Origin: an uncultured Pelagibacteraceae bacterium
Lineage (GTDB): Bacteria > Pseudomonadota > Alphaproteobacteria > Pelagibacterales > Pelagibacteraceae
Direction of reading: 5' to 3'
NCBI GenBank assembly: GCA_902521615.1
Contig: CABYSJ010000004.1
Location: forward strand, 1-64,000
DNA: 64,000 nt
Part shown: positions 1-64,000 of the stretch, one piece after another
Position numbering within the stretch: the first letter of the stretch is position 1
Layout: each line of letters opens with the position of its first letter
Translations under genes and position numbers: made by a program
The notes under the pieces: model-generated
Databases searched by the model: none
Told to the model about the DNA's origin: nothing
The model's input: the letters and a program-made list of their open reading frames with translations, nothing else

Positions 1-865
1 CACACATACTTAATGTAAATGTTGCAATAGAAAGAATTATTACCCATGAAGTTAAAATAGATTTTTTTTCTAATACTAAAATACAATGTAAAAGAGTGGT
101 TAATGCAAGCCAGGGCATTAGAGAAACATTCTCAACTGGATCCCAAAACCAAAAACCTCCCCAGCCCAATTCGTAATAAGCCCAAATTGATCCAAGCAGT
201 ATTCCTAAAGTCAAAAAAATCCATGAAATTAAGATCCATTTTTTTATATGTGATGCCCAACTAGTAGAAATTATTTTTAAACTTGTTGCTGCCAAAACAG
301 ATGAAAAAATAATTGAAGAACCAACATAGCCAAAATATAAAATTGGTGGATGAATTGCTAAAGCAGGGTCTTGTAAAATTGGGTTTAATCCAAGACCTTC
401 AGTAGGTATTGGAAAAATATAATTAAATGGATTTGATGTTTTGATTAGAAATAAAAAGAAACCAACAATTATTATTTGTTGAAAAACAAGAGTTAAAATT
501 TTGTATTTTACTGGTTGATTTTTTGTTTGTATTAAAAATATGAAAATAAATAATGTTAAAACAAGTAACCATAATAATAAACTACCCTCATGATTCCCCC
601 AGGTTCCACTTATTTTGTAAAATAATGGTTTAGTAGTGTGAGAATTATTAAATACTGTTACATTACTAAAATCTGAAATAACAAAAGAAAAGATCAAACA
701 CAAAAAACTTATGACAACAAAAAACAATTGCAAAAATGTAAATGATAATATTTTGTTATCTAATACGTTTGAATTATTAAAATTTTTATATGAAAAATAA
801 AATAACGATAATCCAATAATTAATCCTAATATTAACGAATAATATCCAACAAGACTATAAATCAA
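1..865 (-). CDS. ccmF: Heme lyase CcmF, N-terminal part, truncated by window edge; probable TTG start at 865
   Basis: Not in the ORF track. Reverse-strand translation gives MIYSLVGYYSLILGL...SGTWGNHEGSLLLW...HPPILYFGYVG...WAYYELGWGGFWFWDPVENVSLMPWL, the CcmF tryptophan-rich signature; it abuts ccmE. Confidence 0.93.
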   Translation of the reverse strand, partial: MIYSLVGYYSLILGLIIGLSLFYFSYKNFNNSNVLDNKILSFTFLQLFFVVISFLCLIFSFVISDFSNVTVFNNSHTTKPLFYKISGTWGNHEGSLLLWLLVLTLFIFIFLIQTKNQPVKYKILTLVFQQIIIVGFFLFLIKTSNPFNYIFPIPTEGLGLNPILQDPALAIHPPILYFGYVGSSIIFSSVLAATSLKIISTSWASHIKKWILISWIFLTLGILLGSIWAYYELGWGGFWFWDPVENVSLMPWLALTTLLHCILVLEKKSILTSWVIILSIATFTLSMC

Positions 866-866
866 T

Positions 867-1286
867 TTATTTTTCCCCTAATGCTTCTTTTACTTCTGGT
901 GGCATATAATTTTCATCATGCTTTGCTAAAATTTTTGTTGCAGAGAAGAAGTTTCTATCTTTTAAAAAACCTTCTGCAACAACACCTTTTTCCTCAGCAA
1001 ATAAATTTGGTACTGCACCAGAATAAGTAACATTTATTTCATTTTTAAAGTCTGTTATTATAAAGTTAACTTCATTTGAACTTATGGAAATAGAATTTTT
1101 TTTAACCATACCTCCAACTCTTATTTTGCTTTTATCTATTTCAGTAAGTGATTTTATTTCAGAAGGCGATTGAAAATATACAACATTTTCCTCTAATGAT
1201 TTTAAAATCAAAAATATTGTTAAAATTAAAGTAATTAAGATTATTATTATAAACAGAAATCTTAATTTAACTTTTCGACCATACAT
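867..1286 (-). CDS. ccmE: Cytochrome c maturation protein CcmE (heme chaperone)
   Basis: ORF with N-terminal [13 protein letters not shown], and a C-terminal [11 protein letters not shown] heme-binding motif. Confidence 0.95.
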
Positions 1287-1296
1287 GGTTTAAAAG

Positions 1297-1524
1297 TTAA
1301 TTATTTGTTACGTTTGCTAAAATTTCTTTATTAATTCTTTGTGATTTTGCAGAATTAGCTTGCTCAGTAGTAAGTAATCCAAATTTAGCAACAAATTTGT
1401 TTTGTTCTTTAACAAATTGCATTTTAGTTACCCAATATAAACCTAGGAAACTTAATAATGTAAAGCTAAAAGCAGATAACACATACACTGCATATCCATT
1501 CATAAAAAATAATTCATTTATCAT
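1297..1524 (-). CDS. ccmD: Heme exporter protein CcmD-like small membrane protein
   Basis: 75 aa, single N-terminal TM (NGYAVYVLSAFSFT), located between ccmE and ccmC. Confidence 0.75.
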   Translation of the reverse strand: MINELFFMNGYAVYVLSAFSFTLLSFLGLYWVTKMQFVKEQNKFVAKFGLLTTEQANSAKSQRINKEILANVTNN

Positions 1525-2228
1525 AATCTATCTAAGCCTTTATTTTTAATTTTTATCAGTTCTGTATTATATTTCATTAAGAAAATTAACAATGAAAAAA
1601 GAGCAAATGCCGCAGTCATTATTAATAATGGGTAAAGCATTGATGAATGAATTGAGCTTTTTGACAAAATATTAATAGACGCAGGTTGATGGAGTGTATT
1701 CCACCAATCAACTGAGTACTTTATTATTGGAACATTTATAATTCCTAAAATAGTTATAAAAGTTGAGATCTTGTAGACTTTTTCTTCCTTATCATAAATT
1801 CTCCAAACAATTAAATACATTGCATAGAATAAAGCTAATATTAACATTGATGTAATTCTTGCATCCCAAGCCCACCATGTTCCCCAAGTTGGTTTTCCCC
1901 AAATTGATCCTGTAACTAAAGCAATAATATTAAAAACAAATCCTGAAGGAGCTAAACTTTTAGAGATTAAAAAAAAGTTTTTGTTTCTAAATACAAAACC
2001 ACAAATAGATAACAAAGTTATAGAAGAAAATATTCCAAGTGAAATCCAAGCGGCAGGAACATGAACATACATAATCCTAACTGCATCACTTTGTTTATAA
2101 TCTTCAGGCGATATAATTAATGCTTCAACTAAACCAACACTCAATACAACAATAAACAAAAATAAAACGTACTTAGGTGCTTTTGACGTAATTTTGAAAA
2201 TTTTGTTAGGTTCAAAAAGTTTAAACAT
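1521..2228 (-). CDS. ccmC: Heme exporter CcmC
   Basis: WGTWWAWDARITSMLIL and YVHVPAAW motifs. Confidence 0.95.
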   Translation of the reverse strand: MFKLFEPNKIFKITSKAPKYVLFLFIVVLSVGLVEALIISPEDYKQSDAVRIMYVHVPAAWISLGIFSSITLLSICGFVFRNKNFFLISKSLAPSGFVFNIIALVTGSIWGKPTWGTWWAWDARITSMLILALFYAMYLIVWRIYDKEEKVYKISTFITILGIINVPIIKYSVDWWNTLHQPASINILSKSSIHSSMLYPLLIMTAAFALFSLLIFLMKYNTELIKIKNKGLDRL

Positions 2229-2407
2229 ATTTTAATTTAGAATTTTTTTTGGTGATTTCTATTATGAAATAGTTTTCTGATCAAGAATGCAGAGGGGAGA
2301 TAATAAGATTGAAATTAACGTTTAACACTCTTGACCAGAAGATACTAAATAAATAGCTAATTTGTATGGCCTAGATTTGAGCTAAATGTGGTTGAATGAT
2401 GGTTGCC

Positions 2408-2728
2408 TTAATTAGAAAGCTTGAAATAACTAGAGCCTTTTTTTCCTGAAAAAATCTCTTCAATTAAAGGGTGTTTTATTGGCTCATCAGAGTCATCCAT
2501 CAGCAAGTTTTGCTCAGAAACATAAGCTTCATAAGTTATCTCATCATTTTCTGCTAATAAGTGATAAAATGGTTGATCTTTTCTTGGTCTAACATTTTTT
2601 GGAATAGACTGATACCATTCTTCAGAATTATTAAACTCAAAATCAACATCATAAATCACACCTCTGAATTCAAAGTGTTTATGCTTTACAATGTCTCCAA
2701 TTGAAAATTTAGCTTTTTGAACTGGCAT
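2408..2728 (-). CDS. hspQ: HspQ/YccV-like heat shock protein (hemimethylated-DNA-binding family)
   Basis: KFSIGDIVKHKHFEFRGVIYDVD...QPFYHLLAEN...YVSEQNL pattern. Confidence 0.88.
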   Translation of the reverse strand: MPVQKAKFSIGDIVKHKHFEFRGVIYDVDFEFNNSEEWYQSIPKNVRPRKDQPFYHLLAENDEITYEAYVSEQNLLMDDSDEPIKHPLIEEIFSGKKGSSYFKLSN

Positions 2729-2815
2729 AGATCTTAGTATGGGTATTTAGAAATAAAAATCAATGCTAAAAATATAAATGTTTTGTGATGTGGCAAATAT
2801 GTTAATATCTTTTAA

Positions 2816-3367
2816 GTGAATAAATCTTTTTTAAAATTTGTTACTGATTTCGGTCCTTTAGCAATATTTTTTTTCTATTATTACAATAGTGGTAAAAATT
2901 TATCTGTAGCAATACCTCCACTAATAGTTGCAACTTTAGTTGCATTAGCAGTAGTTTGGTTTTTTGAAAAAAAAATTCCTCCAATGCCTTTGGTAAGTGG
3001 AATTTTAATTACTTTTTTTGGTGGATTAACAATCTACTTTAATGATCCTATATTTATCTACGTTAAACCAACTATAATTAACATTATGTTTGCTCTTGCG
3101 TTATTTTTTGGGAAATATTTTACCAATGAACCTATTCTTAAAAAAATTATGGGTAAATCTATTCCTCTAACTGATATTGGTTGGGAAATTCTTAATAAAC
3201 GATGGATGTATTTTTTCTTTGGTCTTGCTTTATTAAATGAAATTGTTTGGAGAACTCAAACAGAAGAATTTTGGGTTAATTTTAAAGTATGGGGAATGCT
3301 TCCTATAACAATAATATTTACAGGGTTTCAGGTACCATTAATTAATAAACATAAAATTGATGCGTAG
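2816..3367 (+). CDS. Septation protein A / YciB family (GTG start)
   Basis: FVTDFGPLAIFFFYY ... FEKKIPPMPLVSGILITFFGGLTIYFNDPIFIYVKPTI ... LNKRWMYFFFGLALLNEIVWR, characteristic of the YciB/IspA family. Confidence 0.9.
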   Translation: MNKSFLKFVTDFGPLAIFFFYYYNSGKNLSVAIPPLIVATLVALAVVWFFEKKIPPMPLVSGILITFFGGLTIYFNDPIFIYVKPTIINIMFALALFFGKYFTNEPILKKIMGKSIPLTDIGWEILNKRWMYFFFGLALLNEIVWRTQTEEFWVNFKVWGMLPITIIFTGFQVPLINKHKIDA

Positions 3368-3704
3368 TAATTTAAAACTAGTAGTAAATAATCCGCATAA
3401 TAAAATAGAAGAAAAACATTTTTTTGAAAAAGATGAGCTAAAAATTATATTAGACTTATATGCCAAGATGGTTTCTGAAGGTTCTTGGAAAGATTACGGT
3501 TTAAGTATTTCAAGTAAGCAAGTGGGGTTTAGTGTTTTTAGAAATGCTACTGAAAATGCCCTATATAAAATTTGCAAAAATTTTAGGCCTAAAAATAAAA
3601 ATCTTAAATATTTGATTACTGATACAAGTGGTAAAATACTAAAAAATTCCTACGATCTTAAAGTTTTATTAAAAAATACCAACTGGAAGAAACTTCAAAA
3701 ATAA
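3357..3704 (+). CDS. DUF2794 family protein
   Basis: 115 aa, ELKIILDLYAKMVSEGSWKDYGLSI..., matches the alphaproteobacterial DUF2794 pattern. Confidence 0.75.
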   Translation: MMRSNLKLVVNNPHNKIEEKHFFEKDELKIILDLYAKMVSEGSWKDYGLSISSKQVGFSVFRNATENALYKICKNFRPKNKNLKYLITDTSGKILKNSYDLKVLLKNTNWKKLQK

Positions 3705-3706
3705 AT

Positions 3707-4468
3707 TTATCTTCTTTGCCCAAATAATCTTAACAACATTATAAATAAATTGATAAAATCAAGATATAAAGTTAAAGCGCCCATCACAGCTTTCTTGCCC
3801 ATTAACTCTCCTGAATCTGAAGCGACATACATATTTTTGATTTTTTGAGTGTCATAAGCTGTTAAACCAACAAATATTAAAACACCTAAAATTGAAATCA
3901 CAAAATACATCATAGAAGATTTCATAAAGATATTAACAATTGAAGCTATAATTATTCCAATTAGACCCATCATTAAAAAAGATCCAAACTTTGTAAGATC
4001 TCTTTTAGTTGTGTATCCATAAATACTCATCGCTCCAAATGTTGCAGATGTAATGAAGAAAACTCTAGTTACACTCATTCCAGTGTAAACTAATAATATT
4101 GAAGATAAAGATAGACCCATCAAAGCTGCAAAAACCCAAAACGTAGTTTGTGCTTTTGATGCACTCATCTTATTAATTCCAAAACTCATGTAAAAAACGA
4201 TACCTAGAGGTGCTAACATTACAAGCCATTTAAGACCTGATAAATAAATTGCATTACCCATCTGCGTTAGACCAACGATTGAACCTGAATCATTAGTAAC
4301 AACAGACATTTTAAATGTTAATAGTGCTACTATTCCAGTTAGCAATATACCTGTTGCCATGTAGTTATAAACTTTTAGCATGTAGGCTCTTAAGCCTTCA
4401 TCCATTACAGCAGCCGATTGTTGTGCTGCTTTAGCTCTATTTAGTATTCCGTTTTTATCAAATTCCAT
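3707..4468 (-). CDS. Bax inhibitor-1/YccA family membrane protein
   Basis: Seven-TM pattern; AYDTQKIKNMY and FINLFIMLLRLFGQRR C-terminus. Confidence 0.92.
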   Translation of the reverse strand: MEFDKNGILNRAKAAQQSAAVMDEGLRAYMLKVYNYMATGILLTGIVALLTFKMSVVTNDSGSIVGLTQMGNAIYLSGLKWLVMLAPLGIVFYMSFGINKMSASKAQTTFWVFAALMGLSLSSILLVYTGMSVTRVFFITSATFGAMSIYGYTTKRDLTKFGSFLMMGLIGIIIASIVNIFMKSSMMYFVISILGVLIFVGLTAYDTQKIKNMYVASDSGELMGKKAVMGALTLYLDFINLFIMLLRLFGQRR

Positions 4469-4547
4469 AATAAGTAATATATATATTCTTTTACTAATTA
4501 TTCAAGATACCTTAAAAGATTAACAAAATTTTAACTTAATATTTCTT

Positions 4548-5582
4548 ATGAATTACAAAAATTTAGGTAATACCAATATTAAAGTGAGTACAATTTGTCT
4601 CGGTACTATGACTTGGGGAGAACAAAATACTGAACTTGAAGCATTTGAACAAATGGATTTTTCATTAGATCAAGGAGTAAACTTTTGGGACACCGCTGAA
4701 TTATATGCAGTACCACCAAAAAAGGAAACCTACGGTGATACAGAAGAAATTATTGGGAACTGGTTTGAAAAAACAAAAAAAAGAGACAAAGTCATTCTTG
4801 CAACAAAAATTGCTGGTCCAGCAAGAGATTATTTAAGAAGTGGAGAAAATAGTTTTACAGGTCCAAACTTAGAATCTGCTTTAAATGACAGTCTTAAAAG
4901 ACTTAAAACTGATTATATAGATTTATATCAACTTCATTGGCCAGAAAGAAATGTAAATAATTTTGGAAGACTTGGTTATGTTCATAAGGAAAATGAATGG
5001 AATAAATTTGAAGATGTTCTTGGAGAGTTAAATAAATATATTGATCAGGGAAAAATAAGATACGTTGGTTTATCAAATGAGACTCCTTGGGGAGTTTTAA
5101 ATTATCTTCAGTTATCGAAAGATAAAAAGTTGCCAAGAATGATGTCAATACAAAATCCTTATAGTTTATTAAATAGATCTTACGAAGTTGGACTAGCTGA
5201 AGTTTCTATAAGAGAAAACATTGGCTGCTTAGCTTACTCTCCACTTGCAAGTGGGTATTTAAGCGGAAAATATAGAAACAAGAATTTTCCCAAAGGATCA
5301 AGAATGGAGAGAGATTTCGATTTCTGGACAAGGTATAGAAAGCCAAATACTGAGGATGCCGTTGAACATTATTATAAAATTAGTGAAAAATTTGATCTAG
5401 ATATGAGTCAGATGGCAATAAAATTTTGTGAAATCCAAGACTTTATGACTAGTGTAATAATTGGAGCAACTACAATGGAGCAGTTGAAAACAAATATAGA
5501 AAGTGTAAATGTAAACTTATCTGATGATATCATTAAAGAAATTAACCACGTACAAACAATTTATCCAAATCCATGTCCATAA
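4548..5582 (+). CDS. Aldo/keto reductase (Tas-like)
   Basis: NYKNLGNTNIKVSTICLGTMTWGEQ; DTAELY; LHWPERN; IIGATTMEQL. Confidence 0.93.
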   Translation: MNYKNLGNTNIKVSTICLGTMTWGEQNTELEAFEQMDFSLDQGVNFWDTAELYAVPPKKETYGDTEEIIGNWFEKTKKRDKVILATKIAGPARDYLRSGENSFTGPNLESALNDSLKRLKTDYIDLYQLHWPERNVNNFGRLGYVHKENEWNKFEDVLGELNKYIDQGKIRYVGLSNETPWGVLNYLQLSKDKKLPRMMSIQNPYSLLNRSYEVGLAEVSIRENIGCLAYSPLASGYLSGKYRNKNFPKGSRMERDFDFWTRYRKPNTEDAVEHYYKISEKFDLDMSQMAIKFCEIQDFMTSVIIGATTMEQLKTNIESVNVNLSDDIIKEINHVQTIYPNPCP

Positions 5583-6085
5583 TTAAAAAAATTACAATAT
5601 TGTTAGGAATATTTTTTATAAGTGGTGTTACTCAAGTTTCAGCGCAAGAAATTAAAAAAATTGGTAAATATAAAGATTGGGAGGCAATGGTCGTTATGGA
5701 TGCTGACGGTAAAGTATGCTTTGCACAATCTTTACCTATTTTGCAAGCTCCAAAAACAAATAAAAGAGATGCAAAATTATTTGTAGCATTCAGACCAAAC
5801 GACAATATAAAAAATGAAGTAAGTGTTACCCCGGGTTATGAATTCAACAAAAATAATTCTGTAACAGCTGCTTCAGGGAAGAATAAATTTAAATTTGATA
5901 TTAAAGAACAGGGTTTTGCGTGGATTGCGGACAATAAAATCGAATTAAAAATGATCAAACAAATGAGAAAAGGATCTAGAATTATGATTACTGGATACAA
6001 TCAACAAGGTTCTCAAACTATTGATCATTACTCATTATTAGGATTTACTAAAGCTTATAACGCTTCAAGAAAAGCTTGTAGTTAA
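5573..6085 (+). CDS. Invasion-associated locus B (IalB)-like secreted protein
   Basis: Signal peptide, GKYKDWEAMVV...KVCFAQSLP, family-typical layout. Confidence 0.7.
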   Translation: MSIIKKITILLGIFFISGVTQVSAQEIKKIGKYKDWEAMVVMDADGKVCFAQSLPILQAPKTNKRDAKLFVAFRPNDNIKNEVSVTPGYEFNKNNSVTAASGKNKFKFDIKEQGFAWIADNKIELKMIKQMRKGSRIMITGYNQQGSQTIDHYSLLGFTKAYNASRKACS

Positions 6086-6089
6086 TTCA

Positions 6090-7277
6090 ATGAAATCAAA
6101 AAAGAAAATTGTTCTAGCTTATTCTGGAGGGCTCGATACTTCTATAATTTTAAAATGGCTTCAAGAAAATTATGATGCAGATGTAATTTGTTATACAGCA
6201 GATGTTGGGCAAGAAATTGATAGAAAAAAAATTATAACTAACGCAAAAAAATTTGGTGTTAAAAATATAATTATTAAAGATTTAAAAGATATTTTTGTTA
6301 AGGATTATGTTTATCCCATGATCAGAGGACACGCGATCTATGAGGGTGTTTATTTATTAGGGACATCAATAGCAAGACCTCTCATTGCAAAAGATCAAAT
6401 TAGAGTAGCTAAAAAATTTAAAGCCTATGCAGTTTCGCATGGAGCAACTGGTAAAGGCAATGACCAAGTTAGATTTGAATTAGGCTATCATTATTTTGGT
6501 CCCAAAATTAAAATCATAGCCCCGTGGAGAATTTGGAAATTAAAATCAAGAACAGACTTAATTAATTATGCAAAAAAACATGGCATAGCTATTCCTAAAG
6601 ATAAAAAAGGTGCACCTCCTTTTTCAGTAGATGATAATTTATTTCATACATCAACTGAAGGTAAGGTTTTAGAAAATCCAAAAAATTCAGCACCAGAATT
6701 TATTTTCCAGCGAACAATTTCTCCAGAAAAGGCACCAAACAAATCATCGTTTATTACTATCAATTTTAAAAACGGTGATCCTTTTGGAATAAATGGAAAA
6801 AAAATGTCTCCGGCTAAATTATTAACAAAGCTCAATGACATCGCAGGTAAAAATGGAATTGGAAGAGTTGACTTAGTGGAGAATAGATTTTTAGGTATCA
6901 AATCTAGAGGTGTATATGAAACGCCCGGTGGAACTCTTTTAATCAATGCTCATCGAGCAATTGAGTCAGTTACTTTAGACAAAGAAACTATGCACAAAAA
7001 AGATCAGATAATGTCTAGATATGCAGAGTTAATTTACAATGGTTATTGGTACTCAAAAGAAAGATTTAAACTTCAAAAAATTGTAGATTTAAAAAGAAGC
7101 AAAGTTAATGGCTCAGTTAAACTTAAATTGTATAAAGGAAATATTACAATTCAATCAAGAGTTACTAATAGCAGCGCTTACTCGATGAAAAAAGTCTCAT
7201 TTGAAGAAAATAAGTCATTTAATAAATCTAACGTTGAAAGATTTATCAATTTTCACAAAAAAAAGCTTCGTTCTTAG
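6090..7277 (+). CDS. argG: Argininosuccinate synthase
   Basis: KKIVLAYSGGLDTSIILKWL; GATGKGNDQVRFE; GRVDLVENRFLGIKSRGVYETPGGT. Confidence 0.98.
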   Translation: MKSKKKIVLAYSGGLDTSIILKWLQENYDADVICYTADVGQEIDRKKIITNAKKFGVKNIIIKDLKDIFVKDYVYPMIRGHAIYEGVYLLGTSIARPLIAKDQIRVAKKFKAYAVSHGATGKGNDQVRFELGYHYFGPKIKIIAPWRIWKLKSRTDLINYAKKHGIAIPKDKKGAPPFSVDDNLFHTSTEGKVLENPKNSAPEFIFQRTISPEKAPNKSSFITINFKNGDPFGINGKKMSPAKLLTKLNDIAGKNGIGRVDLVENRFLGIKSRGVYETPGGTLLINAHRAIESVTLDKETMHKKDQIMSRYAELIYNGYWYSKERFKLQKIVDLKRSKVNGSVKLKLYKGNITIQSRVTNSSAYSMKKVSFEENKSFNKSNVERFINFHKKKLRS

Positions 7278-7334
7278 TATCGTTTAGGACAAATTAACAT
7301 TTGTTTAAATCACTAAAAATTATATCCTTAGATC

Positions 7335-7793
7335 ATGGAATCAATAAAGAATTGGATGAGAGATGCTGCAAATATTTTATTTGATGATAGTAAGAATGAT
7401 CTACGCGCACTTCCTAAAACAGTTAGATTACAAATTCTTTTAGTTTTAAGTTTTATTTGGACTACTGTTTTTAGTTTATATGTTTTTTCTTACACAACTT
7501 TTGCATTTGGATGGGCTGGACTTTTTTTAGCTCATATAGGTTTAATATTTGCCGTCTATATGACTTTTAAACAATTCCATAGAGCAGAAGAGAAATCTGC
7601 AAGTGTTTTTCAAACAAAAAATTTTGATCCTTTTAAAATCATGGTCATAGTTTTTGTGATAGTATTTATTTTTGTATTTTCAAAAGGAATTGAAGTTTTG
7701 ACAAGTCCAAACCCGAATTCTTATTCAATCCCTTATGATGGTCCCTTAAAATCTGCAATTGAAAAATGGTTACCTTTTAGTAAAGATAAATAA
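7335..7793 (+). CDS. Hypothetical membrane protein
   Basis: 152-aa ORF with several TM segments, 1-nt overlap with the next gene. Confidence 0.7.
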   Translation: MESIKNWMRDAANILFDDSKNDLRALPKTVRLQILLVLSFIWTTVFSLYVFSYTTFAFGWAGLFLAHIGLIFAVYMTFKQFHRAEEKSASVFQTKNFDPFKIMVIVFVIVFIFVFSKGIEVLTSPNPNSYSIPYDGPLKSAIEKWLPFSKDK

Positions 7794-8173
7794 TGGATAA
7801 GATAGCAAAAAACTTACAGTTAGCATTAATGGTTATTATCTTGATCAGTACTGTTATTGCTGTTGGGATTGAAATGAAAAACATGTTTTTAAATCAATCT
7901 GTTACATTAGCAGATTTGCTTTTAATGTTTCTTTATTTGGAGGTACTAGCAATGGTTAGGGTTTTTTGGAACCAACAATCTATTAGTATTACCCTTCCAC
8001 TTCTTATTGCAATTACAGCGCTTGCACGATTTATTATTCTACAAGGCAAAGAAATGGATCCTACTGCACTTGTTTATGAAGCAGTAGCTATTTTGTTAAT
8101 AGCTGGAGCCATTGTTGTTTTAAGGTTAAGACATAGTGACAAATTAGGTCTTAAGAAAAAAAAATCAAAATAA
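7793..8173 (+). CDS. PsiE-like (phosphate-starvation-inducible) membrane protein
   Basis: Four TM pattern, LADLLLMFLYLEVLAMVRVFW. Confidence 0.8.
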   Translation: MDKIAKNLQLALMVIILISTVIAVGIEMKNMFLNQSVTLADLLLMFLYLEVLAMVRVFWNQQSISITLPLLIAITALARFIILQGKEMDPTALVYEAVAILLIAGAIVVLRLRHSDKLGLKKKKSK

Positions 8174-8179
8174 TTTAAA

Positions 8180-9319
8180 ATGATATTTGAAGCTTCAAGG
8201 GCTAAGGCCTTAAATCAATTAAATAATTTTGTTGAGAATAATCTTGGAGAATATTCAAAATTAAGGAATTTTGATTTTGGACCTGAAAAAAGATCTAATA
8301 TATCTTGCTTATCACCATATATAACTCATGGAATAATTAATGAACAAGAAGTCATTCAGAAAGCTCTAAGTAAATTTTCTTTTTCAAAAAATGAAAAGTT
8401 TATTCAAGAAGTTCTATGGCGAACTTATTGGAAAGGTTGGTTAGAACTAAGACCAAGTGTTTGGGCTGATTATCTTATCGAATTAAATCAAATCAAAAAT
8501 GAATTTAAAGATAATAGCGATTATATTGCAGCAATCGATGGAAAAACAAAAGTAGATTGCTTTAATGAGTGGGTGAAAGAGCTTAAAGAAAACAATTATT
8601 TGCATAATCACACAAGAATGTGGTTTGCTAGTATTTGGATTTTTACTTTAGAATTGCCTTGGCAATTAGGTGCAGAATTTTTTATGCAACATCTTTATGA
8701 TGGAGATGCTGCATCAAATACTCTTGGGTGGCGATGGGTTGCGGGTGTTCAAACTCAAGGAAAACATTACCTTGCAAGTGAATGGAATATTAAAAAATTC
8801 ACTAACAATAGATTTCAAAATATAAAATTAAATGAAAATGCTCCTCCAAAAGTATCTGAAAAATCTTATCAAATAATTAAACAGGATTTTAATAACCCAC
8901 AAAAAATTGAGAATAAGAATCTTTTAATATTTGAAAATAATCTCTCGTTTGAAATCACTGACTTTAAGGAAAACAATTTTAAGAAATTTTACTTAGTTTC
9001 TAATAAAAATGAAAATAGAGCAATAAAACTCAGTGAAAAGTTAGTGAAATTTAAATCTCATTTAATAGAAGACCAAGAACAAAGATTAAAAAATCAATCT
9101 ATTGATTGTCAAATTATAGATATAAGTGAATTAACAAATATTGAAAATTATTACGGTTTGTATCCAACAGTAGGTGAAAATTTAGATTTTTTAAATTCTA
9201 ATAATTTAAAGATAAATTTTTTATATAGAAATCTTGATCAATTAGCTTGGCAATACTGTAATAAAGGTTTTTTTAATTTTAAAAATTATATTCCTAAAAT
9301 AGTTTCAAGCTTTAATTAA
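8180..9319 (+). CDS. Photolyase/cryptochrome-like FAD-binding domain protein with C-terminal alpha/beta region
   Basis: FIQEVLWRTYWKGWLELRP; NYLHNHTRMWFASIWIF; LYDGDAASNTLGWRWVAGVQTQGKHYLA are photolyase FAD-domain motifs. Confidence 0.88.
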   Translation: MIFEASRAKALNQLNNFVENNLGEYSKLRNFDFGPEKRSNISCLSPYITHGIINEQEVIQKALSKFSFSKNEKFIQEVLWRTYWKGWLELRPSVWADYLIELNQIKNEFKDNSDYIAAIDGKTKVDCFNEWVKELKENNYLHNHTRMWFASIWIFTLELPWQLGAEFFMQHLYDGDAASNTLGWRWVAGVQTQGKHYLASEWNIKKFTNNRFQNIKLNENAPPKVSEKSYQIIKQDFNNPQKIENKNLLIFENNLSFEITDFKENNFKKFYLVSNKNENRAIKLSEKLVKFKSHLIEDQEQRLKNQSIDCQIIDISELTNIENYYGLYPTVGENLDFLNSNNLKINFLYRNLDQLAWQYCNKGFFNFKNYIPKIVSSFN

Positions 9320-9537
9320 AACCAACGAACCATTCCAATAATTCCAGCGGTTGCATAAAAAAATTGCAAAAATAAAATTCCTTTATGACCACCTCTATAG
9401 GCCCAAATTCCAATTAAAATGGCTGACAATAACAACAGGCAAAAACCAAAAAATTCTATCCCTATATTTAAAGCGACAAACAAAGAATATAATATTGCAG
9501 TTATAACCCCTGCCCATTCAAAGATTTTATTATTCAT
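9316..9537 (-). CDS. Small hypothetical membrane protein
   Basis: 73 aa, three TM-like segments, 4-nt overlap with the upstream amidotransferase. Confidence 0.65.
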   Translation of the reverse strand: MNNKIFEWAGVITAILYSLFVALNIGIEFFGFCLLLLSAILIGIWAYRGGHKGILFLQFFYATAGIIGMVRWF

Positions 9538-10253
9538 AAAAGTTTTTTAAAATTATTATAAAGGATTCTAGAATAGTTATTCATATCTTTCATGTTATCT
9601 TTTGCAGATTGATCAAACTTTTCTAATGCACCAATACCAAGCTGATCTTCCAAAGCTTTTTTGTATTCTGGTACACACCCCCACTCATTTACCGTTGTAT
9701 CTTTTATTTCTATATGAAATTGAATTCCATAAGCATGATTTTGATATTTAAAAATTTGATATTTGGTGATTGGTGAAGAGGCTAATAAAGTTACATGTTT
9801 ATTATTTTCAATACCCTGAACCTCATATGAATGCCATTGTAAACTTTTAATTGTATCAGGAAATTGTGAAAACAATTTATCTATATTTTTTTCACTAGAG
9901 AAATTTATATCCATAATACCAATTTCTGCTGGTTTAGATTTAACCACTTTTCCGCCCACTATTTCTCCTAAAAGCTGACAACCTAAACAAAAACCTAAAT
10001 AAGGTTTTTTTAAATCTACAACAAATTCTTTAATTTTTTTCTTTTCTTCTATTAACCAAGGATATTCTTGTTCCATATGGGTATCCATTGGTCCTCCCAT
10101 GCAAAACATTCCATCAAATTTACCTAAATAATTTGGTATTTTTTCACCTTCATCTAATTCAATAGTGGTAAGTTTAAATCCATCAGCCAACATTAAATCT
10201 TTAATGTAACCTGGGTCTTCTATTTTAATATGTTGTAATACTATTATATCCAC
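9534..10253 (-). CDS. Class I glutamine amidotransferase (GMP synthase-like)
   Basis: FDGMFCMGGPMDTH; PYLGFCLGCQLLGEIVGG; QFHIEI catalytic motifs. Confidence 0.92.
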   Translation of the reverse strand: MDIIVLQHIKIEDPGYIKDLMLADGFKLTTIELDEGEKIPNYLGKFDGMFCMGGPMDTHMEQEYPWLIEEKKKIKEFVVDLKKPYLGFCLGCQLLGEIVGGKVVKSKPAEIGIMDINFSSEKNIDKLFSQFPDTIKSLQWHSYEVQGIENNKHVTLLASSPITKYQIFKYQNHAYGIQFHIEIKDTTVNEWGCVPEYKKALEDQLGIGALEKFDQSAKDNMKDMNNYSRILYNNFKKLL

Positions 10254-10258
10254 TAATA

Positions 10259-10387
10259 TTAGCTTAGCTTAGAACACTTCTTGGAACAATATTTTACTCT
10301 CTCCCAATTCAACTTCCATTTTTTTCGCCATGTAAATGGTCTTTTGCAAACTGGACATGTTTTAGTAGGTAAATTTTCCTTTTTCAT
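10259..10387 (-). CDS. DUF2256-type small zinc-ribbon protein, 42 aa
   Basis: Not in the ORF track. Translation [46 protein letters not shown] and CSKKC metal-ligand pairs; ATG overlaps the photolyase TGA by 1 nt (TGATG). Confidence 0.9.
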
Positions 10388-11877
10388 CAAATTGTATTTT
10401 GTTTAATAAATTTATCGGCTTCTGATAAAATTAATTTTTTTCTTTCAGACTTCATTTTGTCAAATATCCTCACCATCATCGATAAACGAGGATTTTTTAA
10501 AAAAAATTTTCTATTTCGATCAATGAACCTCCAATAAAGACCATCCATAGTATTACACCACTCACCTTTTTTAAAATCCATCATTTTCATAAAATATGCA
10601 GATCCACAAATATAAGGTTTGGTCGCAAAAATTCCTCCATCGCTAAATAATCCCATTCCATAAACATTAGGAACCATTACCCAATCTGAAGAGTCTACGA
10701 ACATTTCCATGAACCATTTGTAAACAATTGTTGGCTTAATTTCACAAAGGTTCATAATGTTTGATAAAATCATTAACCGTTCAATGTGATGTGACCAACC
10801 ATGGTTAACTGCATTTTTAATTGCATAATCTAAAGGTGGAAGACCAGTGGTGGCATCATACCAAGAACTTTTCATTTTTCTATTTTGTTTAAAAAAATTT
10901 CCAGTTTCCATTTCTTGAGAATATGACTGATAAATTCCACGCATAAATTCTCGCCAACCAATCACCTGGCGGACGTAGCCCTCTAAAGAATTCATTCTAA
11001 TTTTATTTTTCTTATGAAAGTCTAAAACTTTTTGGATAATAAATTCAGGAGTAATTAAACCTAAATTTATATAAGGACTCAATGCACTATGAAATAGAAT
11101 ATTATCTTTTTGATCAACTGCATCCTCATAATCACCAAATAAGTTTGATTTTTCTTTTATAAAAAAATTTAAAAGTTTAACAACATCTTCGTATTCTGTT
11201 GCAAACCAAAAATTATTTGTACTCCCTGGGTGATTTTTAAATTCCTTTTCAATAATAGGCTTTAATTTTTTTGTGTGACTGGTTTCATTTATTTTTGGAA
11301 ATTTAGGAATTGAAATATTTTTAGGTAATTTATTTCTGTTATCTTCATCAAAGCTCCATTTGCCCCCGATTGGGTTACCATCTGAACCCATCAATATTCC
11401 AGATTTTTTTCTAACATCTTTGTAGAAAGTTGCCATAAAAGGTTTTTTTGATTTTGATAAATAGTTTTTAAATTCAGTTCTTGAATTTAAAAACATAGGA
11501 GTTTGAACAACATCCCAATGTATTTTTTCTTTTTTTAAAAATTGTGAAATTTTTTTTTCAAAAAATTTATCCTCTACTTCAAAACTTGAAATTTCTTTTA
11601 CTTTTTTTTGTATAATTATTTTTTTTAATTTTTTTAAATAATCTTCATTAAATTCTTTATCTTCGATTTTAAAGTAATCTAATTTAAATTTGTTTTTTCT
11701 TAATCCGTCTGCATAAGAACGCATAGAAGATAAAAATAATAAAATTTTTTGTTTATGATGCTTTTCATAAGTGCATAAACCCTTATCTTCAGCCATAAAA
11801 AATAGGTGGTCTTTTTTGAAGCGGTCTAGGTATTTTATTGGAAATAATTGGTTACCAAGTATAAAAAATAACTTCAT
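10387..11877 (-). CDS. Cryptochrome/photolyase family protein, FeS-BCP / (6-4) photolyase type
   Basis: [64 protein letters not shown]; cysteines at YICGSAYF and [12 protein letters not shown] match the FeS-cluster class. Confidence 0.93.
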
Positions 11878-11904
11878 AGTTAAATATAACTAATAAAATT
11901 TTTT

Positions 11905-12615
11905 ATGTCAGAAAAATATGTAATTTTTGGTGCGACAGGTTCTATTGGATCAAGTTTAGCGGAACAATTAAAAAAGTCTGGAAATGATATTCATTTAGTT
12001 GGAAGAAATGAAAGTGAACTTAGTTCTATCTCTGAAAAACTTGGATGCTCACATACCGTTGCAGATGTTTTAGAGGATGGGTTTATAGAAAAAGTTAAAT
12101 CAGATATTTCTGAAATTAAAGGATTGGCTTATTGTGTCGGTTCAATTGATTTAAAACCATTAAGAATGGTAAATGAAAAAGACTTTCAGAAATGCATGAA
12201 ACTTAATCTTTATTCTGCTGTAGAAGCTATTAAAGGATATCAGGAAAGTTTAAAAAAAAATAAAGGTTCAATAGTATTATTTTCGACTGTTGCTGCTCAA
12301 AGAGGTTTTACTAATCATGCAATCATAGCTTCAGCAAAAGCTGCTGTAGAAGGATTGACGGTTTCTCTTGCAGCAGAATTTGCTCCAAACATAAGAGTAA
12401 ATTGTGTGGCACCAAGTTTAACAAAATCTAAAATAGCAGAACCAATGTTAAAAAATACTGCTATAGCTGAAGGTATTGCAAAAGCACATCCTCTTAAAAG
12501 ATTAGGCGAAGGTAAAGACTCAGCTGCTCTTGCTAAATTCTTACTAACAGAAGATAGTTCTTGGGTTACAGGCCAAATAATTGCTGTAGATGGTGGTAGA
12601 TCTAAACTTTCATAA
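11905..12615 (+). CDS. SDR family oxidoreductase
   Basis: GATGSIGSSLAEQL; SAKAAVEGLTVSLAAEFAPNIRVNCVAPS; ITG-like VTGQIIAVDGG. Confidence 0.93.
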   Translation: MSEKYVIFGATGSIGSSLAEQLKKSGNDIHLVGRNESELSSISEKLGCSHTVADVLEDGFIEKVKSDISEIKGLAYCVGSIDLKPLRMVNEKDFQKCMKLNLYSAVEAIKGYQESLKKNKGSIVLFSTVAAQRGFTNHAIIASAKAAVEGLTVSLAAEFAPNIRVNCVAPSLTKSKIAEPMLKNTAIAEGIAKAHPLKRLGEGKDSAALAKFLLTEDSSWVTGQIIAVDGGRSKLS

Positions 12616-12616
12616 A

Positions 12617-13684
12617 GTGGTCAAATATTTTATATCGATATTTTTCTTTTTAATATTTTCATCGAAAAGTTTTTCTGAAAATTTTACTTTTAAAAAATTG
12701 GCAGATTTAAACGAGCCATGGGGATCGTCTTTTATAAATAATGAAGAGCTTATTATCACTGAAAAAACTGGAAAAATAAAAATAGTAAATATTTTTTCTG
12801 AAGAAGTTTATGGAGTTGAACATAACTTAAATTATTTTGTTCACGGACAAGGAGGTTTATTAGATATTATTTACCAAGATAATTACTTATGGATTTCTTA
12901 TTCAGAAAATAGAGGGGATTGGAAAACTAGTACATCAATTGCAAAAGCTAAATTAAATAAAAAAAATTTAAATTTCAAAAATATATTTCAAGCTGAACCA
13001 CCAATAGAATCTGGTTATCATTTCGGTTCAAGACTAGCTATAAAAGACAATTATCTTTTTGCTTCTGCTGGTGAAAGAGGTGGTGGTATGATTGCTCAAG
13101 ATCCGACAAATCATCCTGGAAGTATTATCAGAATTTATTTAGATGGTAGTATTCCAAAAGATAACCCTAAGTTTGAAGGTAAATCAAATTGGTTACCAGA
13201 AATTTATCAAATTGGTGTTCGTAATCCTCAAGGCTTAACCTATTCCTCTTTTGATGGAAAAATTTATGCAAGCAACCATGGTGCAAAAGGTGGTGATTGG
13301 TTTGGTGAAATAAAAAAAGGAGAAAATTATGGTTGGAAAATTTTAGGTTGGGGTGGAACAAATTATTCAGGCTCAAAGATTGGACCTAAATGGAAACCAG
13401 GTTTTACTAAGGCACTCCAATACTGGGTACCTTCAATAGCAGCAAGTGCTATAACTATTTATAAGGGAAAAGAATTTAGTGAATGGAATGGCGAAGCGCT
13501 CATTACTTCTTTAAAAGATAAATCAATGAGAAAATTAAACTTTAAAAATTCATCTAAGATTGAAGAAACAATTATTTTCAAAGATAAAATTGGAAGAATA
13601 AGAGATATACAAGTTCACCCAGTTAATGGAAAAATATATTTTCTTGCGGGAAACAGTTTATGGTTAATGGAGAAAAAAAAATAA
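12617..13684 (+). CDS. PQQ-dependent sugar (aldose) dehydrogenase family protein; ORF track start is 12590, GTG at 12617 preferred
   Basis: LNEPWGSSFINNEELIITEKTGKI; GVRNPQGLTYSSFDGKIYASNHGAKGGDWFGEIKKGENYGW; signal peptide directly after the GTG. Confidence 0.88.
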   Translation: MVKYFISIFFFLIFSSKSFSENFTFKKLADLNEPWGSSFINNEELIITEKTGKIKIVNIFSEEVYGVEHNLNYFVHGQGGLLDIIYQDNYLWISYSENRGDWKTSTSIAKAKLNKKNLNFKNIFQAEPPIESGYHFGSRLAIKDNYLFASAGERGGGMIAQDPTNHPGSIIRIYLDGSIPKDNPKFEGKSNWLPEIYQIGVRNPQGLTYSSFDGKIYASNHGAKGGDWFGEIKKGENYGWKILGWGGTNYSGSKIGPKWKPGFTKALQYWVPSIAASAITIYKGKEFSEWNGEALITSLKDKSMRKLNFKNSSKIEETIIFKDKIGRIRDIQVHPVNGKIYFLAGNSLWLMEKKK

Positions 13685-13685
13685 T

Positions 13686-14669
13686 ATGAAAGAAAGACCT
13701 TATCATCATTTACCTGATGGCACTTTCAGAAATCCAAAAGGATCTCCAGTAATAATATCTAGATCAGGAAAATTTTCTTATAGAACTTTCAGTAAATTAA
13801 GAAAAAAAGTTGATTTATCTTATCCAAAAGAACATGTGATTGAAAAAGAAAAAGTATTAGCTGATTTAGAAAAATATAAAGATAATGATTATATTGCATG
13901 GATAGGTCACGCGACATATCTTATAAAATTAGGTGGAACTACAATTATAACAGATCCTGTATTTTCAAAGAATGCTGGACCACTAATCTTTGGTCCAAAA
14001 AGATTTACTGATCCTGCAATAAAATTAAATGAGATACCTAAAACGGATATATTTTTACTCACTCATAATCATTACGATCATCAGGACATGTCAACAATTA
14101 GAAATTTTCCTTTCAAGAGTGCAAAAGTATTAACACCTCTAAATCTTGGTAAATATTTTAAAGGATATAAAGATGTAAATGAAATGGATTGGTATGATCA
14201 AATAATTATAAATGAGGATTTGAAAATTTCTTTACTTCCTGCAGTTCATTGGTCAAAGAGAAGTTTAACGGACACTAATAAAACTTTGTGGGGTAATTTT
14301 TTAATAGAACATAAAAATAAAAAAATTTTATTTGCATGTGACACCGGATATGGGGTAGTCTACAAAGAACTAGGTGAAAAATATGGTCCTATAGATCTGA
14401 CAATGATTAATATTGGGGCTTATAATTTCAAACCAATGTTTGATAAAACTATTTATCATACTACACCTGAAGAAGCCTTGAATGTTGCACAGGACCTAAA
14501 AAGTAAAAAAGTATTAGGAATGCATTGGGGAACATTTGTTTTGTCATTAGAGCCGATTATGGAACCCCCAATTAGATTTAAAGATAGTGCTGAAAAATAT
14601 GGTTTTAGTAAAGAAGATGCTATTATTTTCAAAATTGGAGAAGTTAGTCCTTTAGATAAATTGTTATAG
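13686..14669 (+). CDS. MBL-fold metallohydrolase (NAPE-PLD/UlaG-like)
   Basis: AWIGHATYLIKLGGTTIITDPVFS; LLTHNHYDHQD; DTGYG; MHWGTF. Confidence 0.92.
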   Translation: MKERPYHHLPDGTFRNPKGSPVIISRSGKFSYRTFSKLRKKVDLSYPKEHVIEKEKVLADLEKYKDNDYIAWIGHATYLIKLGGTTIITDPVFSKNAGPLIFGPKRFTDPAIKLNEIPKTDIFLLTHNHYDHQDMSTIRNFPFKSAKVLTPLNLGKYFKGYKDVNEMDWYDQIIINEDLKISLLPAVHWSKRSLTDTNKTLWGNFLIEHKNKKILFACDTGYGVVYKELGEKYGPIDLTMINIGAYNFKPMFDKTIYHTTPEEALNVAQDLKSKKVLGMHWGTFVLSLEPIMEPPIRFKDSAEKYGFSKEDAIIFKIGEVSPLDKLL

Positions 14670-15590
14670 AGTTAAATACTTAATTGCAAAAAATATAGTT
14701 CCAATAGAAGCAATAGTAGAGACAAAAATTGCTTTAATTATATTTTCGGGACTTACATTATACGCTGCACATAAAACTATAGAAGTAACTCCGCAAGGCG
14801 CAACACTCACAAAGAAAGCACCTGGTATTTCAGCTGGCAATCCTGCATTAAAAAACACTAATCCAATTAACAATAAAATTATTGGGGAAATAACTAATTT
14901 TAAAACCGAAATAGATACGGATAATTTGTTAATTACATTTTTAGTATAAAATGAAAGAGTTATACCAATTGCAAACAATCCAACTGGAGAAACACATGCT
15001 GCAAGTTTAGACAAAGTGTATTCAATCGGTGTTTGATCAATATTAAAATTTAATAATAAAAATAATAGACCTATAATTATTGAAAGTATAAATGGGTTTA
15101 AAAATAAATTTTTAATAAAATTAAATAAATTTACATTTTTTTTTGTAGATAATTCGAGGAAAAAAGCAATTACAGATAATAAAATTATCCCATCCATTAA
15201 TATGATACTTGCAACTTGTGTAATTACATTTTGTTGAAAATAAATTTCTGTTATTGGTAAGAGCAAAGTTACATGGTTTGATAATGCAACTGTTAAAGCC
15301 CAAATAATTGACTCTGGGATTGATCTTTTAAAATATTTTGAAGTAATTAAGTAGGCGATAATTCCACATATCGATTGCATAATTAAATAAGAGAAAATTT
15401 GTTTGAAATCTATTTGTCCAATTTCATTTTGTGCTATTAGCTTAATTATCAATGCTGGAACTGCAATATAGAACAAGAAAAGATTTAAAATTTTAGCATG
15501 ACTAAGGTCTAAGACTTTCAACTTACCAAAAACAAACCCTAAAAAAGTAATAAATATAAATGGAGTTAGTCCTAAAAAAATTGTGAACAT
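14664..15590 (-). CDS. AEC family transporter
   Basis: About ten TM segments, GFVFGKLKVLDLSHAKILNLFLFYIAVPALI pattern. Confidence 0.85.
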   Translation of the reverse strand: MFTIFLGLTPFIFITFLGFVFGKLKVLDLSHAKILNLFLFYIAVPALIIKLIAQNEIGQIDFKQIFSYLIMQSICGIIAYLITSKYFKRSIPESIIWALTVALSNHVTLLLPITEIYFQQNVITQVASIILMDGIILLSVIAFFLELSTKKNVNLFNFIKNLFLNPFILSIIIGLLFLLLNFNIDQTPIEYTLSKLAACVSPVGLFAIGITLSFYTKNVINKLSVSISVLKLVISPIILLLIGLVFFNAGLPAEIPGAFFVSVAPCGVTSIVLCAAYNVSPENIIKAIFVSTIASIGTIFFAIKYLTL

Positions 15591-15593
15591 AAA

Positions 15594-16385
15594 TTATTTG
15601 ATTGTTATTCTATGCATTATTCTATTTCCTTTGAAAGGTGTTGCTTGATGAAGCATAGATCTATTATCCCATATAGCCAATTGATTTTTTTCCCAAGGCA
15701 ATGAAAATTGAAACTTCTTCTTAATTTGATGGTTAAATAAAAATTTTTTTAACTTTTCATGATTTTTTATCTTTGAGCTAAAACCAACAAAATGTCCTGG
15801 ACTGCAATAAATAGAATAATTTGTGCTGATTTTCCTAATTATTTTATGTGAAGATTTAAGTTCTTTAATATTTTTTCCTTTTTCTTTTACTCTTTCTTTT
15901 GTTGTAACCGAGATTGGACCCTCAGAGGAATATTTACCTTTAATATTTTTAAATTTTCTTTTTATTGAACTTGGTAATTCTTTATAAGCAAGATATTGAG
16001 AACAAAATTCTGTATTAGCTTTTCCTTTTTTTGGCACAAGTTTAGAAAGCAACATTGTAAATCTTGGTGGTTTTTTTGTATAAATCGAGTCTGTATGAAA
16101 TTGTTCACCAAAACTTGGTCCTTTATCAGTTGATTTTCTTTGCACCACAGTAATTTGAGGAAATTTTTTATTTAAACCTTTTAGTCTTGGATAGTTGGCT
16201 AATTTTCCAAAATATTTCGCAAACTGAATATAAAATTTAGAAGTTAATTCTTGTTGTTTTAAATACAGCATTCCATATTTATTCAGTGCTTTCTTAATTT
16301 TTAAAATATCTTTATTTGAAATATCTTTTAAATTTACAATTATTTCAGCTCCAATATTTTTTTTATTTGGAATTATTTTTAACAT
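15594..16385 (-). CDS. TauD/TfdA family Fe(II)/2-oxoglutarate dioxygenase
   Basis: EQFHTDSIYTKKPPRFTMLLS; LAIWDNRSMLHQATPF...RIMHRITI. Confidence 0.88.
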   Translation of the reverse strand: MLKIIPNKKNIGAEIIVNLKDISNKDILKIKKALNKYGMLYLKQQELTSKFYIQFAKYFGKLANYPRLKGLNKKFPQITVVQRKSTDKGPSFGEQFHTDSIYTKKPPRFTMLLSKLVPKKGKANTEFCSQYLAYKELPSSIKRKFKNIKGKYSSEGPISVTTKERVKEKGKNIKELKSSHKIIRKISTNYSIYCSPGHFVGFSSKIKNHEKLKKFLFNHQIKKKFQFSLPWEKNQLAIWDNRSMLHQATPFKGNRIMHRITIK

Positions 16386-17250
16386 TTTTTAAAAAAAATT
16401 TTTTTAAGTGATTAATCGTTTGTTTGGGACTTTCCTCTGGAATGAAATGATCTGAATTAATTTCTGCCCCATAAACTTTTTTATTTGTGTATTTTTGCCA
16501 AATTTTAACTGATTTAAATTGCGTTCCAACAACTCCCTTTTTACCCCACAAAACTTGTATAGGAATGTTTAATTTTTTTTTTCTGTCTTTTTTGTCATGC
16601 TCTAAATCTATAGTAGCCGCAGCCCTATAATCCTCGCAAGTTGCATGAATTCTTTTTTTTTGTTTAAAGGCTCTAAAATATTCATCTTCAACTTTTCCAA
16701 TCGCACGTTTTGATGACCTATTAAAACGACTTTTTAACCATCTTTTAGGATCTGCCATTATCATTTTCTCTGGTAAAGGTGCGGGCTGTATTAAATAAAA
16801 CCAATGAAAATATTCTTTTGCAAATTTCATATCTGTATGCTCGTACATATCTAGAGTTGGACAAATATCTAATACACTTAAAGCCATAATTTTATTTCTA
16901 TAATCTCTTGCCATTCTGTGTGCAACTCTCCCACCTCTATCATGTCCTGCAACAAAAAATTTTTTAAAATTTAATTTACTCATCAATTGAACCATATCTT
17001 TAGCCATTTCTCTTTTAGAATAATTTTTATGATTAATTCCACCAGGTAAAACCAAACTGTCCCCGTATCCTCTAAGATCAGCAACTATTACTGTGAAATA
17101 TTTACTAAGTTCAGGGGCAGTCTTGTGCCACATTACATGTGATTGTGGATATCCGTGAAGTAACAATAAAGGAGGACCATTACCTTTAAATCTACAAAAT
17201 ATTTTACCCTTGTTTACTTTAACAAATTTTTTTTTAAATTCCTTGAACAT
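16363..17250 (-). CDS. Alpha/beta hydrolase (haloacetate dehalogenase/epoxide hydrolase-like)
   Basis: LLLLHGYPQSHVMWHK; VADLRGYGDS; VAGHDRGGRVAHRMA; SDHFIPEE. Confidence 0.9.
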   Translation of the reverse strand: MFKEFKKKFVKVNKGKIFCRFKGNGPPLLLLHGYPQSHVMWHKTAPELSKYFTVIVADLRGYGDSLVLPGGINHKNYSKREMAKDMVQLMSKLNFKKFFVAGHDRGGRVAHRMARDYRNKIMALSVLDICPTLDMYEHTDMKFAKEYFHWFYLIQPAPLPEKMIMADPKRWLKSRFNRSSKRAIGKVEDEYFRAFKQKKRIHATCEDYRAAATIDLEHDKKDRKKKLNIPIQVLWGKKGVVGTQFKSVKIWQKYTNKKVYGAEINSDHFIPEESPKQTINHLKKFFLKNVKNNSK

Positions 17251-17261
17251 GACTAAACTAT

Positions 17262-17537
17262 TTAATTATTTAATAGTTTGTTTTTGGCTTTTTCAAATTC
17301 CTCTTGAGAAATAATTCCTTTTTCTTTTAAATCATTCAATTTACTAAGTTCATCACTTAAATTGCTGCTTTGTTCATCAGAAGTCTCGCTTTTCTCCCTA
17401 CCCTCGCTTTCAGCTTCCTCTTTCTCAGCTCTATTAGCTTCCTTAGATTTAAAACCGTTCATAATTGCCATTCCGCCTAAGTATAAAACATAAGCCATAA
17501 TAGGAATAACCAATCCAAAAAAAATTATTTTTTCCAT
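17262..17537 (-). CDS. SHOCT-domain membrane protein
   Basis: N-terminal TM and C-terminal LSKLNDLKEKGIISQEEFEKAKNKLL. Confidence 0.75.
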   Translation of the reverse strand: MEKIIFFGLVIPIMAYVLYLGGMAIMNGFKSKEANRAEKEEAESEGREKSETSDEQSSNLSDELSKLNDLKEKGIISQEEFEKAKNKLLNN

Positions 17538-17540
17538 AAT

Positions 17541-17744
17541 TTAATCTTCATCTTCTTCGCGCCAGTTTTTTTCATACATTAAATATGCAGCGTATATTAC
17601 TGATACAGTACCTACAATCATACCATAATCAAAACCAGTTTGCTTGTCATGCAAATACCAACCTAGCTGAGTTGCCCCTATAGGTGGAACTGTAAGAAGC
17701 AAAAAAATTATACCAAATCTGTATGGTCGTTTAGGTTTTTTCAT
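17541..17744 (-). CDS. Small hypothetical membrane protein
   Basis: 67 aa with two TM segments, in a collinear run. Confidence 0.6.
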   Translation of the reverse strand: MKKPKRPYRFGIIFLLLTVPPIGATQLGWYLHDKQTGFDYGMIVGTVSVIYAAYLMYEKNWREEDED

Positions 17745-17779
17745 CCTAATAAATTAACAGATTACAGCTTATGGTTTAA

Positions 17780-18628
17780 TTATTTAATTTGCGATCTTTT
17801 GAAACAGTCGATCGTATTTTTAAGCAAACAAGCAATAGTCATTGGACCTACACCGCCTGGAACTGGTGTAAGTGCTTTTGCATTTTTTGAAACTTCATCA
17901 AAATGAACATCACCAACTATACCGTTGTCAGTTTTATTTATACCAACATCAATAACAATAGCATCTTTTTTAACCCAATCTCCTCTAACAAGTTCGGGTA
18001 TACCTACAGCTGCAACAATTATATCTGCCTCTAAACATTCAGCTTTTAAATCTTTAGTTTTTGAATGAGTTATAGTTACGGTGCAATTTTCTTTTAAAAG
18101 AAGTTGTGTCATTGGTTTACCATTTAAATTTGATCTACCCACAACCACAGCTTTTTTACCACTTAAATTAGGTTCAATTTTTTTTATCAACAAATAACAT
18201 CCAAGCGGAGTACAAGGTATCGAACTTTCATAACCAGATGAAAGATTGCCTACATTCATTGGATGAAATCCATCCACGTCTTTTGAAGGATCAATAGCTT
18301 CTATAACCTTCTGCTTGTCAATATGCTTAGGTAAAGGAAGTTGAACTAAAATTCCCGAAACAGTTTCATCACTGTTTAATTCGTGAATTTTTTCTAGAAC
18401 AGTCTTCTCTTCAACTGAGTCTGGGTATTTAATTACTTCAGATTTTAATCCTACTTCATTAGCTGACTTCTCTTTATTTCTTACATAAATCTGACTAGGT
18501 GTTAAATCACCAATCAGTATTACTGTTAAACCTGGTACTTTATTATGTTTTGATTTTAGCTCTGCAACTTCTTCCTTTAACTCTGCTCTTAATTCTGCCG
18601 CTGCTTTTTTTCCATCAATTAAAATCAT
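17780..18628 (-). CDS. folD: Bifunctional methylenetetrahydrofolate dehydrogenase/cyclohydrolase
   Basis: GILVQLPLPKHID; DPSKDVDGFHPMNVG; VVGRSNLNGKPM; PVPGGVGPMTIACLL. Confidence 0.98.
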   Translation of the reverse strand: MILIDGKKAAAELRAELKEEVAELKSKHNKVPGLTVILIGDLTPSQIYVRNKEKSANEVGLKSEVIKYPDSVEEKTVLEKIHELNSDETVSGILVQLPLPKHIDKQKVIEAIDPSKDVDGFHPMNVGNLSSGYESSIPCTPLGCYLLIKKIEPNLSGKKAVVVGRSNLNGKPMTQLLLKENCTVTITHSKTKDLKAECLEADIIVAAVGIPELVRGDWVKKDAIVIDVGINKTDNGIVGDVHFDEVSKNAKALTPVPGGVGPMTIACLLKNTIDCFKRSQIK

Positions 18629-18637
18629 ATTTCTCTC

Positions 18638-18928
18638 TTAAAAAATCATTGGTGCGATGTACAGCTTCATACACATTTCGATAAACCAAATCAATAAAAG
18701 AAGGATGATTGGAGAAATATCTAGTGAACCTAAATTTGGCAAAAAACGTCTAATTTTATTCAGGAAAGGCTCAGTTAATTTGTAACTTAACTCTAAAATT
18801 GCATACACAAACCTATTTTGAGTATTAAGAACGTTAAATGCAATTAGCCAACTTACAATAACATTGGCGATTACAACATAAGAGTACAATTTTAAAATTT
18901 GTAAAACTAAATAAAAAATAGCTATCAT
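18638..18928 (-). CDS. YggT family protein
   Basis: ANVIVSWLIAFNVLN...LTEPFLNKIRRFLPNLGSLDISPIILLLLIWF. Confidence 0.9.
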   Translation of the reverse strand: MIAIFYLVLQILKLYSYVVIANVIVSWLIAFNVLNTQNRFVYAILELSYKLTEPFLNKIRRFLPNLGSLDISPIILLLLIWFIEMCMKLYIAPMIF

Positions 18929-20010
18929 TTTTTCTCAACGTAAATCGACTGACTTGGGAACGCAAATGAAGCACCATTTTTTTCAACAATTTCTTTGATC
19001 GCAATTGCTAATCTTTCTTTAACATTAAGCCAATTATTCCAACTTCCTGTTTTTGTAAAGCATCTTACATACATATCTATTGAACTATCAGAAAATTTAT
19101 CAACTCTTACCGCAACACCAATTGAGGTATTATAATCTTCGCTTGAATTAATATGACTTTCGATTTCATCTCTAATTTTTTTTAACTGATCTACCGTAGT
19201 GTCATATTGAAGTGTAATAATCCAACTGATTAACCAATTTGAAGTTTCACTTACATTTACAACTGCGTTTTCGGCAAATTGAAAATTTGGAATAATAGCA
19301 AGAGATTTGTCAAACTTTCTAATTGTTGTTGATCTAAATCCAATCTTTTCTACTACACCTTCAATAATACCCTCGACAGCTATCCAGTCTCCAATTTTAA
19401 ATCTCTTTTCAACTAAAACTAAAATTCCTGATATTAAATTTTTGAATAAATCTTGTGCCCCTAATGCTACAGCAACACCAAACAATCCAAGACCTGCAAT
19501 AATTGGACCTATTTTAATTCCCCACAATTCTAAAACTGCTGCTAAACCTAAAATAAAAATTAAAATTTTTAGCGATTTAATTATCCAGCCAATAAGTTCT
19601 CTTGTTAGCAATTTGTCTAAACCGCTAAGTATATATGAGATTGGTTCTATGATTTGGTGAATTACCCAAAAAATTAAAATAGTGATCAACGTTCTATTAA
19701 TTGTATCTACCACTTCTCTTCCTTCTAGCGAGAAAGTCATGTAGTAGCTTGCAATAAAAAATCCTAATACAATTGGTAAAAATCTTGCTGGACCTACAAG
19801 TGACTGAACAAAAGTATCATCTAATTTATTCGTTGTTCTTTTCGAAATAATTTCTAATTTTTTAATAACTAATTTGCTTATTAGACCTCTAAAAATTAAG
19901 AATAGTAAAAATATTCCAATACCAATTAAGATTTGAAAGATATCAACACCAAGAATTCCTTTATTCCATACTGATAAAAATATCTCTGAAAAATTATTAA
20001 TTAATTCCAT
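18925..20010 (-). CDS. Mechanosensitive ion channel (MscS family)
   Basis: GLFGVAVALGAQDLFKNLISGILVLVEKRFKIGDWIAVEGIIEGVVEKIGFRSTTIRKFD. Confidence 0.95.
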   Translation of the reverse strand: MELINNFSEIFLSVWNKGILGVDIFQILIGIGIFLLFLIFRGLISKLVIKKLEIISKRTTNKLDDTFVQSLVGPARFLPIVLGFFIASYYMTFSLEGREVVDTINRTLITILIFWVIHQIIEPISYILSGLDKLLTRELIGWIIKSLKILIFILGLAAVLELWGIKIGPIIAGLGLFGVAVALGAQDLFKNLISGILVLVEKRFKIGDWIAVEGIIEGVVEKIGFRSTTIRKFDKSLAIIPNFQFAENAVVNVSETSNWLISWIITLQYDTTVDQLKKIRDEIESHINSSEDYNTSIGVAVRVDKFSDSSIDMYVRCFTKTGSWNNWLNVKERLAIAIKEIVEKNGASFAFPSQSIYVEKK

Positions 20011-20012
20011 TT

Positions 20013-20711
20013 CTAAATTTTATATAACAAAAACTCTTCTTCTCCAGGGTTAAAAAGAAAAATCTTTTTCCATTTGATTTCGTTCAGTATTGACGAGGTT
20101 TTTTCGCCTATACACATTAAATTTGTATTCATCCATAAATTTTCAGTTTGGTAAATCTTTATGAAATTTAAGAAACTTGACGCACTATTTTGAGAGTAAA
20201 CATAGACCATATCAGGCATATTTAATTTTAATTCATTAACAAATTTCTCATCAAATTTTTGATTATGATCTACTCTGTAATTAATAATTCTTTTTACCTT
20301 AAAACCTTCGCTTAATAACTGTTGATCTAAATCAACCGATATTATTTCACTACTAACGTAAAGTAATTCTTTATTTTTGGACTCATAACTTTGTATAATT
20401 AACTCCTTTAAGTTTGTAACATTTCCTCCAGCCGCAATTGTATTTTGAAAACCAACACTTCTTGCTTTGTTTTCTGTAGCGTTTCCAACACAAAAGCATT
20501 TAATATTTTTATCTAATTTTACTGTGTTTAAAAATTTTACTGCATTTGCACTAGTAAAAACAATTCCACCATATTCGGAAAAATTAATTTCCTCATAGTT
20601 AACTTTTTCAATTCTTATTAATGGAAGATGAGAAACTTGATGTCCTAATGATTGAAATTTCAATATCATTTCAGAACAATCTTCCAATGGTCTAGTTAAT
20701 AAAATATGCAT
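20013..20711 (-). CDS. hemD: Uroporphyrinogen-III synthase
   Basis: ILLTRPLEDC; GIVFTSANAVKFL; VYSQNSASSFL; downstream of hemC. Confidence 0.88.
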   Translation of the reverse strand: MHILLTRPLEDCSEMILKFQSLGHQVSHLPLIRIEKVNYEEINFSEYGGIVFTSANAVKFLNTVKLDKNIKCFCVGNATENKARSVGFQNTIAAGGNVTNLKELIIQSYESKNKELLYVSSEIISVDLDQQLLSEGFKVKRIINYRVDHNQKFDEKFVNELKLNMPDMVYVYSQNSASSFLNFIKIYQTENLWMNTNLMCIGEKTSSILNEIKWKKIFLFNPGEEEFLLYKI

Positions 20712-20712
20712 A

Positions 20713-21630
20713 CTATCTTTTATATGAATTGTTTGATTTTGTTTTTAAAAGTAATCCAATCTCTTTACCAATTTCTTTAAATTCATTCAAATTACCAACC
20801 TTTTTTTCATAAAATCTTTTTTTGCCATCAAGAGAAAAAAGTTCAGCCTCCACAATAATCTTATCTCCATCAATCACTGAATGAGCGCCAATTGCTGTTT
20901 CACAATCTCCATCTAAAACTTTTAAAATATTTCTCTCAAGGTGAGCTCTTTTATGTGTTTCCTCATGATTTATTTTGTTTAAAATAGAAATTATCTCATT
21001 ATCACTCTCCCTGCACTGAAGAGCAATTACGCCCTGTCCTACGCTAGGAATTATTTCTTCGGCTGAAAAAATTTCTGAGATTTCATTTTCAAATTTTAAA
21101 AATTTGATACCAGCATAAGACAAAATAATTGCATCATACATCCCTTCATTCAATTTTCTAATTCTAGTATCTACATTTCCTCTAATTAGTTTACAGTTCA
21201 AATCTTCTCTAATTTTTTTTATTTGAAATTCTCTTCTGTATGATGAGGTGCCAACAATTGACTTTTGATCTAAGTCTTTAAGTTTTTTTTTGTTCTTTGT
21301 AATTAAAATCTCTCTAGGGTCATTTCTTTCAAGGAAAGAGTCTGTTGTTAATCCTTTTGTTTCATTAGCAGGCATATCTTTCAGTGCATGGACTGCAATA
21401 TCAATATTTTTTAACTGAAGTTCTTTTTCAATGTTACTAGAAAACAAACCTTTGCCACCAAGCTCAGATAATCTTATATCCTGTACTTCGTCACCTTTAG
21501 TTGTGATTGATTTAATTAAAATATCTTCATTACCAAGGTCGGTATTTTCAATAATCTTATCTTTAGCTTGTTGAGCATAAAGTAAGGCAAGCCTGCTACC
21601 CCTTGATCCAATTATTATTTTTTTTCTCAT
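20713..21630 (-). CDS. hemC: Hydroxymethylbilane synthase
   Basis: IIGSRGSRLALLYAQ; AVHALKDMPA; IGAHSVIDGDKI; GQGVIALQCR. Confidence 0.97.
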   Translation of the reverse strand: MRKKIIIGSRGSRLALLYAQQAKDKIIENTDLGNEDILIKSITTKGDEVQDIRLSELGGKGLFSSNIEKELQLKNIDIAVHALKDMPANETKGLTTDSFLERNDPREILITKNKKKLKDLDQKSIVGTSSYRREFQIKKIREDLNCKLIRGNVDTRIRKLNEGMYDAIILSYAGIKFLKFENEISEIFSAEEIIPSVGQGVIALQCRESDNEIISILNKINHEETHKRAHLERNILKVLDGDCETAIGAHSVIDGDKIIVEAELFSLDGKKRFYEKKVGNLNEFKEIGKEIGLLLKTKSNNSYKR

Positions 21631-21683
21631 AAAAATTATTTCTTACTTGTATAAAGATTGTACAATTATTAAAAACTATTTGA

Positions 21684-22760
21684 ATGAGCAAAAAACCCTT
21701 AATTCTTGGAATAGAGTCTAGTTGTGATGAGACAGCAGCTTCTTTAATAACTGAAAATGAAGAAGGATTCCCAGTAGTTTTATCCACCATTGTTTCTAGC
21801 CAAGTGGAGGTTCATAAGGAGTTTGGTGGTGTAGTTCCTGAACTAGCAGCACGTTCACACATTGAAAAAGTTGATTGGATTGTCAAAAAAGCTATTGATG
21901 AAAGTGGAAGAAAAATTGAAGAAATAGATGCAGTTGCTTCTACCGCTGGTCCTGGATTAATTGTTTGTTTATCAGTTGGGTTAAGTTTTGGTAAAGCTTT
22001 CGCAACAGCAATGAATAAACCTTTTATTGCTGTTAATCATCTAGAAGGACATGCTTTAAGTCCAAAACTAAACACAAATTTAAATTATCCATATTTACTT
22101 CTTTTAATTTCAGGTGGGCACTCACAATATTTAAGTGTTCAGAACCTTGGTAAATATAAAAGATTAGGAACAACTATTGATGATGCATTAGGTGAGGCGT
22201 TTGACAAAACGGCAAAGCTTTTAGGAATAGAATTTCCTGGAGGACCTCAAATAGAAATTTTAGCTAAAAAAGGTGATCCCGAAAAATATGATTTACCAAA
22301 ACCAATTTTCAGCAAAGGAGGATGCAATCTTTCTTTTGCAGGTCTAAAAACTGCCGTGTTAAAGATAAGCAAAACAATTAAATCAGAACAAGATAAATAT
22401 AATCTTGCAGCATCTTTTCAAAAAACAATTGAGGAAATTTTATATAAAAAAACTAAGATTGCCTTTACTGAATTTGAAAAAATAAATGAATTAAATGAAA
22501 AAATTTTTGTTGTTGCTGGAGGGGTAGCGGCAAATAAGAAAATTAGGTCTATGTTAATTAATCTATGTGAAGAAAATAATTATAAAAGTATTTTTCCACC
22601 TATAGAGTTTTGTGGAGATAATGCAGCAATGATTGCAATGGTAGGTTTAGAAAAATTTAAACTAAATCAATTTAATAATTTAGATTATCCAGCAAAACCT
22701 AGGTGGCCTTTAGATGAAGATGCAGCTTTTCTAAAAGGTGCTGGAGTTCAATTGAAATGA
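21684..22760 (+). CDS. tsaD: tRNA N6-adenosine threonylcarbamoyltransferase
   Basis: LILGIESSCDETAASL; VNHLEGHALSP; LLISGGHSQYL; FCGDNAAMIA. Confidence 0.98.
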   Translation: MSKKPLILGIESSCDETAASLITENEEGFPVVLSTIVSSQVEVHKEFGGVVPELAARSHIEKVDWIVKKAIDESGRKIEEIDAVASTAGPGLIVCLSVGLSFGKAFATAMNKPFIAVNHLEGHALSPKLNTNLNYPYLLLLISGGHSQYLSVQNLGKYKRLGTTIDDALGEAFDKTAKLLGIEFPGGPQIEILAKKGDPEKYDLPKPIFSKGGCNLSFAGLKTAVLKISKTIKSEQDKYNLAASFQKTIEEILYKKTKIAFTEFEKINELNEKIFVVAGGVAANKKIRSMLINLCEENNYKSIFPPIEFCGDNAAMIAMVGLEKFKLNQFNNLDYPAKPRWPLDEDAAFLKGAGVQLK

Positions 22761-23170
22761 AATATTGGTTGATGAAATCTGAGCCAAATGTTTGGTCAAT
22801 TGACCAACAAAAAAAAGCTGGGGTTAAAGGTGCACCTTGGGATGGTGTCAGAAATTATCAAGCTGCAAAAAATTTAAAAAGTATGAGTAAAGGAGATCTA
22901 TGTTTTTTTTATCATTCAAACATAGGAAAAGAGATAGTTGGGATAGTAAAAGTTATTAAAGAATCTTATATAGATAAAACAGACAAAACAGGGAGATTTG
23001 TTGCCGTTACTGTTCAATTTAAGTCTGAATTTTCAAAGCCTATAACGCTCGAAAGTATTAAAAAAAATAAGGATTTAAGCCATTTAGCTCTAATAAAACA
23101 AAGTAGGCTTTCTGTAATGCCTGTTGATTATAAAAGCTGGAAAATTATAAATAACATGAGTAGAATTTAA
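22757..23170 (+). CDS. EVE domain-containing protein
   Basis: MKYWLMKSEPNVWSID...WDGVRNYQAAKNLKSMSKGDLCFFYHS. Confidence 0.93.
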   Translation: MKYWLMKSEPNVWSIDQQKKAGVKGAPWDGVRNYQAAKNLKSMSKGDLCFFYHSNIGKEIVGIVKVIKESYIDKTDKTGRFVAVTVQFKSEFSKPITLESIKKNKDLSHLALIKQSRLSVMPVDYKSWKIINNMSRI

Positions 23171-23185
23171 AAAAAAAATTATCCT

Positions 23186-25282
23186 ATGCCAAAAAAAAAG
23201 AAGAAGAAAAGCAAGGTAAGAAAAAAAAAGTCTAAAGTTAGAAAAAAAACCTCAAAGAAGGTGAAGAGAAGATCTAAAGTTAGAAAAAGATCCTCAAAAA
23301 AAGTAAAAAAAAGAATTAAAGCAAAAAAAGAAAACGGAAATACGCCTCCTGAGGTTGTTATTAAAACAAAACCAGAATGGATCAAAAGTAGCTTAGCAAA
23401 TAAAAGTAAGTATCAACAAAAATATTCTCAATCTATAAAGAGTAATGATGAATTTTGGAGAAAAGAGGGAAAAAGAATTACTTGGATAAAACCATATAAA
23501 AAAATTAAGGATGTAAAATACAGTACAAAAGAGGTAAAGATTAAATGGTTTGAGGATGGAACTTTAAATGCTTCAGCAAATTGTATTGATAGACACTTAA
23601 AAGATAAAAAAGATAAAACGGCTATTATTTGGGTGGGTGATGATCCAAAAGATAATCAGAAAATTTCTTATAAACAACTTCACCAAAAAGTTTCTAAAGC
23701 TGCAAATGGTTTAAAAAAATTAGGAATTAAAAAAGGCGATCGAGTAACAATTTATTTAACTATGATACCAGAATTAGCAATTTTAATGCTGGCCTGTGTA
23801 AGAATTGGTGCAGTTCACTCTATTATTTTTGGTGGTTTTTCAGCAGACTCTATTTCGGGAAGAGTAAATGATTGTGAATCTGAATACATCATTACTGCAG
23901 ATGAAGGAGTGCGAGGAGGAAAAACTATTCCACTGAAATATACAGTAGATGAAGCTTTAATGAGTTGCCCAAATGTTAAGAAATGTATAGTTGTAAAACG
24001 AACAGGTAACTACATCAACTGGGATCAAAATAGAGATGTTTGGTACCATGATATAATAAAAGACGTTCCTAATCATTGTGAACCTGAAGAAATGAATGCA
24101 GAGGATCCGTTATTTATTTTATATACTTCGGGTTCAACGGGAAAACCTAAAGGAGTTCTTCATACTACTGGTGGTTATATGGTTTATGCATCAATGACTC
24201 ATCAATATATTTTCAATTACAAACCAAAAGATATTTATTGGTGTACAGCTGATATTGGCTGGGTAACTGGGCACAGTTATATTATTTATGGGCCACTTTC
24301 GAACGGTGCAACAACTATAATGTTTGAAGGAATTCCAAATTATCCTGATACTTCAAGATGGTGGCAAATAGTTGATAAATATAAGGTAAATACTTTTTAT
24401 ACTGCACCGACTGCAATTAGAGCATTAATGCGTGAGGGAGATAAACCAGTTAAAAAAACTTCAAGAAAATCCCTTAAACTTCTAGGAACGGTTGGAGAAC
24501 CAATAAATCCAGAGGCCTGGATGTGGTATTATAAAACTGTAGGTAATTCTAAATGCCCAATTGTAGATACATGGTGGCAAACTGAAACAGGAGGTATAAT
24601 GATTGCTCCTCAAACAGGTGCTATTCCTCTTAAACCTGGATCTGCAACAAAACCTTTCTATGGAATTAAGCCGGTGCTTGTAGATAAAAATGGTAAAGAA
24701 ATAAAAGGAGCTGGTGAAGGAAGATTATGTATAGCTCAATCATGGCCAGGACAGATGAGAACAGTTTATGGTGATCATCAAAGATTTATTGATACATATT
24801 TTTCTCAATTTAATGGAAAGTATTTCACAGGTGATGGATGCCGAAGGGATAAAGATGGATATTACTGGATCACTGGTAGAGTAGATGATGTAATTATAGT
24901 TTCAGGACACAACCTAGGAACTGCTGAAATCGAAAGTGCATTTGTAGCTCATCCAAAAGTAGCTGAAGCCGCAGTAGTTGGTTATCCTCATGACATTAAA
25001 GGTAATGGTTTATATTGTTATGTAACCTTAAATGCAGGAGAAACAGAAACAGGAGAACTTGAAAGAGATCTAAAACTTTGGGTTAGAAAACAAATCGGAC
25101 CTTTAGCAACTCCAGATCTTATTCATTTTACTCCAGGTCTTCCTAAGACGAGATCAGGAAAAATAATGAGAAGAATTCTAAGAAAGATTGCTGCTAATGA
25201 ACATGGTCAATTAGGAGATACCACTACTTTAGCAGATCCGAGTGTTGTTGATAGTTTGGTCGATAATAGAAAAAATATTTAA
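23186..25282 (+). CDS. acs: Acetyl-CoA synthetase with Lys/Arg-rich N-terminal extension
   Basis: [80 protein letters not shown]. Confidence 0.96.
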
Positions 25283-25923
25283 AACTGAATTAAATCTTTA
25301 AACTCTTGTTTAACAACATCCCATTTTAAAATCATAGAATTTAAAACGATCTTTCGATCTAAAGTTTTTAATTCATCTGAAATTGGAGCCCATTTATATA
25401 AAGAGAGTGCACTAGGATTGAAAGGTAAGTCTTGATAATAACCATCCCAATTAATTTTCTCTAATCGTTCATCAAAACTTTTCCTAGCTTCATCGATAAT
25501 ATCTAGTGGCATCTTATTAGAAATTTCATCATCTAAAATTTTATTAAAAATTTCGTTTGCTTTATGAATATCCTGGTAATTGAAATTAACTTTCAAATAT
25601 GAAAAAGCAAAAAAAGTTAAATCTTGTAATGCAACAGAGTAAATATTCCATTTAGCAAGATTTACTGATGACATAAATACATCATTTTCAAAATGAAGAA
25701 CGTATCTTGTTCCCATTCTAGTTTTAAGATAATTATATAAAGTAACTTGAGTGGCCCATGCAGATTTAGTTTGAATAAACTGCTCTAATTCATCTAAAGT
25801 TTTTATTTTTTTCTTTGGAATAAACGCCTTAAACATGGCGAATAAATATGTTTTAAAATCCTCAAGTTTTATGTCTCTCCAAGTTAATTTGTATTTTCCC
25901 ATGTAAATTTGTAAGTGCGCCAA
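25279..25923 (-). CDS. Conserved hypothetical protein
   Basis: 214-aa ORF filling the space between acs and the symporter operon; no family recognised. Confidence 0.7.
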
Positions 25924-26037
25924 TTATATCTTAAAAAAGTAAGTAAATAAGTACCTAATATGATCAATTTTTAGGGTTTTCAAAGCTCTCATAATGGTTA
26001 TGGTTTTAACCAGTTATAACTAAAAAGAGAGGTATAA

Positions 26038-26298
26038 ATGTCAAATCAACAAAAACACTGGGAAAAAACCAGGGGATTGTTATTTATAACACTGGCAATC
26101 TGGTTTGTTTTCTCTATTGGCATCTTTCTCTTTGGAGCTGAAATGAACGAGGTCACAGGACCTTTCGGTTATCCATGGACATATTGGTTTACATGTCAGG
26201 GATCTCTTGGTGCTTTCGTAATCCTAATTTTCTGGTTTGCGAATAGACAAGAAAAAATCGATGAAGAGTTCGGCTTTAGCGAAAGAGAGGACGAATAA
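26038..26298 (+). CDS. DUF4212 family protein (sodium/solute symporter small subunit)
   Basis: HWEKTRGLLFITLAIWFVFSIGIFLFG...GFPYPWTYWF-like motif (FGYPWTYWFTCQGS); 1-nt overlap with the symporter. Confidence 0.9.
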   Translation: MSNQQKHWEKTRGLLFITLAIWFVFSIGIFLFGAEMNEVTGPFGYPWTYWFTCQGSLGAFVILIFWFANRQEKIDEEFGFSEREDE

Positions 26299-28109
26299 TG
26301 AAAGGTAATTTCATAGATAATTTGCCAAAGGTTTATGGAATCTATACTGGAGGATTTATAGGTTTCATAATCATTATGGCAATTGCTGAACAGATGGGTA
26401 TGACAGCTAAAGCAATTGGTATCGCTTTCGTTGCATTTACTGTATTCATCTATGCATTAATCGGTTGGCTATCAAGAACAGCCCAAGCAGATGCATATTA
26501 CGTAGCTGGAAGGCAAGTACCAACAGTCTTCAACGGAATGGCGACTGCAGCAGACTGGATGTCTGGTGCTTCATTCGTTGCAATGGCGGGTGGTATTTAC
26601 TTTAAAGGTTACGGCTATATGGCACTACTTGTAGGTTGGACTGGTGGTTACGTGCTTGTTGCATCTTTATTAGCACCATACCTAAGAAAATTTGGTTGTT
26701 ATACAGTTCCAGATTTTATAGGTACTAGATACGGTGGTAATCTAGCAAGATTTAGCGCAGTTGTAGTTTTAACTGTTGCTTCATTTACTTATGTGACTGC
26801 ACAAATTAACGCTACAGGTACTATTGCATCTGTTGCACTTGATATCCCATTCCAATACGCAGTTTATGTTGGACTAATAAGTATTTTATTATGTTCAATG
26901 TTAGGTGGTATGAGAGGGGTAACTTGGACACAGGTTGCACAATATATCGTACTGATTATAGCTTACCTACTTCCAGTTTTCTGGATCAGTAACAAAATGG
27001 GTGCGGGTTTCTTCCCTCACTTTATGTTAGCTGATGAGGTAGCTAGAATTGGTGAGTTAGAACAACAGTTTGGTTTTGTTAAAAACGCAGCTGCTGATCT
27101 AAAATCAGTACCTAAAGGCTTGGCAGGAATAACTAAAGCTCACTCTGCAGTGAACGCTACACCTTGGGCATTTATTTCATTAGCATTAGCAATGATGATG
27201 GGAACAGCTTCATTACCGCACGTGATGATGAGATATTTTACTACTCCAAGTGTAAAAGCAGCTAGAAAATCAGTAGGTTGGTCATTATTCTTTATCTTCC
27301 TACTTTATTCTTCTGCTCCAATGTTAGCTACATTATCTAAGTTATCATTGATCGACCCGAATTTACCAACAGGTATTATCGGTAAGACATTTGCAGAAGT
27401 GGAAGCGATAGATTGGTACCAAAACTGGAACCAAGCAAACCTAATGTTTATCAGCGACTTTAACGGAAATGGAACTCTTGAATTAAATGAGTTCTTCATG
27501 GGTGGTAAAGCTGTTGTATTAGCAACGCCAGAGATAGCTGGATTACCTTATGTAATTTCAGGTCTAGTTGCTGCAGGAGGTATGGCAGCTGCCATGTCTA
27601 CTGCCGATGGTTTGATTCTAGCGATAGCAAACGCTATATCACATGATGTTTACTATAAGATCATTGATCCAAAAGCGGAAACTGCAAAACGACTACTTGT
27701 TGCAAGGGTATTACTTGTAATAATTGGTTTTGCTGGAGCAACTATTGCAGCAATGGAGATTCAAGGAATCTTAGGTTCGGTTATCTGGGCTTTTGATTTT
27801 GCGATGTCTGGATTGTTCTTCCCACTTGTACTTGGTGTATGGTGGAAGAGAGCTAATAGACAAGGTGCGATTGCTGGTATGCTAGGTGGTCTAATTGCCG
27901 GTGCGTGGTACTTAGTTTGGGTACGAACTGGTGGAAGTGGATTCCTAGGAATTACACAGTTAACATTTGGTATCTTCGGATCAGCTGTTAGTTTAGTTTT
28001 AATGGTAATAGTTAGTTTAATGACTGCAGAACCAGATAAAGCTACTCAAAAAATGGTTGATGATGTTCGTGTACCGAGTGGTAAATCAATTCTTGGTAAA
28101 TCACACTAA
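26298..28109 (+). CDS. Sodium:solute symporter, acetate-permease-like
   Basis: GRQVPTVFNGMATAADWMSGASFVAMAGGIYFKGY; AGGMAAAMSTADGLILAIANAISHDVYYK; paired with DUF4212. Confidence 0.94.
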   Translation: MKGNFIDNLPKVYGIYTGGFIGFIIIMAIAEQMGMTAKAIGIAFVAFTVFIYALIGWLSRTAQADAYYVAGRQVPTVFNGMATAADWMSGASFVAMAGGIYFKGYGYMALLVGWTGGYVLVASLLAPYLRKFGCYTVPDFIGTRYGGNLARFSAVVVLTVASFTYVTAQINATGTIASVALDIPFQYAVYVGLISILLCSMLGGMRGVTWTQVAQYIVLIIAYLLPVFWISNKMGAGFFPHFMLADEVARIGELEQQFGFVKNAAADLKSVPKGLAGITKAHSAVNATPWAFISLALAMMMGTASLPHVMMRYFTTPSVKAARKSVGWSLFFIFLLYSSAPMLATLSKLSLIDPNLPTGIIGKTFAEVEAIDWYQNWNQANLMFISDFNGNGTLELNEFFMGGKAVVLATPEIAGLPYVISGLVAAGGMAAAMSTADGLILAIANAISHDVYYKIIDPKAETAKRLLVARVLLVIIGFAGATIAAMEIQGILGSVIWAFDFAMSGLFFPLVLGVWWKRANRQGAIAGMLGGLIAGAWYLVWVRTGGSGFLGITQLTFGIFGSAVSLVLMVIVSLMTAEPDKATQKMVDDVRVPSGKSILGKSH

Positions 28110-28122
28110 ATAATCTTTTAGA

Positions 28123-28150
28123 GGGGCGATTAATTTCGCCCCTTTTATTT
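28123..28150 (+). terminator. Rho-independent terminator after the symporter operon
   Basis: GGGGCGA-TTAATT-TCGCCCC perfect 7-bp stem, then TTTTATTT. Confidence 0.93.
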
Positions 28151-28177
28151 CAATACATTTTCCAATATAAATTTTAA

Positions 28178-28528
28178 ATGTCGGCAAATTTCCATCCCTT
28201 AATATATTTTATCGATTATTTACTTGGGATCATCATGTGGACACTTATTGGAAGAGTAGCGATGAATATTTTCCAAAGAGAAGACTCTCAATTTTTTTTT
28301 ATGAGAGTATTTGTTAAATATACTAATCCTTTAATAAAATTGTTTAAACCTATTACACCCTCATTTATCATTGGGCCATTGGTGCCTTTATATGTTGCTT
28401 GGTTTTTCTACATGATTAGATTTTATCTAATGCCTTGGATCTTAGGCTATTCAGTAATGGGAATGTTGTCATTTCCTTTAGAGAGTGAAATTTCTAGACA
28501 AATTTATCAATTTTTTAATTCATTTTAA
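28178..28528 (+). CDS. Hypothetical membrane protein (YggT-like layout)
   Basis: MWTLIGRVAMNIFQ...YTNPLIKLFKPITPSFI, two hydrophobic segments. Confidence 0.65.
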   Translation: MSANFHPLIYFIDYLLGIIMWTLIGRVAMNIFQREDSQFFFMRVFVKYTNPLIKLFKPITPSFIIGPLVPLYVAWFFYMIRFYLMPWILGYSVMGMLSFPLESEISRQIYQFFNSF

Positions 28529-28562
28529 TTTTTAAAATTGATACTAGTTAATCTAGTAATCA

Positions 28563-29222
28563 ATGAAAAATATACAAATTTCACCATCAATTTTATCAGC
28601 TGACTTTAGTCAATTAGGTTCAGAAATTAAAAGACTCGAAGAAGCTGGAGCTGATATGATTCATGTAGATGTAATGGATGGTCATTTTGTTCCTAATTTA
28701 ACAATTGGGCCACCTGTAATTAAAGCTCTTCGAAAACATTGTTCATTAAAATTTGATGTTCATTTAATGATATCACCAGTACACAAATACATTGAAGCTT
28801 ACGCTGATGCTGGAGCAGATATAATTACTATTCACCCCGAAGCAACTGATGATTTGGAAAATTCAATTAAAAAAATAAAAGAAAAAAATAAAAAAGTTGG
28901 AGTTTCACTTAATCCCGAAACTAAAATTAATTTAATTTTAGATTTATTAGATCAAATAGATTTGGTTTTAATTATGAGTGTAAATCCTGGGTTTGGGGGG
29001 CAAAAATTTATGCCAGAAGTTTTAGATAAAATTAAAGAACTAAAAAAAATAAGAGGGCAAAAAAAATTAGATTTTGATATAGAAGTTGATGGTGGAATAA
29101 ATTTTGATAACTGCAAAAGTGCAATTGATGCTGGTGCAAACATTCTTGTTTCTGGTACTACTGTGTTCAAAAGTAATGATGGAGATATAAAGAAAAATAT
29201 TAATTTATTAAAATTAAAATAA
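28563..29222 (+). CDS. rpe: Ribulose-phosphate 3-epimerase
   Basis: ISPSILSADFSQLGSEI; HVDVMDGHFVPNLTIGPPV; MSVNPGFGGQKFMP; EVDGGIN. Confidence 0.98.
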   Translation: MKNIQISPSILSADFSQLGSEIKRLEEAGADMIHVDVMDGHFVPNLTIGPPVIKALRKHCSLKFDVHLMISPVHKYIEAYADAGADIITIHPEATDDLENSIKKIKEKNKKVGVSLNPETKINLILDLLDQIDLVLIMSVNPGFGGQKFMPEVLDKIKELKKIRGQKKLDFDIEVDGGINFDNCKSAIDAGANILVSGTTVFKSNDGDIKKNINLLKLK

Positions 29223-29226
29223 GTTA

Positions 29227-30852
29227 ATGATTAATACAAATTCCTTAGGCATTTTAGGTCAATTTTATTTTAATATAAAAAAAAGTTTTAAATCAATTTA
29301 TCAAAATTCAAATTTTTACGAAAAAAAAATATCGAAAACTTTTGACAATAGTTTTGAATATAAACCAAGTCCTCATTTACTTTCATCTATAATTAAGTAT
29401 CAAAATAAAAAATATAAAATTGAAGATTTTGCTATTGAGTCAATTTGGCAAAATAATTTGAGCTCAAAAGATTATGAAAGATTAAATAATTTTTTTTGGT
29501 TTTTTAGCTTAGATTTAAAATCCTCTAAAAAAACTACACAGACTGTTATCAAAAATTGGATTTCAAATAATTCAAAATATCAAAAAAAAAGTTGGGAGTT
29601 TGATTTAACTGCAAAAAGAATTATTTCATGGCTATCAAATCATCAACTTACTTATGAAGATAGTGATCAAGAATACAGATCCAATTTTGATCACATGATC
29701 CAAAAACAAACTAACCATTTATTAAATGAAATGAAAAACCCAACCAAAATAGAAAATAAGATGATTGGGTGTGCTTCAATAATTTTAACTGGATTGGCTT
29801 ACAAAAATGAAAAACAATATCTTAATAATGGATTAAGTTTATTAAAAAATATTATTAAATCTTCAATCGATAATCAAGGTTTTACAAAATCAAGAAATAT
29901 CAGGCAGTTAATATTTTATTTAAAATATTTTATAATAATTAGAGAATGGTTTAAAGAATCTCAGAGTTCAATTCCTGAATATATTGATGAGACCATTTAT
30001 TATTTAGGATCAAGTTATGCTTTCATTTGGCAAAATATAAAGCAAGATATTTTTTTTAATGGTAATTATTCCTCTGAGAATAAAGCATTTGATCGATATT
30101 TAAAAAGGTTTGGTTATACTTTCAAAAACCAAATTAATGAACTTGGTGGATATGCAATTCTTAAAAATAAAAAAATAATTCTTGCTGCTGATATAGGTTC
30201 TAGTCCTAACAAAAATTTTTCCAACGATTACCAAGCAGGTGCCTTATCATTCGAAATATTTTCAAATGATAAAAAATTAATTTCAAATGCTGGTTATTAC
30301 CCAGATGGAGATAATAAATTTAATAAATTATCAAGAAGCACCTCTCTTCATTGTGCTTTAACCATTGAGGATTATTCTTCTTGTAATTTTGTTAAGCATC
30401 AAAAAAATCTGATTGTTGATAAAGGACTGAAAGTATCAAAAAAAAATGTAGTTTTTGAGAATAATTATTGGAAAATATCAGGTACACATGATGGATTTTT
30501 AATTAAATTTGGAATCATTTACGAGAGAAAAATTGAGTTCTACCCAGAACAAATGAAATTTATCGGCTATGATAAATTATTTAGAAAAAGTTCCAATAAA
30601 GAAATTAAATTTGATATTAGATTTCATCTTGATCCAAACTCAAAAGTAATGAAAACACAAGATAACAAATCTATACTAATTGAATTAGATGAGGAAGGTT
30701 GGAAATTTAGTTGTGATAACTTTGATATTAATATTGATAATGGTTTATATTTCGGTAATAAAAATTCATATAAAGAAAACCAAAATATTTTTATCTCAGG
30801 TATGAATAATGAAAAAGAACAATTAATAAAGTGGGAGATAAATAGATTATAA
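29227..30852 (+). CDS. Heparinase II/III family protein
   Basis: Position between rpe and purH as in other alphaproteobacteria; LSFEIFSNDKKLISNAGYY...LSRSTSLHCALTIEDYSS heparinase II/III core. Confidence 0.85.
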   Translation: MINTNSLGILGQFYFNIKKSFKSIYQNSNFYEKKISKTFDNSFEYKPSPHLLSSIIKYQNKKYKIEDFAIESIWQNNLSSKDYERLNNFFWFFSLDLKSSKKTTQTVIKNWISNNSKYQKKSWEFDLTAKRIISWLSNHQLTYEDSDQEYRSNFDHMIQKQTNHLLNEMKNPTKIENKMIGCASIILTGLAYKNEKQYLNNGLSLLKNIIKSSIDNQGFTKSRNIRQLIFYLKYFIIIREWFKESQSSIPEYIDETIYYLGSSYAFIWQNIKQDIFFNGNYSSENKAFDRYLKRFGYTFKNQINELGGYAILKNKKIILAADIGSSPNKNFSNDYQAGALSFEIFSNDKKLISNAGYYPDGDNKFNKLSRSTSLHCALTIEDYSSCNFVKHQKNLIVDKGLKVSKKNVVFENNYWKISGTHDGFLIKFGIIYERKIEFYPEQMKFIGYDKLFRKSSNKEIKFDIRFHLDPNSKVMKTQDNKSILIELDEEGWKFSCDNFDINIDNGLYFGNKNSYKENQNIFISGMNNEKEQLIKWEINRL

Positions 30853-32390
30853 TGAAGAAAAAAATCAAAACAGCTCTCATATCTGTATCTAATAAAAATA
30901 ACTTAAAACCATTATTAAATATTTTAAAAAAGAACAAAATTAAAATAATTAGCTCGGGTGGTACTTATAAAGAAATTAAAAGATTAAAATTTAATTGTTT
31001 AGAAGTATCTGATTTTACTAATTCCCCTGAGATTTTAGAAGGTAGAGTAAAAACTCTTCACCCAAAAATCCATGCAGGAATTTTAAATAAAAGAGAAAAA
31101 AAATCTCACTTAAAAGATCTTAAAGAAAATAATTTTGAAAATATTGATTTAGTCATAGTCAATTTTTATCCATTTGAGAACACTCTTAAAAAAACAAATA
31201 ATCATCAAAAAATTATAGAAAATATAGATGTAGGTGGTCCTACTATGGTTAGATCTGCTGCAAAAAACTATAATGATGTAGCTGTAATAACTTCTTCAGA
31301 TCAGTACGAGGAATTAATTCAAGAACTAAAAAAATTCAAGGGATCTACTTCTTTAAATTTTAGGGAAAAACTATCAAGAATGGCGTTTGCTGAGACGGCT
31401 TATTATGACTCTGTAATTTCAAATTATTTTAACAAAAAAACAAATACTATTTTCCCTAGAAAAAAAATTTTTCATGGAAATCTAATAGAACAACTTAGAT
31501 ACGGCGAAAATCCTCACCAACTAAGTGCAATTTATTCAAGTAATTCAAATATGAATTTAAAACAAATTCATGGAAAACAGCTTAGTTATAACAATTATAA
31601 TGACATATTTAGCGCTCTAACTATTTCAAGATCTTTACCAAAGAGCAGAGGAACGGTCATAGTTAAGCATGCAAACCCGTGTGGAGTTTCTGTTAAAAAT
31701 AATCATTTAGAAAGCTATAAATCTGCCCTTTCTTGTGATCCTATAAGTGCTTTTGGTGGAATAGTTTCTTGTAATTTTAAAATTACAAGAAATTTAGCTA
31801 TTGAATTAAATAAATTATTTTTAGAAGTGATAATTGCAAATGGTTTCGATAGCAATGCAATCAAAATATTAAAAGCTAAAAAAAACTTAAGATTAATTGA
31901 TGGAACAAATTATACATCAGAAGAGCTTCTTAAATTTGTATCATTCAACCAAGATATAATGATACAATCAGAGGACTTAAGTTTATTTTCAAGCAAAAAT
32001 TTTAAAATCGTCTCAAAAAGAAAACCAACATCAAAACAGCTTAAAGATCTAATTTTTGCTTTTAATGTGTGCAGATATGTTAAATCAAATGCAATAGTAT
32101 TAGCATCTAACGAAACGACTGTTGGTATTGGCTCAGGTCAACCAAGTAGATTGGATAGTTGTCAAATAGCAATAAATAAGATGAAAAAATTTAATCTTCA
32201 GAATGATAATTTGGTTGCTGCCTCGGATGCATTTTTTCCTTTTGTGGATGGTATTGAAAAATTAGTCCAATCAGGTGTTAGAGCAGTAATTCAACCATCT
32301 GGATCAATAAGAGATAAAGAAATAATTAACTTTGCAAATGAAACTGATACTGTGCTTCTTTTTTCAAAGACAAGACACTTTAGACACTAG
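30852..32390 (+). CDS. purH: Bifunctional AICAR formyltransferase/IMP cyclohydrolase
   Basis: ALISVSNKNNL; SSGGTYKEI; EGRVKTLHPKIHAGIL; RYGENPHQ; KHANPCGVS; GSIRDKEII. Confidence 0.98.
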   Translation: MKKKIKTALISVSNKNNLKPLLNILKKNKIKIISSGGTYKEIKRLKFNCLEVSDFTNSPEILEGRVKTLHPKIHAGILNKREKKSHLKDLKENNFENIDLVIVNFYPFENTLKKTNNHQKIIENIDVGGPTMVRSAAKNYNDVAVITSSDQYEELIQELKKFKGSTSLNFREKLSRMAFAETAYYDSVISNYFNKKTNTIFPRKKIFHGNLIEQLRYGENPHQLSAIYSSNSNMNLKQIHGKQLSYNNYNDIFSALTISRSLPKSRGTVIVKHANPCGVSVKNNHLESYKSALSCDPISAFGGIVSCNFKITRNLAIELNKLFLEVIIANGFDSNAIKILKAKKNLRLIDGTNYTSEELLKFVSFNQDIMIQSEDLSLFSSKNFKIVSKRKPTSKQLKDLIFAFNVCRYVKSNAIVLASNETTVGIGSGQPSRLDSCQIAINKMKKFNLQNDNLVAASDAFFPFVDGIEKLVQSGVRAVIQPSGSIRDKEIINFANETDTVLLFSKTRHFRH

Positions 32391-32724
32391 ATATTTGATC
32401 TATTTTTGCAGCAAGAATAAAATCACTCTCTGCTAGACCTTTAATTGCATGCGTAAATATTTTAATTCTTGCATAACCCCATCCAAACCATAAATCAGGA
32501 TGGTGACCTTCAGCTTCAGCTAATTCTCCAACTTTATTTACAAACTCTTGACTTTCCAAAAAATTATCAAATTTAAAGTTTTTAATTAAATGAAAGCCAT
32601 CAATCTTATCTTCTAAAACTTCCCAGCCATCAACCTTTTTTAAATATATATGAATTTCCTCTACGCTAAAAGGTGGAATATTTCCTTCACAAGGTACACA
32701 TTTTTTGTTTACTAAATCACTCAT
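32380..32724 (-). CDS. phhB: Pterin-4a-carbinolamine dehydratase; start revised from 32784 to 32724
   Basis: AEGHHPDLWFGWGYARIKIFTHAIKGLAESDFILAAKID; the first 20 ORF residues come from the tRNA gene. Confidence 0.92.
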   Translation of the reverse strand: MSDLVNKKCVPCEGNIPPFSVEEIHIYLKKVDGWEVLEDKIDGFHLIKNFKFDNFLESQEFVNKVGELAEAEGHHPDLWFGWGYARIKIFTHAIKGLAESDFILAAKIDQISSV

Positions 32725-32739
32725 AAAAAAACTAATTTG

Positions 32740-32814
32740 TGGAGCGGGCAAAGGGGGTCGAACCCTCGACCTTCTCGTTGGCAACGAGACGCTCTACCAC
32801 TGAGCTATACCCGC
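32740..32814 (-). tRNA. tRNA-Gly (anticodon GCC), CCA encoded
   Basis: Reverse complement GCGGGTATAGCTCAGTGGTAGAGCGTCTCGTTGCCAACGAGAAGGTCGAGGGTTCGACCCCCTTTGCCCGCTCCA folds as a cloverleaf with loop TTGCCAA. Confidence 0.98.
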
Positions 32815-32904
32815 TTGTTCTATAATTATTTAAAGTAGAAGCTTTTTGAAAATTAAGCAAGAGGCATTTTTATAAAATTTAAGATAAGATTATAAACTTT
32901 ATTA

Positions 32905-33729
32905 ATGAAAAATATAACAAAACAAAAATTAAAACACGGAATTTTATCTTATTATACAAACGACAAATATATTGGAAAAAGTTTATCAGAATACGGAGAA
33001 TGGTCCGAAGCAGAGGTTGATTTACTAAAACAATTATTACCAGAAAATGGAAATATAATTGAAATTGGATCTAACATAGGAACACACACAATTCCATTGG
33101 CAAAACACTTATTAAATGGTGGCTTGGTATATGCTATAGAGCCGCAATCTCAAAATTTCAAACTTCTATCAAATAACATTAAAGATAATAAATTAAATAA
33201 TATAAAAATTTTTAAAACAGCAATATCATCAAAAGAAGGTAATGCATTCATTAATATTTTTGATGAAAATATAGTGAATAACTATGGTGATGCAAAAATT
33301 TTTAATAATAATTTTAAAAATTCTGAATGTGTAACAGTAACAACTTTAGACCAGTTTTATTACAAAAATCTAGATAAAAAAAAATTCATAAAATTAATAA
33401 AATGTGACGCACAAGGTCAAGAACTCAATATTATCATGGGTTCAAGAAAAATTATAGATCTGTTCAAACCATTTCTTTATTTAGAAAATGATGACATCAA
33501 TACTTCAAAAGATTTAATAGAAAAAATAAAAAACATGGGATATATAATGTTTTGGCATCTGTCACCATTATATAATTCGAATAATTTTTTGAAAAATACA
33601 AAGAACATTTTTCCTAAAATGATTTCTTGCAATATGTTATGCATTCATCAAAATACAAAAATTACACTTAATAAAATTTGGAAAAAATTTGAAATCGTAG
33701 ATAGCAACTATCACCCTTTTAAAAGATAA
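32905..33729 (+). CDS. FkbM family methyltransferase
   Basis: GNIIEIGSNIGTHTIPLAKHL; VYAIEPQSQNFKLLSNNI; LIKCDAQGQELNIIMGSRK. Confidence 0.9.
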   Translation: MKNITKQKLKHGILSYYTNDKYIGKSLSEYGEWSEAEVDLLKQLLPENGNIIEIGSNIGTHTIPLAKHLLNGGLVYAIEPQSQNFKLLSNNIKDNKLNNIKIFKTAISSKEGNAFINIFDENIVNNYGDAKIFNNNFKNSECVTVTTLDQFYYKNLDKKKFIKLIKCDAQGQELNIIMGSRKIIDLFKPFLYLENDDINTSKDLIEKIKNMGYIMFWHLSPLYNSNNFLKNTKNIFPKMISCNMLCIHQNTKITLNKIWKKFEIVDSNYHPFKR

Positions 33730-33742
33730 TTTTAAATTCTAG

Positions 33743-34603
33743 TTATTTTTTGTAATTAAGATCTTTTAAATCTTGTTCAAAAATATTTTCAATTTTTACT
33801 CTATAATTATCATCTAAAATATTTTTCCAATTATTCTTTGGTCCAAGATTAAAAAAAGGTATTTTTTTATTTTTATCTTCTCTGTCAGTTACTGCTTCGG
33901 AAAAACCGTGTTCAATTTCATTTTTTTTTAAGGCTTCAAAAGTAGTGTATCTTAAAGTTTTTTTAATTTTATTTTTATCAATACGTTGAGTGCTATTAGT
34001 AATTTTACTAACAAATTTTATTATATCTAGAAAAACCATATATGTAGAATTAAGTAAGTCTTCATACTTAATTAACTTTATTGGAATTTTTTTTTGAATC
34101 TTCCAAGACTTATAATTAGTACTCCAAGAACTTATAAATTGAAAATCACTATAACCTAACTCTTCAAATTTTTGAATATTATAAATATAGTTCTTTTCAT
34201 TAGTCATCCATCTAAAAGCCTGGTCATCGTTTAATTGATAATGATTTTTGAGAGAGGATATTACATTTCTAGGATCTCTTACTACATAAATACATCCAAT
34301 AGAGTTTGAATTATTTGTAAAATCATTATTATTTAATTTTCCAAAGGCGTTATGAGTTTTAAAAAATTTTAACTTTTTATCAAGATTAGCTTTTTCTTGT
34401 GCTGCTATCCAATACTTACAAGAGTCTCCTGGGATTTTTTTATTGAATTTAAAATCTTTTAAGTATCTATTTGTTGGAAACTGGTCAATTTTTTTTAATA
34501 AGGTTTGATCAAATTTACCATCTTTAGAATAATAATATGTACTTAATAACGCACGTAACCATGTATTTCCACTTTTAGGGTATGAAGCTATCCAAATTAT
34601 CAT
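33743..34603 (-). CDS. Sulfotransferase-domain protein; likely start 34603, ORF track start 34612
   Basis: MIIWIASYPKSGNTWLRALLSTYYY PAPS-loop motif; IYVVRDPRNVISSLKNHY; FFNLGPKNNWKNIL. Confidence 0.93.
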   Translation of the reverse strand: MIIWIASYPKSGNTWLRALLSTYYYSKDGKFDQTLLKKIDQFPTNRYLKDFKFNKKIPGDSCKYWIAAQEKANLDKKLKFFKTHNAFGKLNNNDFTNNSNSIGCIYVVRDPRNVISSLKNHYQLNDDQAFRWMTNEKNYIYNIQKFEELGYSDFQFISSWSTNYKSWKIQKKIPIKLIKYEDLLNSTYMVFLDIIKFVSKITNSTQRIDKNKIKKTLRYTTFEALKKNEIEHGFSEAVTDREDKNKKIPFFNLGPKNNWKNILDDNYRVKIENIFEQDLKDLNYKK

Positions 34604-34649
34604 TGCTAACACTATAGAAGATTAATAAATTATTTGTTAATAATTATTA

Positions 34650-35288
34650 ATGAAAAATCTTCCATTAAAAATACCTGTCTTTCCATTAAGTAATTTTATA
34701 ATATTTCCAAGAACTACTGTGCCATTAAATATTTTTGAGCCTCGCTATATCGATATGATTAATGACAGTTTAAAATCAAATAAAATAATTGGAATGATAC
34801 AGCCCAAAAATTTAAAAGAGAAAAACATAACCCCAGAGCTCTATAAAATTGGGTGCATAGGAAAAATTACTAGTTTTAGAGAAACAAATGATGGTCGTTA
34901 TTTAATAGAATTAAGAGGTATAACTAGATTTGAAAACATTAGTGAAATTAAAAGTGACAAAAAATATAGAATTCTTAATGTAAGTTACGAAAAGTTTTTT
35001 GAGGACCTTGATGAAAGAGAAGAGGACTTAAAATTTTCAGATCTAGAGCTAATTTTTAAAGATCTAAAATCATTATTTGAAAAAAAAGGATTTATTATCA
35101 ATTGGAAAGGTTTAGAAAAACAAAATTTAAATGAAACTATAAATGCACTTGCGATGGCATCACCCTTTTCACTAGAGGAAAAACAAATATTATTAGAAAC
35201 TAAAAATATTGAACTTAGAAAAAATAAAATAGCAGAGATACTTAGTACGTACTCTCACGATATTTACGAAAATAATACATTACAATAA
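34650..35288 (+). CDS. Lon protease N-terminal (substrate-binding) domain protein
   Basis: LKIPVFPLSNFIIFPRTTVPLNIFEPRYIDMINDSL. Confidence 0.93.
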   Translation: MKNLPLKIPVFPLSNFIIFPRTTVPLNIFEPRYIDMINDSLKSNKIIGMIQPKNLKEKNITPELYKIGCIGKITSFRETNDGRYLIELRGITRFENISEIKSDKKYRILNVSYEKFFEDLDEREEDLKFSDLELIFKDLKSLFEKKGFIINWKGLEKQNLNETINALAMASPFSLEEKQILLETKNIELRKNKIAEILSTYSHDIYENNTLQ

Positions 35289-35289
35289 T

Positions 35290-36366
35290 TTAAATTATAA
35301 ATCCCCTATCTGCTAGTTTGGTAAATACTTTATTGATTGAATTATTTTTACCGAAAACTTTTACAGATTTACTTAAAATAGTATTATTGAATTTTCTCTC
35401 TAAATTAAAAAATTCATGAATAAAATCAATACCGTTAGAAAAAATAAAATTTCTATGTTTAATTTTTTTTTCAAACTCAAAATTTACAGAGCTATCTAAA
35501 GGCAGTCCTAAATTAACTCTCTTTTTAATAATTTCTAAAAGTAATTTAATATCTCTTATGGTCATATTAAATCCCTGCCCAGCTAACGGATGAACCCTAT
35601 GCAGAAGATCACCAAATGCTAGAATATTGTTATAATAATATGATCTTAAATTTAATGATTTTAATTCAAAAGATTTAATTTTATTAATTTTATTAATTTT
35701 ATACTTAAAATTATATTTATTAATAAAGCCCAGAATATTATCGGTTTTACTATTTTCGAAATTATGTAAAGAACAGACTAATGATGTTTCATAATCTGAA
35801 ACAGGTAAAAAAGCTATGGGTCCCCATTTAGTAAAAATTTGTGTTGCTGTATTATTTTTAATTTTTGAGTGCTTTATAATCGTTGTGTAGGCAAAACTAT
35901 TATATTTTTTAATTACTCTATTATTAAAATACTTTTTTGTAATATGATTTTGTGAATCTGTATTGATAACAAGATTATATTTTTCTTGAAAATTAATATT
36001 TTTTTTTATGTTAATTTTTTTAAAATATTTATTTCTTAATAAACTTTTTTGCAAAATATCAAAAAGTTGAAAATTTTTTACTATAGAAAAAAGTTCATTT
36101 TTATGATTTTCAAAGCAAAGTATTTTTTCTTTTTCTAAATTTTCAGTAAAAATTTCAATTTTATTTAATTTCCAAATAATTTTTTTAATATTTATTATAT
36201 TATCATTGAAAAAATCAGCATTGCTTTTGGAAATCCCTATAGTTCTGGATTTATCAGGTTTATCAATTTTATTTGTTAATAAAAGATCAACGTAAATTTT
36301 TTGATTAACTAAAGCTTTTGCTATGGTTAAACTCGATATACCGTTACCTAATATACAAACTCTCAT
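35290..36366 (-). CDS. UbiH/COQ6-like FAD-dependent monooxygenase; likely start 36366, ORF track start 36405
   Basis: MRVCILGNGISSLTIAKAL; ILAFGDLLHRVHPLAGQGFNMTIRDIKLLLEII. Confidence 0.85.
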   Translation of the reverse strand: MRVCILGNGISSLTIAKALVNQKIYVDLLLTNKIDKPDKSRTIGISKSNADFFNDNIINIKKIIWKLNKIEIFTENLEKEKILCFENHKNELFSIVKNFQLFDILQKSLLRNKYFKKINIKKNINFQEKYNLVINTDSQNHITKKYFNNRVIKKYNSFAYTTIIKHSKIKNNTATQIFTKWGPIAFLPVSDYETSLVCSLHNFENSKTDNILGFINKYNFKYKINKINKIKSFELKSLNLRSYYYNNILAFGDLLHRVHPLAGQGFNMTIRDIKLLLEIIKKRVNLGLPLDSSVNFEFEKKIKHRNFIFSNGIDFIHEFFNLERKFNNTILSKSVKVFGKNNSINKVFTKLADRGFII

Positions 36367-36426
36367 ATTATTTTTAATTTTAACAATAAAAATTAGATGA
36401 TACAAAGTAGTTAAATTGATTCATAT

Positions 36427-38511
36427 ATGGATATTAAAAAAACTGCGAATTTATTAATAAATTTTACCATTAAGAGATTAGCAGAGATTTTTGGTTTATT
36501 TATATTTTTGTCAGGATCTTTGCTACTTATTGCACTATTAACTTACTCTCCTGATGATCCAAATTTTATATTTCCTGAAAATATTAAAATTCAAAATTTA
36601 TTAGGCTTTCGAGGGAGTTTTGTTTCTGACTTATTTTTTCAGTCTATTGGACTGATTTCTTATTTGATAGCTTTAACATTTTTAATAACTGGTATTAATA
36701 TATTTAGATTGAAGGAATTTTTTTTAATAATAGAAAATACTTTTTTTTCTATACTTTATTGCTTATTTGGAACGTTATTTTTAAGTTACTACTATCAAGA
36801 CGCCTTTACACTCTATATCAATGGTAATGGTGGTTTTGTTGGAAATTATTTTAATCAAACTTTTTTTAGATCTATGATTCAAATTAATGAAAATATTTTT
36901 TTTTATTTGTTAATTATTTTTACCCTAATTCTTTTTTTAATAAGTATTAATTTTAAATTATTAGGTTTTTTAAATTTTATTAAAAAAATTCTTCGAATTT
37001 TTAATAAGAAAAGAGAAAAAAACTATACTGATAAAAGTGAAGTAATCAGTGAATATATCCCTCAAGAAGAAATAAAAAATCTTATTCAAGAGGATTTGCC
37101 CTTCATAAAGGCTGAGAATAAAAGCAAAAATACAACTAAATTTAAATTACCAGATTTAGATTTATTGAAAATTCCTTCTAAAAATGAAAGAGAAAATTTT
37201 GAAAAAAGTGAAACACAAGATACTAAATTTTTAGAAAGAATTCTCTTAGATTTTGGTGTTAATGGTAATATCAAGAAAGTAAGCCACGGACCTGTAGTAA
37301 CTTTGAACGAGTTTGAGCCAGCAGCAGGTGTCAAGGTTTCAAAAATAATTAATTTATCTGATGACATTGCAAGAAATACAAGTTCAGAATCTGCAAGAAT
37401 AGCTACAATACCAGGGAGCAACACTGTTGGTATTGAGCTGCCAAATAATGTTAGAGAAAATGTTTATTTAAGCGAAATTTTAAATAATTCTGATTTTAAA
37501 AAAAGAGACATTAAATTACCAATCGCATTGGGGAAAAGTATTTCTGGTAAACCTATAGTTGGGGACTTATCATCAATGCCCCATTTACTTATTGCTGGCA
37601 CAACAGGGTCAGGTAAATCTGTCTGTATCAATACCATTATTTTGTCTCTTCTCTATCGACATACTCCAGAAAAATGTAAATTTATTTTAATAGATCCAAA
37701 AATGCTTGAGCTTTCAACATATGAAGGAATTCCACATTTATTATGCCCTGTAATAACAGAAGCTAAGAAAGCTGCGTCTGTTCTTGGTTGGGTGGTTAAG
37801 GAAATGGAGAGCAGATATAGACTTATGACTAAAGAAGGAGTGAGAAACATTGATAGCTATAATACAAAACACAAACTTCCAATGCCCTATATAGTAGTCG
37901 TTGTTGATGAAATGTCAGATTTGATGTTGGTAGCAGGTAAAGAAATTGAGAACTATATCCAAAAATTATCACAAATGGCTAGAGCAGCAGGGATACACAT
38001 CATTATGGCCACCCAAAGACCTAGTGTTGATGTAATTACTGGAACAATTAAAGCAAATTTTCCAACAAGAATATCATTTCAAGTTACTTCAAAAATAGAT
38101 AGTAGAACAATTTTAGGTGAGCAAGGAGCGGAGCAATTATTAGGGAAAGGAGATATGCTTTATATGTCTTCTGCTAATCGTATAGTACGAATTCATGCTC
38201 CCTTCGTATCAGACGGTGAAATTGAACTAATAAATAATTTTTTAAGATCACAGGCTGAGCCTGAATATGTTGAAGAAATTTTAAATTTTGCCGATGAAAA
38301 AGAGATGGGTGATAACCAAAATCTAAGTGATAAAGATGAACTATACCAACAGGCTTTAGAAATTATAAGATCAGAGGGAAAAGCTTCTACTTCTTTTTTA
38401 CAAAGGAAGCTCCAAATTGGTTACAACAGAGCTGCAAGAATTATTGATATGATGGAGTCTGATGGAATTGTAAGTAAAGCTAATCATGTTGGTAAAAGAG
38501 ACGTTCTCTGA
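36427..38511 (+). CDS. ftsK: DNA translocase FtsK
   Basis: MPHLLIAGTTGSGKSVCINTIILSLLY; MATQRPSVDVITGTIKANFPTRISFQVTSKIDSRTILGEQGAEQLLGKGDML; gamma domain FLQRKLQIGYNRAARIIDMME. Confidence 0.98.
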   Translation: MDIKKTANLLINFTIKRLAEIFGLFIFLSGSLLLIALLTYSPDDPNFIFPENIKIQNLLGFRGSFVSDLFFQSIGLISYLIALTFLITGINIFRLKEFFLIIENTFFSILYCLFGTLFLSYYYQDAFTLYINGNGGFVGNYFNQTFFRSMIQINENIFFYLLIIFTLILFLISINFKLLGFLNFIKKILRIFNKKREKNYTDKSEVISEYIPQEEIKNLIQEDLPFIKAENKSKNTTKFKLPDLDLLKIPSKNERENFEKSETQDTKFLERILLDFGVNGNIKKVSHGPVVTLNEFEPAAGVKVSKIINLSDDIARNTSSESARIATIPGSNTVGIELPNNVRENVYLSEILNNSDFKKRDIKLPIALGKSISGKPIVGDLSSMPHLLIAGTTGSGKSVCINTIILSLLYRHTPEKCKFILIDPKMLELSTYEGIPHLLCPVITEAKKAASVLGWVVKEMESRYRLMTKEGVRNIDSYNTKHKLPMPYIVVVVDEMSDLMLVAGKEIENYIQKLSQMARAAGIHIIMATQRPSVDVITGTIKANFPTRISFQVTSKIDSRTILGEQGAEQLLGKGDMLYMSSANRIVRIHAPFVSDGEIELINNFLRSQAEPEYVEEILNFADEKEMGDNQNLSDKDELYQQALEIIRSEGKASTSFLQRKLQIGYNRAARIIDMMESDGIVSKANHVGKRDVL

Positions 38512-39059
38512 TGTTAAGGTTTTTTTTAGTAATAGTTTTCTTTTTTTTAACGCTTAATTCAAATGCTGATGTTAAAAGAAAAATTATTCAAAATCTTAAA
38601 AATACAAAAAATTTAGATTTTAAATTTGAACAAAACATTAATGGTAAAATAGAGAATGGTAATTGTACGATAGAATATCCAAAAAAAATATTTTGTGAAT
38701 ATGCAAGAAGTAACAATAAAATTTTGGTTTCGAATGGAAAATCTTTAGTTATCAAAACTATTTCGAGCTATTATCGGTATCCTATAGAAAAAACTCCTTT
38801 AAATATTATTTTAGATAAAAATATTATAATCAATAAAATTGAGTCCTTAAAAGAAAGAATAATCGACAATAATCTAATTAATTTTACAATTTTAGAAAAT
38901 AATAACGAGATAAATATATTTTTTGACAAACAAACGTATGATTTAATTGGTTGGCAAAACATAGATATGTATCAAAATTTTAATATTACCTTACTTTCAT
39001 CTATAAGAAAAAATAGGGTGTTGTCTAAGAACTTATTTAATATTCCTGCTCAAAATTAA
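38511..39059 (+). CDS. lolA: Outer-membrane lipoprotein carrier LolA-like protein
   Basis: Signal peptide, LKNTKNLDFKFEQNINGKIENGNCTIEYPKKIFCEY, follows ftsK. Confidence 0.85.
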   Translation: MLRFFLVIVFFFLTLNSNADVKRKIIQNLKNTKNLDFKFEQNINGKIENGNCTIEYPKKIFCEYARSNNKILVSNGKSLVIKTISSYYRYPIEKTPLNIILDKNIIINKIESLKERIIDNNLINFTILENNNEINIFFDKQTYDLIGWQNIDMYQNFNITLLSSIRKNRVLSKNLFNIPAQN

Positions 39060-39559
39060 ATATTTAATGTTTCGGTTTTAAATATTTTCATCCCTCTTGA
39101 AATATAATTACTTAAAGCATTTTTATGATCTAAAGAACAAGTATGTACCCAAACACGTTTAGTGTTGTTTGAAAAAGATTTTTTAATAGCTTCTGACAAT
39201 AAATAGGATCCTAATTTTTTATTTTGATATTTTTCCAAAATTCCAAAATACGCGATTTCTGTTTCATTATTTTCTGGATGAAAAATTAATTCAAAAAATC
39301 CTACTAAATCATCTTTATATTTAAAAACGAATGAACTAACATTTTTAGAAGAAACATAATTAATCCATTTTTCTTCTGACCAAGAAAGTCTATCTATCCA
39401 CCTGTGTTTTTTACCAATAATTTTATAAAAAAATTTATTTAGTTGAAAATTAATTGGATTAATTAAACTTAAAGAATAATCTTCAGATGGCTTGTTTCCC
39501 TCGATTAGATCTTGAGGTGAATTAATTTCTAGATAGTTTCTTTTAACTTCTTCTGTCAC
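39056..39559 (-). CDS. GNAT family N-acetyltransferase
   Basis: AYFGILEKYQNKKLGSYLLSEAIKKSF...VWVHTCSLDHKNALSNYISRGM. Confidence 0.92.
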   Translation of the reverse strand: MTEEVKRNYLEINSPQDLIEGNKPSEDYSLSLINPINFQLNKFFYKIIGKKHRWIDRLSWSEEKWINYVSSKNVSSFVFKYKDDLVGFFELIFHPENNETEIAYFGILEKYQNKKLGSYLLSEAIKKSFSNNTKRVWVHTCSLDHKNALSNYISRGMKIFKTETLNI

Positions 39560-39921
39560 TCCACCATTTTCCCAACTCGTTCTCCTCCAAATAAATGAAA
39601 ATGCAAATGAGGCACTTCTTGACCACCATGATCACTAATATTTGCTAAAGCTCTATAACCTCTGCCTACTTCTGTTGAAATACCAAGCTTTTTAGCAACT
39701 ATATTAATACCTTTTAACAAACCAACCATTTCCTCAGAAGAAGCATTTAAACTAAAATCATCCAAGTCAACATATTTTCCTTTGGGAATAACTAGTGCAT
39801 GAATTTTTTTTTGAGGGTTAATGTCATGAAATGATAAAACAAAATCGTCCTCATAAATTTTATTACAAGGGATCTCTCCACGTAAAATTTTTGCAAAAAT
39901 ATTATTATCGTCGTAACTCAT
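39556..39921 (-). CDS. HIT family protein
   Basis: IFAKILRGEIPCNKIYEDD; GGQEVPHLHFHLFGG. Confidence 0.96.
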   Translation of the reverse strand: MSYDDNNIFAKILRGEIPCNKIYEDDFVLSFHDINPQKKIHALVIPKGKYVDLDDFSLNASSEEMVGLLKGINIVAKKLGISTEVGRGYRALANISDHGGQEVPHLHFHLFGGERVGKMVE

Positions 39922-40190
39922 TTTTTTCTTTTTTCTAACTCTGACATTACATCCTCAATTTTTATATCATTAGCCTCTAAATACATTAACAAGTGATAAA
40001 AAACGTCTGCAGCCTCATGGATCTTATTAGAATTTTTCTCTACAGCTTCAATTAATTCATCAACTTCTTCTAAAACTTTTGCTTTACTTAATGAATTATC
40101 TGTAAGCAACCTGTTAGTGTACGAACCCTCAACAGGTGAAGATTTTCTCTCTCGTGCAAGTTTAATTAAGTTTTCTAATGTATTAAGCAT
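39918..40190 (-). CDS. hisE: Phosphoribosyl-ATP diphosphatase
   Basis: SSPVEGSYTNRLL; KVLEEVDELIEAV; HEAADVFYHLLMYL. Confidence 0.95.
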   Translation of the reverse strand: MLNTLENLIKLARERKSSPVEGSYTNRLLTDNSLSKAKVLEEVDELIEAVEKNSNKIHEAADVFYHLLMYLEANDIKIEDVMSELEKRKK

Positions 40191-40192
40191 AA

Positions 40193-40948
40193 TTAAATTC
40201 TAACAGGAATTCCTTTTGAATCCAAATACTCCTTAGCTTCTTTTACAGAATGTTTGCCGTAGTGAAATATCGATGCAGCTAAAACTGCGCTAGCATTTCC
40301 TAATTTAATTCCATCAACCAAATGATCTAAATTACCAACTCCTCCAGATGCAATGACTGGAATATTTACCTTTAAAGAGATCTTTGACATGAGATCAATA
40401 TCATAACCAGCTTGAGTACCATCTCTATCCATAGAAGTAACTAGAAGCTCACCTGCTCCACTGTCTTCCATTTTTTTTGCAAATTCAATTGCATCAATAC
40501 CTGTGTTATTCCTGCCACCATGAGTAAAAATTTCCCATTTATTTCCATTTTTTTTTGCATCTATTGCAACAACAATGCATTGTGAACCAAATTTTTTTGA
40601 GCTTTCTGCTACTACTTCTGGATTTTGAACTGCAGCGGTATTTATAGATACCTTATCGGCACCACAGTTTAATAACTTATTAATATCTTCAATGCTTCTA
40701 ACTCCACCACCTACTGTTAAAGGAACAAAGCATTTCTTCGAGGTTTTCTCTACAACATCATAAATTGTATCTCTATTTTCATTTGAAGCTGTAATATCTA
40801 AAAAACAAATTTCATCCGCTCCACCATCAGAATAAATTTTTGCTTGTTCAACTGGATCACCAGCGTCTTTTAAATCAACAAAATTAATACCCTTAACAAC
40901 ACGTCCATTTTTAACATCTAAACAAGGTATTATTCTATTTTTAAGCAT
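40193..40948 (-). CDS. hisF: Imidazole glycerol phosphate synthase subunit HisF
   Basis: [45 protein letters not shown]. Confidence 0.98.
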
Positions 40949-41666
40949 CTAATTCTTTAACTAATTCATCTAATTTAATATCACCATCATAAATAGCTTT
41001 TCCAACTATAATACCTTCTATGTTCTTATTATTTAACTCCTTAGCTTTTTTGATATCATCCATTGATGAAACTCCGCCAGAAATAATTACTGGACAATTA
41101 GAATTGTCAGCAACCTTAACTGTTTCATAAAAATTAGGGCTTTGCTTCATTCCATCTCTATTGATATCTGTATAAATCAATCTACTTACTCCAAAATCAT
41201 TTACTTCTTTTAAATAGTCTAGAGTTAATTCATTAGAATTTTCTTTCCAACCAGACACAGATAAATATCCGTCTTTAGCATCTAAACCTAAGGCAATTTT
41301 ATTTGGAAATTTATCACAAGCTTCTTTTAAAAAATTTTTATCTTTTATAGCTGCGCTTCCTAAAATAACTTTTTCAACACCGGCATCCGTATATTTCTGA
41401 ATACTTTCAAAGTTTCTAATGCCTCCACCAATTTCTATTTTAAGATCAAATTTTTTTACTATCTCTTGAATGATATCTAAATTAACTGTTTCTCCAGTTA
41501 AAGCTCCATCTAAATCAACTATATGTAAGTTTTTAAAACCATAATCCTTATACTTTCTAGCTTGTTCAGCTGGAGACATTTCGTATTCAGTTTTGTTGTC
41601 AAAATCTCCTTTAACTAACCTTACACATTTTCGATCTTTAATATCTATTGCTGGAAATATTTTCAT
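40941..41666 (-). CDS. hisA: Phosphoribosylformimino-AICAR ribotide isomerase
   Basis: [37 protein letters not shown]. Confidence 0.97.
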
Positions 41667-41669
41667 TTT

Positions 41670-42296
41670 TTATAAATTTATAAAATTACCAATTATTTTA
41701 AGTCCAATTTTATCACTCTTTTCAGGGTGAAATTGGGTTCCAAAGATATTTTCTTTTTCAACAGAGCAAACAATATTTGAAGAATAATCTGTTGTTGCTG
41801 AAATTACGTTTTTATCTTTTGGTAGAAATTCATAACTATGCACAAAATACATATGTGAATTATTTTCTATATCTTTAAAAATTTTACTGTCTTTAACAAT
41901 GTTAATTTGGTTCCAGCCAATGTGAGGAAGTTTATATTTTCCATTTTGATTATCTATCTTTGATACCTTACCAGATATCCATCCAAGTCCTTTAGTTTCG
42001 GTTTCCTCATATCCAACATCTGCAAACATTTGCAAACCAACACAAATTCCAAGAAGTGGTTTTTTATTGTTAATTACAAATTCATTAAGTGTATCTGAGA
42101 GACCATCAATATTGGTTAATGCATTAACACAACTTTTAAACGAACCCTGCCCTGGTAAAACGACTTTATCTGAAGATTTAATTTTATTTAAATCTGAAGT
42201 TACTTCAATATTTACTTTATCTTTAGCAACCTCCTTAAAAGAGTTTATTACCGAGCTTATATTGCCCGAATTATAATCAACAATTGTGACGTTCAT
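41670..42296 (-). CDS. hisH: Imidazole glycerol phosphate synthase subunit HisH
   Basis: VTIVDYNSGNISSV; LPGQGSF; LLGICVGLQM; GTQFHPEKSDKIGLKII. Confidence 0.97.
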   Translation of the reverse strand: MNVTIVDYNSGNISSVINSFKEVAKDKVNIEVTSDLNKIKSSDKVVLPGQGSFKSCVNALTNIDGLSDTLNEFVINNKKPLLGICVGLQMFADVGYEETETKGLGWISGKVSKIDNQNGKYKLPHIGWNQINIVKDSKIFKDIENNSHMYFVHSYEFLPKDKNVISATTDYSSNIVCSVEKENIFGTQFHPEKSDKIGLKIIGNFINL

Positions 42297-42301
42297 TAAA
42301 C

Positions 42302-42892
42302 TTATAATGAGCCTTTAGTGGATGGAACGCTCTTTTTGTTTCTTGGATCCATCTCTAGCGCAGCTCTTAATGATCTTGCTAATGCTTTATAACAAGACTC
42401 AATGATGTGGTGACTATTATCACCATAAATATTTTCAACGTGCATAGTAATGCCTGCAGATTGAGAAAATGCTTGGAACCATTCTTTAAATAACTCAGTA
42501 TCCATTTCTCCAAGTTTCTCGACTTTCAATTTTACTTTCCATATCAAATAAGGTCTGTTTGAAACATCTATTGCAACTCTGGTTAACGTTTCATCCATTG
42601 GAATAATTGTGTGCGCATATCTTTTTATTCCTACAAATTTTTTAGCAGCTTTCTTTAAAGCCTCACCAATTGCAATACCTGTATCTTCTGTTGTGTGGTG
42701 AAGATCTATATGAGTGTCCCCTTTTGCTTTAACTTTTAAATCGATTAAGGAATGCTTTGATAGTTGCTCAAGCATATGATCTAGAAAACCTATGCCAGTG
42801 TCAATTTGGTACTTACCTTTACCATCAATATTTACTTCAACATTGATGCTGGTTTCTTTTGTTTTTCGAGATACTTTTCCTTTTCTAGCCAT
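42302..42892 (-). CDS. hisB: Imidazoleglycerol-phosphate dehydratase
   Basis: [55 protein letters not shown]. Confidence 0.98.
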
Positions 42893-42981
42893 ATATTTTT
42901 AATGGTATACATACATAATCACACTATATCAATATCAGTCTGAACACTTGAAGTATCAAAAATAGTTACCATTTATTAGGT

Positions 42982-43497
42982 ATGACAACAATTGTTCTAG
43001 TCAGAAAAAATAATGAAGTAGTCGTTGCTGGTGATGGACAAGTCAGTATGGGAAATACTGTTGTTAAAAGCACTGCTTCAAAAGTTAGAAAAATTGAAAA
43101 AAGAGATGTGGTAGCAGGATTTGCAGGATCCACTGCTGATGCTTTAACTTTATTTGAAAGATTAGAAGGTAAATTAGAAAAACATGCAGGAAATTTATCT
43201 AGAGCTGCTGTTGAATTAGCTAAAGATTGGAGAACGGATAAATACTTAAGAAGATTAGAGGCGTTAATGGCTGTAGGCGATAAAAGTAATAGCTATATTA
43301 TTTCTGGAACTGGTGATGTGCTAGAGCCTGAGGGAGATGTTATTGGAATAGGCTCGGGTGGTAATTACGCATTAGCAGCTGGAAAAGTTTTAATTGAGGG
43401 CAATATGTCAGCTGAAGAGGTTGCTAAAAAGGCAATTAAAGTTGCAGCAGACATATGTGTTTTCACAAATGATAATGTAAAAATAGAAAAAATTTAA
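42982..43497 (+). CDS. hslV: ATP-dependent protease subunit HslV
   Basis: [40 protein letters not shown]. Confidence 0.98.
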
Positions 43498-44870
43498 TGG
43501 ACAAATCAAACGTAACACAACTACACCCAAAAGATAAAAACCAAAAAGAGGAAACTTCTTTAGTAAGTTCTTTATCGCCAAGAGAAATTGTATCCGAATT
43601 GGATAGATTTGTTGTTGGACAAAACAAAGCAAAAAGAGCTGTTGCTGTTGCATTAAGAAATAGATGGAGAAGACAAGCTCTTAAAGGTGAAATGAAGAAT
43701 GAAGTTTTGCCAAAAAATATCTTAATGATTGGACCTACTGGAGTGGGTAAAACAGAAATTTCGAGAAGATTGTCAAAGTTAGCTGAAGCTCCATTTGTAA
43801 AAGTTGAAGCGACAAGATTTACTGAGGTTGGATATGTTGGGAGGGATGTTGAACAAATAGTCAGAGATTTAATTGAAATTGCAATTTCGATGGAAAAAGT
43901 AAAAAAAAGAAAAGAAGTTTTTTCTCAAGCACAAAAAGCTGCAGAGGAAAAAGTTTTAGATGCATTAGTTGGAAAAAAAGCAAGCCTAGCAACAAGAGAA
44001 AGTTTTAGGAAAAGATTGAGAAATGGTGATTTAGATGATAACGAAATTGAAATAGCTGTTAGTGATACAGGCTCTAGCGGTGCCTCTTTTGAAATCCCAG
44101 GAATGCCTGGCGCAAATGTTGGCATGATCAATATTGGTGAAATGATTGGAAAATCAATGGGAAATAAAGAAAAAAAGAAAAAAATGACAGTTAAAGAATC
44201 TCATGAGATTTTAATTAATGACGAGTCTGATAAATTAATTGAACAAGATAAAATTATTAAAGCTGCAAAACTTTCAACCGAAAACAATGGTATTGTTTTC
44301 TTAGACGAAATAGACAAAATTTCAGCAAGAACTGATAGGGTTGGGGGAGATGTTTCAAGAGAAGGTGTTCAAAGGGATTTGTTGCCTTTAATTGAAGGAA
44401 CTACTGTAAATACGAAACACGGGCCAATTAAAACAGATCATATCTTATTTATAGCATCTGGTGCATTTCAACTTGCAAAACCATCTGATCTATTACCCGA
44501 ACTACAAGGGAGATTGCCTATTAGAGTAGAGTTAGAAGCGCTGACTAGCGAAGATTTTAAAAGAATATTAAAAGAACCGGATTTTAGTTTAATTAAACAA
44601 TATATAGCTTTATTAAAAACAGAAAATGTTGATCTAGAATTTTCAGATGATGGTATAGATATGATTGCAAATATTGCATCGGAGGTAAATACAACAGTAG
44701 AAAATATAGGAGCTAGAAGATTGCATACTATTATCGAAAAAATTTTAGATGAAATTAGCTTTACAGCAACTGATAGATCAGGAGAAAAAATTGTTATTAA
44801 TAAAGAATATATAAATAAAAATCTTGATAGCTTAGTAAAAGATACTGATTTATCAAAGTTTATTCTTTAA
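43497..44870 (+). CDS. hslU: ATP-dependent protease ATPase HslU
   Basis: [63 protein letters not shown]. Confidence 0.98.
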
Positions 44871-44873
44871 CAT

Positions 44874-45713
44874 TTATAAATATCCTAATTCAGTCATTTC
44901 TTTTTGAAAACTTTTTTCAATTTTATCGATATTTTTTTTATCTAAAATTTTTTTCCAGTCATTCTTTGGACCTAAATTAAAAAAAACTTTTCTTTTTCCA
45001 GTTTTAACGTCTAAAAGAGCTTCTTTAAAATCTTCTTTTGTCTCTTGCATCTTCATTTTTTCAAAATCTGTAGATTTTATAGCTTTATTCAATTTGACCA
45101 TATCTAAATTAAATTGCATTCCAAGAGTTTCTAGAAATTTAAAAATTTTAATCATAGTAGATTTTTTTTTTATTATTAAATCCTCGTATTTGATTAAAAT
45201 ATATTTTTTTTGTGAATTAAGATTTCTCCATGAATTATAATTAAAACTCCAAGAGCCTAGAAAAACACTTGAGTTTTTATTTGTTTTTTCCATAAATCTT
45301 GAGTTATCTAATAATGTATCTGTTGCTTGATCATGAGTTAAATCAAAATGATGTGCAAAAGAGGTAACTACATTTCTTGGATCTCTAACTATGTAAATTG
45401 CTGCAAGAGTATTGTTCATATCTGTAAAATTACAATCGTACATTTTACATAATGAACTGTGAGTTTTAAAAAATTTTACTTTACTCTTTTCTTTATTTAT
45501 AAAATTTTGAGCATTTATAAAATTTTTAAAAACTTCTTTATCATTTTCAATATCAATACCTAATGGCAAAAAATGATCTTTTAGAGGGAATTGAGATATA
45601 TTCTTTAAATTTTCTAATTTTGAAATGCCATCCTTGGTATAAAAATAGGAAGATAAAATAGATCTTAAGAGTGTATTCCCACTTTTGGGATATGATGCGA
45701 GCCAAATAATCAT
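44874..45713 (-). CDS. Sulfotransferase-domain protein, paralog of 33743-34603
   Basis: MIIWLASYPKSGNTLLRSILSSYFYTKDG; IYIVRDPRNVVTSFAHHFDL; VFFNLGPKNDWKKILD. Confidence 0.93.
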   Translation of the reverse strand: MIIWLASYPKSGNTLLRSILSSYFYTKDGISKLENLKNISQFPLKDHFLPLGIDIENDKEVFKNFINAQNFINKEKSKVKFFKTHSSLCKMYDCNFTDMNNTLAAIYIVRDPRNVVTSFAHHFDLTHDQATDTLLDNSRFMEKTNKNSSVFLGSWSFNYNSWRNLNSQKKYILIKYEDLIIKKKSTMIKIFKFLETLGMQFNLDMVKLNKAIKSTDFEKMKMQETKEDFKEALLDVKTGKRKVFFNLGPKNDWKKILDKKNIDKIEKSFQKEMTELGYL

Positions 45714-46129
45714 TTATTTTTATTTTTTTTTAAAAAAATATAGAAAGCCCCACTACCTCCATCTTCAATTTTTGCCTCTTTAATTTCATAAATCACGTTC
45801 ATTAAATTTTTATTTTTTGAAATAAATTCAGGCACAGAATGTTTTAATATGCTTAGTTCTCTAGAAATATATGGATTTTTTTCATTCTCAGAATGGAGAC
45901 CTTTACCTGTTACAATAATCAATTTGTTTATATTATCTTCAAAAGATTTATATATAAATTCCTCCACTGCTTTATTTGCTTCTTCAAGTGTAAAACCGTG
46001 CAAATCTATACTTCTTGTTTGAAATGAAACTTTATTTATTTTTTTAAAATCTTTGTTTGGAAGTTTTTCATCACTGGAAATAAATTTTTCCCAATCTTTT
46101 TTATCTTTATCTGAAATATCTCTATTCAA
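45710..46129 (-). CDS. Smr/MutS2-domain protein
   Basis: SIDLHGFTLEEANKAVEEFI; LIIVTGKGLHS; GGSGAFYIFLKK. Confidence 0.93.
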   Translation of the reverse strand: MNRDISDKDKKDWEKFISSDEKLPNKDFKKINKVSFQTRSIDLHGFTLEEANKAVEEFIYKSFEDNINKLIIVTGKGLHSENEKNPYISRELSILKHSVPEFISKNKNLMNVIYEIKEAKIEDGGSGAFYIFLKKNKNK

Positions 46130-46768
46130 TTAAGTTAAAGTATTTACAAGCTGCCAGTTAGGATTTGTAGATGTTATGTCTCTTGCAAAAACCCAAGTAT
46201 CATAAATTTTTTTTACTTTTTCTGGATCTCCAGAGATAATTTTTTTATCTTTATCCCTAATGCAGGTAATTACTTCCGCTATAAATTTTACAGTGACGTT
46301 CAACATATTCCCAATTTTTTTATGTTCAGAAATTTCAGCTGAATTAACTCCTATAAATGTAATTTCAGCATATTGACCTCTGGCACTTCTGTCTTTTAAT
46401 GCTTCATTAAATTGCTCATATATTTTTTTATTTAGTAAAGGTTTACTAGCAATTATTTTGTTATCATTGTCACTAAAATCAGTAATTATAGTTTCATAAG
46501 CTATTTTGGCACCTTTCAAAAAATCTTTCTGAGCCTCATCATCAAAATCATCTTTAGATTTGATGGGTTGATCAACTTTAATTTTTTTTAGAACCTCCTT
46601 AAATTGAGTAGGATTTTTACCCTCAAAACCCGTTCTTTTGCCTAGAATACTTTTTAATCTTAAAAATATGAAGCCAGCTATCATTGCTAACAAAATAATA
46701 TCTATATATTCAAAACTATAATTCATGAATTTATAGTAATTACTATGTTGATAAATTTCAACTAGCAA
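46130..46768 (-). CDS. Tim44/TimA family protein
   Basis: N-terminal TM, DFLKGAKIAYETIITDFSDND...WVFARDITSTNPNWQLVNT. Confidence 0.9.
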   Translation of the reverse strand: MLVEIYQHSNYYKFMNYSFEYIDIILLAMIAGFIFLRLKSILGKRTGFEGKNPTQFKEVLKKIKVDQPIKSKDDFDDEAQKDFLKGAKIAYETIITDFSDNDNKIIASKPLLNKKIYEQFNEALKDRSARGQYAEITFIGVNSAEISEHKKIGNMLNVTVKFIAEVITCIRDKDKKIISGDPEKVKKIYDTWVFARDITSTNPNWQLVNTLT

Positions 46769-46784
46769 TTTAGATTAAGGACAA

Positions 46785-47201
46785 ATGAACTCAATTTTGA
46801 TCTTAATTTTATTAATTCCCATGATAGAAATTTATCTATTAATTAAAATTGGTTCTCAAATAGGTGCTTTAATAACCGTTTTAATGATTATTATAACAGC
46901 AATAGTTGGAGTTTATTACGCAAAATATGAAGGCCTAAATACCCTCACATCAGGGTTTATACAGATAAGCAAAAATGAAACTCCTACTTATGAAATGCTG
47001 TCTGGAGCTGCAATCGCGTTTGCAGCCCTATTGTTAATTATACCTGGTTTTTTAACAGACTTTGTAGGTTTTGTTTTAATATTTCCACCAACAAGAAAAA
47101 TAATATTTAGTGGTATAGCAAAAAAATTTAATCGAAAAAAAGAAAAAAATAATTTTATTGATGGTGAATTTGAAGATATAGATGAAAAAAATGACAAGTA
47201 A
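46785..47201 (+). CDS. FxsA family membrane protein
   Basis: IPMIEIYLLIKIGSQIGALITVLMIIITAIVG; IPGFLTDFVGFVLIFPPTR. Confidence 0.93.
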   Translation: MNSILILILLIPMIEIYLLIKIGSQIGALITVLMIIITAIVGVYYAKYEGLNTLTSGFIQISKNETPTYEMLSGAAIAFAALLLIIPGFLTDFVGFVLIFPPTRKIIFSGIAKKFNRKKEKNNFIDGEFEDIDEKNDK

Positions 47202-47613
47202 ATACAAGATCCTAGCAAAATTTATTAAAGATTTGTCAAGTGAAACAAAAGATACAGAAACTTACATTTTTGTTAGAGATAGAATTTTAAAATACCAATT
47301 AAGTATTGATATCAATTCAAAAGCAATAAAAAACAAAATGATAGAAGTTAATACAGTCATGAAGCTACAAGACAAAGAAGATACAAAAAAAAAATCTTTT
47401 TTTGAAATGACCTACACAACTGTAGTTAAAATTAGTGACGAAGTTAAAGAAAAACAAGAACTTGAAAAAATTATATTGTGTGATGTGCAATCTCAAATTT
47501 GCTTGGATTTAGAAAAATCATTTTTAGATATGTTGCACAATTCGGGATATCCAAACATGAAATTTGAAAAAAAATTAGATTTTGAAAAATTATATAAACA
47601 GAGAATAAATTAG
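47182..47613 (+). CDS. secB: Protein-export chaperone SecB (divergent)
   Basis: YKILAKFIKDLSSETKDTETYIFV...LCDVQSQICLDLEKSFLDMLHNSGYPNMKFEKKLDFEKLY; synteny with fxsA/tim44 and dnaQ. Confidence 0.85.
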   Translation: MKKMTSKYKILAKFIKDLSSETKDTETYIFVRDRILKYQLSIDINSKAIKNKMIEVNTVMKLQDKEDTKKKSFFEMTYTTVVKISDEVKEKQELEKIILCDVQSQICLDLEKSFLDMLHNSGYPNMKFEKKLDFEKLYKQRIN

Positions 47614-48272
47614 AAAAAATTTTTTTTTAAATTATTTTTTAAATATTCTTTATGTTTGTTGAGCTCATCTTCACTTGGAGAAATAATTCTTTTAAAATAT
47701 GAGATAGGAGAAATATCATTTTTTTTATCATCAAAGTTTTCATTTAGAAAATTTAAAGTCGGTTCTTTTTGATCAATTAAATTTATATATACTTTGGCTA
47801 ATAAATCGCAATCAATTAGAGCTGTGTGTTGGATACGACTAGAATTATCAATTTTAAATCTTTTACATAATGCATCTAAACTTGCCGGAGAACCTGGAAA
47901 TTTTTGCCTTGCGATCTCTAAGGTATCAATAACCTCGTTGGAAATGTTATTTTTTCCAAGCAAGGATAGTTCATTGTTTATGTGGGAAAGATCAAATTCC
48001 GAATTATGAATAATTAACCTTTTACCGTTGATAAAATCTAAAAATTCCTGGCTTATTTCTTTAAATTTTTTTTGTTTTTTTAAAAATTCATCACTATAAC
48101 CATGAATTTCAAATGCTTTCTGTGATACTTTTCTTTCTGGATTTAGATAATAATGAAATTTGTTTTTAGTTGGAATCAAATCTTCTAATTCAATACACCC
48201 TATTTCCACCATTCTATGGCCTTCTTCAACTGAAATGCCGGTTGTTTCTGTATCTAAAACTATTTCTTTCAT
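47610..48272 (-). CDS. dnaQ: DNA polymerase III subunit epsilon
   Basis: EIVLDTETTGISVEEGHRMVEIGCIEL; LIIHNSEFDLSHIN; HTALIDCDLLAKVYINL. Confidence 0.97.
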   Translation of the reverse strand: MKEIVLDTETTGISVEEGHRMVEIGCIELEDLIPTKNKFHYYLNPERKVSQKAFEIHGYSDEFLKKQKKFKEISQEFLDFINGKRLIIHNSEFDLSHINNELSLLGKNNISNEVIDTLEIARQKFPGSPASLDALCKRFKIDNSSRIQHTALIDCDLLAKVYINLIDQKEPTLNFLNENFDDKKNDISPISYFKRIISPSEDELNKHKEYLKNNLKKNFF

Positions 48273-48842
48273 TTATAAAATTTTTTTTAGAATAAAATTA
48301 ACGTCTTTTATAACAGATTTTTTTGTAAAATTATTTTTTATTATAAATTGAGATTTATTTTTTTTATATTTTGATGAAAATTGAATTTTTTCAAATTTTT
48401 TAAATAATTGCATGTTAAAATTTGGTCTTTTTCTGAGCCTTCTTCTTAATTCTCCTTTAGGTGAGACAACAAAAACTAATATATCTTTTCTATAATTAAT
48501 TTTGTTTTCCAAAAGTAACGGAATATCTAAAATTACAATTTTTTTATTTTTATTTTTTTTTAAAAATAATTTCAATTTTTTTCTTATTTCTAAATGAACT
48601 ACAGTTATTATTTTTTTTAGGTTAACGTTATTACTCAGTATTGCTTTAGTAATTTCATTTTTATTTATTGGAAATGATGAAATAAATTTTGGTAATTTTT
48701 TCTTTAATTTACTAAATATTTTTTTATCTTTTTTATAAAGCTTTGATACTTCATAATCTGCATTAAATACTGGATATCCAAAGCTTTTAGCAACATAGCT
48801 TTTTCCTGAACCTATATCTCCCAAAATTCCAATTCTAATCAT
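48273..48842 (-). CDS. coaE: Dephospho-CoA kinase
   Basis: RIGILGDIGSGKSYVAKSFG; IVILDIPLLLE. Confidence 0.93.
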   Translation of the reverse strand: MIRIGILGDIGSGKSYVAKSFGYPVFNADYEVSKLYKKDKKIFSKLKKKLPKFISSFPINKNEITKAILSNNVNLKKIITVVHLEIRKKLKLFLKKNKNKKIVILDIPLLLENKINYRKDILVFVVSPKGELRRRLRKRPNFNMQLFKKFEKIQFSSKYKKNKSQFIIKNNFTKKSVIKDVNFILKKIL

Positions 48843-49632
48843 TTTTTAAAATTTCTAATGTCACGCTATTGATCTGTGGTTCTATTCCATGCCATAATTT
48901 GAATGCTTCAAATGCCTGATAAACAAACATCAATTTACCATTCTCTGTTCTATTACCAAGTTTTTTTCCTTCTTTTAAAAAATTTGTTTCTTCAGGATTA
49001 TAAATTACATCATAAAACAGCTTGTTATTACCAACCTTTGAAAAATCTAAATTGATAGACTCCTTGTTTAATCCCAAACTGGTAGCATTTATGATTACAT
49101 CAAAATCATTTATCTCACCCCAATCTAATACCTCTAAATTATAAAATTGTGATTTTAAATCCTCAGCTTTTTTTTTAGTTCTGTTGCTAATAGAAATTTT
49201 TGAAACATTCATTTTGTTTAAAGCAAAAATTATTGAAGGAACAACTCCACCAGCTCCTAAAATTAAAATTTTTTTGCCTTGCACATCGAAATTTAAATTT
49301 TTAATTGCTTTATCAAAACCAAAAATATCTGTATTATAGCCTATCAAATTATCATTATTTAAAATTATTGTATTTACTGACTGAGTTTGTTCTGCCTCTA
49401 GACTTAATTTGTCTAAATAAGGTATTACTGTTTTTTTGAACGGAACAGTAACATTAATACCGTTTATTTTTTTTTCTTTAACTTCAGAAATTATAGTTTG
49501 GAGATTTTTCTCCTCAATATTTTTTTTATCATAAATGGCGTCAATGTTGTTTTCTTTGAGCCAAAAATTGTGAAGTTTAGGTGATAAAGAGTGGTTGATA
49601 GGATTGCCAATTACAAAATATTTTTTCATCAC
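48835..49632 (-). CDS. aroE: Shikimate dehydrogenase
   Basis: YFVIGNPINHSLSPKLHNFWL; INGINVTVPFKKTV; NATSLGL; GKLMFVYQAFEAFKLWHG. Confidence 0.97.
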   Translation of the reverse strand: MMKKYFVIGNPINHSLSPKLHNFWLKENNIDAIYDKKNIEEKNLQTIISEVKEKKINGINVTVPFKKTVIPYLDKLSLEAEQTQSVNTIILNNDNLIGYNTDIFGFDKAIKNLNFDVQGKKILILGAGGVVPSIIFALNKMNVSKISISNRTKKKAEDLKSQFYNLEVLDWGEINDFDVIINATSLGLNKESINLDFSKVGNNKLFYDVIYNPEETNFLKEGKKLGNRTENGKLMFVYQAFEAFKLWHGIEPQINSVTLEILKND

Positions 49633-50213
49633 AATAAGCTTAAGTATTCTTTAATTTTTTTTACAGGTAAACCCATAATTGTATCTTCGTCACCTTCTAT
49701 GCTTGCAAATAAGCTTCTGCCCTCTCCTTCTATTTGGTAAACGTTATATGCATAAAGTGTTGCATCAGATATTTTAGATAAATAATTTTTTAACTCATCA
49801 TCGGTAAAATTTTTCATTGTTAATTTTGCTTTATCAGTATAATTCCAAATCATAGATCCATTTTTAGATATACAAACAGAGCTAATTAAAAAATGTGATT
49901 TACCGTTAAGTTTTCTTAATATTTCCATTGCCTCTTCTCTGTTTTCTGGTTTAGATATCAGTTCGCCCTCCAAATCTATCACACTATCTGCTCCTAATAC
50001 TATTTCGTCATTTTTTTTCATGCTAACTTTGTTTGCTTTTAATTCAGCTAATTTTTTTGAAATTATTTCTGAACTTGCCTGTTCTTTTATTAAACTTTCT
50101 TTAACAGGCTCTTCATCTACGTTTGAAGGCTCAACAACGCATTTAATATTATTTTTATCTAAAATTTCTTTTCTAACCTCGCTTTTTGAAGCAAGAATAA
50201 TTTTATTTAACAT
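49629..50213 (-). CDS. maf: Maf family nucleotide pyrophosphatase
   Basis: IILASKSEVRKEIL; VLGADSVI; YQIEGEGRSLFASIEGDEDTIMGLPV. Confidence 0.95.
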   Translation of the reverse strand: MLNKIILASKSEVRKEILDKNNIKCVVEPSNVDEEPVKESLIKEQASSEIISKKLAELKANKVSMKKNDEIVLGADSVIDLEGELISKPENREEAMEILRKLNGKSHFLISSVCISKNGSMIWNYTDKAKLTMKNFTDDELKNYLSKISDATLYAYNVYQIEGEGRSLFASIEGDEDTIMGLPVKKIKEYLSLL

Positions 50214-51030
50214 TGTTTAAATATATTTCGTGAATTTTAATTATAGAAGCTGCTGTTTCTTCAACTGATTTTCTCGTTACGTCTATAAGGGGCCATTTAT
50301 ATTTTTGAAATGTTTTTTTTGCCTCTAGAACCTCTTTTTTAATATTTTCTAAATCTGTATATTCAATATTTTCTGTTTCTCTCAAAGAGTTCATTCTATT
50401 TTTTCTCAAATCAGCTAGTCTTTCCGGCTCTGTACTTAGTCCTACAACACATGTCATTTGTGGATTTTTTTTAAGGGAATCTGGTAAAGAATTTTCATTT
50501 ACTAACGGAATGTTTGACGTTTTAAAACCTTTGTTAGCTAAGTAAATAGATGTTGGTGTTTTACTTGTTCTGCTTACGCCTACAAGAATAATATCAGATT
50601 TGTTTACTTCGTTTATTAAATTTCCATCATCATGATTCATTGTAAATTGAATTGCTTCAATTCTGTTATAATACTCTTCATTCAGTATATGTTGACCACT
50701 TGGCTCGTGTGTTGCTTTTTGATTTAATATTTTTGAAAAATTCAGAATTAAATTTCCTAAAACGCCAAAACATGGAATATTTTTATCCTCGCTTGCATTC
50801 GCAAGATGTTTAGCTAAGTTGTTATCGACGATTGTATATAAAATTATTGAATTTTCATTTTTTTTTGCATCCTCTAGAATTTTAAGAATTTGGTTTTCTG
50901 TTCTTGTAAAGGAGTAAGAATGAACCTTATATTCTATATTTAAAAATTGAGCCTTCAGAGCTAAAAATATTCTGTCTAAAGTCTCGCCCGTTGAGTCAGA
51001 AATTAAATATATTTGATATGTATTACTCAT
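50203..51030 (-). CDS. ppsR: PPDK/PEP synthase regulatory kinase/phosphorylase
   Basis: YLISDSTGETLD; HEPSGQHILNEEYYNRIEAIQFTMNHDDG; LVGVSRTSKTPTSIYLANKG. Confidence 0.95.
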   Translation of the reverse strand: MSNTYQIYLISDSTGETLDRIFLALKAQFLNIEYKVHSYSFTRTENQILKILEDAKKNENSIILYTIVDNNLAKHLANASEDKNIPCFGVLGNLILNFSKILNQKATHEPSGQHILNEEYYNRIEAIQFTMNHDDGNLINEVNKSDIILVGVSRTSKTPTSIYLANKGFKTSNIPLVNENSLPDSLKKNPQMTCVVGLSTEPERLADLRKNRMNSLRETENIEYTDLENIKKEVLEAKKTFQKYKWPLIDVTRKSVEETAASIIKIHEIYLNNVK

Positions 51031-51297
51031 GAATAAATTGTTAATAAATTTGTAATATTTTAATTAAATTACACAATTTAAAATTTTTTAAATTAACCTT
51101 GTAAAAACTGCTATTTTTTAACATTAATAATAAATAGGGTAAAACAATCCACAAAAATTAATATGGTTAAAAAAGCTTCATTTTAAACAATTTTATTCAG
51201 ATAACTTGTTGGTAAATTGTGAATATTATGTTTATAAAAATTAATCACCTTTATTCACAAGATATATTACAACTACAATAATTAATAATACTTATTT
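51031..51297. other. Candidate chromosomal replication origin (oriC)
   Basis: 267-bp AT-rich gap between ppsR and hemE with divergent gene orientation; contains TTATTCACA (51251-51259), reverse-strand ATATTCACA (51218-51226) and CAATCCACA (51145-51153); hemE-linked oriC is known in alphaproteobacteria such as Caulobacter. Confidence 0.65.
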
Positions 51298-52302
51298 ATG
51301 AAACCTTTAAACAAAGTAATAATCAATAAGGACACTTCATTTAATCCTATATGGATTATGAGACAAGCAGGTAGATATTTACCAGAATTTAGAGAAATAA
51401 GAAAAGAAAATCCAAATTTTATTAATTTATGTTTAAATGATGATTTATCTTCAGAAATAACTCTACAACCATTAAAAAGATTTGATCTGGATGCTGCAAT
51501 AATATTTTCAGATATCTTAATGCTTCCCTATGGGTTGGGCCAGAAAGTAGAATTTCAAAAAAACTTTGGACCAAAGTTAGGGGAACTAAACTTAAATGAA
51601 ATTGCTAGGACTGATGAAATTGACTTTGTAGAGAAAATACATCGTGTCTATAAAGCAATAAAAAAAGTAAATTTAGATTCTAGTTTAAAATATAAAAACA
51701 CTATTGGATTTGTCGGTGCTCCGTGGACATTATTAGTTTATATGATTAATCAACAATCTCCTAAAAAGAATTTAAAAAAAGATTTTTTTAAAGATGGGTT
51801 TTTAATAAACAGAATTTTATTAATTATTGAAAAGTTTTTAAAAGTTCACATAAAAAATCAAATTGACAATGGAGCAAATGTAATTCAAATTTTTGATAGC
51901 TGGGCAGGCTTGTTAGAGGAAAAAGATTTACCTAATTATGTTTATGCTCCAACTTTAAATTTAGTAAATTATGTAAAATCTTTGAATGTTCCCGTAATAT
52001 GTTTTCCGAGAGAGATTAAAAATTATAAAGAATTTTGTGATATTGTTAAACCCGACGCTGTTAGTATCGACTATAATATTGATCCAAAAAAAATACTTAG
52101 AGACATAAGTATACCCATACAAGGAGGTTTAGACCCAAAAATTTTGTTAACAGACAAAGAAACATTAAAAAAAGAAGCTTTTTATTATTTAGAAATATTT
52201 CGAGATCACCCGTATATATTTAATCTTGGCCATGGTATTTTGCCTGAAACAAATCCAGAAATGGTTGAAAACTTAATTAAAATTGTAAAAGATTTTAAAT
52301 GA
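51298..52302 (+). CDS. hemE: Uroporphyrinogen decarboxylase
   Basis: PIWIMRQAGRYLPEFRE; IIFSDILMLPYGLG; FVGAPWTLLVYM; NLGHGILPETNPEMV. Confidence 0.98.
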   Translation: MKPLNKVIINKDTSFNPIWIMRQAGRYLPEFREIRKENPNFINLCLNDDLSSEITLQPLKRFDLDAAIIFSDILMLPYGLGQKVEFQKNFGPKLGELNLNEIARTDEIDFVEKIHRVYKAIKKVNLDSSLKYKNTIGFVGAPWTLLVYMINQQSPKKNLKKDFFKDGFLINRILLIIEKFLKVHIKNQIDNGANVIQIFDSWAGLLEEKDLPNYVYAPTLNLVNYVKSLNVPVICFPREIKNYKEFCDIVKPDAVSIDYNIDPKKILRDISIPIQGGLDPKILLTDKETLKKEAFYYLEIFRDHPYIFNLGHGILPETNPEMVENLIKIVKDFK

Positions 52303-53294
52303 TTGAAAAAAACCACCCACCAACAAAATATGGTAATACAGGTGTGCTAATAATCAATCTTGGTACACCCGATTCTACTAATTGGTTTGACATAAGAAAA
52401 TATTTAAAAGAGTTTCTTTCTGATAGAAGGGTTATTGAGGTAAATCCGCTAGTTTGGCAAATAATTTTAAATTTGTTTATTTTAAATTTCAGACCCTCTA
52501 AAACTGCTAAAGCTTATAAAGAAATCTGGATGAAAGAAGAAAATATTTCTCCACTTCTTTATTATACAAAAAAGCAAAGTGAGAAAATTTCAAATTCATT
52601 ATCAAAAGAAAACATAATAATAGATTTTGCGATGAGATATGGAAATCCAAGCATTAAGAGCAAGATTCATAAATTACATGAAATGGGTTGTGAAAACCTT
52701 GTGATACTTCCACTTTATCCACAATATGCAGCAGCCACAACAGCAACAGTTTGTGATGAGGTATACAGAACTTTGATGAAAATGAGGTGGCAACCTTCTT
52801 TAAAAATAATTCCTCATTACGAATCCAATCCGCTATACATTGATGCTCTTGTTAACTCCATTAACAAAAAAATCAAAGAAATTAATTGGAAACCAGATTT
52901 AATTATAGCCTCATACCACGGGATACCAAAAAAATATTTTGATAAAGGTGATCCCTATCACTGTTATTGTCATAAAACGACAAGACTTATTTCAGAAAAA
53001 TTCAACTCAATAGAAATTAAAACTACATTTCAGTCAAGATTTGGTCCACAAGAATGGCTTCAACCATATACTGACAAAACTCTTGAAAATTTACCCAATG
53101 AGGGTGTCAAAAAAGTTCTGACAATCTGTCCAGGCTTTGCATCCGATTGTGTAGAGACTTTAGAAGAAATAAAAATTCAAGGTAAAGAAAGTTTTTTAAA
53201 TTCAGGAGGAGAAAATTTTGATATGGTCCCCTGTTTAAATGATAATAGTGATCATATAATTTTGCTAAAATCCTTAATTGAAAGAAATATCTAA
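52299..53294 (+). CDS. hemH: Ferrochelatase
   Basis: GVLIINLGTPDS; YLKEFLSDRRVIE; ASYHGIPKKYFDKGDPYHCYCHKT; CPGFASDCVETLEEI. Confidence 0.98.
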   Translation: MIEKNHPPTKYGNTGVLIINLGTPDSTNWFDIRKYLKEFLSDRRVIEVNPLVWQIILNLFILNFRPSKTAKAYKEIWMKEENISPLLYYTKKQSEKISNSLSKENIIIDFAMRYGNPSIKSKIHKLHEMGCENLVILPLYPQYAAATTATVCDEVYRTLMKMRWQPSLKIIPHYESNPLYIDALVNSINKKIKEINWKPDLIIASYHGIPKKYFDKGDPYHCYCHKTTRLISEKFNSIEIKTTFQSRFGPQEWLQPYTDKTLENLPNEGVKKVLTICPGFASDCVETLEEIKIQGKESFLNSGGENFDMVPCLNDNSDHIILLKSLIERNI

Positions 53295-53297
53295 TAC

Positions 53298-53738
53298 ATG
53301 AATTCTTATTTATTATTTAAATCTTTACATATAATTGCTGTTGTTTCTTGGATGGCCGGTCTTTTATATCTTCCTAGAATTTTTGTTTACCACGTTGAAA
53401 ACAAAGACAAAAAAGAAGCAACCGATATATTTGAGGTGATGGAAAAAAAATTATTCTTTTACATTATGCGACCTGCAATGATTTTTACTTGGGTTTTTGG
53501 GCTAGTATTAATTTATCTTAATGGAATAGATATTTTCTCTCAATTATGGTTTCAAATAAAGATAGTCTTGGTGATATTGTTATCAGCATACAATGATTAT
53601 TTAGGAAAATGTCTTGTTTCTCTAAAAAATTCTACAAACACAAGATCTTCAAAATTCTTTAGAATTATTAATGAAATACCCACTGTAATCTTGATTATTG
53701 TTGTATTTTTAACTATTTTTAAGCCAATCTGGGGTTGA
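53298..53738 (+). CDS. hemJ: Protoporphyrinogen oxidase HemJ
   Basis: KSLHIIAVVSWMAGLLYLPRIFVYH; RPAMIFTWVFGL; NEIPTVILIIVVFLTIFKP. Confidence 0.95.
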   Translation: MNSYLLFKSLHIIAVVSWMAGLLYLPRIFVYHVENKDKKEATDIFEVMEKKLFFYIMRPAMIFTWVFGLVLIYLNGIDIFSQLWFQIKIVLVILLSAYNDYLGKCLVSLKNSTNTRSSKFFRIINEIPTVILIIVVFLTIFKPIWG

Positions 53739-53798
53739 AATAACTACAGCAGTATATATATTAATGCTATCTGATAAGTCCTTATCAAAAAATTAATC

Positions 53799-55067
53799 AT
53801 GAATATTCAAGAACTAAAATTAAAATCTTCTGAACAGCTCATTACGCAAGCAGAGGAGCTTGGCATAGAAAATGCTAGCACGTTAAGAAAGCAGGAAATA
53901 CTTTTTGCAATCCTTAAGAAGGTTGCCGAAAAAGAGGAAATTACTGGAGTGGGTGTTTTGCAATTATTGCAAGACGGATTTGGCTTTTTAAGAGCAATGG
54001 AATCGAATTATCTTCCAGGGCCAGATGATATTTATGTGAGCCCGAGTCAAATTAGAAAATTTGGTTTGAGAACAGGAGATACAGTTGAAGGACCAGTGAG
54101 AGCTCCTAAAGAGGGAGAAAGATATTTTGCATTATTACAAGTTAGTAAGATAAATTTTGAGGAACCAGAAAAAGCAAGACACAAAATTGCATTTGATAAC
54201 TTAACGCCGTTATATCCAGATAAACAATTGGTGATGGAAGTTGAAACTACAAAAGTTGAGAAAAAACAAGATTTAACCCCAAGACTTATTGATCTAGTTA
54301 GTCCAATTGGCAAAGGACAAAGATCTATAATTATTTCTCCACCCAAAGCTGGAAAAACAATGATTTTGCAAAGCATAGCAAACTCAATAGCAAAAAATTA
54401 TCCAGAATGTTATCTAATGGTGTTACTAATTGATGAACGTCCAGAGGAAGTAACAGACATGCAAAGAACTGTAAAAGGTGAAGTAATTAGTTCTACTTTT
54501 GATGAACCGGCTCAAAGACACGTAGCAGTGGCTGAAATGGTAATTGAAAAAGCAAAAAGATTAACAGAGCATAAAAAGGATGTTATTATATTGTTAGATT
54601 CTATAACAAGATTGGGAAGAGCGTATAACGCAGTTATACCAAGCTCTGGTAAGGTTCTAACTGGAGGTGTTGATGCAAATGCACTTCAGAGACCTAAAAG
54701 ATTTTTTGGTGCAGCAAGAAATATTGAGGAGGGTGGTTCGTTAACAATTATTTCTACAGCTTTGATTGATACTGGAAGTAGAATGGATGAAGTAATTTTT
54801 GAAGAATTTAAAGGAACAGGTAATAGTGAAACAATATTAGATAGAAAAATCGCAGATAAAAGAATATACCCTGCAATTGATATAACAAAATCAGGAACAA
54901 GAAGAGAAGAATTATTATTTAACAAAGATGATCTCCAAAAAATGAATGTGCTCAGAAGAATAATTGCTCCAATGGGAACCATGGACGCTATTGAATTTAT
55001 AAATTCAAAATTAAAAGATACAAAAAACAATGCTGAGTTTTTTAACTCAATGAATAAACCTGCTTAA
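53799..55067 (+). CDS. rho: Transcription termination factor Rho
   Basis: [91 protein letters not shown]. Confidence 0.99.
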
Positions 55068-55130
55068 GAAAAATTTTTCATTACAATTTTAAGTTTTACA
55101 GAGACATAAATTTGAAGATATAATCTTTAA

Positions 55131-56462
55131 ATGACAATTTATGCTTTATCGAGTGGTCCTGGTATATCAGGTGTAGCTGTTATAAGACTTTCAGGACAAG
55201 AAACGTCAAAAGTAATTCAACTTTTAACTGGTAAGGAGCTACCAAAACCGAGAGTAGCAACATTAAGAAAAATCAATAAAATCAACACTTCTGAGCTGAT
55301 TGACGAGGGACTAATCCTTTGGTTTCCTGGCCCTGAGAGCTACACAGGCGAAGATATGGCTGAAATCCAAGTTCATGGAAGCAAAGCTGTTGTGGATGCC
55401 CTACATTCCTCTCTTTCAGATATAGAAAATTGTAGATTAGCTGAGCCAGGTGAATTTACAAAACTAGCATTTCTAAATGGAAAAATAAATTTACTTAAAG
55501 CAGAAAGTATTGCTGATTTGATTTCTTCAGAGACAGAAATTCAAAGACAACAAGCAATTAAAATCATGAATGGAAAATCATCTGATCAATTTAATTTTCT
55601 TAGAGAAAAACTTTTAAAAATTTTATCACATGTTGAGGCAAAAATTGATTTTCCAGAGGAAGATCTGCCTAATAATATTTTAGAAGAAATCAAAAACGGT
55701 TCAGATGAAGCAATAAATAAAATTAAAAAAATATTAAACGATCAAAAAGTTGGAGAAAGAATTAGAGAAGGTTTTAAAATTGCTATCTTAGGGCCAACTA
55801 ATGCTGGTAAATCTAGCTTGATGAATCACTTATCTAATCGAGATGTAGCAATCGTTTCTGAAATCGCAGGTACGACTAGAGACGTGATTGAAACCCATTT
55901 AAATATAGACGGTTATCCAGTTGTAATTTCTGATACAGCCGGAATAAGAGATTCTAAAGATGAGATAGAAAAAAAAGGAATTAAATTATCTCTAAATAGA
56001 GCTGAAGAAGCAGATTTAAAGCTTGTTGTGGTTGATGTAAAAAGCCCTAATTTTACTGATGTTTTGAAGGATTTGCTATATGAAAATGCAATTTTAGTTG
56101 TAAATAAGTCTGATCTTTTAAAAAAAGATATTGATCCTGAAATTAAAAAAACAAATCATGTTTTAATTTCGATTAAAGAAAATAAAAACATTGAAGAATT
56201 AATATTAAAAATAAAAAATAATTTAAAAAATAAATTTCTTACAAGTGATGATATTTTAATTACAAGGGAGAGACACAGGCAACATTTGCAACAGTGTTTG
56301 GATCATCTAATTAACTTTAATCAAAAAAAAGAAATCGAAGATTTTGATAAAGCTGCAGAAGATCTAAGATTAGCTACTAGACATTTAGGTATGATAGTTG
56401 GAAAAGTTGATGTAGAGGAGATATTAGGTAGTATTTTCAACGATTTTTGTATCGGCAAGTAA
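55131..56462 (+). CDS. mnmE: tRNA modification GTPase MnmE
   Basis: IYALSSGPGISGVAVIRLSG; ILGPTNAGKSSLMNHL; IAGTTRDVIETHLNI; LGSIFNDFCIGK C-terminus. Confidence 0.98.
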   Translation: MTIYALSSGPGISGVAVIRLSGQETSKVIQLLTGKELPKPRVATLRKINKINTSELIDEGLILWFPGPESYTGEDMAEIQVHGSKAVVDALHSSLSDIENCRLAEPGEFTKLAFLNGKINLLKAESIADLISSETEIQRQQAIKIMNGKSSDQFNFLREKLLKILSHVEAKIDFPEEDLPNNILEEIKNGSDEAINKIKKILNDQKVGERIREGFKIAILGPTNAGKSSLMNHLSNRDVAIVSEIAGTTRDVIETHLNIDGYPVVISDTAGIRDSKDEIEKKGIKLSLNRAEEADLKLVVVDVKSPNFTDVLKDLLYENAILVVNKSDLLKKDIDPEIKKTNHVLISIKENKNIEELILKIKNNLKNKFLTSDDILITRERHRQHLQQCLDHLINFNQKKEIEDFDKAAEDLRLATRHLGMIVGKVDVEEILGSIFNDFCIGK

Positions 56463-56578
56463 TACCCTATTTTGTTGGTTTTTATATTTTTTCTATCAAA
56501 AAACGTTGATAAATAAGGCTTATTTACAAAAAATTAAGCCTATCTTGTAAATTATATAATCACATATAGATTTGGATT

Positions 56579-58450
56579 ATGAAAAATGATTTATCATTTG
56601 ATGTAGTTGTAATTGGAGGAGGCCATGCTGGATGTGAAGCTGCAGCAGCTTCTGCTCGTCTTGGAGTGAACACTGCCTTATTTACTCATAAAATAGAAAC
56701 TATCGGGGAGATGTCCTGTAACCCGGCAATAGGAGGCTTGGGTAAAGGTCATTTAGTTAGAGAAATAGATGCCCTTGATGGTGTTATGGGAGATGTAGCA
56801 GATAAATCAGGTATACAATTTAGATTATTAAATAGAAGTAGAGGGCCAGCAGTCAGAGGACCAAGAACTCAATCAGATAGATCTCTTTATCGTAAATATA
56901 TGCAAGAAATACTGCTAAACTATTGTAATTTAAGCGTTTTTTCAGATCCAGTTATAAAGTTTATTTTTAATGAAAATTCAATAAGTGGATTTGAAACTAA
57001 AGAAGGAAAGAAAGTTCTATCGAATAAGATAATACTTACAACAGGGACTTTTTTGAATGGTTTGATACATATAGGTGATGAAAGAACTCCAGCAGGTAGA
57101 TACGACGAAAAACCTTCTACAGGTTTGAGTGAACAATTAGCAAAATATAATTTTAAAATTGGAAGATTAAAAACAGGAACACCACCAAGGTTAGATTCCA
57201 GGACAATTAATTTTGAAAACTTAGAAGAACAATTCGCAGATGACGATCCTTATTTTTTTTCATTCTTAACAAAAAAAAATCTAAATAAACAAATATCTTG
57301 TCGAGTGACTTACACAAACGAAAAGGTTCATAACATTATAGAAAAGAATTTATCAAAGAGCGCTATGTACTCTGGTAGTATAAAAGGGGTAGGCCCAAGA
57401 TATTGTCCATCTATAGAAGATAAGATAGTAAAATTTGCAGACAAAGTTCGTCACCAGATATTTTTGGAGCCAGAAGGTCTAAATGATTACACAATTTACC
57501 CAAATGGTATATCAACATCACTTCCAGCTGAGATACAACAAGAAATATGCAACAATATCAATGGTTTAGAGAATGTTAATATATTAAGACCGGGATATGC
57601 AATAGAATATGATTATATAGATCCACGTGAACTATTCCTAACTCTTGAAACCAAGAAGATAAGTAATCTTTATCTTGCCGGTCAAATTAACGGAACAACA
57701 GGATATGAGGAAGCTGCTGCACAAGGCCTTATAGCAGGTATAAATGCTGCCTTGTCTGTTAAAAAATTTGAACCATTCATACTTGATAGATCTGATGCCT
57801 ACATTGGAGTAATGATCGATGATTTGGTAACAAAAGGAGTAGCAGAGCCATACCGTATGTTTACATCAAGAGCCGAATATCGATTAAGTTTGAGATCCGA
57901 TAATGCTGATCAAAGATTAACTGCAAAGGGAATAGAAATTGGTTTAATAAGTAATGAAAGAAAAGCAATATATTTGAGTAAATTTGAAAAAATTAGCCAA
58001 ATAAATTCAAAAATGAGAGATTCCAAGATTTCACCATCTAAAGCTCAGAAATTTGGAATAAAAATAGCAAAAGACGGAATATTGCGATCATCAAGCGAAG
58101 TTTTAACCCAAAAAGGGGTAAATATGAATAAAATTAGAGAAATATGGTCTGATATACCCTTTTTTAGCAAAGAAATCGATGAACAGGTAGAAATAAATGC
58201 TCATTATAGGGGCTATTTAAAGAAGCAAAAAGCTGATATTTTAGCATTTAAGAGGGACGAAAACCTAATTATTCCTGATAAAATCAATTATGATGGGCTA
58301 TCAGGTTTGTCTAATGAGGTAAAAGCAAAATTTAAAGAAATTAAGCCTAAAACAATGGGTCAAGCTCTAAGAATTGACGGAATAACTCCTGCCGCTGTAT
58401 ATATTTTGTTGTCACATGTCAAAAGAAAGTCTATTAAGCATATAGCTTAA
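56579..58450 (+). CDS. mnmG: tRNA modification enzyme MnmG
   Basis: [67 protein letters not shown]. Confidence 0.99.
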
Positions 58451-59094
58451 TGGATCAGGAAATTTTAAATTTTTATTCTAGAATTAATTACTTAAATGTT
58501 TCACGTGAAACATTTTTGGACTTTGAAAACTATATATCTATGATTCTTGAAAAAAATAAAAAAATCAACATAATTAGCCAAAATACAGCATCAAAAAAGG
58601 CTATAATTGACCGCCATATTATAGATTCTGCACAAATAATTGATTTTGTTGATTTAAATAGCAATACAACCACAGATATAGGCTCAGGAGGCGGTATGCC
58701 AGGTATAATCGTGGCAATTATACTAAAAAATATGAAAAATAATATGAATGTGCACCTTTATGAAAAAAGTTATCATAAAAGCCATTTTTTAAAGGAAGTT
58801 TCAAAAAAATTGAGTTTAAACACAAAGGTTTTCCAAAAAAATATTTTTGAAATAAAAAATTTAGAAACAGGAACAATAATGTCCAGAGCATTTAAGCCAA
58901 TGCCAGTAGTTTTAGATTTAGTATATGAAAATTTTTCAAAATATAAAAATTTAATTTTTTTTATGGGAAAGAATGGAAAAAAAATTTTTGAAGATTCCAA
59001 AAAAAATTGGAAGTTGGAGTATATAGAAAAGAAAAGTTTAACAAGTGAAGACTCATTTTTAATAAATATTAAAAAAATTAAAAAAATAAATTAA
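58450..59094 (+). CDS. rsmG: 16S rRNA (guanine-N7) methyltransferase RsmG
   Basis: NVSRETFLDFENYISMILEKNKKINIIS; TDIGSGGGMPGIIVAI; MSRAFKPM. Confidence 0.95.
   Translation: MDQEILNFYSRINYLNVSRETFLDFENYISMILEKNKKINIISQNTASKKAIIDRHIIDSAQIIDFVDLNSNTTTDIGSGGGMPGIIVAIILKNMKNNMNVHLYEKSYHKSHFLKEVSKKLSLNTKVFQKNIFEIKNLETGTIMSRAFKPMPVVLDLVYENFSKYKNLIFFMGKNGKKIFEDSKKNWKLEYIEKKSLTSEDSFLINIKKIKKIN
58494..58515. promoter_or_regulatory. parS centromere-like site (ParB binding), inside rsmG
   Basis: AAATGTTTCACGTGAAACATTT, a 22-bp perfect palindrome containing the 16-bp consensus TGTTTCACGTGAAACA at 58497-58512; parAB lie directly downstream. Confidence 0.97.
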
Positions 59095-59889
59095 ATGCAA
59101 ATTATTTCAGTAATAAATCAAAAGGGTGGGGTTGGAAAAACTACTACTGTGATAAATCTTGCGGCAGGTTTATCTCAAATAGATAAAAAAATTTTAGTAA
59201 TTGACTTAGATCCACAAGGTAACGCTACCACAGGTCTAGGATTATCTAATATGGATAACTCAAGTGATACAATTTATGGAGTATTGAATGGAACTAGAGA
59301 AATTAGTGATGTGATTAAAAAAACGCAGTTCGAAAATCTAGATATTATAACTTCTAATGTTGATTTATCAGGTTTAGAAGTAGAGACGGCTGATGACAGT
59401 AATAGGGCTTTTATACTTAAGACTAAATTAACCCCATATTTAAACGATTCTAGAAGATTATATGATTATGTCTTGATCGATTGCCCACCTTCGTTAAGCT
59501 TGTTGACAGTCATGGCACTTGTAAGTTCAAACTCTCTATTGGTACCACTTCAGACTGAATTTTTTGCTTTAGAGGGTTTAACGCAGTTAATGAAAACGAT
59601 CGAAAGGATAAAAGTAAGCTTAAATCCAGTTTTGAAAATCAGGGGTATACTTTTAACTATGTATGACAAAAGAAATAAGCTTTCATCTCAAGTAGAGAAA
59701 GAAGCTAGGGATTATTTTAGTGAAAAAGTTTACTCAACTGTCATACCAAGGAACGTCAGACTATCAGAAGCACCCTCCCATGGTATGCCAGTATTGATTT
59801 ATGATAAGACATGTCCTGGAAGCAAATCTTACTTTAATTTTACTGACGAGTTTATGAATCAAGAATCAACAATTGGGAGTGCTGCTTAA
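59095..59889 (+). CDS. parA: Chromosome partitioning protein ParA (Soj)
   Basis: IISVINQKGGVGKTTTVINLAAGL; VIDLDPQGNATTGLG; IDCPPSLSLLTVMAL. Confidence 0.98.
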   Translation: MQIISVINQKGGVGKTTTVINLAAGLSQIDKKILVIDLDPQGNATTGLGLSNMDNSSDTIYGVLNGTREISDVIKKTQFENLDIITSNVDLSGLEVETADDSNRAFILKTKLTPYLNDSRRLYDYVLIDCPPSLSLLTVMALVSSNSLLVPLQTEFFALEGLTQLMKTIERIKVSLNPVLKIRGILLTMYDKRNKLSSQVEKEARDYFSEKVYSTVIPRNVRLSEAPSHGMPVLIYDKTCPGSKSYFNFTDEFMNQESTIGSAA

Positions 59890-60731
59890 TGGATAAGATT
59901 AAAAAAGGATTAGGAAGAGGACTTTCATCGCTGATTGGTGAGACGAAAATTGAACCTCAAAAAAATCAGATATCGATTAGCGATCTGGTCCCAAATAAGT
60001 ATCAACCAAGAAAGATATTTGATGAAACTAGTTTAGAAGATCTAACCAATTCGATTAAAGAAAGAGGAATGATACAGCCTATAATTGTTAGAAATTCAAA
60101 AAATGATAGAACAAAGTTTGAAATAATTGCAGGTGAGAGAAGATGGCTAGCAGCACAAAGAGCTGGTCTTCACAATGTCCCTGTTGTCATAACGGAAGCA
60201 GATGATTTAAAATCTTTAGAATTTGCTATTGTAGAAAATGTTCAAAGACACGACCTAAATCCTCTTGAAGAAGCTCAAGGATATAAACGATTGATAGATG
60301 AATTTTCTTATGATCAAGAAAAAGTGTCAAAGTTCATTGGAAAGAGCAGGAGCCACATAACTAATTCTTTGCGTCTCCTTACTTTACCAGATGATGTGAT
60401 CAAATTAATTGAAACTCAAAAATTAACAGCAGGTCATGCTAAAGTTTTAGTAGGTCTTGAAAATGCAAGTTTTGTAGCATCAAAAATCATTGAAAAAAAA
60501 CTTTCAGTTAGACAAGCAGAAAATTTTGTAAAAATATTCAAAAATAAAAAACAAAAATCTCGAATTTCTAAAGACACAAATATCACTGCTCTTGAATTAT
60601 CTATTTCTAACAAAATAGGTTTAAATGTTGACATACAAAATACTAAAAGAAATAAGGGCACAATAAGTTTTGAATATAAAGACTTAGATCAATTAAACAA
60701 AATTATTGATATTATAAAAGCTAATTACTAG
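59889..60731 (+). CDS. parB: Chromosome partitioning protein ParB (Spo0J)
   Basis: GLGRGLSSLIGE; VPNKYQPRKIFDE; IIAGERRWLAAQRAGL; EAQGYKRLIDEF; GKSRSHITNSLRLLTLP. Confidence 0.98.
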   Translation: MDKIKKGLGRGLSSLIGETKIEPQKNQISISDLVPNKYQPRKIFDETSLEDLTNSIKERGMIQPIIVRNSKNDRTKFEIIAGERRWLAAQRAGLHNVPVVITEADDLKSLEFAIVENVQRHDLNPLEEAQGYKRLIDEFSYDQEKVSKFIGKSRSHITNSLRLLTLPDDVIKLIETQKLTAGHAKVLVGLENASFVASKIIEKKLSVRQAENFVKIFKNKKQKSRISKDTNITALELSISNKIGLNVDIQNTKRNKGTISFEYKDLDQLNKIIDIIKANY

Positions 60732-61713
60732 TTTTTTTTGTTGTCTGATCTAAAATAAAATCAGTAACTATACTAACAGCATTACCCAAGTTTCTTTTAA
60801 TAATTAACTCCAATTCGCTCAATTTATACGTTAATTCTCTAAGGTTTTTGGGAGACCATTTGAGCAATTGCTGTTTTGTGATTTCTTTATCTTTCCAGAA
60901 TATAGGTGGTTTTGCTGTTGATATTGTTAAGTCGAGGTTTTTATTACTCTCAAAATTGTCTGAAAGTATTAATATTTTTTTAGATTTATTTAAGAATGTT
61001 CGTAAAATTAAAACACAATCTTCATTGTTAAAATTATTTTCGTTTAAAATTTTTAAAATTTTATTTTTATTTTTTGCTAAACAATTATCAATTAACTCAG
61101 AGATGCTGTGATTTTCTGATAGATTGGTTAATTTAGCTAGAATTTCTGGAGATATTTTTTTCCCATTTTTTGTGTAATAATCTATTTTTTTTAATTCACT
61201 AAAAAGATTTTTCCTATCACCATTACACTTATTAACAACAGCATTAATATTTGATTGTGATAATATTATATTTCTTTCTTTTAAAAAGTTGTAGGCTAAT
61301 TTAGACAAAGTCTGCTCATTATCAGGATAGAAAGCTGTGCAAATTAAATTATTATTTTTTTCGAAATAAGATCTTAATTTTGATTTTTTTTCTAAATTAT
61401 CTGAGTCAATTAATATTTTGAAATCTTCAAAATTTTTATTCTCAATATTTTCAATTATTTTAATTATTTTATCAGTAGCTCTTTTAATTATTATAACTTT
61501 TTCATCTTCAAAAAGAGATTTTGAGAATATTTTGTTAAATAAAATATCTGGATTTTCTAGAATTTCTTTTTCTTCATAATTTATAATATTCTCTTTTTTT
61601 CCAAATATTGTATCAATTGCTTCACTTTTAAGACCCTCATTTTTACCATAAAACAAAATCATATTATGATTGTTAGCTTTTATTTTTTTTAATTCGAAAG
61701 ATTTAATTATCAT
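60721..61713 (-). CDS. holA: DNA polymerase III subunit delta
   Basis: MILFYGKNEGLKSEAID; NDNLICTAFYPDN-like; FLKERNIILSQSNINAVVNKCNGDRKNLFSELKKI. Confidence 0.92.
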   Translation of the reverse strand: MIIKSFELKKIKANNHNMILFYGKNEGLKSEAIDTIFGKKENIINYEEKEILENPDILFNKIFSKSLFEDEKVIIIKRATDKIIKIIENIENKNFEDFKILIDSDNLEKKSKLRSYFEKNNNLICTAFYPDNEQTLSKLAYNFLKERNIILSQSNINAVVNKCNGDRKNLFSELKKIDYYTKNGKKISPEILAKLTNLSENHSISELIDNCLAKNKNKILKILNENNFNNEDCVLILRTFLNKSKKILILSDNFESNKNLDLTISTAKPPIFWKDKEITKQQLLKWSPKNLRELTYKLSELELIIKRNLGNAVSIVTDFILDQTTKKTSN

Positions 61714-62158
61714 CTAATGACAGTAAATATAAAATTAATTTATCTTTTGTAGCAGCAGCAAAATTTTTTTTAATTTCTCTCTCATACTCTGTTTCTTCAA
61801 AATTTTCTGAATTATTTTTAACATTTATGCTGTCGGCATAATTTACCTTCAGATTATTTTTAGATATAATAGTAAATTCTAAATTTATATTTATTTTAAA
61901 ATCAGTTGCTATACCTGCTGTATTTCTAGTAATTGTATCTTTTGCATATGAAGACTTAATACTAAGATCAAAATTATTAGTAGAGTTTGAATTTGATGCT
62001 AATTTTAATTGACTCTTCATAAAGTTATTTGTTTGAAAATCACCTTCCATATTTTTAATTGTAATAATCAAGTCTTGTTGATTTTTGTTTTTCAAAACAG
62101 ATGTATAACCACAACTATACACTAACGTTAGTATAACCAGCAGAATAATTCTTTTCAT
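61703..62158 (-). CDS. lptE: LPS-assembly lipoprotein LptE-like
   Basis: Lipobox LTLVYSCGYTSVL, position between leuS and holA as in other proteobacteria. Confidence 0.82.
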   Translation of the reverse strand: MKRIILLVILTLVYSCGYTSVLKNKNQQDLIITIKNMEGDFQTNNFMKSQLKLASNSNSTNNFDLSIKSSYAKDTITRNTAGIATDFKININLEFTIISKNNLKVNYADSINVKNNSENFEETEYEREIKKNFAAATKDKLILYLLSLDDN

Positions 62159-62162
62159 TTGA

Positions 62163-64000
62163 TTAAATGATTATATTTATAAGTTTGTTTTTAATATATA
62201 TCTTTTTTTGTATTTTTTTGTCTTCAATATATTTCATTATTTTTTCATTTTTTTTTATAATTTCAGTCAATTCTTCTTCAGGAGTATCCATATTAATTTG
62301 TAGTAAGCCTCTTTTTTTTCCATTAATTTGAATTACTAAATTGATTGTATCCTCTTTGATAATTTCCTCATCATAATTTGGCCACTCAATTTTTTTTATC
62401 TGTAACATATCCAAACATTCGTTTGAAAAGTGTGGAATTATAGGCTGCATAGCAATAAGAATTTTTTTATAATTTTCTATCAAAGTATTTTTTTTATATT
62501 TGTGATTTAATTGTTTAAATAAAAATGAATATATTTCATGTAAATTAGCTACTATTTTATTATAGCTAAAGTTTTCTAGATTATTTGTTATTTTTTTTAA
62601 AAAGTTATTTGTATATTTTACTATCTCGTCATCTGCATCTTCTTCATGATTTTGGTTTATTTCTGAAAAGATTTTAATATTAAGTTTCCATAATTTTTGT
62701 ATGAATTTGAAAGACGAGACAATGCCTTCATCTGTCCATTGTACATCTTTCTCAGGAGGACTATCTGATAAAATAAAAAGTCTAGCTGCATCTGCACCAT
62801 AATTTTCAATAATAGTTTCTGGATCAACAGTATTTTTTTTTGATTTTGACATCGACTCAGTTGGGCCAACCGTAATTTTATTTGATCTATCTCCTTTTAA
62901 ATATTTTATTCCATCTACAATTTCTATTTCGTCCGGACTAACCCAATTATTATCTTTATCTTTGTATGTTTCATGACAAACCATTCCTTGAGTGAATAAA
63001 CCATTGAATGGTTCAGTTAAATCAAACCTTTCATTATTTTGTGAGATAGCTCTCATAAAAAATCTAGAATAAAGCAAATGTAAAATAGCATGCTCAACTC
63101 CACCGATGTATTGGTCAACTGGCATCCAGTATTTTACATCATCCTCGTTAAATCCATAATCATTCTCATGTGGCGAACAAAATCTTAAAAAATACCAAGA
63201 AGAACAAACAAATGTATCTAACGTATCAGTTTCTCTAACAAGGTCTTTGCCATCAATATTTATCTTTTTCCAACTTTTTTCACTATCTAGAGGATTTCCT
63301 TTTACATTTAAATTTATATTTTGTGGAAGTTTAACAGGAAGCATATCATCTGGAATAACATGAATGTTTTTATTTTTATCATATGCTATAGGTATTGGGC
63401 AGCCCCAATACCTTTGTCTTGATACACCCCAGTCTTTTAATCTAAAATTAATTTTTTTTTTTCCTAATTTTCTTTTTTCTAATATTTTTATAGTTTCAAT
63501 TACCGATTCCTCTGGAGCTTTTAAACCATTTAAAAATTCTGAATTGATTATTACTCCTTTATCAGAATATGCTTCATTTCTTACAATATAATCATCGTCT
63601 TCATTTTCTGGTTTAACAACCGTTTTAATTTCTAAATTATATTTTTTTGCAAAATCAAAATCTCTCTGATCGTGTGCTGGACATCCAAATACAGCACCAA
63701 AACCATAATCCATCAAAACAAAATTAGCAAAATAGACAGGTACTTTTTGTTCTCGATTAAAAGGATTAGTTGCAAATAAATTTGTTTTAAAACCTATTTT
63801 TTCTCCTACAGCTATTGCCTCTTCTGTTGTGCCTGTTTTTGAACACTCATCCTTGAATTTTAAAAAATTAGTATCATTTTTGTAGAATTTTGAAATCTCG
63901 TGATCAACTGATAAAGCTATAAAGGAAAGCCCAAACAGAGTATCAGGTCTAGTAGTAAAACATTTAATTTTATTAACTGATAAATCACCCTCTACTTCAA
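62163..64000 (-). CDS. leuS: Leucyl-tRNA synthetase, N-terminal part beyond window edge
   Basis: [11 protein letters not shown]-type [29 protein letters not shown]; reading frame stays open from 63716 to 64000 ([20 protein letters not shown]... [11 protein letters not shown]), so the listed 63716 start is internal. Confidence 0.97.

Follow-up and report, generated by a model that had tools for sequence, protein, structure and literature searches.

The ppsR/hemE gap as the probable replication origin of a SAR11 chromosome

The DNA analysed here (the window) spans 64,000 nucleotides and forms the start of an 84.8-kb contig; the draft genome, from an uncultured Pelagibacteraceae bacterium, consists of 31 contigs. 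This bacterium belongs to SAR11, which is among the most abundant marine bacterial groups. The locus is built around a short intergenic gap between two divergent genes, with a partitioning site and its genes to the right:

51031..51297, no strand: intergenic gap between divergent ppsR and hemE, 267 bp, 16.5% GC; probable oriC
50203..51030, minus strand: ppsR (Kinase-PPPase, DUF299/COG1806), left flank; PF03618, E 1.3e-88
51298..52302, plus strand: hemE (uroporphyrinogen decarboxylase), right flank; PF01208, E 2.9e-82
58497..58512, no strand: exact parS TGTTTCACGTGAAACA, a palindrome with 0 mismatches; it falls within the rsmG coding sequence (NVSRET), 7.25 kb away from the anchor box
59095..60731, plus strand: parA and parB (AAA_31/ParA; ParB_N, HTH_ParB, ParB_C)

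Beyond ppsR, the minus strand continues with maf, aroE, coaE, and dnaQ, and hemE opens a plus-strand series of hemH, hemJ, rho, mnmE, mnmG, rsmG, parA, and parB. A first-pass annotation had described ppsR to dnaQ as reading leftward and hemE through parB as reading rightward, with parS about 7.2 kb away, and the gene order, the strands, and the exact parS site all bear this out. It had also called the gap AT-rich and the longest non-coding gap of the window. The gap's 16.5% GC compares with 22-40% across 2-kb windows, by which measure its AT content exceeds the genome average, as is expected of hemE/COG1806 origins. Counting ORFs of 70 aa or more, 51031-51297 is indeed the longest ORF-free stretch; the one longer uncovered piece, 1-866, belongs to a gene cut by the window edge. 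No Rfam or tRNA match was found in the gap.

COG1806/DUF299 is taken here to be the ppsR family. COG1806 contains DUF299, and the gap between hemE and the COG1806 gene has been identified by experiment as the origin of Caulobacter and predicted to be that of Rickettsia (PMC1914354). In Hyphomonas, hemE is where the marker frequency is highest, and parAB is found about 7 kb off (PMC6650430). The gap of the window lies between genes for a PF03618 and a PF01208 protein, the position that characterizes the alphaproteobacterial hemE/COG1806 origin. It shares its flanking genes, its AT-richness, and the presence of DnaA boxes with Caulobacter crescentus Cori and the Rickettsia prowazekii origin, and the placement of parAB a few kb away with Hyphomonas. 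As the ppsR/hemE gap is the expected origin place for Alphaproteobacteria, an origin here would be an ordinary one and no new kind of element. Within SAR11, one paper mentions a manual identification of the P. ubique HTCC1062 origin, in a passage that gives no position (PMC4033161). Metagenome coverage of SAR11 displays a single V-shaped origin and terminus, in passages that name no origin locus (PMC9589681).

The gap harbors seven words that resemble DnaA boxes to different degrees:

51039..51047, minus strand: DnaA box TTATTAACA on the ppsR side; ranks second among the 9-mers enriched in the gaps, conserved in near relatives
51115..51123, plus strand: degenerate DnaA box TTTTTAACA, found by alignment and scan; many relatives have TTATTAACA here
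51145..51153, plus strand: weak box-like word CAATCCACA, 2 mismatches to TTATNCACA; conserved in near relatives, not in the diverse set
51218..51226, minus strand: box-like word ATATTCACA, 1 mismatch; conserved in near relatives
51229..51237, minus strand: DnaA box TTATAAACA, found by scan and conserved in near relatives
51241..51249, plus strand: weak partner box TTAATCACC, which immediately precedes the anchor box and forms a tandem pair with it; similar words stand there across relatives
51251..51259, plus strand: anchor DnaA box TTATTCACA, pointing at hemE; the best conserved word of the gap

Among the grounds for its origin call, the first-pass annotation had listed the boxes at 51251, 51218-51226 (reverse; TGTGAATAT, 1 mismatch to TTATNCACA), and 51145-51153. 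These words are real and correctly placed, but as evidence for an origin the list is weak by itself, and it missed the better boxes at 51039-51047 and 51229-51237. The gap contains a single consensus TTATNCACA. One exact box is no evidence, because the window as a whole holds two copies of TTATNCACA where 3.6 are expected. The broader word TTATN[CA]ACA occurs 15 times in the window against 13.9 expected, so that counts of these words over the whole 64 kb give no signal. Three of the 15 fall inside the gap, where 0.19 are expected (P = 0.0012, dinucleotide shuffling). Elsewhere in the window no 267-bp stretch holds more than one, which makes the gap the window's top cluster. The case for an origin is carried by comparative evidence and not by box counts in the window.

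For this comparison, a search of the own genome and 60 relatives located ppsR in 31 of them, every one from the window's genus. All 30 fetched same-genus ppsR loci (the window's own included) have a divergent hemE neighbour at a distance of 261-284 bp. The gap measures 257-284 bp over 30 same-genus loci and three of genus g172, and 266-270 bp in 79 near relatives. All 79 near-relative gaps carry TTATNCACA, and TTATN[CA]ACA reaches 13.9 per kb in these gaps against 0.16 in their flanks (85 times denser). The 30 diverse same-genus gaps provide the stronger test, as near relatives are not independent. When 9-mers were ranked in this set without a prior motif, the top word was TTATTCACA (17/30 gaps against 0.3 expected) and the runner-up TTATTAACA (23/30 against 2.0). 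TTATN[CA]ACA totals 87 in the same gaps, where about six are expected. The column of the anchor box reads TTATTCACA in 14 of the 30 relatives, and most of the others have TTAT[TC][AC]ACA or are one base off. The arrangement extends across the class, in which ppsR and hemE are divergent in 29/30 loci and the density of TTATNCACA per kb is 1.29 for the gap and 0.02 for the flanks.

The gap outlasts the loss of either neighbour gene. In family f2, the other sampled family of the order, a search for ppsR in 24 genomes found none, and maf now adjoins hemE across a gap of 271-281 bp (seven loci examined, L166-L172). The f2 gaps contain diverged boxes, few of which match the SAR11 word, together with TATATA runs and, in several, CTACTACTA. 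In genus g5 the opposite side has changed. Here the interval from the origin to rho lacks hemE, hemH, and hemJ (G143:C1:141329-141681 and L297-L302), and the ppsR/rho gap retains recognisable core words such as TTAACCCCATTATAAACATGACCTAATAA in 7/7 loci. The complete g5 genome G143 has its hemE at 718 kb, near the skew maximum (772 kb). Both flanking genes are thus dispensable to the conserved core. Since the gap persists when ppsR or hemE is lost, it fits an origin and not a promoter of either gene. The adjacency to hemE, on which the earlier call had leaned as an established marker, holds class-wide in the 29/30 loci mentioned above, but it is unsafe as an origin marker because g5 has hemE elsewhere. 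Wolbachia, Ehrlichia, and Anaplasma have origins between hemE and COG1253. The f2 origin is like theirs in staying beside hemE while the ppsR neighbour changed; unlike theirs, which have a rearranged partner, it has lost ppsR, and maf is simply the next gene of the ancestral order.

On the scale of whole chromosomes, three complete genomes were sampled for box clusters: G012 and G235 of the window's genus (about 67% each) and G143 of another genus of the family (about 33%). The densest 300-bp cluster of TTATN[CA]ACA in the sampled parts is the ppsR/hemE gap in G012 and G235 and the equivalent ppsR/rho gap in G143. GC skew was likewise taken from these relatives because the own genome is a 31-contig draft. 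In G012, the strand-corrected skew allows 1.255-1.315 Mb; the gap (1.262 Mb) falls in this range, and dnaA (1.199 Mb) is disfavoured. In G235, the best strand-corrected fit is 65 kb and the gap lies at 66.8 kb, and G143 has its raw minimum at 140,997, beside the start of its gap (141,329). The raw minima of G012 and G235 are about 28-29 kb off the gap, so the three genomes span 0.4-29 kb. The accepted ranges in G235 and G143 take in dnaA too. The skew is weak and broad; it agrees with the gap but cannot fix the origin to the base. Both checks that had been suggested for the origin call, the position of the skew minimum and the conservation of the DnaA-box words, were carried out on relatives, and neither refuted it: the skew fits are compatible with the gap and broad, and the words are conserved.

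From the sequence evidence, the ppsR/hemE gap is very probably the oriC of this SAR11 chromosome (probability roughly 0.94). The call of the first-pass annotation that replication starts here is thereby supported: box conservation, the top cluster, a compatible skew, the nearby parS/parAB, and the persistence of the gap all agree. The boxes, their conservation, their genome-wide clustering in relatives, and their independence of either flanking gene are direct observations.

The gap could instead be a mere double promoter or regulatory region, whose conserved words bind a transcription factor, or DnaA acting as one. The divergent ppsR and hemE both need promoters in the gap, and the conserved sequence on the hemE side could hold a -10 element. 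This explanation is nonetheless very unlikely, as the module survives ppsR loss in f2 and hemE absence in g5, TTATN[CA]ACA is clustered more densely in this module than anywhere else in the sampled complete genomes, and what is enriched is precisely the DnaA box. Less probable still is an origin adjoining dnaA, a gene some 63-72 kb off in complete relatives, with the hemE gap serving as a DnaA-titration or regulatory cluster. Origins beside dnaA are common in other bacteria, and the skew ranges of G235 and G143 include the gene. A survey including P. ubique set its origins by rule at the first base of dnaA (PMC2031905). Against such an origin stand the 10/11 genomes without a box in the 300 bp upstream of dnaA, the skew of G012, and the origins of Caulobacter and Hyphomonas, which have been mapped to hemE (PMC1914354, PMC6650430).

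If the ppsR/hemE gap is the origin, its hemE side is the presumed place of unwinding:

51266..51297, plus strand: presumed unwinding region, CTA-rich and DnaA-trio-like, passing into AT-rich DNA that extends to the start codon of hemE

A basal unwinding system consisting of a DnaA box, a spacer, and DnaA-trios operates in Bacillus subtilis and many other bacteria. The SAR11 gap resembles the B. subtilis system in its order of tandem boxes, CTA-rich stretch, and AT-rich DNA. The box-spacer-trio system has been described (PMC8287927) and involves a DnaA box with at most two mismatches, optionally in tandem, which in the window corresponds to TTATTCACA at 51251 with the weak TTAATCACC at 51241. 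In the stretch after the anchor box, the 30 relatives contain 55 CTA against 23.8 in mononucleotide shuffles, and NTACTA/CTANTA is present in 27/30 against 6.9 expected from the same shuffles. At the CTA-rich stretch, family f2 and genus g172 carry CTACTACTA followed by TATATA runs, and the clear CTACTACTA in f2 and one g172 genome adds to the likeness. The strict DnaA-trio rule demands at least three NAN trios no more than 16 bp from the box. It does not hold in the window, where the stretch has one CTA only, and across the genus it holds in 20/30 loci against 17.8 by chance, which is no significant signal. The CTA enrichment is real, yet it is a weaker criterion than the trio rule. Since that rule does not hold, a likeness to the box-spacer-trio system is claimed here and not membership.

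The initiation reaction would start with the binding of DnaA to the few TTATN[C/A]ACA boxes spread over the gap. The tandem pair at 51241-51259, the weak TTAATCACC followed by TTATTCACA, points toward hemE. From there DnaA-ATP may extend onto one strand of the CTA-rich, DnaA-trio-like stretch and open the AT-rich DNA that reaches from 51266 to the start codon of hemE. The opened DNA would allow DnaB to load and two forks to leave, and parS/ParAB, 7.25 kb off, would then separate the new origins.

Several features set the SAR11 gap apart from published hemE/COG1806 origins. It is shorter (267 bp against more than 400 bp), its boxes are shifted toward TTATNAACA, and the window gap contains neither an IHF word nor the CtrA site TTAA-N7-TTAA. 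In the 30 relatives, TTAA-N7-TTAA is found 20 times against 7.8 in mononucleotide shuffling, a count confounded by the TTAA inside the boxes. No protein scored above the cut-off for the Rhodobacterales CtrA regulator (133 of 350 bits). IHF sites number three in the 30 relatives against 3.0 expected. The missing IHF word does not exclude membership, because IHF words are degenerate and both CtrA and IHF sites vary among published hemE/COG1806 origins (PMC1914354). GATC words in the gap gave nothing convincing.

The sequence GANTC is the target of the methyltransferase CcrM. It is nearly excluded from the SAR11 gap: 80 near gaps together hold one site, where the loci around them have 1.33 per kb, and the 30 diverse gaps hold two, where 9.6 are expected. 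A CcrM-like methyltransferase is present all the same in 6/6 genomes searched, and CcrM has been noted in SAR11 (PMC3973325). Three parts of the picture are less expected: GANTC is nearly missing from the gap, the boxes have shifted to TTATNAACA, and either neighbour can be lost while the core stays in place. A possible but somewhat doubtful reading is that the SAR11 type of origin has been streamlined into a short module, made up of TTATN[A/C]ACA boxes with one tandem-box/CTA-rich core, devoid of recognisable CtrA/IHF control, purged of CcrM sites, and kept in place as an autonomous unit when ppsR or hemE is lost.

Estimates of growth from metagenome coverage need the correct origin position. 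The origin core is recognisable in drafts and partial genomes, and a prediction based on hemE would misplace the origin in genus g5, as in G143 with its hemE near the skew maximum. An exact parS copy lies 7.5-9.5 kb away in 41 of the 58 near relatives whose contig reaches that far; the rest have no close copy in the fetched flank, apart from one further near relative with a single change. The DnaA proteins of these genomes have the usual RDHTT signature in domain IV. The distance between dnaA and the origin gap (hemE in f2) is about 62-72 kb in eight genomes, which represent three genera (G012, G036, G004, G009, G235, G143, and, from f2, G037 and G038).
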